A stretch of DNA of 34,012 nt from the IMG/VR virus record IMGVR_UViG_3300042465_007188, positions 1 to 34,012 of that record, one strand, 5' to 3'. Source of the DNA: a virus. Both the position numbers and the translations under genes were made by a program. Shown piece by piece: positions 1-34,012 of this stretch; position 1 is the first letter of the stretch; the number at the start of each line of letters is the position of its first letter. The notes beneath the pieces are model-generated. The model worked only from the letters and a program-made list of their open reading frames with translations. It was not told the origin of the DNA and did not search any database.

Positions 1-384
1 CGGGACATGCGAGCTGCGCGGGGCAGTATTTGCACTCGGGCCCGCGTTGGAGGCGGAGCTCCCCGCGGCGCGCCACGGCGGCGGCCTCCGCGAGGGTCTC
101 GATGTGCGTGGCGAGCTCCGTGCGGCTGAACGTGCGCGCGCTCACGAACGCGCGATCGCACCCGGGCGGCGCTTGGACGATGAGCGCGTGGAGCTCCTCG
201 AACTCCACGAAGCGCCGGGACGTTGCCACGGCGGCCATGAGGGTGGCGAGCTGCGGCGAGCTCGAGGCCTCCACGCGTTCCTGGCCGAACTTCCAATCGG
301 CGACGATGAGCACGCGGCGCCCGTCGCGGTCGAGGCCGAACGCAATCAGGTCCGCGGTCCCCGGGAGCACGTGCGCGGGGAGGT
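1..384. repeat. Left copy of a 384-bp terminal overlap
   Basis: These bases align without gaps to 33629-34012, with 12 substitutions (about 97% identity by hand count). Seven substitutions are silent in the nuclease gene that covers both copies. The other five alter four codons: D to E, A to V (two changes), S to N and E to Q. The simplest reading is that a circular or circularly permuted phage genome was assembled past its closing point with reads from different strains. A true terminal redundancy would normally be identical. Confidence 0.9.
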
Positions 385-715
385 CTCCGTAGTTCCGATG
401 GCCGTCCGTGTTCAGCGCGACGCCGTGGCGCGCCTCGAGGTCGAGGCCGAACGCCTCCTCGTGCCATTCCTCGTGGACGAGGATGCCCTCCTCCTCGAGG
501 AACGCGGCGTAGCCGTCCCACGCGGCGCGGCACTCGGGCACGGAGTCGATCCGGGCGATGTGCTCGGCGTCGGTCTCCACGGCGCGGCGGTCCATCATGG
601 CGTGCTTGCGCGTGCCGTCTTCGGCGGCGGCGCTCGAGCTTTCCACCCACGGGAGGAGCGGGGCGCCCTGGCACTGGAGGAGGAGGGCGGTGCGGCTGGC
701 GGTAATACGGTTCAT
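1..715 (-). CDS. Cas4/DUF2800-like PD-(D/E)XK nuclease with Fe-S cysteines (N-terminal 238 codons)
   Basis: This is a predicted DNA exonuclease that probably resects ends for the annealing protein encoded just upstream. Visible features in order are Cys15 near the start, a helical N-terminal region with His38, the nuclease core with Asp122 in GTADLIAF, Asp140 and Lys142 in VADWKFG, Gln155 in SPQLATLM, and Cys228, Cys231 and Cys237 in ECKYCPAQLAC. One early cysteine plus a late cysteine cluster is the arrangement that binds an iron-sulfur cluster in Cas4/AddB-type nucleases. The ATG at 715 overlaps the preceding stop as ATGA. The gene runs off the window at base 1. Joined to 33306-33628 it gives 1038 bases, an intact reading frame of 345 codons plus stop. 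The family is clear; the biochemical direction of resection is inference. Confidence 0.85.
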   Translation of the reverse strand, partial: MNRITASRTALLLQCQGAPLLPWVESSSAAAEDGTRKHAMMDRRAVETDAEHIARIDSVPECRAAWDGYAAFLEEEGILVHEEWHEEAFGLDLEARHGVALNTDGHRNYGDLPAHVLPGTADLIAFGLDRDGRRVLIVADWKFGQERVEASSSPQLATLMAAVATSRRFVEFEELHALIVQAPPGCDRAFVSARTFSRTELATHIETLAEAAAVARRGELRLQRGPECKYCPAQLACP

Positions 716-957
716 TTGGCGGTTTCCTTGGTGTGCGTGGTCAAATGGTGGTCGAGCGGCTCGATGGCGGAGAGGGCGTGGTCGATCATCATGTCGAGGC
801 GCCCGGCCGCGATGGCGCCATGCGGATTGGTGTTCCACACGTCGTGCATGCGGTAGACGCTGAGGCGCGAGCGCACGAGCTGCACGAGGCGCTTGGCTTC
901 GGTGACCATGTGCGCGGCCTCGTCGGGCGTCATGGTGCCGTATGCGTCATCGCTCAT
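712..957 (-). CDS. Hypothetical 81-codon protein in the recombination operon
   Basis: I do not recognise this family. The product is small and mostly helical, with many Ala, Met and His residues (for example PDEAAHMVTEAKRLVQLV) and a C-terminal stretch rich in Thr, His and Lys. No membrane segment or metal motif is seen. Its ATG at 957 overlaps the ERF stop as ATGA, and its own stop overlaps the nuclease start in the same way. It is therefore translated between an annealing protein and its likely partner exonuclease. That suggests an accessory part in recombination or replication, but only by position. An upstream in-frame start at 1002 would lie inside ERF and is less likely. Confidence 0.75.
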   Translation of the reverse strand: MSDDAYGTMTPDEAAHMVTEAKRLVQLVRSRLSVYRMHDVWNTNPHGAIAAGRLDMMIDHALSAIEPLDHHLTTHTKETAK

Positions 958-1559
958 TTCGCACCCGCCTTCTCGCGAAGGTGCTTTCCGCGCGCCACCC
1001 ACGCGTGCATGGCGGCGGGCCCGGCGGCGCCCACCTCCTCCTTCAACGCGATGAGCTCCTCCAGGTCGTCGATGCCGCGGATCCGTTCGATCATCGCAGC
1101 GGCGGCGGCGGTCGAGGGCTGCACGGGCTGTTCCTTCGCGGCCTTGGACGCGGCGCGCGGCTTCTCCTGGCTCTCCTGGCCGTCGAGGTCCTCGTCCGAT
1201 GCGACGCCCACAAGGGCGGCGAGGGCGTAGCGGCGCGCGTACGTGAGGCCGGCGCCCGTGCCTTGCGCGTTGTTCTGCGCGGCGATCACCGGGTAAAGGC
1301 CGGAAATCTCCTGGTCACGCCAAAGGAGGCGCGTGCGCACGTAGAGGCCGGCGTCCGTGGGCTCGGTGGCCTGCACGATCGCGATGCCGTGGCGCGCGAG
1401 CACGGGCCGCACGGACTGAAGCACCGTGCAAAGGTCCGCATACTTGCTGCGAAAATGCGGGTTGAAGCTGGCGCGCGGCGGGTCGATGAACTCGGCTTGG
1501 GCGCGGGCGAGGGCCTCCGCGATGGTCGTGGGGGCGGGGGGATTGATCTGCGTGGTCAA
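954..1559 (-). CDS. erf: ERF-family single-strand DNA annealing protein
   Basis: ERF proteins bind single-stranded DNA, pair complementary strands and promote phage genome recombination or circularisation. The 201-residue product has the ERF core: an N-terminal helix (IAEALARAQAEF), the FNPHFRSKYADL segment at about 32-43, and the family signature GTGAGLTYARRYALA at about 100-114, followed by an acidic stretch and a variable, Ala-rich C-terminus. The start is a TTG at 1559. It is supported by AAGGAG five bases upstream, and no better ATG matches the family start. A 72-base gap separates it from the 34-codon gene before it. With the Cas4-like nuclease two genes downstream it makes a plausible annealase-exonuclease pair, similar in role to Red beta and exonuclease. 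Confidence 0.92.
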   Translation of the reverse strand: MTTQINPPAPTTIAEALARAQAEFIDPPRASFNPHFRSKYADLCTVLQSVRPVLARHGIAIVQATEPTDAGLYVRTRLLWRDQEISGLYPVIAAQNNAQGTGAGLTYARRYALAALVGVASDEDLDGQESQEKPRAASKAAKEQPVQPSTAAAAAMIERIRGIDDLEELIALKEEVGAAGPAAMHAWVARGKHLREKAGAK

Positions 1560-1631
1560 GCGGTCTCCTTGCGGCGCCCTGTGGCGCTGCCCGGTGCCCT
1601 CGAGCGCGAGCTCGTGAGCACGTGGGCAACG

Positions 1632-1736
1632 TCAGAGGAACGCGGCGAAGAGGGCGGCCACGCAAAGCGTGATGACGCACGCGACGCAAAGCACGCAATC
1701 GCTCGCGAAGTCGCGGAGGCTGTACGGGCGTTCCAT
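1632..1736 (-). CDS. 34-residue cysteine-rich single-pass membrane peptide
   Basis: This short open frame starts with an ATG at 1736 that overlaps the previous stop as TGATG. It encodes a soluble N-terminus (MERPYSLRDFAS) followed by one hydrophobic segment of about 20 residues with three Cys (DCVLCVACVITLCVAALF), ending at a TGA. No family is recognised. The coupling to the preceding gene, the absence of other coding frames in the interval and the clear membrane segment support it as a real gene. Its place at the head of a recombination operon is unusual for a membrane peptide. It could act on host membrane functions early in infection, but that is speculation. Confidence 0.6.
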   Translation of the reverse strand: MERPYSLRDFASDCVLCVACVITLCVAALFAAFL

Positions 1737-1957
1737 CACCAGGCCTCGCGGCCGAAGGTTTCGGCGTCGTCGAAGTCAGGGGCCTCGTCCATGACGAGCT
1801 CGAGGAAGAGGAGGCCGGCGTCCTCGCGGGCGATCTCCTCGGCCTCGGCCATCGTCACGTTGGCGCGGGCGTTGTCCACGGCGTCCGCGTACTTGCTGAG
1901 GGTGCAACCGAGCGTGCGGGCTGCGTTGATGGCGTCGTGACCTCGAAGGATGCTCAT
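1736..1957 (-). CDS. Hypothetical 73-codon protein, first gene of the recombination operon
   Basis: The family is not recognised. The product is acidic and mostly helical: it begins MSILRGHDAINAARTLG, has an acidic middle (MAEAEEIAREDAG) and ends in DFDDAETFGREAW. The ATG at 1957 is preceded by GGAG at good spacing. The strong promoter-like sequence at 2008-2035 lies about 50 bases upstream, so this is the first gene of its transcript. Small acidic first-gene products of phage early operons are often host-takeover factors or regulators, but nothing here shows a specific function. The in-frame extension upstream to 2140 crosses the promoter and the end of the lysin gene and is rejected. Confidence 0.75.
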   Translation of the reverse strand: MSILRGHDAINAARTLGCTLSKYADAVDNARANVTMAEAEEIAREDAGLLFLELVMDEAPDFDDAETFGREAW

Positions 1958-2007
1958 GTGTTTTCTCCGTCGCGCTTTGGGAGTCGCGTTTCCCGTGGTG
2001 TGCTTTA

Positions 2008-2035
2008 CATATAGCACCCACGCGCGGGGAGTCAA
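2008..2035 (-). promoter_or_regulatory. Sigma70-like promoter for the recombination operon
   Basis: On the minus strand TTGACT (2030-2035) is followed after 16 bases by TATATG (2008-2013). An alternative -10, TATGTA, has an 18-base spacer. It sits in a 110-base gap (1958-2067) between the endolysin stop and the 73-codon gene, one of the few non-coding gaps and noticeably AT-richer than its surroundings. It is the best promoter seen on the coding strand. I see no clear hairpin terminator for the lysis transcript in the same gap. Confidence 0.7.
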
Positions 2036-2067
2036 CTTGCTGGTGCGTCTTTCGTGTTGATTTGTTT

Positions 2068-2928
2068 TCACGGAAGCGGGCGGCGCGCAAGCGCGCGACC
2101 GATGGCCCGGAACATCCATCCGAGGAAGCGCCACCACCACGGGCGCTCGCGCTCCGGTGCCGGGTCTCCGATGCGCGGGAGCGTGGGCACGAGGACCGGC
2201 GGGAGCACGGGGCCCGCGGCACCCTTGCCAGGCGCCTCGTCCTGGGCCTTTGGCGGCTCTGGGCTTGGTGCGGTGGCCGCGATGGTCGCGGGCGCGTCTT
2301 GGGGCGGCTGGGGCGCGGGAATCGGGCTTGGCGGCGGCGGGTCCGCGGGCATGGTCCGGTCATACTCGCGCGCAAGGCTGGCCACGCTGTCGGCGTACGT
2401 GTCCACGGGGCCCGTGAAGTATTTGAGGCGGTGGCACTCTCGCACGTACGCACGCGCGTCCCCGGTCTCCACGGCGATGGTCACGGCGGAGCGGTAGCGG
2501 CCGAGGAGGAACGCCACGTGGTGCTGGACGGCGGCCTCGAGGCTCTCGAAGGCCACGAACCGGTTGACGGGGTGGCGGCCGCGGAAGCGAAGCGTCCACA
2601 GGTCTCCGTCACGGGTCACGAGCTCCACGGCGGCGTCGGGCGGGACCTCGGCCATGTACTTGGCGGCCACCGAGGCCGGGAGGCGCTCCGTGGTCGTGAA
2701 GTGCTGCCAGCATCCTGGCCAGTTCCGGGGGCACTTGATGCCTCCGAGGTTGTAGTTTTGGACCGCGCGAAATCGGCCGGTCTCAAGCGCCATTTGGCCG
2801 AGGAGCACCACGGCGGCGTGGCGCGGTACGGGCGCCTCGAGCTGGGCGGCGAGCTGCAAGCGCATGGCGAGAAACACGTCCGCAGGGGTCACGGGCGTGG
2901 CCTTAGCCGGGAGCTCGCGCGCTGTCAC
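2068..2928 (-). CDS. Endolysin: glucosaminidase/lysozyme-like domain, Pro-rich linker and basic Trp-rich C-terminal helix
   Basis: The predicted product degrades peptidoglycan at the end of infection. Residues about 15-190 resemble GH73/FlgJ-like glucosaminidases: a helix ending MALETG with Glu49 as likely catalytic acid, then NYNLGGIK at 58-65, a cysteine pair (66 and 73) and a second helical half with HRLKYFTGPVDTYADS typical of the lobe that closes the fold. Residues about 194-258 form a Pro/Ala linker. Residues 263-284 (PWWWRFLGWMFRAIGRALAR) are a tryptophan-rich, strongly basic amphipathic helix. Such tails are known in endolysins that disturb Gram-negative outer membranes. The GTG at 2928 lies one base after the previous stop, and the ribosome site is weak. 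An upstream extension reads in a non-coding-like frame. No signal peptide is visible, so a holin is expected. Confidence 0.82.
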   Translation of the reverse strand: MTARELPAKATPVTPADVFLAMRLQLAAQLEAPVPRHAAVVLLGQMALETGRFRAVQNYNLGGIKCPRNWPGCWQHFTTTERLPASVAAKYMAEVPPDAAVELVTRDGDLWTLRFRGRHPVNRFVAFESLEAAVQHHVAFLLGRYRSAVTIAVETGDARAYVRECHRLKYFTGPVDTYADSVASLAREYDRTMPADPPPPSPIPAPQPPQDAPATIAATAPSPEPPKAQDEAPGKGAAGPVLPPVLVPTLPRIGDPAPERERPWWWRFLGWMFRAIGRALARRPLP

Positions 2929-2929
2929 G

Positions 2930-3280
2930 CTAGCGGCCCCGGGCGGAGTCGCGCGCCACGCTGGCCATGCGGTAGCGCTCGAGCAGGCGGCGGCCTTTGG
3001 CGGCGAGCTCGCGCACGGCGTCCTCGGTCGTGGGCACCGGTTCACCCCACGCACGAGCCGCGAGGGCGTAGCGCGTCGGGTTGCCGTTGGGCTCGCGAAG
3101 GGGCGGGATGTCGCCGCGGCCGTAAAAGCGCGTGAGGAACGAACCTTTGCGCCGCATTTTCGCGGGCGTGTCCGCGGCACCGGTGACACCGGGGCGGAGC
3201 TTCGCGCCTTCTTTGCGCGCGAAGTACGCACGGCCGGCGGGCGTGAGGCCTCCCTCCGGGTCTTTGTGCGTGGCCTTCAC
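2930..3280 (-). CDS. DUF6321-like small basic protein
   Basis: The 116-residue product begins with a pattern I associate with the DUF6321 group: KATHKDPEGGLTPAGRAYF, then AKLRPGV, DTPAKMRRKGSFLTRFYG and PTRYALAARAWGEPVP. It is rich in Arg and Lys. The function of the group is not known to me; members occur in phages and related elements. The GTG start at 3280 overlaps the previous stop as GTGA. It sits directly before the endolysin and after another short basic protein (3277-3426), so it shares the lysis transcript even though nothing in it suggests lysis. Family assignment is from memory of the conserved motif. Confidence 0.75.
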   Translation of the reverse strand: MKATHKDPEGGLTPAGRAYFARKEGAKLRPGVTGAADTPAKMRRKGSFLTRFYGRGDIPPLREPNGNPTRYALAARAWGEPVPTTEDAVRELAAKGRRLLERYRMASVARDSARGR

Positions 3281-3426
3281 TTCTTGCCCCGCGCGGCCTC
3301 GAGGGCGATGGCGAGCATTTGCTCGCGGCTGCGCGCCTTGCCCTTGTAGCCCTTGGCCTTGCCCTTCTTCTTGTTGTCGGCCTCGAGCTCGCGAAGGTTC
3401 TTTCCAACATCTTTTCCGAGGGGCAT
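3277..3426 (-). CDS. Small Lys-rich 49-residue protein
   Basis: This short gene starts with an ATG at 3426 with AGGAGA at ideal spacing; the ribosome site overlaps the end of the preceding gene. It encodes a basic protein: MPLGKDVGKNLRELEADNKK, then a Gly/Lys stretch (GKAKGYKGKA), then RSREQMLAIALEAARGKK. The last motif is a common ending of tiny conserved phage proteins of unknown role that often neighbour DUF6321-like genes. The composition (many Lys, unlike the Arg-rich surroundings) and codon use support real coding. A nucleic-acid-binding role would fit the charge but is only inference. Confidence 0.75.
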   Translation of the reverse strand: MPLGKDVGKNLRELEADNKKKGKAKGYKGKARSREQMLAIALEAARGKK

Positions 3427-3436
3427 GGCGGGTCTC

Positions 3437-3766
3437 CTACTGGGGAAGGTCGGCCGCGAGGGCCACGAGGGCGGGGAGCTGCGCTCCGTGCGCGCTGGCG
3501 AGGGCGCGGAGCTCGTGCGCGAGCACGGGGTTGGCGCGGGCCCGGTCGAGGAGCTCGGTGCGCACCACGGGGTTCGTTTGCACGAGCACGGCGAGGGCGG
3601 TGAGCGACGCGCTCCCCGGCATCTCGTCGGGCTTGTCTCGAAGCCACGCGGCGAGCCACGCGATCAGTTTGACGAGGGCTTCCACGAGGGCGGCGACGGC
3701 GGCCACGTCCTCGGCGGTCACGCTCGGGAGGCCGAAGAACGCGAGCGGCTCGTCGCGCTGGGTCAC
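3437..3766 (-). CDS. Hypothetical 109-codon protein of the lysis region
   Basis: No family is recognised. After the N-terminus VTQRDEPLAFFGLP come acidic and Ala/Val-rich helices, with a moderately hydrophobic stretch VEALVKLIAWLAAWLRDKP at about 29-47 that could be an amphipathic or membrane-associated helix, and Leu/Ala-rich helices to the end. The GTG at 3766 overlaps the upstream stop as GTGA. It lies between the putative spanin/lipoprotein gene and the small basic proteins before the endolysin, so a part in lysis (a holin-like or antiholin-like role) is possible but unproven. The upstream in-frame extension to 4009 runs through the lipoprotein gene and is rejected. Confidence 0.7.
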   Translation of the reverse strand: MTQRDEPLAFFGLPSVTAEDVAAVAALVEALVKLIAWLAAWLRDKPDEMPGSASLTALAVLVQTNPVVRTELLDRARANPVLAHELRALASAHGAQLPALVALAADLPQ

Positions 3767-4002
3767 GGCGTCACCACTTCCGCGGCGCACTTGCCAGCGA
3801 GGAGCGCGCGCTTGGTCGTGAGGTACTGAGACGCGCACGCGGCGAGGAGCTCGGGATCGGCTTTCTCGAGGCCGGCCGCTGCACATGCCGAATCCAGGGC
3901 GACGGCGGCGGCCGCGGTGGCGACGCATGGCCGAGGGCGACACCCAAGGCAAAGGAGGCCAGCGCAAACCAGGGCGACCAGTCGAGGAGCGTGTCCATTC
4001 AT
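3763..4002 (-). CDS. Putative outer-membrane lipoprotein (o-spanin-like), overlapping another frame
   Basis: The 79-residue frame starts MNGHAPRLVALVCAGLLCLG followed by Cys21, a short lipoprotein-like signal, although the lipobox (LCLGC) is not canonical. The mature part is short, Ala-rich and has several cysteines (26, 40, 56, 72) and SQYLTTKRALLAG. Small lipoproteins next to a single-pass coiled-coil protein and an endolysin are typical outer-membrane spanins. Its ATG at 4002 overlaps the previous stop as ATGA. Codon third positions look typical of this genome only from about residue 25 onward. Before that point the overlapping frame at 3771-3998 looks better coded. Either the two are truly nested or the sequence contains a -1 shift and encodes one hydrophobic-start protein. 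Confidence 0.55.
   Translation of the reverse strand: MNGHAPRLVALVCAGLLCLGCRPRPCVATAAAAVALDSACAAAGLEKADPELLAACASQYLTTKRALLAGKCAAEVVTP
3771..3998 (-). CDS. Overlapping hydrophobic-start frame nested on the lipoprotein gene
   Basis: This frame begins at an ATG four bases after the lipoprotein ATG (both lie within AAATGAATGG), right after the stop of the gene at 3999-4223. Its first 25 residues (MDTLLDWSPWFALASFALGV, ALGHA) form a clean membrane segment with GC-rich third codon positions as in real genes of this genome. After that the frame decays into Pro/Ser/Arg-rich sequence typical of a shadow. So the coding signal starts in this frame and continues in the lipoprotein frame. It may be a short holin or inner-membrane spanin overlapping the lipoprotein, or the true start of one protein joined by a -1 frameshift. 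I give it low confidence as an independent 75-residue product. Confidence 0.3.
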   Translation of the reverse strand: MDTLLDWSPWFALASFALGVALGHASPPRPPPSPWIRHVQRPASRKPIPSSSPRARLSTSRPSARSSLASAPRKW

Positions 4003-4223
4003 TTTGCACCGTTGGCGGCGAGGAATTCTTGCAAGGCGCGCACGCCCTTGACGGGATCGGTGCCCCACGCGCGGAGGAAGCGCGTCACGGCGGCGAAGCG
4101 AGGCGAGCGCTCGCACCGCTCCACCCATTCCTCGGGCGTGGCGGTGCGGAGGAGCACGTTGGCGATCGCGGTGATGACGGACCACGCGAGGGGCGCAAGG
4201 GTAACGATGCGGTCCAGCGTCAT
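3999..4223 (-). CDS. Small 74-codon protein of the lysis cassette
   Basis: The product begins with a hydrophobic stretch (MTLDRIVTLAPLAWSVITAI, then ANVLL) that could be one membrane segment, followed by a charged helical half (TPEEWVERCERSPRFAAVTR, FLRAWGTDPVKGVRALQEFL). The ATG at 4223 overlaps the previous stop as ATGA, and the next gene starts at its stop. Size, a single hydrophobic segment near the N-terminus, and position between a spanin-like gene and a lipoprotein-like gene suggest a holin or holin accessory. No named family is recognised, and the hydrophobic segment is short and interrupted by Pro, so a soluble structure is also possible. Confidence 0.65.
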   Translation of the reverse strand: MTLDRIVTLAPLAWSVITAIANVLLRTATPEEWVERCERSPRFAAVTRFLRAWGTDPVKGVRALQEFLAANGAK

Positions 4224-4447
4224 GTGCGCACCTGGCCATTGCTGCCGTGGTCGCGGAGCGCGTCAATCACTGCGAGGCGCGTTTCGTGGCTTTGGACCTC
4301 GCCGCGCAATGCGGAGAGCTCGGTGCGCGCTTCGCGCAGTGAAAGCGCGATCGCGTCCATCTGGGTACTCATGCGAGACGCCCACCACACCGCGCCCGCG
4401 AGGTGCACGAGCATGGTGAGCGCGAGGGACGCGATCGCGATGATCAT
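4220..4447 (-). CDS. Single-pass membrane protein with coiled coil (holin or i-spanin candidate)
   Basis: The 75-residue product has an N-terminal membrane segment (about residues 2-24, MIIAIASLALTMLVHLAGAV then WWAS) followed by a heptad-rich helix (MDAIALSLREARTELSALRG, then EVQSHETRLAVIDALRDHG). This N-in membrane anchor with a periplasmic or cytoplasmic coiled coil is the layout of inner-membrane spanins and of XhlA-like lysis proteins. It is first in the run of lysis-related genes and is coupled by ATGA at both ends. The lipoprotein two genes downstream would be its natural partner if it is a spanin. The membrane topology cannot be fixed from sequence alone. Confidence 0.7.
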   Translation of the reverse strand: MIIAIASLALTMLVHLAGAVWWASRMSTQMDAIALSLREARTELSALRGEVQSHETRLAVIDALRDHGSNGQVRT

Positions 4448-4635
4448 GGCGTCTGTTCCTGTGGCGCGGAGACTTCCGCCGGCACCTGCTCTGCCACAAG
4501 GCCGAGCTTCGGGCCGAGGAGCGTAAGCGCCTCGTGAACGAGCGCGCTTTCGTGGATCTCGTACGCGCCGCGCGCCTGCCCTTTGGCGAGCGCCTGCACG
4601 AGCACCTGGGCGGCTTGGGATTCGGAGAGGGCCAT
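4444..4635 (-). CDS. Hypothetical 63-codon protein between fibre and lysis genes
   Basis: No family is recognised. The product is a short helical protein (MALSESQAAQVLVQALAKGQ, then ARGAYEIHESALVHEALTLL) with an acidic, Pro-rich end (EVSAPQEQTP). The ATG at 4635 overlaps the upstream TAA as TAATG, and its stop overlaps the next gene as ATGA. It lies at the boundary of the tail-fibre and lysis groups. Small helical proteins in this place can be fibre assembly factors or minor virion proteins, but nothing in the sequence decides between these. Confidence 0.7.
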   Translation of the reverse strand: MALSESQAAQVLVQALAKGQARGAYEIHESALVHEALTLLGPKLGLVAEQVPAEVSAPQEQTP

Positions 4636-4973
4636 TAGACGGTCTCCTCGACGGGGGCGGGCTCCTCGACGGGCGCAGGCTCCGGCGTCGGCTCGGGAGC
4701 GGGCGGAGCGGGCGGCGCGTCGGGCACGATCTCGATGATGGTCAGGCCGAGCTGCGCGGCGGTGTAGGTGTACAGGTACGCGTCATCCGAGCCCCACGCC
4801 GTATAGGCGTCGCCGGTCAGCGCGATGCTGTTTTTGCCGACGGTCACGCCTTGCGCGTCAAAAAGCGTCCACTGATAGAACGCCGACGCGCCGGGAGTGA
4901 CCTGAACGGCGCCGACTTGGAGAGTCGTCGCTGGCGATGGGTATGCGGGAACGGGTTCGATAATCGCAAACAT
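4635..4973 (-). CDS. Small fibre-associated protein with Pro/Glu-rich tail
   Basis: The 112-residue product has a beta-rich body (LQVGAVQVTPGASAFYQWTL, FDAQGVTVGKNSIALTGDAY) with a WGSDDAYLYTYTAAQLGL segment, then about 30 residues of Pro, Ala and Glu repeats (PAPEPTPEPAPVEEPAPVEE). It follows the fibre gene and probably is a minor tail or fibre-tip component. Two starts compete: GTG at 4985 overlapping the fibre stop as GTGA, and ATG at 4973 with GAGG at good spacing. I prefer the ATG because of the ribosome site. The acidic proline-rich tail may be an extended spacer or an assembly peptide; that is inference. Confidence 0.72.
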   Translation of the reverse strand: MFAIIEPVPAYPSPATTLQVGAVQVTPGASAFYQWTLFDAQGVTVGKNSIALTGDAYTAWGSDDAYLYTYTAAQLGLTIIEIVPDAPPAPPAPEPTPEPAPVEEPAPVEETV

Positions 4974-4981
4974 GGTTAGCC

Positions 4982-5938
4982 TCACACGAGAGAACGGAGT
5001 TTGAGCGCACGCCAGCGGAATGTTTCCGCCGAGCCGCTGTTATTGGTGATCGTCAGCGCGCCGGCTGCGTTGTTGATGGTGCAGAGCACCGATCCGACAA
5101 CAGACACCAACGCGCCGCTTGCGGCACCATTCTGGAGCACCATTGCGTGCGCCATTACACCCGTGTTCGATGTTGCCTGAATATACACGATGTATTCGGA
5201 CGACGCCGCGGGCGTGAACAGTGCCGCGGACGTGCCTCCGGACGCGACGGATGCGGTGGTGCCGGATAGGCTGTACGTCGCAAGGTCGGTCGTGGTGAGT
5301 ACGCCCGACGAGTCGATGCGGGCGCGTTCGGTATTGGTGCCCGCGCCGTCGGTGCGAGTGGCGAACGCGAGATATCCGCCGTACTGTCCGCTCGTGCCGT
5401 TCTCTTTGCGGCCGCTGATCTGCGCCCAATGCGTCGTATTGGACGCGTCATAGATGCCGCCAAACGCGATCGAGCCGCCCTTGTCTGCGCCTTGCGCGTC
5501 GTTGGAGCGTACGGAAAGCAGGCCCCACGCGAGCTGGTTAACGCTGGTCCCCGCGACGTCAGCGCGACCAACCGGCGCCGGCGTGCCGATGCCGACGTTG
5601 AGCGTCCCTTGCTGCACAATCATGGCGTCGGCGTTGCCAGCGCGGATCTTGAGGTCGTGCGCGGTAAGCGTGCCGACTACTGCATTTCCGTCCGCGCCCA
5701 TGAAGACGGTGCGGGTGCCGTCGCTTGCGGCGAAGTAGCTGTTTACGCCGTTGACTAGGCGCACACCGTCCAACGACGCGCCTGCGTAGCTGCCGCTTCC
5801 CACCGTGATGCGGCTGGTGCCCGTCTGCGTGATGATCGAATCCCCCAGCGTCGTCGGCCCGGTCCAGCGGGGGATCGTGTTCGTGGTGCCGGAGCCCGAA
5901 ACGTCGGCGCCTGCCTGCTCGTATTGAGGTGCGCCCAT
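4982..5938 (-). CDS. Tail fibre / receptor-binding protein
   Basis: The 318-residue protein carries the pattern of many environmental phage fibres: SGSGTTNTIPRWTGPTTLGD near the start, a beta-helical or collar region, LNVGIGTPAP at about residue 113, then GGYLAFATRTDGAGTNTERA and RIDSSGVL, and a Gly/Ser/Thr/Asn-rich C-terminal domain. It probably forms trimers at the tail and binds the host surface. It lies at the end of the structural genes as fibre genes often do. The region has visibly more A and T at third codon positions than its neighbours, which suits a gene exchanged between phages. The ATG at 5938 directly follows the previous stop. No enzymatic depolymerase motif is seen. Confidence 0.75.
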   Translation of the reverse strand: MGAPQYEQAGADVSGSGTTNTIPRWTGPTTLGDSIITQTGTSRITVGSGSYAGASLDGVRLVNGVNSYFAASDGTRTVFMGADGNAVVGTLTAHDLKIRAGNADAMIVQQGTLNVGIGTPAPVGRADVAGTSVNQLAWGLLSVRSNDAQGADKGGSIAFGGIYDASNTTHWAQISGRKENGTSGQYGGYLAFATRTDGAGTNTERARIDSSGVLTTTDLATYSLSGTTASVASGGTSAALFTPAASSEYIVYIQATSNTGVMAHAMVLQNGAASGALVSVVGSVLCTINNAAGALTITNNSGSAETFRWRALKLRSLV

Positions 5939-5939
5939 G

Positions 5940-6326
5940 TCAGACTCCGATCACCTTGAGCACCGGCGCACCGGCGGTTGCGAACGCGAAAAGGCCCGTA
6001 AGCGCGTTCACGTCGAGCCGCAGCGCTGCGCCCGGGAGGATGGGGATCGCCACCGTGGTGTTGTTGCTCGCGCTGTTGCCGATCCACACGGTGTTCGTGC
6101 TGTCGGTGTTCACGAGCGTTGCACCCTGCACGTAGAAGCGGCCGGGGTTGACGGGGCCCGCGCTGAGGAGGAGTGACGCGGTGGGGCTCGGCGCGCGCAC
6201 CGTGAGGCCGCCACCGAGCACGCTTGCCACGGGGCGGTTGTTTTCGATTTGGCGGGGCGTGGCGTCCGGCGTCACGGCGTACACCGTGATCTCCGAATTT
6301 GCTCCGGTTCCAATACGCTGGGTCAT
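5940..6326 (-). CDS. Small virion protein before the tail fibre
   Basis: This 128-residue, beta-rich protein is of a type common near phage tail or head-decoration genes: EITVYAVTPDATPRQIENNR, PVASVLGGGLTV, then TNTVWIGNSASNNTTVAIPI, LPGAALRLDV and LFAFATAGAPVLKVIG. The motif W-I-G-N followed by I-x-P-G-x-x-L-x-L-D-V recurs in small phage surface proteins that bind fibres or decorate capsids. The ATG at 6326 overlaps the previous stop as ATGA. It is placed between the large ejection-type protein and the fibre and is probably a virion component. The exact location is unknown. Confidence 0.65.
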   Translation of the reverse strand: MTQRIGTGANSEITVYAVTPDATPRQIENNRPVASVLGGGLTVRAPSPTASLLLSAGPVNPGRFYVQGATLVNTDSTNTVWIGNSASNNTTVAIPILPGAALRLDVNALTGLFAFATAGAPVLKVIGV

Positions 6327-9300
6327 CGTAGGCGGTCCTTCGCGGCGCGTTCCTCGGTCGGGAGACGCAGGCCGGCGCCGAAGGTGCCTGCGTATCCTCC
6401 CGGTCCGCGCGTCGAGTATGCCCGGGACTGGGCGCGCGCGGCCGGCGTGTAGGTCTGTTGGACGGCGGCCACGACGGCCGGCGATAGCGCGGGGTCTACG
6501 GCGGCCCCGAAAAGCTGGAAAAGCTGCACGCGCTGTTGGAACGCGATCGGGCGCTTGCTCGTGCGAAGGGCCTCGAGGATGCGCGTTTGGATCTGCGAGT
6601 AGATCGCGGGGTAGACCACGCGGAGCGTTTCCGCCTGCTCGCGCGACACGGTGCCGGCAGCGAGGTCGTCCACGACGCTGAGCGGCTCTTTCACGGTCTG
6701 CACGTAGGTGCGCCACCGCGCGAGCTCCACGTCCGAGAGGCGCGGGCGCTCAAATTGCGGTTGCGCGTCGTCCTGGTTCACGCGGACGGCCGGCGGGACC
6801 TTGGTGCCGAGGAACGCGATGGCGCGGGCCATGGCGTTGGCCGTCGTCACCGCGAGGCGGTCATCGTAACGGCTGGCCATGGGCGTGACGGCCTGGGCCA
6901 CGAGGGCTTGGGTGCGCTGCGGCTGCGAGGCGGCGGCCACGGTGGCCATTTGGCGAAGGACCTGGGCCTCGTCGGCGCGCTCCTGGCCGAGGCTCGTGCG
7001 CGTGACCTTGGCGGGCGGCTCGGTGGGCGCGGGCGGCACGGCGCGGCCTTCGCGACGGAGCGCGACCTCCAGGGGGAGGAGCTCGGCGGTGCGCGCGACG
7101 GCGGCGCCACGTCCCTCGAGGCCTCCGACGAACTTGGACACGGCCGATTGAAGCTGGCTTTCGTAGTTGCGGACGAGGCGCTCGGTGGCGCTCATCATCA
7201 GGATGCGCTTTTGCACGTCGGCAAAGTGCTCCACGGCCTTCCCGATGAGCGGGATCGCGGAGGCGCCTTGCGCCATGAGGGCGTCGAGGGCCTCGCCGGT
7301 TGCGAGCTTGGCGGCCTCGCGGGCGTCGATGTACCCGGCGGCCTCCTCGATGCCGCGAAGGATGCGGCGGCCTGCGGCGATGCCGGCCTCCATGCGGGCG
7401 CGCTGCGCTCCGGGTTCGTAGAACCGGAGTTGCCGCTCCATGAGGGTCACGCCGTCGCGCACGGTCTCCTGGAAGATCCGGGCCTCGAGCTGGGACTCCA
7501 CGCTCGTGACGTTCTGTACGAGGCTCGAGAGGGCGCGCGGGTTGGCCCGCGTGGCCTGCATGAACGGATCGGCGATGTCGCGGTCCGCTTGGCTCGTGAA
7601 GGTCTTGAACCCCTTGAAATTGGTGAGGTATTTGGTCCACCCGTCGTTCACGAGCTCTTGCGCCGTCGAGATTTGCGGGCCGAACACGTCGGCGGACTCG
7701 AGGAGCGCGCGCGTGCCGTTGTAGGCCTCATCGCGGAGCATGCCCTCGACCACTCGGTCCGCCTCGGAGCGGCGCATGGTGCCGAACCCTGCGCTCGCGA
7801 TGCTGCCGATCTCCCGCTTGAGGTTGTCGAGGTGGAACGCGACTTCTCCCGCGGCGGCGGGCGACTCGGCGATCTGGCCGATGCGCTGGTATTCCTGCTC
7901 GAGGCGCTTCGTGAGCTTGGCGAGCGCGTTCTTGGCCTGGTCGATGCCGACTTCCGCGCCCGCGCGGTCCATGACACCCTGGAGGCGGGTGATTTCCTCG
8001 AGGGCCGCGGCCTTTGCGGCGGCGGCGTCCACTGCGTCCTCGGCCGCGTACTTGGTGAAGGTCTGGAGCTTGGCAGAGCCGCTGCTCACGAGCTGGCCCG
8101 CGCGCGTGCCGGTCAGGAAGGCGTCGAGGTCGGGCACCACTTCGCGCGTCACCCGGTCGATGTTGCGCTCCGCGTCGGTGAGTTGTTTGCGAAGGAGCTG
8201 GCCGGCTTTGCTGTTGGGGTCGCGGATGGCGCGGGCCTTCTCGAGGAGCTCTTGCTCGCTCGTGAGGGTGCCGCGGACGGTCGCGCGTGCTTGCGCGTCC
8301 TCGAGGCGCTGGAGCTCGGCGAGGAAGGCCTCGCGCTCGGCGAGCGGGGCGTCCGCTGCGGGTGCGCGAGCCATGAGCTCGTCGAGCTGCGCCACCATGC
8401 CGTCCACGCCCGTGGGGACGCTGCGGAGGCGTGCGGCCTCCTCGGGCGTGATGGTCGAGCCGGGCGCGGGGCGAGCGGCGCCCACGCGGGCCTCGTCCGC
8501 GATGGTCTGCGCGGCCTTGGCGGCCTCGGTCGCGCCGATCTCCTCGGCGGCGGCTCCTGCCCGTGCGAGGCGCTTGCCGAGCGTGGCCCCGGCGGCTCCG
8601 CCAATGACGGCGCCCGGGGCACCGGCGACGGCGGCGCCTCCGATGCTGCCCACGAGTCCGCCCACGGTGCCAGCGCCCACGCGGTCCGCTGCGGCGCGGG
8701 CGGCGATGCCGAGACCCGTAAACGCGCCGGCGAGCGGGCCACCGATGAGGGCGCCTGTTCCGGCGCGCTCCGCGATGTTGCGGAAAAGCGATCCGTCCGT
8801 GATGTGACTGGCCACGTACTCGGCCGAAAGCTGCTCGTCCGTGGCCACTTCGCGCATGCCACCGGCGACGGCGAGGCCTGCGCCTTCCGTCATGCCGCGC
8901 GCGATCGATTGGCCCACGCGGCTTTCGAGCGCTCGCGCGAAGGCCGTTCCGGCGGTCTTGCTTGCCGCGGCGGTCGCCGCGCGTGCGCCGATGTTGCCCG
9001 CGGCCTGCGTGACGCGAGCACCGGTCGCGAGCGCTCGGGCACCGGCCGTGGTGCTACCGGTTGCGATGGCGGACGCGCCAAAGCCGGCCATTTCGGCCGC
9101 GATGTCGGTTGCGGCGTTTTCCTCGGCTCGGATGCGGAGGCGCTCGGCGGCCTCGGCCTGGGCGCGCTTGGCCTCCTCGGCTCCTCCGCGGAGGTAGCCC
9201 ATGACACCGGCGCCCGCGCGCTCGATGGTCTCCTCCACCGGAAGGCCAAAGAGGGCGCCACGCGTGAAGCCGGCGACGGCTTGCAGGGCTTGCGCGGTGC

Positions 9301-9463
9301 CGGTGCGGGCCTCCGCGCGCATGGGCGCGGTGCGAATGAGCTCGTTCGCTTGCGCCTGCTCGATGCGCTGGGCGCCTGGCGTGGTCGCGAGGAACTGGCC
9401 GAGGTCCTCCTCGGGGCCCGAAAGGACCTGGCCGTCCGGCGTGCGTACGAAAGCCTCGGCCAT
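6323..9463 (-). CDS. Large internal virion (ejection) protein, 1046 residues
   Basis: This is the second-largest virion protein. Residues about 60-330 hold repeated Ala/Gly-rich, weakly hydrophobic segments (for example GGLVGSIGGAAVAGAPGAVI) that resemble glycine-zipper membrane-inserting stretches. The following 500 residues are long charged helices with heptad character (LDELMARAPAADAPLAEREA, RITEV-type coils), and the C-terminus is helical with a YSTRGPGGYAGTFG end. Last in a row of four Ala/Gln-rich proteins between the nozzle and fibre genes, it fits the largest of the ejected proteins that form a channel through the periplasm, as gp16 does in T7 and P22. No transglycosylase motif is evident. 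Function rests on position and composition. The ATG overlaps the upstream stop as TGATG. Confidence 0.65.
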   Translation of the reverse strand: MAEAFVRTPDGQVLSGPEEDLGQFLATTPGAQRIEQAQANELIRTAPMRAEARTGTAQALQAVAGFTRGALFGLPVEETIERAGAGVMGYLRGGAEEAKRAQAEAAERLRIRAEENAATDIAAEMAGFGASAIATGSTTAGARALATGARVTQAAGNIGARAATAAASKTAGTAFARALESRVGQSIARGMTEGAGLAVAGGMREVATDEQLSAEYVASHITDGSLFRNIAERAGTGALIGGPLAGAFTGLGIAARAAADRVGAGTVGGLVGSIGGAAVAGAPGAVIGGAAGATLGKRLARAGAAAEEIGATEAAKAAQTIADEARVGAARPAPGSTITPEEAARLRSVPTGVDGMVAQLDELMARAPAADAPLAEREAFLAELQRLEDAQARATVRGTLTSEQELLEKARAIRDPNSKAGQLLRKQLTDAERNIDRVTREVVPDLDAFLTGTRAGQLVSSGSAKLQTFTKYAAEDAVDAAAAKAAALEEITRLQGVMDRAGAEVGIDQAKNALAKLTKRLEQEYQRIGQIAESPAAAGEVAFHLDNLKREIGSIASAGFGTMRRSEADRVVEGMLRDEAYNGTRALLESADVFGPQISTAQELVNDGWTKYLTNFKGFKTFTSQADRDIADPFMQATRANPRALSSLVQNVTSVESQLEARIFQETVRDGVTLMERQLRFYEPGAQRARMEAGIAAGRRILRGIEEAAGYIDAREAAKLATGEALDALMAQGASAIPLIGKAVEHFADVQKRILMMSATERLVRNYESQLQSAVSKFVGGLEGRGAAVARTAELLPLEVALRREGRAVPPAPTEPPAKVTRTSLGQERADEAQVLRQMATVAAASQPQRTQALVAQAVTPMASRYDDRLAVTTANAMARAIAFLGTKVPPAVRVNQDDAQPQFERPRLSDVELARWRTYVQTVKEPLSVVDDLAAGTVSREQAETLRVVYPAIYSQIQTRILEALRTSKRPIAFQQRVQLFQLFGAAVDPALSPAVVAAVQQTYTPAARAQSRAYSTRGPGGYAGTFGAGLRLPTEERAAKDRLR

Positions 9464-11358
9464 CAGGGCGCGCCGGTGTAGGGCTTGAACGTGGACGGCG
9501 GCGCGGCGGCCGAGGTCGAGGTGCGGAAGGCTTGGAGCACCTGCGGGCGGATGCGCGCGGGCACGGCGTCCGCGGCGGCTTGCTCGGCTCGGCGGATCTG
9601 TTCGCGCTGCTGGTCCACGAACGCGCGAAGGCGTGCGGGATCGCGCATGCCCTGGGCCATCTCGATTTGAACCATTTCGCGTTCACCCGCGGCCGCGCCT
9701 GTCATGGCGGTCTTGTACGGCAAGAAGGCCTGAATCACGCTCTGCTCGAACGCCTTGTACGCGTCGGACTGGGCCACATTGGGGAGCGATGCCTGGAAGC
9801 CACGGCGCGCGATTCCGCCCATGCCACTGAAGGCCGGTCCATACTCTTTCAATGCTGCATCAAGCTGGTCGAGCGTGGACTTGAGCGCAACCGGCTGCTT
9901 GACGCCCAGGTTTTCAATGCCCTGCACGAGCGTTTGGCTTCCCTTTGCGAGGGCCTCCTCCTGCTTTTTCGTCATCGGCTGGCCGGGTGCGCCTTCCATG
10001 CCCGGGATGCCACCCTCGGCGATCATGGCCTTGGTGGCCTCGGTCGCGCGCTCCTCCTCGCCCTTGACGCGGATCTTTTCCACGTCGCGGCGGAACTCGC
10101 GTTCCTTTGCGGCTTCTCCACGCGCGGCTGCGGCTGCGGCCTCGCGCTGCTTGCGGAGGAGCTCCTGTCGCGCGAGGAAGCGATTGGCGGCGGCCTCGAG
10201 CGGGAGGCCTTCGCGGCGGATGCCCACGTCCTCGATGCGTGCGCGCACCTGGCTCATGGCGTCGTTCGTGCGCTGGTCGAGCTCCGCGAGGAGCGCTTGA
10301 CCGCGAGGGCCCGCGGCGGCCACGGCGTTGGACGCGGTGAGGTTGCGGCGGAGGGCCTGGTACGTCTGCGCGGTCGTGAGCTTGCGCGCTGCGTCGGCGT
10401 CACCGAGGAGGCGCTCGTTTCGCTCGAGGATGCGGCCGAGCTCCGAGACCTTGCCCTTTTTCTTCTCGATCTCGCTGCGCTGGGCGTCGAGCTCGCGGCC
10501 GATCCGGTCGTTGACGATCTGGAGCGCGTAGTTTGGACCCCCCGTCTGCGCGGCACCAAAGGCACCGAGGGCGACGGCGAGGCCCGCGAAGATTCGGCCT
10601 GCGGCGCCACCATAAGCGGCGTCCACGTCCAGCTTGGTGTTGTCGAGCGCGTCTTGGGCGCCGCGGTATTTGGTTTGGGTCTCCTCGAGGGCGGCGCGCT
10701 GCTGCTTCACGCGCTCGCGCGCGAGCTGCTCCTCCTCGATGGCGACATCCGCCTCCGCCTGGGCCTGCTGCTGCTCTCCGGTGAGGCCCGCACGCTCGGC
10801 TGCGAGGGCCTCCTCCTGGGCGGTGCGGCGCTGCGTGGACGTGTCGCGCAGGTTGGCGAGCTCATCGCGGAGGCGCGTCTCCTGGGTGCCGAGGGCGCCC
10901 ACCTGGAAGGCCTGGAGGCGCTCCACGGGGTTGAGCGGTACGGCGACAGTCGTTTCCGGCACGGCCGATGCGGGACCGCCCGGGACCGCGACCTCCGGCG
11001 CGGTGACGCGGCCCGGGAATTGTCCCGTGAGGCCGAGGCTCTGGGCGGTGAACGTCGGTGGCGCGGTGTTGAAGCGCGAGAGGTCGAGGTTCACGCGCTC
11101 GGTGCCGGCGACGGCTTCGCGAACGCGGTCGGTCATGCCTCCCACGCTGAACTCGGGCATGGTCACGGGCGGCGGTCCACCGATCGTAAACTCCGGCATC
11201 GCGACGGGGGCACCACCACCACCGAGCGGCGGCGACGGAAGCGGGGCGGGGCCGCCGCGGAACGACGGGAGCGGCGCGGCTGGGATTGCGCCACCGAGCG
11301 GGAGGTTCGGATCGGTGTAGTCGCGGAGCGGATCGGCTCCGAGGTTCAGGGCGGCCAT
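9463..11358 (-). CDS. Internal virion (ejection) protein with Pro-rich N-terminus and long coiled coil, 631 residues
   Basis: Residues 1-170 are Pro, Gly and Val-rich with repeated short motifs (APVAMPEFTIGG, PPPVTMPEFSVGG). Residues about 180-420 are strongly charged heptads typical of a long coiled coil (ARERVKQQRAALEETQTKYR, KKKGKVSELGRILERNERLL). The rest is helical and Ala-rich with a Ser/Ala-rich end. It contains a weakly hydrophobic segment (AGRIFAGLAVALGAFGA) inside the helical part. No named family is recognised. Its place in the four-gene block after the nozzle protein and its composition suggest a protein stored in the capsid and ejected with DNA. Both ends overlap neighbours as TGATG. 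Confidence 0.65.
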   Translation of the reverse strand: MAALNLGADPLRDYTDPNLPLGGAIPAAPLPSFRGGPAPLPSPPLGGGGAPVAMPEFTIGGPPPVTMPEFSVGGMTDRVREAVAGTERVNLDLSRFNTAPPTFTAQSLGLTGQFPGRVTAPEVAVPGGPASAVPETTVAVPLNPVERLQAFQVGALGTQETRLRDELANLRDTSTQRRTAQEEALAAERAGLTGEQQQAQAEADVAIEEEQLARERVKQQRAALEETQTKYRGAQDALDNTKLDVDAAYGGAAGRIFAGLAVALGAFGAAQTGGPNYALQIVNDRIGRELDAQRSEIEKKKGKVSELGRILERNERLLGDADAARKLTTAQTYQALRRNLTASNAVAAAGPRGQALLAELDQRTNDAMSQVRARIEDVGIRREGLPLEAAANRFLARQELLRKQREAAAAAARGEAAKEREFRRDVEKIRVKGEEERATEATKAMIAEGGIPGMEGAPGQPMTKKQEEALAKGSQTLVQGIENLGVKQPVALKSTLDQLDAALKEYGPAFSGMGGIARRGFQASLPNVAQSDAYKAFEQSVIQAFLPYKTAMTGAAAGEREMVQIEMAQGMRDPARLRAFVDQQREQIRRAEQAAADAVPARIRPQVLQAFRTSTSAAAPPSTFKPYTGAP

Positions 11359-11957
11359 CAGCGCTTACCTCCCAGCATGGACACACCCGAGGAGACCGCG
11401 GAGACGATCGCTTGCTCTTGGCGCGCTCGCTCCTGCATTTCGCGGATGCGTTCGTTTTGCGCCTGCTGCATGGCGGCTGCGTAGCGGGCTTGGAGATCCT
11501 GAATCATGACGGCCTCGAGCTTTCGGCGCTCCTCGGCCTCCGCGCCGAGTGCTTCTCCCATGCTGCCGAGTCCGCGCAAATAGGCGGATTGCCGGGCGGC
11601 GGCCTCCTGCTCGAGCGCACCCATGCCGCTTGCGGCGGCTGCGCCGAGCTGTCCACCGAGAATGGCCTGTGGCGCGCGCATCGCTTCGGCCTGGGCCTGC
11701 TCTCGGATGGCGCGCGCTTGTTCCAACGCGGGCCCACCTTGCAGCGTTTGCGAGCGCTGTCCGAGAACGGCAAGGGCCTGCGCTTGCGGAGCCCGCGAGG
11801 CCTCAAATCGCGCGGTCTGGTCGCGCTGGATTTGCTCGAGGCCGCGCATGCCGGTTTCGTAGAGGACGCGGCTTGGGTCGGCTTCCTCGTTTTCGCGCCG
11901 GATGTCCTCGAGGGTTCCGCCGCTGGCCGTTGGCTTGAAAATGCTTGAAAGTGCCAT
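11358..11957 (-). CDS. Ala/Gln-rich internal virion protein, 199 residues
   Basis: The product is almost all helix: RVLYETGMRGLEQIQRDQTA, ALAVLGQRSQTLQGGPALEQ, AIREQAQAEAMRAP, and a C-terminal charged helix (MQQAQNERIREMQERARQEQ) before a short hydrophobic end (AIVSAVSSGVSMLGGK). The amino-acid make-up (Ala, Gln, Glu, Arg) matches the next gene upstream, so the two may be distant relatives or partners. No family is recognised. A role as a small ejection protein is inferred from position, by comparison with podoviruses that encode several such proteins after the nozzle gene. Confidence 0.65.
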   Translation of the reverse strand: MALSSIFKPTASGGTLEDIRRENEEADPSRVLYETGMRGLEQIQRDQTARFEASRAPQAQALAVLGQRSQTLQGGPALEQARAIREQAQAEAMRAPQAILGGQLGAAAASGMGALEQEAAARQSAYLRGLGSMGEALGAEAEERRKLEAVMIQDLQARYAAAMQQAQNERIREMQERARQEQAIVSAVSSGVSMLGGKR

Positions 11958-11960
11958 GGT

Positions 11961-12707
11961 TCACCCGTACTTGCGGCGCCGCTCGCTCTCCGTCATGGCG
12001 TTGTATTCGTCGCGCTCTCGTCGCGCGTCACGTTCGCTCTTGTACGCCTGATAGCCGGTATCGACCGCGACCCCGAGCGCTTGCGCGGTTGCGCCTTCGA
12101 TCTGTCGCTGTCGCGCGGCCTCTGCGGCGGCGTACTCTTGCGCGTACTGTTGCGCCGACGGGAGGAGGGCGCGCTGGGCGCCAAGGATCTGCGCGTAGTC
12201 TGCGCGCTCGAGGGCGAGGCGCTGCATGTCCTGTTGCCGCAACATCTCGGCAAGCTGCGCCTGCGCGAGAGCGTTCCGCGCGGCTTCCTGCGCTTGGACC
12301 TGGCGCGCCTCCGCAAATCCGATTTGCTGGGCTTGCCCTGCGCCGAACCCTCCGAGGGCGGCCGTTTGGATTCCACCGGCGCCACCGAGGGAACGCGCTG
12401 CGCCGGCCGTGGATTGGCCGGCCTCGGCGGCCTGCATGCGCGCGGCCTCTGTTGCCATCGTCGATGGCTGCATGGCCCCGAGGATGGCGCGGCGCTGCTG
12501 TTCCATCGCGGCGTTTTCGGCCGCCTGATCGCGCTGCTTGAGCCGTGCGGCAACATCCTCCGCGTAGACGTTGGCAAACGTCTCCGGGTCTGTCCCGAAC
12601 GCGCGCGTGCCGATGGGAACCTCGCTCCCATATTGGCCGGTCTTGCGCTGGCGGTCGCGCTCTGCGGCGTTTTGCTTCGCAAATTCGCGTGCGAAATCGT
12701 AGGCCAT
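11961..12707 (-). CDS. Ala/Gln-rich internal virion protein, 248 residues
   Basis: The protein starts MAYDFAREFAKQNAAERDRQ, has a short non-helical section (YGSEVPIGTRAFGTDPETFA), then a long helical region dominated by Ala, Gln and Arg with a Gly-rich break (GAARSLGGAGGIQTAALGGF), and a charged C-terminal helix (SERDARRERDEYNAMTESER) ending RRKYG. The ATG at 12707 has AGGGAG at good spacing, nine bases after the nozzle-protein stop. No family is recognised. Composition, the absence of tail genes and place in the block indicate a protein carried in the virion and ejected. It resembles the next downstream product in composition and may share ancestry. Confidence 0.65.
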   Translation of the reverse strand: MAYDFAREFAKQNAAERDRQRKTGQYGSEVPIGTRAFGTDPETFANVYAEDVAARLKQRDQAAENAAMEQQRRAILGAMQPSTMATEAARMQAAEAGQSTAGAARSLGGAGGIQTAALGGFGAGQAQQIGFAEARQVQAQEAARNALAQAQLAEMLRQQDMQRLALERADYAQILGAQRALLPSAQQYAQEYAAAEAARQRQIEGATAQALGVAVDTGYQAYKSERDARRERDEYNAMTESERRRKYG

Positions 12708-12716
12708 CGGCTCTCC

Positions 12717-15700
12717 CTACTGCTTGCGGGTGTTGGGCAGTCGCTTGAGGCCTCCGAGCGGGAGCACCTCGAGGGCGAGGCCGACGAGCTGGGGGCCTTG
12801 GCCCGTACTAGCACCGATCGGCTCAATGTCGTCGATCCGGATTTGGGTGGCCTGCGTTTTCTGGCTGCCCACCTGGAGGCGCACCTGGGCGGGCCACGAG
12901 GTCGCCGCGATCGGGGCGAGCTGCGCGGCGGTCCACGTGCCCTGGGCCTTCACGGTGGACGCGTCGAAATCGGTGTAGACCCGGATGCGCAGGTCATGCG
13001 GCGAGGCCGAGCGGCCGAGGAATTGGCAATTCCGCACGCGCGCGTAGTCCTGCGAGCCGCCTGGCTGGATCCACGCGGTCCTGGCCACGAGGCGCACCCA
13101 TGCACCGCCATCTTTCCACGTCGTCCGGTCCTCGCGGGCCCATTGGCCCGGGGCGGCCACGAAGCACCCGAGCTGCTCTGAGTAGCATGCACCACCCCAC
13201 GGGGCGGAGCCGCCAAAAAGCCCGATTTCGTCGCGGCTCCACTGGTCCACCTGGTAGTTGTACACAAGGACGGTGCGAGCTCCGGCGGCGTTGCGCAGGT
13301 AGAAACGCACCTCCCGCTCCTCGAGGATGTGAACGGCGGCCTCGCACGTGCGGTACCCTTGGCCACCTTGCTCGGTGCTGGTCCAGTCCTGCACGCGCAG
13401 GCCGATGGGCACGAGCTCGAGGCGGTCTGAAAGCAGGTAGAAGCGATCATCCGTCGCGAGGAAGAGGAGGCCGGTCGGCACGCCCACGACGCTGATCGGC
13501 TGCTCGCACCCGATGTAATCGTGGATGGCGTCGGGCCCGGAAAGCGCGTTGCCTGCCCCGAAGCGGTCGCGGAACTGGCCAAATACCCCGTACACCCCCG
13601 AGGGCGTGAAGAGGACGAGTTTGTCCCCGAGGGAGCCCGCGGCGGTGCATCCGGCTTCGTGCTCCATGCGGAGGATGTTGCCCACGGCGAAACTCGGCGC
13701 CTCGAAAGCCTCCGGCTCGTTGCTGTACACCACCGAGCGGCCATCGTCGGCACCGCCCACGATGAGGCGATTTCGGAAGAGAAACGCGAAGCGCGCGGAG
13801 CCCACGGGCACGAACGGGAGCGCTCCTCCGGTCGTGTAGAGCGTCGGCGCGTCGAGCGGCGGGAGGCCGAGCGCGCGGTTTCCGAGGGCCACCGCGTCGC
13901 GCACGGCGACGGAGCGCCACCCGGCCGCGGTCGTTCCCACGGGTGCCGTGGCGGGGAGGTCGAACCAGCGGCGGAGCACCGTTCCGTTGGGCTCCGTGAC
14001 GTAAAATTCCACGGTCGCGTCGTCACGCGTGAGGTAGTTGGCCGCGGAGTAGTAGATCGTCCACGTGTCCTGGGCGCCCACCACCGTGAGGCGGTACGGG
14101 TCGGCGGGCGCGCTGCGGTGTACGTTGCCGAAGGCGTCGCGGTAGACGAAGATCGCGGTGAGGAGGTAATCCCCGGGCGTGAAGTCGATCGCGACACCGC
14201 CACCGCTGCGGACGACGGCGCCGATGCGCGGGCGGTCCACGATGGCGGTTTCGGCGGCCGCGGTGCTGTCGAGGGTCTGCACGAGTCCACCGGCCGCGAT
14301 GGCGGTGCCGGCGAACGTGCCGTGGAGGGCGTCCCCGGACACCCGAGGCGCGAGGCGCACGCTGGCGAACGCGAAGCCTCCGGCCGCGTCCACGGCGGGG
14401 CGGTGCGGCACGTGGACGATGGTCCCCACGCGGAACGGGCGCGGCGGCGTCGTGGGGAGGAGGCGCGGGGCGACGGTTGCCGCGGGCGAGTTGGCGCACG
14501 TCGTCCGGCGGTCGAGGGGGCCCGTGACGATGGCCGTGCCGATGTTGCCGGAGTAGTTGGCCGCGAGGTCGGTCGTCGGTTGCAGCGTCACCGCAAGGCG
14601 CCCGGTCCACACCTGCTGCGCGCTGCCCACGATGAGCGAGAGGCGCACCGGGTAGAGGCCGCTCGTGAGCTGGGCGCCGTAGTAGTCCAGCACGAACGGC
14701 CGAGCTCCGTGCGTGGCGCTCGAAAGCTGCTGTTGATCGATGATGATGCCACCGCGGAGCGTCATCTGGTCGATGTAGTGTGCAAACATGAGGCCTTGCG
14801 TGGCCTCCCATTGCATGAGCTCGGCAAAGCTGGCCCACTGGTTGACGCCACCAATTTGCGCGGTGCGCACGAGCGCGATGGTGCCGGGCGTGAGGAGCGG
14901 GAGCACGGCGGGCGCCCCGGCGCGCGTAAGCGCCATGCTGCCGGTCTGCACCACGGCAAAGGTCGCGGTGTCGAGCTCCCAAATCTGGTGGGTGCCGTCC
15001 GTAGCTTGCCAGGGCGGCGCGAGGGCCATTTGGAGGTCGGCGCACACGACGGACACGCCCCACGTGGACACCGTGCCCGATGGCGCGGACGCGAGGGCCA
15101 CGACGGGGAGCACGCCTACCTTTGCCACGCTGCCGGCCGCGCCGAAGGTCGCCGCGCCTGCGGTGATGGCGTACCGGTTGAAGCGCACCGTGCCCGTGCG
15201 CGAGCTGTACACCGTAAGCATGAGCTGATCGCGCGCACACACGATGTCGAACGGGACGATCGGGCGGTAACGCTCGGCGCTCGTGCCCTGGAACGCGGCG
15301 AGGTCGCTCCAATCGCAGTCGTTCGCGCACCCGGCCACGGGCACGGAAATGAGCGCACCAAGGCCCGTGTTGGAGTACTGGCACGTCCAAAGGAGCACCG
15401 TTGCGGCCACGGTGTTGGTGTCGATGCCCACGCGCGTGTTGGGCGTGGCCACGGCCACGATGAGCGTGCGCTCGCCGCTTACGTTGACGAGCTCGAGCTT
15501 GGGGTACACGGCGCCCGTGAGGTCGAGGGACACGCTCGAGATTTCTGCGCGGGTGCCGGCATCGTACTGGGTGAGCACGAGGCGCACGGTGGAGCCCGTC
15601 AAGCTGCCGTAAATCTTCCGCGCGCGGGTGATTCGGAGGATGAAAACGTACTCCTCCCCGACGAACGCTCCGGTACCGGCGGCGGTGTCGAAGGCCTCGT

Positions 15701-16124
15701 CCCACTCCCCGGCGGACGCGTCCCACGTCACCACGTCCCCAATGATGTCGGACACGGCGCCGCGTGTCGTCCAGTCGTTCAGGGCGGCCGGCGTGTAGTT
15801 GCGGGCCACGTACGCACATTCATCGGCGATCTGGCTGCCGTCCGTGTCGAGGCCCGTTTGACGCGCCCGGTCCACGACGATGGTCTGAGACGGCGAGGCG
15901 ATGGTCGCGATCGGGTTGCCGGTGTTGGGGCTGCCGAACGGAACGGCCTCCACGTTCACGTACCCGAAGCGCTTACGGACGCTGCCCACGCGCTCGAGGC
16001 GCCCGTTCACGAGCTCGGAAAGCTGCGTAGGCGGGACGCGCCACGCGTCCATCGATTGGTCGATGCCTCCGCCAAAGTCCGCGCGGACGATCGCGCCTTC
16101 ACCGGGTTTCGTTCCGTTGGCCAT
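12717..16124 (-). CDS. Large tail nozzle-like protein, 1135 residues
   Basis: The largest gene encodes a beta-rich protein of the kind that closes the short tail of podoviruses (T7 gp12-like or P22 gp10-like nozzle). The start (FGGGIDQSMDAWRVPPTQLS, ELVNGRLERVGSVRKRFGY) is the usual opening of such proteins, which tell the story of a beta-propeller platform. The second half has typical propeller strands (FAFLFRNRLIVGGADDGRSV, VVYSNEPEAFEAPSFAVGN, KLVLFTPSGVYGVFGQFRDR, LLFLATDDRFYLLSDRLELV). It sits between the adaptor and ejection genes, exactly where nozzle genes lie. The ATG follows the upstream stop by three bases. It is longer than T7 gp12, and extra N-terminal beta domains are likely. 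Domain limits cannot be set by eye. Confidence 0.7.
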   Translation of the reverse strand: MANGTKPGEGAIVRADFGGGIDQSMDAWRVPPTQLSELVNGRLERVGSVRKRFGYVNVEAVPFGSPNTGNPIATIASPSQTIVVDRARQTGLDTDGSQIADECAYVARNYTPAALNDWTTRGAVSDIIGDVVTWDASAGEWDEAFDTAAGTGAFVGEEYVFILRITRARKIYGSLTGSTVRLVLTQYDAGTRAEISSVSLDLTGAVYPKLELVNVSGERTLIVAVATPNTRVGIDTNTVAATVLLWTCQYSNTGLGALISVPVAGCANDCDWSDLAAFQGTSAERYRPIVPFDIVCARDQLMLTVYSSRTGTVRFNRYAITAGAATFGAAGSVAKVGVLPVVALASAPSGTVSTWGVSVVCADLQMALAPPWQATDGTHQIWELDTATFAVVQTGSMALTRAGAPAVLPLLTPGTIALVRTAQIGGVNQWASFAELMQWEATQGLMFAHYIDQMTLRGGIIIDQQQLSSATHGARPFVLDYYGAQLTSGLYPVRLSLIVGSAQQVWTGRLAVTLQPTTDLAANYSGNIGTAIVTGPLDRRTTCANSPAATVAPRLLPTTPPRPFRVGTIVHVPHRPAVDAAGGFAFASVRLAPRVSGDALHGTFAGTAIAAGGLVQTLDSTAAAETAIVDRPRIGAVVRSGGGVAIDFTPGDYLLTAIFVYRDAFGNVHRSAPADPYRLTVVGAQDTWTIYYSAANYLTRDDATVEFYVTEPNGTVLRRWFDLPATAPVGTTAAGWRSVAVRDAVALGNRALGLPPLDAPTLYTTGGALPFVPVGSARFAFLFRNRLIVGGADDGRSVVYSNEPEAFEAPSFAVGNILRMEHEAGCTAAGSLGDKLVLFTPSGVYGVFGQFRDRFGAGNALSGPDAIHDYIGCEQPISVVGVPTGLLFLATDDRFYLLSDRLELVPIGLRVQDWTSTEQGGQGYRTCEAAVHILEEREVRFYLRNAAGARTVLVYNYQVDQWSRDEIGLFGGSAPWGGACYSEQLGCFVAAPGQWAREDRTTWKDGGAWVRLVARTAWIQPGGSQDYARVRNCQFLGRSASPHDLRIRVYTDFDASTVKAQGTWTAAQLAPIAATSWPAQVRLQVGSQKTQATQIRIDDIEPIGASTGQGPQLVGLALEVLPLGGLKRLPNTRKQ

Positions 16125-16127
16125 GCG

Positions 16128-17009
16128 TCACCATACCCAGATCCGGGCCTGGCATGGCACGGAACAGTTGAGGAGGATCGAACGTTCGTCGAGGCTGCGC
16201 GTCCGCTCGGTGCGCGTGATGATGGGCCCGGCGGGACCCATTACTGTGAGGATGGCGCTCGGCGTTTCGGGCGCAAACGCGGTCGCGGCGAACGCGTGGA
16301 TCTCGGCGTTTAGGTCGTCCGTGGCCCACATGAGCTCGAAGCGGTCTCCGGCGTCGAGCTCGAGGAGGAAGTCCCACGCGGCCACGTCCTCGTCGTCGTT
16401 GTCCTTGATGCGGAGTCGGCTGGCGGTCCATGGAACGTCTGCGCCGTTGACGCGGCACCACACGTAAATCAGGGCGTCACCTCCGCCGGCCTTGTCGAGC
16501 TGAAGCGAGAACTGGAAATCGTACGTGCCGGCCGTGTCCACGTAGACCTCGGACGAGGAGCCGGGCGAGGTCACGCCTTGTTGCAGGTCGAGCACGTCCC
16601 ACACGACGGGCGTGGGGTCGTCGATGGCGGCGGCGGCTTGGTTCTTCTCGCTGTGGAAGGCGCCACGGCGCTCGAGGGCGGCGCCTTGCAGGTCCACCAC
16701 GGCGAAGCCTTGCACGGGGCGGCCCAGCGTGTGCGGGATGTCGTTCGCTCCGGCCGCGAGGGTGAGGAGCTCGGCGCGGCCACCGGTCGCGATCGGCTGC
16801 GTGAGGAGCTGGCCTTCCCCGAAGGGCGTGGCGGTAAGCTGGTTCACGCGCGCGATCGCGGCGTTGGTCCGCAAGCTGTTGGCGGCGGCGATGCGCTGGG
16901 CGTCGGTCGCGGCCGGGTCCTCGGCCTGTAGGATGCGGGTCTGGGTCGTCTTGAGCGCGCGGGGCACGGTCCCCACGAGGTCCGGCCGGGTCGGGATGCG
17001 CGTGGTCAT
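16128..17009 (-). CDS. Virion protein with C1q/TNF-like beta-sandwich, 293 residues
   Basis: The first 100 residues are helical and variable (ALKTTQTRILQAEDPAATDA, AANSLRTNAAIARVNQLTA). After a linker, residues about 150-260 read as a jelly-roll resembling the C1q/TNF fold found in phage head- or tail-associated proteins: SSSEVYVDTAGTYDFQFSLQ, LIYVWCRVNGADVPWTASRL, VAAWDFLLELDAGDRFELMW and IHAFAATAFAPETPSAILTV. Such domains usually trimerise and can bind surfaces. It lies between the head-tail adaptor and the nozzle. The combination of a helical anchor and a trimeric sandwich suggests a small spike or head fibre, but its site on the virion is unknown. The stop is followed after three bases by the nozzle ATG. 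Confidence 0.65.
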   Translation of the reverse strand: MTTRIPTRPDLVGTVPRALKTTQTRILQAEDPAATDAQRIAAANSLRTNAAIARVNQLTATPFGEGQLLTQPIATGGRAELLTLAAGANDIPHTLGRPVQGFAVVDLQGAALERRGAFHSEKNQAAAAIDDPTPVVWDVLDLQQGVTSPGSSSEVYVDTAGTYDFQFSLQLDKAGGGDALIYVWCRVNGADVPWTASRLRIKDNDDEDVAAWDFLLELDAGDRFELMWATDDLNAEIHAFAATAFAPETPSAILTVMGPAGPIITRTERTRSLDERSILLNCSVPCQARIWVW

Positions 17010-17012
17010 GGT

Positions 17013-17708
17013 TCAGGCTGGCGGGAGCCAACGGTCCGGGTCGAGGTCCCACATGCTGCCGCGGCGCGAAACGTCGGTGATGCGCTCGGTCGTTTGCTGC
17101 GCACGGAACGGGGCGAGCTCGTCGATGCGCTTGCCGAGGCGGTCCACGTAGGCAATGGCGATGGACACGTCCAGGTCTTCCTTGCCGCGCACGTAGGCGA
17201 CGGCGCGCCAAATGGCGTACTCCTCCCACCCGTTCACGCCGTCGAAGCTGTCCGTGCCGAGCACGAGCCGGGCGCACGTCGGCGCGTAGAAGTGCCGGAT
17301 GGTGTAGGTGGACGACGGGACCGGAAGGAAACTGATGTCGCCGGCGAGTAGGCGGAACGCGCGGGGCACGTCCACGATCGGCGCGGTGTTGCCGAGGAAG
17401 CGCGCGCGCTGGTGGAATGAGTACGTGCCGAGCCGGTATCGCTCTCCCGCGTACTCGAGCTCCATGTACAGGGTCTCATAGTGGTTTGCGGGAAGCGCGT
17501 ACTTTTCCACGCCGGCGGACGTGGTGAACGTCTGCTCGAGGACGTAATACTCCATGCCCCGCGAGCCGAGGAGCCGGTCGTATAGCTCCGCGAGGCTTTG
17601 GTTGATGTACTCGTCGATTTCCGAGTCCGTGACGAACTGATTGCCCACGAGGTCGGCGCGGAGCCGAACATCGCTCCGCATTTCTGCCAGGGTTCGACTC
17701 CGCGCCAT
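17013..17708 (-). CDS. Head-tail adaptor (P22 gp4/T7 gp11-like tail accessory protein)
   Basis: The 231-residue product has the typical opening of short-tailed phage adaptors: LAEMRSDVRLRADLVGNQFV, TDSEIDEYINQSLAELYDRL, followed by a beta-rich insert (YYVLEQTFTTSAGVEKYALP, YRLGTYSFHQRARFL) and a C-terminal helical part (WEEYAIWRAVAYVRGKEDLD, YVDRLGKRIDELAPFRAQQT). These proteins join the portal to the nozzle and start tail assembly. The ATG at 17708 has GAGGTAAG upstream at good spacing. Order portal, scaffold, capsid, adaptor, nozzle agrees. Identity as a tail accessory factor is strong by motif and context; whether it is closer to the P22 or the T7 type needs structural comparison. Confidence 0.8.
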   Translation of the reverse strand: MARSRTLAEMRSDVRLRADLVGNQFVTDSEIDEYINQSLAELYDRLLGSRGMEYYVLEQTFTTSAGVEKYALPANHYETLYMELEYAGERYRLGTYSFHQRARFLGNTAPIVDVPRAFRLLAGDISFLPVPSSTYTIRHFYAPTCARLVLGTDSFDGVNGWEEYAIWRAVAYVRGKEDLDVSIAIAYVDRLGKRIDELAPFRAQQTTERITDVSRRGSMWDLDPDRWLPPA

Positions 17709-17716
17709 TTCTTACC

Positions 17717-17941
17717 TCACTTGCACGCCATCACGAGAGCCTCGAAGGCGTCCACAACGCCCTCGCGGTCCTTCACCTTCACGCCCATCGCGCTGGCGAG
17801 CTCGTCCACGAGGGCGAGCTTTTCATCGCGCGATGCCGAGCCCGACTCGGACGCGGGGGATTCCTCCTCCATGTCGTCGTCGTAGCTCTTGCCCTTCTTT
17901 CCGCCACCGATGATGGCGAGGATCTCCGGCATCTTCCCCAT
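17717..17941 (-). CDS. Small acidic head-region protein, 74 residues
   Basis: The product has a short hydrophobic/Gly-rich start (MGKMPEILAIIGGGKKGKSY), a highly acidic Ser/Glu/Asp middle (DDDMEEESPASESGSAS) and a C-terminal helix (EKLALVDELASAMGVKVKDR, VVDAFEALVMACK). No family is recognised. It follows the putative decoration gene and precedes the adaptor. Small acidic proteins in this position may be head-completion, assembly or DNA-mimic proteins. The ATG at 17941 is two bases after the preceding stop. Confidence is for the gene, not a function. Confidence 0.7.
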   Translation of the reverse strand: MGKMPEILAIIGGGKKGKSYDDDMEEESPASESGSASRDEKLALVDELASAMGVKVKDREGVVDAFEALVMACK

Positions 17942-17943
17942 GG

Positions 17944-18330
17944 TCAGAGGCCCGAGTTCGAGAGGACGAGGAGGAGGTTCACGCGGTTGTTCGCGTTGGC
18001 CGCGATGTCGATCGGGCCACCCGTGCTGAGATCGTACGTGCGCACGGTGATGGTGCGCGTCGCGTCCTCGAGGTTGTTTACGCCCACGTTGGCCGCGAAT
18101 TTGTCATCGGCGGCCGAGAGTTGGAGCGTGGAGACCGCGGCGAGGAGCTTCGGGTAGACGTCTTGCAACGTCACCGTGAAGACACCCACGCCGGTGCGCT
18201 CGACCTTTTCGACACCGCGGCCGCGGAGAGCCGTGGGCGGGTTGGCCGTGTCGGGCGCCCACGAGATCGCGAGCACCACGACGTTCGGATCGAGTGCCCC
18301 GAGAAGGGGCAGGAAGGAGCGGCCGGCCAT
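17944..18330 (-). CDS. Capsid decoration-like protein, 128 residues
   Basis: The gene directly follows the major capsid gene (TGATG overlap). Its beta-rich product has the pattern of small phage surface proteins: LPLLGALDPNVVVLAISWAP at the start, VEKVERTGVGVFTVTLQDVY in the middle, and TRTITVRTYDLSTGGPIDIA, then NNRVNLLLVLSNSGL at the end. The phrase V-x-R-T-G-x-G-x-[YF]-T-V-T-L recurs in head-decoration or head-fibre proteins of unclassified podoviruses, as I recall. It probably coats or stabilises capsids, but this is inferred from position and motif. The upstream in-frame extension to 18390 would overlap the capsid gene and is rejected. Confidence 0.65.
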   Translation of the reverse strand: MAGRSFLPLLGALDPNVVVLAISWAPDTANPPTALRGRGVEKVERTGVGVFTVTLQDVYPKLLAAVSTLQLSAADDKFAANVGVNNLEDATRTITVRTYDLSTGGPIDIAANANNRVNLLLVLSNSGL

Positions 18331-19643
18331 CAGTTCACCGTGGGCGCAAGGTAGTTGAAGCCACGGCCATTGAAATTCGGCGCACGGCAACGCATGTTGA
18401 GGTAGCCGCCCACGCGGTACTGGTAGGCGTCCTCGCTCGCGAGGCGGAGGATGCGCTGGTCGTCACGCATGAGGATGCGCGGCGCGCCCTTGGCCGAGCA
18501 GAGGTCCCACGTGTCCATCTGAAGGAGGAAGATCTCCGACTTCGGGACGTTGATGTCGGACACGCACTTGACCGGGCCCGTGTCACCCATGAGCACGACG
18601 GCCTGGAAGCCGAATTCCGCGCTCTCCACGGACTGCACGCGGTCGTAGATGACGCGCGAGCCGAGGAATTGGACGAGGGCCGAGAAGTCGGACGGGTTCA
18701 TCCAGCACATGTCCGGGCGGCCACCGTACGCGTTGACCTTCGTGGCGAGGCGGATGATGGCCTCGTCCGGGGCGAGGCCCGTGCAGTCCTGCGCGGTGCC
18801 GGCGAGGGCGGCCACGTTGGACGTGCGGGTCACGCCGTAGATCGATGCCTGGAGCTGCGCGCCCGCGACACCGGCCGCGAAGGCGCCCGCCTGCGAGCCG
18901 GCGATCCACTGCTTCACGCCGGTGATCACACGCGACTTGGTGAAGATCTCCGCGGCCGAGGTCGCGACCGTGCGGTCATTGGCGGCGGTGATGTAGTCAC
19001 CGGCCGCGATGGTGCCGGCGGCCGACACGGTGATCTTGCCACCCTCGTGGTCCACCGCGGTGACGCGGATCGGCGTCACTTCCGTGGCGTCGCGCACGCC
19101 GTCCATGAGCACGGCGCCCGTGGTGTAGAGGCTGATGCGCATGTTGGAGTCGAAGTTCCACGCGTCGCTGGGGTTCGTGAGGGTGATCACCGCGCCCGCG
19201 ATACTCGAGACCTTGCCGAGCCACCCGGTGCCGTCGCGGAACATGTGGCGCGCGATGCGGCGGAGGGCCGTGTGGAACGCGAGGTCGAGGGTCTTCTGGA
19301 AGACCTGCACCATCGCGTAGTCGTCCTGGTCCGTGGTCTCGATGGTCTCGCCGTCGATGCTGGCGACCACGTAGTCCTTTTTGCGCGTGAGCGTGAAGGA
19401 CGTGAACATGTCCTGGTAGGCCTCGGCCGTGTTGCTTGCGGCGAGGGCCTCGGAGAACACGGAGCCGCCACCCTGCGGGCTGCCGATGATGAGCGGGACC
19501 TCGAGGCTCTTTCCTCCGAAGTCGGTCATCTTCTGGATCGTCGAATAGAACGGATTGATCTTGCGGAGCTCCTCCGGCGCCTCGTAGGTCGGATAGAGCT
19601 CCTTGATGATGGATTCTGCGATGCTGTTGTCCAAAACGGCCAT
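18330..19643 (-). CDS. Major capsid protein (HK97-like fold predicted)
   Basis: The 437-residue product is well placed after portal and scaffold and has the character of a major capsid protein: a helical N-terminal arm (IAESIIKELYPTYEAPEELR), INPFYSTIQKM, then the strand-rich body with AYQDMFTSFTLTRKKDYVVA, VFQKTLDLAFHTALRRIARH, PSDAWNFDSNMRISLYTTG, and late elements PDMCWMNPSDFSALVQFLGS and DTWDLCSAKGAPRILMRDDQ. The codon use is the most regular of the window, as expected for a highly expressed gene. GGAGACG precedes the ATG at 19643. The protein carries no obvious N-terminal delta domain, and a separate scaffold is encoded. The fold class is inferred; the role is strongly supported. Confidence 0.85.
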   Translation of the reverse strand: MAVLDNSIAESIIKELYPTYEAPEELRKINPFYSTIQKMTDFGGKSLEVPLIIGSPQGGGSVFSEALAASNTAEAYQDMFTSFTLTRKKDYVVASIDGETIETTDQDDYAMVQVFQKTLDLAFHTALRRIARHMFRDGTGWLGKVSSIAGAVITLTNPSDAWNFDSNMRISLYTTGAVLMDGVRDATEVTPIRVTAVDHEGGKITVSAAGTIAAGDYITAANDRTVATSAAEIFTKSRVITGVKQWIAGSQAGAFAAGVAGAQLQASIYGVTRTSNVAALAGTAQDCTGLAPDEAIIRLATKVNAYGGRPDMCWMNPSDFSALVQFLGSRVIYDRVQSVESAEFGFQAVVLMGDTGPVKCVSDINVPKSEIFLLQMDTWDLCSAKGAPRILMRDDQRILRLASEDAYQYRVGGYLNMRCRAPNFNGRGFNYLAPTVN

Positions 19644-19661
19644 GATACGTCTCCGGGTCGA

Positions 19662-20750
19662 TTATTTGCCCTGCGCGGCGCGGTAGCGGCGGAGCTTCTC
19701 GGCTGCGATGCGTGCGCGTTGTTCGCGCGTGAGCGTTCGCGGGTCCGGCTCGGCCACGCTGCGTTCACCGCTGCGCTGGCTGCTGAGGGTCTTTGTGGGG
19801 GCGCGGCGCTTGTCTGCTGCGGGGGCCTGCCCGGAGTCGCGGCTGGTGCTGGTGCCGCGTCGAGCTTCTCGCTCGTGAATCGCACGATAGCTTTCCCGCT
19901 CGAGGTGGTCCAGTCCATCCGCGATCATCTCGATCGTCGGGTACTGGCCCGTCTTCTCGAAGTAGGCCTCTTGGAGCGCGTAGGCCTGGCGCTTCACGAG
20001 GGCCGGGTGGAGCTGCGCGCGGGCGGCGAGGTACGGGAAACGCTCCTCGTCGCTTGCGATCTTCGTGAACTTCTCCTCGGCCTCCACCACGGCGGCGCGC
20101 TGGGCGGCCTGCTGCTGGCTGCGCTGGTATTCCTCCCACTGGCGTTCTTGCGCCTCGAGGCGGGCGCGCATCTGGCGGAGCTCGTGCTCCGGGGTACCCT
20201 CGAGGGCGGCGTCCTCGAGCACGGCGCGCGGCTCGAGCCCCATGGCGCGGAGGGCTTCCGCGGGGCTCTTGGCCTGGGCGGCACGCTCGAAGCGCTCGAG
20301 CTCGCGGCGGCGGGCCTCGAGGCGGGCGCGCTCTCCCTCGAGCTCGCGGCGCTGGGCCTCGGCCTCGCGTCGGATGCGCTGGGCCTTCTCTCGGGCGCGG
20401 ATGATGGCCGAAACCTTCTCCTCGGGCTCCTCGTCCGGTTCGGCGCCGAAGGTCGGCCCATCGTCGTCGTCGGCCTCGAGGCTCGCGAAGCGTCCGGCCT
20501 CGTCACGGCCGCGCGGGGTTGCCGCCGAGTCGAACGTGGGCCCGTCGTCTTCGTCTCGGTCGCTGCCGGGCGCGGGCGGGGTCGCCGCGGATGGCGGCTC
20601 GGCTTTGGCGGGCGCGGCGCTGCGTGCGGCTGCCACGGCGGCCATGGCGTTGGCCACGCGGCTCTGGGTCGCGGCGGCGGTTGCGCTGCCTCCCGGGTGG
20701 TTGATGGGGGCAGCGATGGGCGGCGATTGGGTGGTGGCTTGGTCGGTCAT
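19662..20750 (-). CDS. Scaffolding protein
   Basis: The 362-residue product has the typical make-up of a scaffold: low-complexity, Ala/Pro-rich N-terminus, two acidic repeats (DRDEDDGPTFDSAATPRGRD and ASLEADDDDGPTFGAEPDEE), a long charged coiled coil at about 110-215 (REKAQRIRREAEAQRRELEG, ERARLEARRRELERFERAAQ), and a basic C-terminal helix (LTREQRARIAAEKLRRYRAA) suited to binding the capsid inner face. It lies between portal and capsid genes, the standard place. It should leave the head before or during DNA entry. The repeat of DDGPTF is internal and may reflect a local duplication. The start ATG is 10 bases after the portal stop. Confidence 0.82.
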   Translation of the reverse strand: MTDQATTQSPPIAAPINHPGGSATAAATQSRVANAMAAVAAARSAAPAKAEPPSAATPPAPGSDRDEDDGPTFDSAATPRGRDEAGRFASLEADDDDGPTFGAEPDEEPEEKVSAIIRAREKAQRIRREAEAQRRELEGERARLEARRRELERFERAAQAKSPAEALRAMGLEPRAVLEDAALEGTPEHELRQMRARLEAQERQWEEYQRSQQQAAQRAAVVEAEEKFTKIASDEERFPYLAARAQLHPALVKRQAYALQEAYFEKTGQYPTIEMIADGLDHLERESYRAIHEREARRGTSTSRDSGQAPAADKRRAPTKTLSSQRSGERSVAEPDPRTLTREQRARIAAEKLRRYRAAQGK

Positions 20751-20759
20751 GGTCCGCGG

Positions 20760-22622
20760 TCAGGCTAGAGCGGGTGCCGGCCCGGCGAGCTGGGCAAGGT
20801 CCGGCGGGAGCATCTCGGCGGGCGAAGTCCCACCGGGTGCGGGCATGGGTGCGGGCGGCGGCTCCGGCGGGGCCATGAGGCGCTGGGCGCCCACGATGTA
20901 CTCGCGGAGGAGTTGGAGGCTGATCTCGCTGGCGCCCTCGAGGCGGGCGAGGTTGTAGGCCTTGGCGCCGCGCTCGATGATGGTGGCCAAGTCGTCGAAG
21001 GGCTCGGCGACGATCGGGCGCTGCTCGCGGAGGATCGCGTCGATGTTGCGATCGATCACGTGCATGGCGGAAAGGTCGAGGTCTGTCTCCGCCTGGAGGT
21101 CGGGGAGGTCGAGGATTTCGCGGAACTGCGGGATCGTGAGCGCTCCGCGGTCGAGGAGCTTCTCCGCCTGGTCGATTCGTGCGCCGAAATCGCGGGCGAA
21201 CTGCGAGATCGGCATCACCCGAATGATGTAGTCGTCCGGGTCGAGGCGAACGTCCTCAAAGCGCACGGTTTGGCCACGGCCCTTGCCGAGCACGCGGACG
21301 GCGAACTTGGGATCGTACTCGGTGACGCGGCGGGCGGCCGCGAGGGCGAGCTCGCAGATCCGCACGTGCCAGTCCTGCCACTCGCGGTGGAGCTCCATGA
21401 GCCCCTCGCTCTCCACGTCGTCGAGGGTTTGGAGCGCGATCCCCGCGGTGACTCCGCCCGGCTTCTGGTTCGTCACGCTCATCATGCTGGCGCCGCTGAT
21501 TTCCTGCATGAGCGGGCCAAGGTCTTGCACGTAGCGGTACAGGTCGGCCGCGATGCTCGGCGGAAGGAACGGCTGCACGTCCCCCGGTTTGGCGCGCCAA
21601 ATGGTGCCGGGCTCCGTGGTCATGCTCTCCGTGGGGATCTTCACGCCCGGCGGTACGATGAAATGCACGTTGCTTGCGAGGCGGAAGCTGGCCTGCATCT
21701 TTGCGAGGTTGAACTCGTACTCACGTTGGATCGGCGTGAGCTGGCGCACGAGCGAAAGGGGCCAGTAGCCCACGTTAGGCGTGTAGGGGCGGAGGTCGGC
21801 GAGCGGGATCGGGTCCTGCCACTCCTCCTCGAGGAGGATTTGGGTGTCGATCGCGATGATGTGCCGGCCCGGCGACTGGCCGATGGGCGCGGACCACGCC
21901 TCAATGACGCGGCGCCCGTTCGGGTTGTAGTTGTCGTAGAGGCGCGTTTTCGCGCCCGGCGTCGGCGCGGAGGCCGCGAGGATTTGGCTCTCGAAGTCGG
22001 GGAACTCCTCGATGAGGTAATCCGCGTCGAACACGTCCACGATCGCGAGGCGCGGCGGGATCGCTCCGTTGCTTTCGCTCTCGCGGAGGCGCACGGTCCA
22101 CGGCTTGACGCGCTCGATGGTGATCGATGCGTTGCCCTCTTCTCCCACGTCGGTGACCTTGCAGAACGCAGCGCCACACGTGAACATGTCGCGGCCGCAA
22201 AGCCGGACGGTGCGGTCGAACTTGGCGCCTGCGAGGGCTCCCTCGAGAAAGAGGCTCTGGCCCTTGGCGCGGGTGCGCTGCTGGTAGTCTCCGCCCGTGC
22301 TCACACACTGGCCGAGCACGCGGTTACGGACCATCTTCGCGTGGAGGGTGTCCACGACACGGCGGAGGCGGTTGGCCGCGAGGGTCTCGTCCTCGGCCCA
22401 CGCGAGGCGGCTGCGGCGGCGCGAGCTCGGCGCAAGCTGGGTGCCGTACATCTCCACGTCACGGGCCCACGCGTTCAAGCGCGCATCGTCCTCGCGCTCG
22501 ATGTCCTCATTCCAGCGCTTCAGGGCCTCGAGGGCGCGCGGCCCGGTGAGGCGCCACCAGTCCATCTCCGCGCGCTTGCGGGCGGCGGCGTTCTTGTCGG
22601 TCGTCGTCTTGGTCTGGGCCAT
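20760..22622 (-). CDS. Portal protein
   Basis: The 620-residue product forms the dodecameric DNA gate at one head vertex. Portal features in order: charged helical N-terminus with LKRWNEDIEREDDARLNAWA, ANRLRRVVDTLHAKMVRNR, DMFTCGAAFCKVTDVGEEGN, wing region (LAIVDVFDADYLIEEFPDFE), NVGYWPLSLVRQLTPIQREY before the stem, the EISGASMMSVTNQKPGGVTA clip/tunnel segment, then GIALQTLDDVESEGLMELHR and FDDLATIIERGAKAYNLARL. It follows TerL and precedes the scaffold. I prefer the ATG at 22622, three bases after the TerL stop, with AGGTGG at ideal spacing; a GTG at 22631 is possible. The Pro-rich C-terminus (PPEPPPAPMPAPGG) is probably disordered and may meet ejection proteins. Confidence 0.88.
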   Translation of the reverse strand: MAQTKTTTDKNAAARKRAEMDWWRLTGPRALEALKRWNEDIEREDDARLNAWARDVEMYGTQLAPSSRRRSRLAWAEDETLAANRLRRVVDTLHAKMVRNRVLGQCVSTGGDYQQRTRAKGQSLFLEGALAGAKFDRTVRLCGRDMFTCGAAFCKVTDVGEEGNASITIERVKPWTVRLRESESNGAIPPRLAIVDVFDADYLIEEFPDFESQILAASAPTPGAKTRLYDNYNPNGRRVIEAWSAPIGQSPGRHIIAIDTQILLEEEWQDPIPLADLRPYTPNVGYWPLSLVRQLTPIQREYEFNLAKMQASFRLASNVHFIVPPGVKIPTESMTTEPGTIWRAKPGDVQPFLPPSIAADLYRYVQDLGPLMQEISGASMMSVTNQKPGGVTAGIALQTLDDVESEGLMELHREWQDWHVRICELALAAARRVTEYDPKFAVRVLGKGRGQTVRFEDVRLDPDDYIIRVMPISQFARDFGARIDQAEKLLDRGALTIPQFREILDLPDLQAETDLDLSAMHVIDRNIDAILREQRPIVAEPFDDLATIIERGAKAYNLARLEGASEISLQLLREYIVGAQRLMAPPEPPPAPMPAPGGTSPAEMLPPDLAQLAGPAPALA

Positions 22623-22624
22623 GG

Positions 22625-24241
22625 TTACCACCTGCGGGGCGCTTTCTTCGCGCGTTCGATGTCGGCGTCGTCCTCCTCCTCGAGGGCGGCCATTTGGGCC
22701 TCATACCACGCGGCGGTGTTCCGTTCGATCGCGGGCGTGCGGCGATCGGGAACGTACTGGGCGCACGCGAGCATGAGGCTTGGGAAGTAGTCGCAATGGC
22801 GCCCGTCTCCCGCGGTCGGGAGGTCGATGCGGGTGCCGCTTTGCGTCACGGTCCGGCGCACGCGGAGGATGTCCTCGCGGAGCACCGGGTCCGGGTGGAC
22901 CTCCACCTTGCCCTCGAGGAGCTCGTCGCGGAAGGTCGCGGCCTGGTCCCACCGGGCTTTGGCTGGCGTCATGCGCGGCATGAGCACGAGGCCCACGTCG
23001 CGGGCGAGCTCGGAAAGCGGGTCGGCGCTCCACTGGTCGCACCACACGCTGGCTACGTTGTAGCGGCGGGCAAGCTCGGCGATGGCGCGAAGCGTGTCGC
23101 GCGCACCGAGCGGTTCGTTTTTGCTGCCGACCCATTGGCGGGCCACGTCCACCCGGCGGCGCTCCCCCTCGCGGCTCATGACGATAAACGTCCACGCGTT
23201 GCCACGGGTGCCGGCGTCCATGGCGGCGACGTAGTGGCGGAGCGGGTCCGGCTCGAGGTCGCCGCGCTCGCGGGTTGCTGCACGGAGCACGTCCGGCGCG
23301 ATGAGGGCCGACTCCGGGGCGGCGAACTCGGCCGCGCAGTCCACGCGGTAGGCGTCCGGGTCCTTGCGGCGAAGGTCCTCGATGGCCTCCGGCGTCCAAA
23401 AATGCGGGTTCATCCGCCACCCGGGCGCGCGGATGACCACGAGGTCGCGCGTCGGCTTGCGCCACCGGTCGTTCACCTGGTCGAAGATTGGCCCGAACGG
23501 GGCCCACGGGGAGCCGGCGGCCACGAACGTGGCGCCCGGGCGGAGGCGGGCGAGGAGCACGCGGCGGCTTTCGTCGAAGTTGACCACGGCGTCACCTTCC
23601 GCGGCCATGCGCGGGGCCTCGTCAATGAAGGCGCCGATGGACCACCGGGCGATGAGTGACGCGCCCGCGCGCTTGCCGGCGACCGTCACGATCTCGCACA
23701 CCTTGCCCGATGGGTGGCGCAAGGTCACGGTGTCCGCGCTCGGCGGTTCCACGAGGAGCTCGCGGAGCACCGGGCTTGCGTCGATGGTCCCCACCACGTG
23801 GTCGTGGGCCACGGCTGCGAGGTCGAGGTCGAGGCTCATGATGCTGTACCGCCCGATCTCCCCGGGGCCCATGCCCGTGAGGTCCACGGTCTGGGTGCTC
23901 ATGATGGCGTGGGCGGCCGCGATCATGGTCTTGGCCGAGCGCACGCTCGCGACCATCGTTACCTCGCGAGGGCGCACGCCCACGAGGTGCCGCACGTCAC
24001 CGGCGGCCTCGATGATGCTCTCCTCGTCAGGGTCGAGGCTTGCGGCCCCGTCGAGGAGCCTGCAAATCTGCCGCTGGAGCGTCGTGGCTGTCGTCAGGCC
24101 GAACCCCTGCGGGTGCGTGAGAAGGCTCTCGAGGCTCCCGAGCACTTCCCGGCGCTGGTGCTCCCTCCACGCGGCGAGGAGCTGGCCACCGGATCCACTC
24201 CACGCGGGCCCACGGGACCGTGACGCGTGAGCCGTCCTCAT
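22625..24241 (-). CDS. terL: Terminase large subunit (ATPase and nuclease)
   Basis: The motor cuts concatemers and pumps DNA into heads. Residues are numbered from the ATG at 24241. The ATPase has a Walker A variant ASVRSAKT at 98-105 and Walker B IGAFIDEA at 202-209. The RNase-H-like nuclease has Asp342 (AAMDAGTRG), Asp402 (VWCDQWSADP) and Asp484 (RHCDYFPSLM). The N-terminal motif LTHPQGFGLTTATTLQRQIC is typical of this TerL branch. The start is uncertain. The ATG at 24241 overlaps the acetyltransferase stop as ATGA, but the first 20 codons look poorly coded, and a GTG at 24145, just before the conserved part, fits family length better. Upstream, coding quality continues in another frame (24027-24374), so a long overlap, a +1 shift or an assembly error must be considered. 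Confidence 0.88.
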   Translation of the reverse strand: MRTAHASRSRGPAWSGSGGQLLAAWREHQRREVLGSLESLLTHPQGFGLTTATTLQRQICRLLDGAASLDPDEESIIEAAGDVRHLVGVRPREVTMVASVRSAKTMIAAAHAIMSTQTVDLTGMGPGEIGRYSIMSLDLDLAAVAHDHVVGTIDASPVLRELLVEPPSADTVTLRHPSGKVCEIVTVAGKRAGASLIARWSIGAFIDEAPRMAAEGDAVVNFDESRRVLLARLRPGATFVAAGSPWAPFGPIFDQVNDRWRKPTRDLVVIRAPGWRMNPHFWTPEAIEDLRRKDPDAYRVDCAAEFAAPESALIAPDVLRAATRERGDLEPDPLRHYVAAMDAGTRGNAWTFIVMSREGERRRVDVARQWVGSKNEPLGARDTLRAIAELARRYNVASVWCDQWSADPLSELARDVGLVLMPRMTPAKARWDQAATFRDELLEGKVEVHPDPVLREDILRVRRTVTQSGTRIDLPTAGDGRHCDYFPSLMLACAQYVPDRRTPAIERNTAAWYEAQMAALEEEDDADIERAKKAPRRW

Positions 24242-24374
24242 CGGTGAGCTCGAGGCCCCATGATTGCACCGCCACCCGCGAGGGCTCGAGGCGCACCGTC
24301 GTCACCATGCGGCCGCTGAGGTGTAGGCCACTCACCAGTCGCAGCGTCACCGCGTGCGGATTCTCGGATTCCAT
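24027..24374 (-). CDS. Small beta-rich protein overlapping the TerL start
   Basis: The ATG at 24374 has AGGAAAGAAG upstream. The first about 62 residues (VTLRLVSGLHLSGRMVTTVR, LEPSRVAVQSWGLEL, SRVTVPWARVEWIRW) form a clear beta pattern with GC-rich third positions, like small Sm-like or barrel proteins often seen next to phage terminases. After the last Trp the frame becomes Pro/Ala/Arg-rich with poor codon use while TerL becomes well coded. The frame formally ends at 24027, giving 115 residues and an overlap of 215 bases with TerL if that starts at 24241. Upstream it overlaps 137 bases of the acetyltransferase frame. Overlaps elsewhere in this genome are 1-11 bases, so the structure is exceptional. 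The N-terminal half is probably real; the C-terminal half is doubtful. Confidence 0.55.
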   Translation of the reverse strand: MESENPHAVTLRLVSGLHLSGRMVTTVRLEPSRVAVQSWGLELTDEDGSRVTVPWARVEWIRWPAPRRVEGAPAPGSAREPREPSHAPAGVRPDDSHDAPAADLQAPRRGRKPRP

Positions 24375-24660
24375 GTTGCGTCGCTTCTTTCCTGAGCTCT
24401 GCCCCGATGCCGAGGCCGCGGAGCTCGCGCGTCACGAACGTAAACCACGGCACGCCACCGATGGCGGCGGACCACCCCACGAGGGTCTCCTCGTCCTCGG
24501 CCGAGCATGCCACCACGATGGTGGACGTGTTGAGGAGCGCGCGCACCGTCATGGCCAGGTCCGGACGCGGCACGTGGCGCACAAATCGCGGCACCTGGTG
24601 CATGGCGGTTGCGGCCACGTACGCGGCGTCAGCGTCCACCGCGCGGCGCACCCGGATCAC
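24238..24660 (-). CDS. GNAT-like N-acetyltransferase (shortened)
   Basis: The product is predicted to transfer an acetyl group from acetyl-CoA to an unknown amine. Residues about 1-95 match the fold: an opening strand IRVRRAVDADAAYVA, central strands STIVVACSAEDEETLVGWSA and PWFTFVTREL, then the CoA-binding motif A RGLGIGAELRKEA (R-x-x-G-x-G). The last 45 residues (about 24238-24374) look like a shadow because the beta protein in another frame is the better-coded one there. Motif B and the final strands are therefore missing or replaced. The GTG at 24660 overlaps the TerS stop as GTGA. GNAT-like genes beside terminases occur in other phages, as I recall. Activity is uncertain given the shortened fold. 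Confidence 0.65.
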   Translation of the reverse strand: MIRVRRAVDADAAYVAATAMHQVPRFVRHVPRPDLAMTVRALLNTSTIVVACSAEDEETLVGWSAAIGGVPWFTFVTRELRGLGIGAELRKEATQHGIRESARGDAATGEWPTPQRPHGDDGAPRALAGGGAIMGPRAHR

Positions 24661-25085
24661 TTGACGCCCCGGCGCGCTTTCTCGGCCTGGACCATGGCCT
24701 CGAGCTGCTCGATGGGAATCTCCGCGAGGGCCTTGCCCTGGGCGCGGCGCTCCTCCCGCTTGGCGCGCTCGTAACTCATGTCGCGGCGGCCCCACTTCGT
24801 CGGGTTCCGTCGTTCGAGCCACCACGCCGAGACCTGCCACGTGGTCGAGGCATGCGAAACGAGGTTCGCAATATGCCAGGCCTCGGCGTCGGACTCCGCC
24901 TCTTTTACAGCCTGCTCGAAGCGCACGTAGGGCTCGAGGCCCGCGCGGCCCTTGGCCATCCAGTTGTAGAACGCGCGGGGCTGGATTCCGCCAATTTTGG
25001 CCGAGTTTTCGCGCGTGTTGCCGCTACGGAGTGCGGCGCAAATGCGCTCGGTCCGCTCGGGTGTGCATTCGGTTTGCTTAGGCAT
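24657..25085 (-). CDS. terS: Terminase small subunit
   Basis: The 142-residue product should recognise phage DNA for packaging and regulate TerL. Residues 10-45 form a homeodomain-like helix-turn-helix (PERTERICAALRSGNTRENS, AKIGGIQPRAFYNWMAKG), followed by the usual FEQAVKEAESDAEAWHIANL, LVSHASTTWQVSAWWLERRN and PTKWGRRD segment found in TerS of this type, and a charged C-terminal helix (SYERAKREERRAQGKALAEI) for oligomerisation or TerL contact. It overlaps the HNH stop by eight bases and is followed, after two intervening frames, by TerL. The cos or pac site cannot be pinned by eye, but TerS genes often contain or adjoin it. Confidence 0.85.
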   Translation of the reverse strand: MPKQTECTPERTERICAALRSGNTRENSAKIGGIQPRAFYNWMAKGRAGLEPYVRFEQAVKEAESDAEAWHIANLVSHASTTWQVSAWWLERRNPTKWGRRDMSYERAKREERRAQGKALAEIPIEQLEAMVQAEKARRGVK

Positions 25086-25623
25086 GCTGCCCCCAAAGGT
25101 GCGGCCACGACCGCCCGACCTTGATGGCGCGGACGTTCCGAGCCGTGCATGGGAAGTCCATCGCGATGCGGTGCGATACCTCGCCTGCCAGCGCTCGCGC
25201 GCGAATCTGCCGGACCTGTTCCTCCGTCAGCTTCGCAAACGGGTTGCGCTCCCCCTGCGGGTCGGTCCTGTGACGCACGCGGTCGACGGCGTTCTCCTTG
25301 CCGGTCCCCCACGCGAGGTTCTCGAGCGCGTTGTTCCTGCGGTCTCCGTCCTTGTGCCGCACCTGGAGACCTTCCGGCCGCGGTCCCCCGAAGGCCTCGA
25401 GCACGAGTTGATGCACACTCCGATGCACCGTGCTCGTTTTTTGCCCAAGGTGCAGCGTGACCATCTCGTATCCCCCGTGGTTCACCCACGCTCGAATCGG
25501 GCGCGGCGCTGCTGGTGCGGCGGCCACGCGGTTCCGTGGCCTCCACGAGCGAACGCGGCCCGCGTTGCTCACTTCGTACCCCGGCACGCCTGCCACCGCT
25601 CGCCATTGTTCTTCAGTGTCCAT
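25078..25623 (-). CDS. HNH endonuclease with NUMOD4-like N-terminus and C-terminal helix-turn-helix
   Basis: The 181-residue protein has three parts. Residues 5-28 (EQWRAVAGVPGYEVSNAGRV) are a NUMOD4 motif typical of free-standing homing endonucleases. Residues 66-106 are an HNH_3-type core with His67, His71 (VHRSVHQLVLEAFGG), His90-Lys-Asp-Gly-Asp and Asn97/Asn98/Asn102 (RHKDGDRRNNALENLAWG). Residues 127-176 (NPFAKLTEEQVRQIRARALA, GEVSHRIAMDFPCTARNVRA) look like a DNA-binding helix-turn-helix. It would make single- or double-strand breaks at a specific site. It sits directly upstream of TerS and overlaps it. Some HNH proteins next to terminases aid packaging, but the NUMOD4 architecture favours a homing element. 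The start ATG at 25623 has only a weak ribosome site, in a 46-base gap. Confidence 0.88.
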   Translation of the reverse strand: MDTEEQWRAVAGVPGYEVSNAGRVRSWRPRNRVAAAPAAPRPIRAWVNHGGYEMVTLHLGQKTSTVHRSVHQLVLEAFGGPRPEGLQVRHKDGDRRNNALENLAWGTGKENAVDRVRHRTDPQGERNPFAKLTEEQVRQIRARALAGEVSHRIAMDFPCTARNVRAIKVGRSWPHLWGQHA

Positions 25624-25669
25624 CCGTTCAGCTTACCAGTACGAATGAACACCGCAACCCGCTTCCGCT

Positions 25670-25936
25670 TCACGCGCGCGCTCCGCGCTTCTTCTCCACG
25701 AGGCGCTTGATGCGTGGCGACGGGTCGTCACCGAAGGCGACGCACGCATCCGATGCACACGCGAGGCAAAGCGTTACGGGCGTTCCGTCGAGGCGTCCCC
25801 GAATCCACCCCTTGGGCGGCTTCACGCGCTCGGCAAGCTCCGATGGTCGCGCGTGGAGGGTCGTCTCCTCCTGTCGCTCGCACGCGACGCACCACCATGG
25901 GATGCGGTGCATTTGCGCGGCGTTGCTGGCGTCCAT
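25670..25936 (-). CDS. Small zinc-ribbon-like protein, 88 residues
   Basis: Cysteine pairs at 16/19 (WWCVACERQ) and 57/60 (TLCLACASDAC, with a further Cys65), with the central PPKGWIRGRL motif, suggest a single zinc ribbon. The C-terminus is basic (RIKRLVEKKRGARA). The product two genes upstream (26019-26228) has the same C-x2-C, P-x-GW, C-x2-C order, so they may be related. The ATG at 25936 has GAGGA upstream. A long GC hairpin (25968-26003) lies between this gene and the previous one. Function unknown; a small DNA- or RNA-binding regulator is possible. It marks the boundary between accessory and packaging genes. Confidence 0.75.
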   Translation of the reverse strand: MDASNAAQMHRIPWWCVACERQEETTLHARPSELAERVKPPKGWIRGRLDGTPVTLCLACASDACVAFGDDPSPRIKRLVEKKRGARA

Positions 25937-25967
25937 CGGTTCCTCGCGGCTGGTGAGGTAGACTTAT

Positions 25968-26003
25968 CACGCGCGGGGGGCCGTAGTGGTGCCCCCGCGC
26001 GTG
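25968..26003. terminator. Perfect 12-bp GC hairpin in an intergenic gap
   Basis: Bases 25968-25979 are the exact reverse complement of 25992-26003, with a 12-base loop. The stem is almost all G and C. It lies in an 82-base gap (25937-26018), just after the stop of the gene at 26019-26228 in the direction of transcription. There is no T-run on either strand, so it is either a non-canonical terminator, as in some GC-rich hosts, or an mRNA-processing or stability element. Its place divides the early accessory genes from the HNH/packaging group. Confidence 0.6.
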
Positions 26004-26018
26004 CATCGTCCCTTCGTC

Positions 26019-26228
26019 CTACTCGGCTTGGTCCTCGCGCGCAAGGCACCTGTCGCACTGGGTCCACGCGAACGTGCGCGAGGCGAGGATGCGCCACCCC
26101 ATCGGCCATCGGATTCGGTTGAGCGCTCCGAGGCCGAGGCCCGCGGGTGCCCGCACGGTCGGCACGAGCTCCACGCGGGCGCATGACGCGCACCGCCATT
26201 CGGCGAAGGATTCCATGGGCTCGGTCAT
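26019..26228 (-). CDS. Small zinc-ribbon-like protein, 69 residues
   Basis: The product has Cys13/Cys16 (EWRCASCARVELVP), an RWPMGWRIL core and Cys58/Cys61 (TQCDRCLARED), which together fit one treble-clef or zinc-ribbon unit. It shares this layout with the protein at 25670-25936. The ATG at 26228 overlaps the preceding stop as ATGA. No function is known; such tiny zinc proteins abound in accessory early regions of phages and may bind host transcription or replication factors. It is the last gene before the long hairpin. Confidence 0.75.
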   Translation of the reverse strand: MTEPMESFAEWRCASCARVELVPTVRAPAGLGLGALNRIRWPMGWRILASRTFAWTQCDRCLAREDQAE

Positions 26229-26632
26229 GCCTGCTTTCGGGTCCGGCGTCCAAGGGCTTGCACGGTCTCGCGGCGGAGGCATCCGCACGAGCGCACCCGC
26301 CCACGCTTGAGGAGCTCGGCGAGCACGTGCTTTTGGCTTCCGCAGTCGCACACGCACACCCAGGGTCGCCGCGGATGGCTGGTGCTCGTGACCTTGATTT
26401 CCGCGATGCGCTCCACGGTCAGCCGTCCAAAGCGCTGGCCCGTGAGGTCCGCACGGATCTTGGCGCACCCGCACGAGGTCGTGTTCCCGCTGCGCAGGTT
26501 GCACCGGCGCACCGTGACGATGGCGCCGCACTCGCACCGGCACCGCCAGATCCGCGGAGCGGCTTGCGCGAGCTCGAGCACCTCGAGGCGCCCGAAGCGC
26601 TGGCCCGTCAGGTCGATTGCGTTCGTGCTCAT
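26225..26632 (-). CDS. Tandem zinc-binding repeat protein (two SCGC modules), 135 residues
   Basis: Two similar units follow each other. Unit 1: DLTGQRFGRLEVLELA, then WRCRCECGAIVTVRRCNLRS, GNTTSCGC. Unit 2: DLTGQRFGRLTVERIA, then WVCVCDCGSQKHVLAELLKR, GRVRSCGC. Each has a C-x-C-x-C-G group and a terminal S-C-G-C, a metal-binding module found alone or fused to HNH and coiled-coil proteins in phages. The units share DLTGQRFGRL exactly, and 19 of 20 bases at their starts are identical (26430-26449 and 26595-26614), so the gene arose by internal duplication. It may bind DNA. A third, diverged unit occurs in the protein at 28049-29068. The ATG overlaps the upstream stop as ATGA. Confidence 0.8.
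   Translation of the reverse strand: MSTNAIDLTGQRFGRLEVLELAQAAPRIWRCRCECGAIVTVRRCNLRSGNTTSCGCAKIRADLTGQRFGRLTVERIAEIKVTSTSHPRRPWVCVCDCGSQKHVLAELLKRGRVRSCGCLRRETVQALGRRTRKQA
26430..26449. repeat. 20-base direct repeat, copy 1 (second copy 26595-26614)
   Basis: Nineteen of 20 bases agree between 26430-26449 and 26595-26614. Each copy encodes the DLTGQRFG start of one zinc-binding unit. It is the footprint of the unit duplication inside this gene. Confidence 0.85.
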
Positions 26633-27003
26633 GGCGCGGCCTCCAGTGCGGCGACGAGGGCTTCCGCTTCGCTCGCGTACCTCGTTTGACGTTTGCGCGA
26701 GGGTGTTTCCACAACCCATGCGCCCTCGATTGCGTCGAGGCATGACGGGGCGTAGCCGGGTTCGCGGCGCGCCTCTCGCACCAGTGCGATCAGACAGCCG
26801 ATCGTCGCGGGGTCGGAGAGGTCGGGGATGGCCTCTGCAAAGCAGCTGTCATGCACGGCGTTTGATCTCTCGTCGCACGGGAACCAGCGCCAGCCGCAAA
26901 GCCTCCATGCCCATCGGTGCTCCGCGTGGACTCGCTTGCTTCCGTCACGCCACCGCCAATGCTTGCACGCCGCAGCGCGGCGGCCGAGGTCTTCGAGGGT
27001 CAT
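26629..27003 (-). CDS. Hypothetical 124-codon protein of the accessory region
   Basis: The product begins MTLEDLGRRAAACKHWRWRD, is rich in Trp and Cys (LCGWRWFPCDE), then has IPDLSDPATIGCLIALVREA and ends in ASEAEALVAALEAAP. The phrase P-D-L-S-D-P-A-T-x-G-C-L recurs in a widespread phage protein group that I know only as hypothetical. It probably folds as a compact alpha/beta domain. The ATG at 27003 overlaps the preceding stop as ATGA and its own stop overlaps the next start. No catalytic motif is evident. It belongs to the accessory block of small genes that varies most between related phages. Confidence 0.75.
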   Translation of the reverse strand: MTLEDLGRRAAACKHWRWRDGSKRVHAEHRWAWRLCGWRWFPCDERSNAVHDSCFAEAIPDLSDPATIGCLIALVREARREPGYAPSCLDAIEGAWVVETPSRKRQTRYASEAEALVAALEAAP

Positions 27004-27239
27004 CGCTCTCCCCTCATCGCGCCCTTCAGCGCCTTGCAAAGCTCCGTGGCGGCCTCGTAGTGGAGCGTCAGCGTCGCCATGCGCTCGTCGTCCACGAGCA
27101 CGAGCACGTCGAAGCACGGCCGGTCACGGTCGTCAGTGTGCCCAGCCTCGAACGTGATGCGCACGGAGGCGGATCCGCCGTGATGGTTAAAGGCGCCGTT
27201 GTCGATGATGCTTGGTGTCATGGTGAAGTAGCCACTCAT
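27000..27239 (-). CDS. Hypothetical 79-codon protein of the accessory region
   Basis: No family is recognised. The sequence (MSGYFTMTPSIIDNGAFNHH, then SASVRITFEAGHTDDRDRPC, FDVLVLVDDERMATLTLHYE, AATELCKALKGAM) reads as a small beta-sheet followed by one helix. The ATG at 27239 overlaps the previous stop as ATGA, and the stop overlaps the next gene in the same way. Codon use is as in the neighbours, which supports a real gene. Nothing indicates its partner or role. Confidence 0.7.
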   Translation of the reverse strand: MSGYFTMTPSIIDNGAFNHHGGSASVRITFEAGHTDDRDRPCFDVLVLVDDERMATLTLHYEAATELCKALKGAMRGER

Positions 27240-27706
27240 TTCTGCATGTCCTCCGCCATCGCCCGCGCAGCGGCGCGGATCATGTCCATGAGCTTGCCGA
27301 ACGAGATCTCCCCGTCGTCGTGCTCGCGGAGCACCTTCCGAACGCCCTCGTAGGTCAGTCCGTAACCGCGCATTTGCTCGGCTTCCTGGCGGATCATCGC
27401 GGAGAAGTTCTGCGCGGCGAACGTCTTCATGCGCTCGCACTCCGCCTCAAGCTCCCGCACTCGCGCGATGAGCGCGGGCACGTCGGTGCGGGCGGCGGCG
27501 ATGAAGGCTCCGTCAAAGCCTAGGCCGTCCTCGCCCTCGACGTGGTTATTGTGCACGCGAGCAAGGAAATGCACCGAGCGCTCCCACCCAGGCTTGAACT
27601 CGATGACGCCACACGGCGGAACCTCAACGTAACCGCACCCCTCGTCATACGTCCACGGCCCGGGCGTCGCCGCGTTCGCGCGGCGTTCGATTTCGTCAAG
27701 GTTCAT
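27236..27706 (-). CDS. Ead/Ea22-like protein, paralogue 1, 156 residues
   Basis: The N-terminus MNLDEIERRANAATPGPWTY, the middle VHFLARVHNNHVEGEDGLGF and FIAAARTDVPALIARVRELE match the widespread Ead/Ea22 group of phage early proteins, whose function is not established. A C-terminal helical part (MRGYGLTYEGVRKVLREHDD, then KLMDMIRAAARAMAEDMQK) is extra compared with the next gene. The start ATG at 27706 overlaps the preceding paralogue by 11 bases. The two paralogues share an exact 33-base block (27464-27496 and 27816-27848). They are a tandem duplication with different C-termini. Confidence 0.8.
   Translation of the reverse strand: MNLDEIERRANAATPGPWTYDEGCGYVEVPPCGVIEFKPGWERSVHFLARVHNNHVEGEDGLGFDGAFIAAARTDVPALIARVRELEAECERMKTFAAQNFSAMIRQEAEQMRGYGLTYEGVRKVLREHDDGEISFGKLMDMIRAAARAMAEDMQK
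27464..27496. repeat. 33-base exact direct repeat shared by the Ead-like paralogues (second copy 27816-27848)
   Basis: The 33 bases are identical in both copies and encode the AARTDVPALIA region. A second similar block covers the two gene starts (about 27674-27706 and 28014-28052). They show a fairly recent tandem duplication and could allow deletion of one copy by recombination. Confidence 0.85.
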
Positions 27707-28052
27707 TGAGCACCTCGTAGCCAATGCCGCACATGCCGCAGTATGTGGCAGGCGTGCAGTTGAATCGGCATTGGCCGACCATGCCGTGAATTGCTTCTCG
27801 CAGCCTACGCACCTCCGCGATGAGCGCGGGCACGTCGGTGCGGGCGGCCACGAGGAAGTCGCGGTCCGCGATGCTGCACTTTTCTCCGTATTCACCAGCA
27901 CCCGATCCATCGTCGAACACTTCGCGATAAAACGGTGAACTCGGGTCCGCGCTCACGGTCCAGTAGTCTCCGGGCCGGTCGCTTTCGTGAACGTACCAAG
28001 GCCCAGGAGTGGCCGCGTTCGCGCGGCGCTCGATTGCGTCGAGGTCGATCAT
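27696..28052 (-). CDS. Ead/Ea22-like protein, paralogue 2, 118 residues
   Basis: The N-terminus MIDLDAIERRANAATPGPWY, the central ADRDFLVAARTDVPALIAEV and RRLREAIHGMV match the neighbouring paralogue and the Ead/Ea22 group. The C-terminus differs: it carries Cys clusters (GQCRFNCTPATYCGMCGIGY) that could bind a metal. The ATG at 28052 overlaps the preceding stop as ATGA. As in other phages with several copies, the conserved N-terminal half is joined to varied ends. The role is unknown. Confidence 0.8.
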   Translation of the reverse strand: MIDLDAIERRANAATPGPWYVHESDRPGDYWTVSADPSSPFYREVFDDGSGAGEYGEKCSIADRDFLVAARTDVPALIAEVRRLREAIHGMVGQCRFNCTPATYCGMCGIGYEVLNEP

Positions 28053-29068
28053 GGCTCCTCCGGAATCGGCAGGGCGCGGATCACACGCTCAGCGAACGCG
28101 CCTTCAGGTGCCGCATGAATAGCCGCCTCGCACGCCTCGCGCATGACCTCCGCTCCGCGGCGGTAGGCGTTGGTCCACTTCGCGCCGACGTACGCCTCCC
28201 GCGTCGCGCGCAGCTCCGCGTCTGCGTTGGCCACGCGGACGAGAAGCTCGTCGCGCTCGTCGGTGAGGGCTTCGATCTCGCGCTTCGCTTGGAGCCGCGC
28301 GCGCGTCGTCTCGTTCGTCGCGTCGGCGAGCTGGTGCATAAGGCGGTTCACCTCGCAGCGCGCTTCGTACAGTTCCTTGCGCACCTGGTCGAGCATAGCC
28401 CGAACGTCCACGGCGTGACTGCTTGCCGCCTCGTAAGACGTGCGCCACCGCTCCACCTCGGCGCGCGCTTCGTCGCGCTCGCGCGTCCTCTCGGCCTCTT
28501 GCGCCCACCCGCGTTCGGCGCTTAGGCACATCTGCTCGTGCCATGACACGTACATTTCCAATTGCACGCGCGTATCCTTGAGCGTTTCGGCGAGCTCGAG
28601 CATAGCGGAGTGTGCGCTCCGGCCCTGCATGCCTGCGGCTTCCCAGCACGCAAGCGATCGGTCGCGCTCCCGGGTCACCTCGGCGAGGTTCAGCGCGCAC
28701 GATTCCCAGTCCGCCCGTGCCGCGTTGCGTTCTTGCACCGCGTCAATCAGCCGCGCGCGGAGCTCGTCGCGTTCGCGCATGAGCTCGAGCACGGGGTCCG
28801 TGTGAAGCGGCGTCGTCTCGCGGCGGCGGTCCCCACGCGGGAGAAGGCACCCGCAACTTTTGATGAGGCCCGCGCGGAGGAGGAACCCACGGGCAAGGCG
28901 CTCGCGGCCGCATCGGCACCGGACGCGCCACATGGCGCCCGAACCTTCGTGGCCCGGCGCGTACTCCACGACGGTCAGCCGTCCGTAAACCTTGCCGGTT
29001 TCGTCGATGCAGTTTCGGCGCTTGGGTTTTCCCTGCTCGGCGTCGTGCATGGCATTTGCGGAGCTCAC
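28049..29068 (-). CDS. Zinc-binding SCGC module fused to a long coiled coil, 339 residues
   Basis: Residues about 20-78 form one metal-binding unit like those at 26225-26632 (DETGKVYGRLTVVEYAPGHE, then WRVRCRCGRERLARGFLLRA, GLIKSCGCL). Residues about 95-300 are charged heptads with many Arg, Glu and Ala, a long coiled coil (LELMRERDELRARLIDAVQE, RERDEARAEVERWRTSYEAA). The C-terminus has EVMREACEAAIHAAPEGAFA. The likely start is the GTG at 29068, overlapping the RusA stop as GTGA; an ATG at 29050 is possible. The fusion suggests a DNA-binding head on a dimerising rod, perhaps a structural or nucleoid-type protein. Function is unproven, and no nuclease residues are visible. Confidence 0.75.
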   Translation of the reverse strand: MSSANAMHDAEQGKPKRRNCIDETGKVYGRLTVVEYAPGHEGSGAMWRVRCRCGRERLARGFLLRAGLIKSCGCLLPRGDRRRETTPLHTDPVLELMRERDELRARLIDAVQERNAARADWESCALNLAEVTRERDRSLACWEAAGMQGRSAHSAMLELAETLKDTRVQLEMYVSWHEQMCLSAERGWAQEAERTRERDEARAEVERWRTSYEAASSHAVDVRAMLDQVRKELYEARCEVNRLMHQLADATNETTRARLQAKREIEALTDERDELLVRVANADAELRATREAYVGAKWTNAYRRGAEVMREACEAAIHAAPEGAFAERVIRALPIPEEP

Positions 29069-29688
29069 AAGGCACCGCCCGAGCGCTTTTGCGTCTTCCG
29101 CGTGGTTGCGGTGCCGTCGCGTCCAATCGTCGCGCCTTGCCCCGGTTCCGTGGCGGCGTTGGGCTTCTTGCGGCTCGCGTTCGGTCTCCCCGTCGCGCGC
29201 ACCTCGAGCTCGATGTACTCCCACGCGGGATCGTCGGTCGGGTCGTAGACCACGCGGAGGTCGTGGACCTGCGAGTCATTGGCCCAAAGCTCGGCGCCCG
29301 GTTCCTCTCCGCGGTGAAGCTGGCCCGCGTCGAGGATGGTCTTGGCGATGTTGTCGAGGTCGCCGCGGAGCGAGGGCGCCCAAAGCGCGATGGTCACGGC
29401 CACGATGCGCGTGGCGTCCCACGGCCGGCCGGTCTGCACCTCCCACGTGCCGCGGATGGCGGCGAGGGTCTCGCACAACCGGCCCACGTGGCGCGTGTAG
29501 GCGTCGGGCATGAAGGCACCCCGGCGCGTGATGCGCGGGCGGGGGCTGGCCATGTGCGGCGCGAAAATGTCGGCGCTGATGCGCTCGGCGCCGATGATGT
29601 CCGGCGGGCGGACGACGAAGGGGAAGCCGGCGCCCACTTCGATGGCGGCGGCGGGGACGTTCAACGTTGCGGGGTCTGGGTGTCGCAT
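29065..29688 (-). CDS. rusA: RusA-type Holliday-junction resolvase
   Basis: RusA-like enzymes cut Holliday junctions and branched DNA during replication and before packaging. The 207-residue product has the core strands IVAVTIALWAPSLRGDLDNI and the acidic residues Asp110, Asp112 (GDLDN) and Asp138 (WANDSQVHDLRVVYD), the three typical of the active site, with Lys116 next to them. The N-terminal 60 residues (MRHPDPATLNVPAAAIEVGA, FVVRPPDIIGAERISADIFA) and the basic, Arg/Lys/Thr-rich tail are extra compared with the family's usual length of about 120. GGAG precedes the ATG at 29688. It lies just downstream of the helicase, consistent with a replication-recombination operon. Confidence 0.88.
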   Translation of the reverse strand: MRHPDPATLNVPAAAIEVGAGFPFVVRPPDIIGAERISADIFAPHMASPRPRITRRGAFMPDAYTRHVGRLCETLAAIRGTWEVQTGRPWDATRIVAVTIALWAPSLRGDLDNIAKTILDAGQLHRGEEPGAELWANDSQVHDLRVVYDPTDDPAWEYIELEVRATGRPNASRKKPNAATEPGQGATIGRDGTATTRKTQKRSGGAL

Positions 29689-29704
29689 GGTTCTCCTGTC
29701 TTGG

Positions 29705-29998
29705 TCACGAGCCGATCGGCTCCTCGTCGTCGTGGGCGCGGTTGCGGCGCCAATTGCCTGGCCACTCGTCCTCGATGGCCTGCCAGGCCTCGAGCTCCTC
29801 GCGGCTTGGCTTGCGGGCGGGGATGCTGCGCGGCTCGAGGCCGGCGCGGCGGTGCTGGTCGTAAAGCCACGCGGTGATGGCGCCGACGCTCGGGCTCGGG
29901 CCAAGTTCCTCGAGGAGCCGGGCTACGATGGCCCAGTCGGGCTTGCCCTCGTGCTCCGCGAGGTGCGTGATGCGCGGCAAGTGATACCACGCGATCAC
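29705..29998 (-). CDS. Hypothetical 97-codon protein between helicase and resolvase
   Basis: The product (WYHLPRITHLAEHEGKPDWA, IVARLLEELGPSPSVGAITA, WLYDQHRRAGLEPRSIPARK, EDEWPGNWRRNRAHDDEE) is mostly helical. Its start GTG at 29998 overlaps the helicase stop as GTGA. No family is recognised. Coupling to the helicase and resolvase suggests a replication-linked function, for example a loader or primase accessory, but the sequence shows no zinc or ATP motifs. An upstream start at 30049 would lie inside the helicase gene and is rejected. Confidence 0.7.
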   Translation of the reverse strand: MIAWYHLPRITHLAEHEGKPDWAIVARLLEELGPSPSVGAITAWLYDQHRRAGLEPRSIPARKPSREELEAWQAIEDEWPGNWRRNRAHDDEEPIGS

Positions 29999-31335
29999 GG
30001 CGCCACCTCGTAGCGCTCGCGCACCTCGTCCCAGCGCATGGGGAGCCATGCCGGCCGGCCTTCGCGGGCCTTCTGCACCGAAAGGATCGGCGTGGCGCCC
30101 GGCTCTTGCTGCGTTCCCGGGATCGGGCGCGTGAGGAGGAGCACCGTGTCCGCGTGGCGGAGGACCGCGTACGAATCCCCGATCATGCCGCGCGTGGCCT
30201 GGGTGCCGGCCTTCTCGGCCTCGCGGTTGAGCTGCGCGAGCGCGAGGACCGGCACGTCAAGCGTGCGGGCCAGGGCTTTGAGCCGGCGCGCGTACTCTCC
30301 GAGGAGCTCGTGCCGCTCGGTGCGTCGGCGGGCGTCCTCTCCGGTCGGCTCGAGGATGCCGAGGTAGTCCACGACGATGAGGCCGAGGCGCTGGCCGTCG
30401 TCGGCGAGGCGGGCGGCCATGGCCTTGGCGCGCATGGCCACGTGGTCCGTGGTCTGGCCCGGGTCGCATGACCAGTCCACGCGGAAGCCCACGTCCACGA
30501 TCGCGGTCACGGCGCGGAGGAGCTCTCGGTATGCCTGGGCCTGGAGCTCGCGCGGGAGCATCTCGGGGCGGTGCTCGCACCCGTACTCTTGCCGCGCCAC
30601 GCGGGCGAGGTTGGCGCTCGCGCTCATCTCGAGGCCGACGAATAGGCACCAGGTCCCGGCGGCGTGGCAAGCGCGCGCGTACTGGATGCCGAGGACCGTC
30701 TTGCCCACGCCGGTGGCGGCCGCGAGGATTGTGAGGCTTCCGGGCGTGAGCTGGACGCATTGGTCAAGCTCCGGCCACGGGCTCGGGGTCGATGCGCGGG
30801 TCTGGGCCTGTAGGCGCTCGATGAGCTCGTGCGCGGCCTCGCGAGTTGTTTGGATGCCGCGGCGCACGTCGTCGGTTGCCGGCGCGATGCGCTCGAGGAG
30901 CTCCTTGCGTAGGGCCTCGGGGCTCTCGCGCATGGCCTCGGCTCGGCCGGTGAGCTCGCGCGTTACGCGGACGAGTTCGCGGAGCTCGTGAGCGTGGCGA
31001 AGGTCGTGAACGATTTCCTCCGCGCGCTCGTCGCTCGTGAGGCCTCCGCGGGTGAGGTATTCCTCCGAGGCATCGCGCGCGCTCTGAAACCAGGTGCGCC
31101 ACGAGGGCGAAGCCGGGTGCGCCTTGCTCTTGGCAGCCTCCTCGGCGACGGCGGCGGCCTCGAGAGGTTCGCCGCGCATGTCCACCGACTTGCACGCGGT
31201 CCACCATGCGGCGGCCGATGCTTGGCCGAACGTCGTGGCGTCGATGGCCTCGAGGAGCCGGGCCCGTGCCGCGTTGGAGCATCGGAGGACGTGGACGCAT
31301 GCGGCGAGCTCCACCTCCGTTCGGATCATCGTCAT
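29995..31335 (-). CDS. DnaB-like replicative helicase
   Basis: This 446-residue protein should unwind phage DNA ahead of the host replisome. The N-terminal 150 residues are a DnaB N-like helical region (RARLLEAIDATTFGQASAAA, ELVRVTRELTGRAEAMRESP). The RecA-like core has Walker A AATGVGKT at 206-213, LFVGLEMSASANLARVARQE at 231-250, Walker B LIVVDYLGIL at 319-328, LALAQLNREAEKAG at about 364-377, and the hairpin/finger region KAREGRPAWLPMRWDE near the end. It has no primase domain. The ATG at 31335 overlaps the stop of the replication gene as ATGA; a second ATG lies two codons later. With the preceding gene it forms the usual initiator/loader plus helicase pair of theta-type phage replication modules. 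Confidence 0.9.
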   Translation of the reverse strand: MTMIRTEVELAACVHVLRCSNAARARLLEAIDATTFGQASAAAWWTACKSVDMRGEPLEAAAVAEEAAKSKAHPASPSWRTWFQSARDASEEYLTRGGLTSDERAEEIVHDLRHAHELRELVRVTRELTGRAEAMRESPEALRKELLERIAPATDDVRRGIQTTREAAHELIERLQAQTRASTPSPWPELDQCVQLTPGSLTILAAATGVGKTVLGIQYARACHAAGTWCLFVGLEMSASANLARVARQEYGCEHRPEMLPRELQAQAYRELLRAVTAIVDVGFRVDWSCDPGQTTDHVAMRAKAMAARLADDGQRLGLIVVDYLGILEPTGEDARRRTERHELLGEYARRLKALARTLDVPVLALAQLNREAEKAGTQATRGMIGDSYAVLRHADTVLLLTRPIPGTQQEPGATPILSVQKAREGRPAWLPMRWDEVRERYEVAP

Positions 31336-31985
31336 GGCAAAGCCTTCGGTGCAAACCGTGGGATGCCCACGGCCTCGAGGGTTGGGCGCTGGGTGCGCGT
31401 GGCGGTTACGGGTTGCCGAGTCGGGTCGGCCTTGGCGAGCCAGTTGCGGAAGGCGGCGTCCCAGTCCGCGCACCGGCGGTCATGGGCCTGGGCGTGGTCG
31501 CGGAAGCGCTCGGCCTGCCACTCCACCGCCAGGCCTCGACTCTCGGCCGCGGCGCGGTGCGCTGCGGTAGGGGCCCACGCGTCGGGGATGCGGACGGCGG
31601 GGCGCTTGCGCGGAGAGAGAGTCTCTCTCTTCTCCTCTTCTCTCGTCTCGTCTCGTCTAGCCGTTACGTCACGTGTCGTAACGTTACATGACGTGTCGTC
31701 ACGTGACGTGATGTCACCGGCTTGGGCAACCTTCCGGCGGCTCCGGTTGGTTCGCGCGCGCTGGGCGATGAGCGGGCCGAGCATGGCCTCGAGCGTGCGC
31801 CAAAGGTTCATGGCCTCGAGCTGGGCCTTGGCGGCCTCAAGGGCTTCGGGGAGCTCGTCCGTTTCCCGCGCGACGCGATGCTCCGTCACGCGTAGGTGCG
31901 CCTTGGCGAGCTCAACGTGCCCAAGGTCGAGGAGAAGGAGGAGGCGGGCGTCGTCCGCGAGCTCCCTGCGATACCATCCGGCCAT
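31332..31985 (-). CDS. Replication protein with DnaT-like C-terminal module and an embedded origin
   Basis: The 217-residue product likely recruits the helicase to the origin. Residues 1-85 are helical (WYRRELADDARLLLLLDLGH, ALEAAKAQLEAMNLWRTLEA). Residues 91-124 are low-complexity, Thr/Arg/Asp/Glu-rich, and are coded by a repeat-rich DNA tract (31612-31716). Residues 136-185 (AWAPTAAHRAAAESRGLAVE, FRDHAQAHDRRCADWDAAFR, NWLA) match the DnaT/replication-loader module that binds single-stranded DNA. The overall plan, a DNA-binding protein whose own gene contains the origin, followed by the helicase, resembles lambda O and P. The ATG at 31985 with GGAAAG upstream is preferred; the GTG at 32009 is possible. 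The protein is well conserved at its end, but no helicase-loader ATPase is present. Confidence 0.8.
   Translation of the reverse strand: MAGWYRRELADDARLLLLLDLGHVELAKAHLRVTEHRVARETDELPEALEAAKAQLEAMNLWRTLEAMLGPLIAQRARTNRSRRKVAQAGDITSRDDTSCNVTTRDVTARRDETREEEKRETLSPRKRPAVRIPDAWAPTAAHRAAAESRGLAVEWQAERFRDHAQAHDRRCADWDAAFRNWLAKADPTRQPVTATRTQRPTLEAVGIPRFAPKALP
31612..31716. other. Putative replication origin inside the replication gene
   Basis: This tract has a short inverted repeat AGAGAGA/TCTCTCT (31614-31628), a long pyrimidine-rich run on the plus strand (31622-31660) with TCTCG three times in tandem, two similar 19-base repeats at 31662-31680 and 31682-31700 (16 of 19 equal), and perfect palindromes GTAACGTTAC (31678-31687) and CGTCACGTGACG (31697-31708). 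Nothing else in the window is so dense in short repeats. By analogy with lambda, where iterons lie in the O gene, it is the best origin candidate. Confidence 0.6.
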
Positions 31986-32010
31986 GCTGCGATCTTTCCG
32001 TGGTCGCACG

Positions 32011-32039
32011 TTGACGCGGACGCGGAAATCGCGTACGTT
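32011..32039 (+). promoter_or_regulatory. Plus-strand promoter-like pair before a hairpin with T-run
   Basis: TTGACG (32011-32016) and TACGTT (32034-32039) are separated by 17 bases. The -35 agrees in five of six positions, and the -10 has the key T, A and final T. It points away from the replication gene, toward the hairpin at 32060-32092. No plus-strand gene is here, so it would drive only a short RNA. Confidence 0.5.
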
Positions 32040-32045
32040 TGGCGT

Positions 32046-32100
32046 GCGTGGTTGTTATCGGCCCCGGACCGCTTGCGACGGTTTCCGGGGCCTGTCTTTT
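32046..32100 (+). ncRNA. Predicted short antisense-oriented RNA (oop-like position)
   Basis: A transcript started by the promoter-like pair at 32011-32039 would begin near 32046 and end at the T-run after the hairpin at 32060-32092, about 55 nucleotides. It lies in the 142-base gap (31986-32127) between a small zinc-finger gene and the replication gene, on the strand opposite to all genes. Lambda oop RNA has the same placement: starting beside the O gene, moving away from it and ending at the gene before. The RNA is predicted only from these signals; no conservation can be tested here. Confidence 0.4.
32060..32100 (+). terminator. Rho-independent terminator on the plus strand
   Basis: GGCCCCGGA (32060-32068) pairs exactly with TCCGGGGCC (32084-32092). 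An inner CCG/CGG pairing (32069-32071 with 32079-32081) leaves a seven-base loop. TGTCTTTT follows at 32093-32100. On the minus strand the hairpin is not followed by a T-run, so as a terminator it works for plus-strand transcription, or acts as a leader structure for the minus strand. Confidence 0.65.
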
Positions 32101-32127
32101 CTACGCGCGTTCCGTGGACGGTGCAAC

Positions 32128-32343
32128 CTAGAAGAGGTCGCGCTGTCGGGGGTCTTTGGGTCGCTCGGGCTCGGTGCAATTGGCGTGGCGCTTGCCAAAT
32201 TGGCGGGTGGCCTCCACGAGCTCCACGACGTTGATGGGCACGGCGAGGCGGAGGGCTCCCTCGCACCGGCCGCAGTAGACCACGAGGAGCTTGGTTCCCG
32301 GGGTCTGGTGCACGGTCACGAAATCGGGGATTCGGTCACTCAT
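32128..32343 (-). CDS. Small zinc-finger-like protein, 71 residues
   Basis: The product (MSDRIPDFVTVHQTPGTKLL, VVYCGRCEGALRLAVPINVV, ELVEATRQFGKRHANC) has Cys24, Cys27, His53 and Cys56, a likely single zinc site, with a C-terminal basic tail (RPKDPRQRDLF). Proteins of this pattern are common in phage early regions and are thought to bind nucleic acids, though roles are unknown. The ATG at 32343 overlaps the preceding gene by eight bases; an upstream extension to 32505 lies inside that gene. Its 3' end is next to the plus-strand terminator, so the predicted small RNA would run toward but stop short of it. Confidence 0.75.
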   Translation of the reverse strand: MSDRIPDFVTVHQTPGTKLLVVYCGRCEGALRLAVPINVVELVEATRQFGKRHANCTEPERPKDPRQRDLF

Positions 32344-32887
32344 CGGGCGTGGGCTCCGGTTCGGGCGGGTTGATGGTCGCGGCGTAGCGCTCGAGCTGCT
32401 TGGCCACGCGGGCGAGCGCGGTGCGCAGGCGCGCGAGGTCCTTCTCGTGGGCGGCCTTGGCGTCCTCGAGGGTCCTGGCGTAGGAGCGCATGCGCCCGGC
32501 GTCATGACACGCCGTGTTCAGCGCGCGCTTCGTTTTGGCGTGCGCCTCCTCCTCGATGTGGAACGTTCGGCGCCACTTGGCGTGGACGCCCTCGAGCTCC
32601 TCCCGGAGTCCGCGCGTTTCCTCGCGGGCGGCGTCGAGCTCGGCGCGGACGGTCTCGAGCGTGGCGAGGAGCTCCTCGCGGGTCGGGTGCTGGTCGTGGG
32701 TCATGGGCTCCGGTCGGGTGTGCGGGAGCTGCCAGTCGATGGCGTGCTCCTGGTGCTGGTCGGCGAGCATGCGGTGGACGGCTGCGCGGATTGCCGCGGC
32801 GGCGCCCTCGGCCTTCACGATCTTGGCGAAGGCCTCGCGGCCGATGCGGTCGATCGCGATCTCCTCGATGGTGCGGTGCGTGGTCAT
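32336..32887 (-). CDS. Hypothetical coiled-coil protein, 183 residues
   Basis: Residues 1-60 (MTTHRTIEEIAIDRIGREAF, AKIVKAEGAAAAIRAAVHRM) form a small helical domain. Residues 65-165 are a charged coiled coil (TREELLATLETVRAELDAAR, EETRGLREELEGVHAKWRRT, RLRTALARVAKQLERYAATI). The end is PEPEPTPDE. No family is recognised. The ATG at 32887 overlaps the previous stop as ATGA. An internal ATG at residue 62 could give the coiled coil alone. The position between nuclease and replication genes suggests an early protein linked to DNA metabolism; the sequence has no enzyme motif. Confidence 0.72.
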   Translation of the reverse strand: MTTHRTIEEIAIDRIGREAFAKIVKAEGAAAAIRAAVHRMLADQHQEHAIDWQLPHTRPEPMTHDQHPTREELLATLETVRAELDAAREETRGLREELEGVHAKWRRTFHIEEEAHAKTKRALNTACHDAGRMRSYARTLEDAKAAHEKDLARLRTALARVAKQLERYAATINPPEPEPTPDE

Positions 32888-33309
32888 GGCTGCTTTTTGA
32901 AGACGTTCGTGGGGATGCTCGGGGCCTTGGTGCCGTAGGTGCGGAGGGCGCCATCGGACGGGATGACCAGGGTCGATGGTGACGGCGCGAGCTCGCCGCG
33001 AGCCTTGCGCTCCTCGAGCCACGCGCGCATGCGGCGTGCGGTCTTCAGATCCCACGAGGCGCGCTCGCGCGTGCGCTCGTCCTCCTGTTGCGAGCGCCAC
33101 CGGGCGCGGCGTTCGTGGTCCTCGGCGTGGAACGCGAGCCACTCGAGCGGGGCGGTGCTGTACCACTTGCCGATGGCACTCTCCCCGGTCCACGCCTTCG
33201 ACTCGTGGCGGATCTCGTGGTCGGGCATGCGGTCCCCGCGCGTCATGGCGCGCCCGGCGCCAAATACCGCGGCCTCGAGGCGGGCGAGGCGCTCCTCGAT
33301 CGTGGTCAC
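32884..33309 (-). CDS. Hypothetical 141-codon protein downstream of the nuclease
   Basis: The product begins VTTIEERLARLEAAVFGAGR, has a Trp- and Arg-rich centre (AIGKWYSTAPLEWLAFHAED, HERRARWRSQQEDERTRERA, MRAWLEERKARGELAPSPST) and ends GTKAPSIPTNVFKKQP. It is mostly helical and charged. The GTG at 33309 overlaps the nuclease stop as GTGA and has AGG at good spacing. No family is recognised. Tight coupling to the nuclease hints at a role in recombination or replication. The alternative start at 33354 would overlap the nuclease further and gives a poorly coded leader. Confidence 0.72.
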   Translation of the reverse strand: MTTIEERLARLEAAVFGAGRAMTRGDRMPDHEIRHESKAWTGESAIGKWYSTAPLEWLAFHAEDHERRARWRSQQEDERTRERASWDLKTARRMRAWLEERKARGELAPSPSTLVIPSDGALRTYGTKAPSIPTNVFKKQP

Positions 33310-34012
33310 GCCTTCACCTCTTGCGTGGTCGTGTAGCTGGTGGCCTTGGCGCACTCGGCGATTTCCGAGTCGGTGGCGCCGTGGAAGCGGGCCACGGCCT
33401 CGAGGGCCTTGGCGTCCATGCTCGAGCGCGTGCGCGTCACCGACACGAGGCGCTTACCACCCGGAAGCGGCACCGGGTCCGCGACGGCCATGGCCTTGAT
33501 CTCGTCCTCGATGAGCTCGAGGCGCTTCTTGGCCTGGCGGAGCTCGAGCCAAATCTCCCCGGCGCGCTCGCGCGTCACCGGGCCCGGGCCGGCCGGGGCG
33601 ATGATGGCGGACATGGCGGAAAGCTGGGCGGGGCATGCGAGCTGCGCGGGGCAGTATTTGCACTCGGGCCCGCGCTGGAGGCGGAGCTCCCCGCGGCGCG
33701 CCACGGCGGCGGCCTCCGCGAGGGTCTCGATGTGCGTGGCGAGCTGCGTACGGTTGAACGTGCGGACGCTCACGAACGCGCGCTCGCACCCGGGCGGCGC
33801 TTGAACGATGAGCGCATGGAGCTCCTCGAACTCCACGAAGCGCCGGGACGTTGCCACGGCGGCCATGAGGGTGGCAAGCTGCGGGGAGCTCGAGGCCTCC
33901 ACGCGTTCCTGGCCGAACTTCCAATCGGCGACGATGAGCACGCGGCGCCCGTCGCGGTCGAGGCCGAACGCAATCAGGTCCGCGGTCCCCGGGAGCACGT
34001 GCGCGGGGAGGT
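33306..34012 (-). CDS. Cas4/DUF2800-like nuclease, C-terminal part (right copy)
   Basis: This partial gene enters at the window end within codon 111 of the full protein and continues to the stop at 33306 (234 residues visible). It repeats the nuclease core (GTADLIAFGLDRDGRRVLIV, ADWKFGQ) and the cysteine cluster (ECKYCPAQLAC), and adds the C-terminus: RERAGEIWLELRQAKKRLEL, PLPGGKRLVSVTRTRSSMDA, EAVARFHGATDSEIAECAKA. In the overlap it differs from the left copy in four residues (E for D, V for A, N for S, Q for E). The left copy (1-715) gives the missing N-terminus. The two are best read as one gene from a circular genome, not two paralogues, because the frame closes exactly. Confidence 0.85.
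   Translation of the reverse strand, partial: LPAHVLPGTADLIAFGLDRDGRRVLIVADWKFGQERVEASSSPQLATLMAAVATSRRFVEFEELHALIVQAPPGCERAFVSVRTFNRTQLATHIETLAEAAAVARRGELRLQRGPECKYCPAQLACPAQLSAMSAIIAPAGPGPVTRERAGEIWLELRQAKKRLELIEDEIKAMAVADPVPLPGGKRLVSVTRTRSSMDAKALEAVARFHGATDSEIAECAKATSYTTTQEVKA
33629..34012. repeat. Right copy of the 384-bp terminal overlap
   Basis: This matches bases 1-384 with 12 substitutions and no gap. Removing one copy leaves 33,628 bases and restores the nuclease gene. Five of the 12 substitutions fall within about 25 bases (left copy about 126-150), the rest are scattered. Confidence 0.9.

Follow-up and report, generated by a model that had tools for sequence, protein, structure and literature searches.

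A predicted oop-like antisense transcription unit conserved beside the replication initiation gene in uncultured bacterial viruses

The oop RNA of phage lambda has been debated for decades as a primer, as an antisense RNA of cII, or as a brake on transcription through the origin. Related themes are found in the antisense RNAs of plasmid copy-number control (ColE1 RNA I, R1 CopA, and pT181 RNA I) and in F Frpo and the M13 minus-strand origin, which are single-strand promoters. In lambda, the oop promoter pO converges on pR, and inactivation of pO raises pR transcription and impairs replication, a defect explained by the excess pR transcription; a role of oop RNA as a primer was tested and disfavoured (PMC3985674). 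Fifty-two bases of oop RNA overlap cII (PMC5869508).

Here, we analyze a locus in a 34,012-nt stretch of viral DNA (the window) whose likeness to pO-oop-tO is one of layout and not of sequence alignment. As in lambda, a promoter lies next to the start of the initiator gene and is directed away from it, a short RNA would stop next to the preceding gene, at an intrinsic terminator, and the initiator gene carries iterons and is followed by a replication-helicase function (PMC3985674, PMC5869508). The succession of preceding gene, oop-like unit, iteron-bearing initiator, and helicase thus reproduces the lambda order cII-oop-O-P. We consider it probable, at roughly two in three, that the locus is an antisense transcription unit encoded in cis, with the pO-oop-tO design, and that it tunes transcription of the replication gene (rep) and the origin. 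The features of the locus are as follows.

32011..32016, plus strand: -35 box TTGACG of the predicted pO-like antisense promoter (TYGAC in 16/16 elements)
32017-32033, plus strand: 17-nt spacer between the boxes
32034..32039, plus strand: -10 box TACGTT (TAnnnT in 14/16 elements; 17-nt spacer in 16/16)
32046..32101, plus strand: predicted antisense RNA of ~55 nt, its start placed by a conserved TGC ~7-8 nt past the -10 box
32060..32092, plus strand: predicted tO-like terminator hairpin H2, 9 + 3 bp (folds; arm-swap test P<5e-5, tip 2e-4, relatedness of the sequences partly ignored)
32060-32068 and 32084-32092, plus strand: H2 arms GGCCCCGGA and TCCGGGGCC, 9 bp, with inner CCG/CGG
32093..32101, plus strand: T-run TGTCTTTTC 3' of H2, kept in all relatives
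32005..32048, minus strand favoured: hairpin H1 around the promoter (within-class P 6e-5 for H1 as a whole in minus-strand sense)
32005-32010 and 32043-32048, minus strand favoured: outer arms of H1
32020-32024 and 32030-32034, minus strand favoured: inner stem of H1, within the spacer
31332..31985, minus strand: replication initiation gene in an O-like position, ATG at 31985 (PHROG 1032/1408, E 2e-6 / 5e-6)
31662..31717, no strand assigned: 10-bp-phased iteron array inside rep, a candidate origin (repeats and counterparts in relatives)
29995..31335, minus strand: DnaB-like helicase gene after rep (Pfam DnaB_C, E 5e-31; PHROG 19)
32128..32343, minus strand: small CxxC gene ahead of the element, conserved in some relatives but not all

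The sequence features of the oop-like unit in the window are confirmed. A preliminary description of this DNA had read TTGACG, a 17-nt gap, TACGTT, about 20 further nucleotides, a 9-bp GC hairpin, and a T-run, and the sequence agrees: positions 32011-32101(+) hold the two boxes at this spacing, the stem begins 20 nt past the -10 box on the plus strand, and the hairpin is followed by TGTCTTTT. A scan for complete units (a -35 box, a gap of 16-18, TAnnnT, a perfect stem of at least 8 bp, and a T-run) returned this one alone on both strands of the 34-kb window and none in 100 dinucleotide shuffles, and it is the sole case in the window of a perfect 9-bp stem followed by at least five T. With a likely start near G32046, the RNA would be ~55 nt long, and its predicted fold has an energy of -23.9 kcal/mol (z -2.0). 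The unit was said to start beside the replication gene, to point away from it, and to end beside the preceding small gene, and the coordinates bear this out, the -35 box lying 25 bp upstream of the ATG at 31985 and the T-run ~27 bp short of the end of the small gene at 32128. The identifiable genes of the window are on the minus strand, again as described. A stricter sigma-70 scan of the window (9 of 12) does not list the antisense promoter, and TACGTT is a weak -10 box relative to TATAAT, although the TAnnnT pattern is still satisfied.

Relatives were collected without the promoter ever serving as a selection criterion. The helicase as query identified six viral contigs at 61-69% identity, more were found with the small preceding gene as query, and others came from two terminator-type patterns, the terminator being the sole criterion for L100-L102. 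In fifteen further viral contigs the element lies 5' of a replication-region gene, and the comparison comprises 16 elements (the window, L001, L002, L003, L005, L006, L007, L008, L023, L035, L036, L037, L039, L100, L101, and L102). A -35 box TYGAC is present in all 16 and is followed in each by a spacer of exactly 17 nt, TAnnnT is found in 14 (the exceptions are TATCTC in L006 and CATCAC in L035), and a TGC lies at the expected transcription start, ~7-8 nt past the -10 box, in 14 of 14 non-redundant elements. No element has an indel between the boxes and several occur in each flank, which speaks for a real promoter. The T-run is present in all eight members found via proteins alone; for the remaining members the query itself included it. 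When the window is left out of its construction, a covariance model still retrieves the window element at 44.4 bits (E 3.5e-11 by a rough calibration), and its single other match is at chance level; strong matches to the model number one per genome.

Other searches set the bounds of this family. The initiator protein as a single query against viral contigs and the helicase against genome contigs found no relative, a terminator-pattern scan of genome contigs gave unrelated terminators only, and terminase and portal matched named phages distantly or not at all. A promoter-pattern scan with a spacer of 16 N gave 23 matches, all without the unit, which were used as background, and a further scan recovered two known members and one chance match. 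Rfam 15 covariance models gave no match to a described family at the gathering threshold or at E up to 5. As far as could be seen, this is a family of uncultured bacterial viruses that has an oop-like unit and shows no kinship to lambda.

The terminator is the best conserved part of the element, and its strand can be read from its pairing. Folded as antisense RNA, the H2 hairpins contain 144 Watson-Crick and 29 G-U pairs at a mean folding energy (dG) of -23.2, whereas the sense folds contain 143 and 6 pairs, respectively, at -16.6; the excess of wobble pairs (29 versus 6) assigns the terminator to the antisense strand. Of 13 aligned sequences, 12 retain a central U-G pair that would be an A-C mismatch in the sense RNA, and in L002/L037 and L008/L023 changes in the 3' arm preserve antisense pairing through wobble. 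Cognate H2 arms outpair swapped ones (P<5e-5), as do those of the tip within classes (2e-4), and the share of paired cells is 95.8%, compared with 89.2% in shuffles, all three tests partly ignoring the relatedness of the sequences. The relatives were the check proposed for the oop-like interpretation, and it is upheld: 15 keep the -35 box, the 17-nt spacing, the -10 box (with the two exceptions), the stem, and the T-run, paired changes occur in the stem, and the contrary pattern, a stem retained after loss of the T-run and promoter boxes, is seen in none. The prominence of H2 might suggest that it acts as an antisense terminator with no promoter of its own, guarding the rep operon from stray antisense transcription. 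We regard this as highly improbable, given the exactly spaced promoter boxes in all relatives, including the three found by terminator alone (promoter present in 3/3), and the conserved TGC at the expected start. A similar terminator, GCCCTCG..CGGGGGC, was observed in an unrelated neighbourhood in L090, L093, and L096, which carry DNA-polymerase-like and SleB-like genes.

A second conserved, covarying hairpin, H1, is absent from the preliminary description. Our comparison indicates that the promoter sits inside this hairpin, which appears to favour the minus strand, the strand that carries the rep mRNA leader and also templates the antisense RNA. Its outer arms are of the GGCAAGG/CCTTGCC type and its spacer stem varies (CGCGA/TCGCG, GTGGA/TCCAC, and GCGCC/GGCGC are examples). 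The register of the inner stem shifts between sequences, which made a column-based consensus unusable, and arm-swap tests were used instead: none of 100,000 permutations matched the cognate arms on the sense strand, against 7e-4 on the antisense strand, and within classes the values are 6e-5 and 0.019. Because conserved -35 and -10 bases oppose each other in H1, this strand preference is partly forced and is not independent proof. A double-stranded DNA operator was considered as the cause of the spacer palindrome and rejected, since neither the stem sequence nor the loop length is constant. To our knowledge, lambda has no counterpart of a conserved hairpin around the promoter.

The preference of H1 for the sense strand means that part of its conservation may serve the mRNA leader and not the promoter. 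Taken further, H1 (and H2) could act on the minus-strand transcript as a structured rep leader, for example shielding a ribosome-binding site or forming a processing site, with the antisense promoter boxes incidental. H1 is located shortly upstream of rep, shows greater stability and better covariation on the sense strand, and is retained in sense form by L035 despite its poor -10 box. We nonetheless find this explanation unlikely, as a leader needs neither an exact 17-nt spacer nor TYGAC and TAnnnT boxes, indels are tolerated in the flanking parts of H1 and not in the spacer, and H2 favours the antisense strand and has an antisense T-run.

The same hairpin permits a reading in terms of DNA, because H1 covaries and favours the template strand and the comparison cannot separate RNA from single-stranded DNA. 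A single-stranded template might fold into H1 near the origin, host RNA polymerase would start there, and its RNA would prime replication. Here the boxes lie in a template-strand hairpin near replication functions, as in F Frpo and M13, a likeness by description and not by sequence, and the promoter adjoins the iteron array and lies within a hairpin that covaries and folds best on the very strand templating the RNA. Yet promoter bases may dictate the sense preference of the middle stem, these phages are double-stranded and have a DnaB-type helicase, and the RNA, unlike those of F Frpo and M13, would end at an intrinsic terminator, which is not expected of a primer. The precedent for oop is likewise against priming (PMC3985674), and of the two roles first proposed for the RNA, regulatory or primer, the latter is the weaker; we judge a single-strand promoter that makes a primer very unlikely. 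A bolder proposal, in which H1 on the template strand is a single-strand promoter beside a double-stranded DNA phage origin and the short terminated RNA a primer or replication-start switch, or in milder form the antisense RNA opens H1 in the rep mRNA leader, seems to us quite unlikely. Were the milder form true, fast exchange of the element would give phage-specific replication control.

The neighbourhood of the unit bears on the antisense reading that we prefer. The element stays beside rep while the preceding gene (different in L035, L036, L039, L100, and L102) and the gene after rep (different in L035 and L039) vary. In most cases the next gene downstream encodes a replication initiator and contains iterons: iteron counterparts lie in rep of L001, L003, L006, L008, L023, L039, and L101, the last having a rep of another type that contains iterons of its own, and are not evident in L002, L005, and L035. 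The contigs of L036 and L100 end before rep would appear, and L001, L007, and L036 have an extra small gene between element and rep. An AlphaFold model of the window rep (pLDDT 74, pTM 0.36) had no meaningful PDB match. At 31600-31660, after the iterons and inside rep, lies a simple-sequence tract that is purine-rich on the minus strand, resembled by CAAGA tracts in L008 and L023; it is a possible unwinding element of the origin.

The element also changes quickly. L003 and L006 are 92-98% identical in the 100 nt preceding it and 88-100% identical from ~100 nt downstream of its start onward, but only 74% and 56% identical in its two 50-nt halves. L001 and L005 have a nearly identical upstream gene and helicase and a rep of different type between them, which suggests that a rep cassette starting at the element was exchanged as a module. 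Just past the small CxxC gene of L001 (~1716-1763), and at the same place in L005 and L017, is a strong hairpin preceded by a long A-run, a second predicted terminator for antisense transcripts. The ends of the window, 1-384 and 33629-34012, match at 96.9% without gaps (12 mismatches), an imperfect terminal duplication that perhaps stems from mixed-strain assembly of a circularly permuted genome.

What the sequence shows is the promoter and terminator architecture, its conservation, covariation, and strand preference, and its link to rep and iterons; that the unit is transcribed, and its role, we infer. A sigma-70-type promoter just upstream of the initiator gene would fire away from it, and an RNA of ~55 nt would stop at the intrinsic terminator before the preceding gene. 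The unit would thereby oppose upstream-derived transcription running through the initiator gene and its internal origin. Tuning would most likely arise by polymerase collision at the convergent promoter and by base pairing between the RNA and the leader of the rep mRNA, in which the RNA would cover the left arm of H1; in its 5' part the RNA is complementary to this left outer arm, so pairing could open H1. The geometry is that of lambda pO versus pR, which makes tuning of rep and origin transcription our best guess, and the most likely function would be convergent and antisense transcription that adjusts rep expression and transcription into the origin. Against the antisense unit we count the -10 exceptions in L035 and L006, the weak TACGTT, the sense preference of H1, a function proposed solely by analogy with lambda, the extra gene before rep in L001, L007, and L036, and the contig ends of L036 and L100 that fall short of rep.

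The unit also departs from its described counterparts. Compared with lambda oop, the ~55-nt RNA matches no described RNA family, the promoter is enclosed by a covarying hairpin, the helicase gene is itself DnaB-like and not a P-type loader, and the window unit does not overlap the preceding coding sequence, which sets it apart from a cII-type antisense RNA. Searches of seven genome records (32-42 kb, of uncertain completeness) gave no match to a tyrosine integrase, a serine resolvase, or CII (Phage_CII). As no CII was found and the preceding gene varies, cII-like gene regulation is unlikely as the conserved role; the conserved association is with replication. Plasmid copy-number RNAs resemble it as short antisense RNAs on a replication-gene leader and as fast-changing elements inside conserved flanks (here L003 versus L006), but the setting here is a phage rep operon with iterons.

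These results suggest that the use of an oop-like unit at a replication origin is more general than has so far been recognised. Its layout in phages seemingly without cII and lysogeny genes would make a replication-linked role separable from the lysogeny role, and 16 natural variants are available for testing the replication-linked role of such a promoter.
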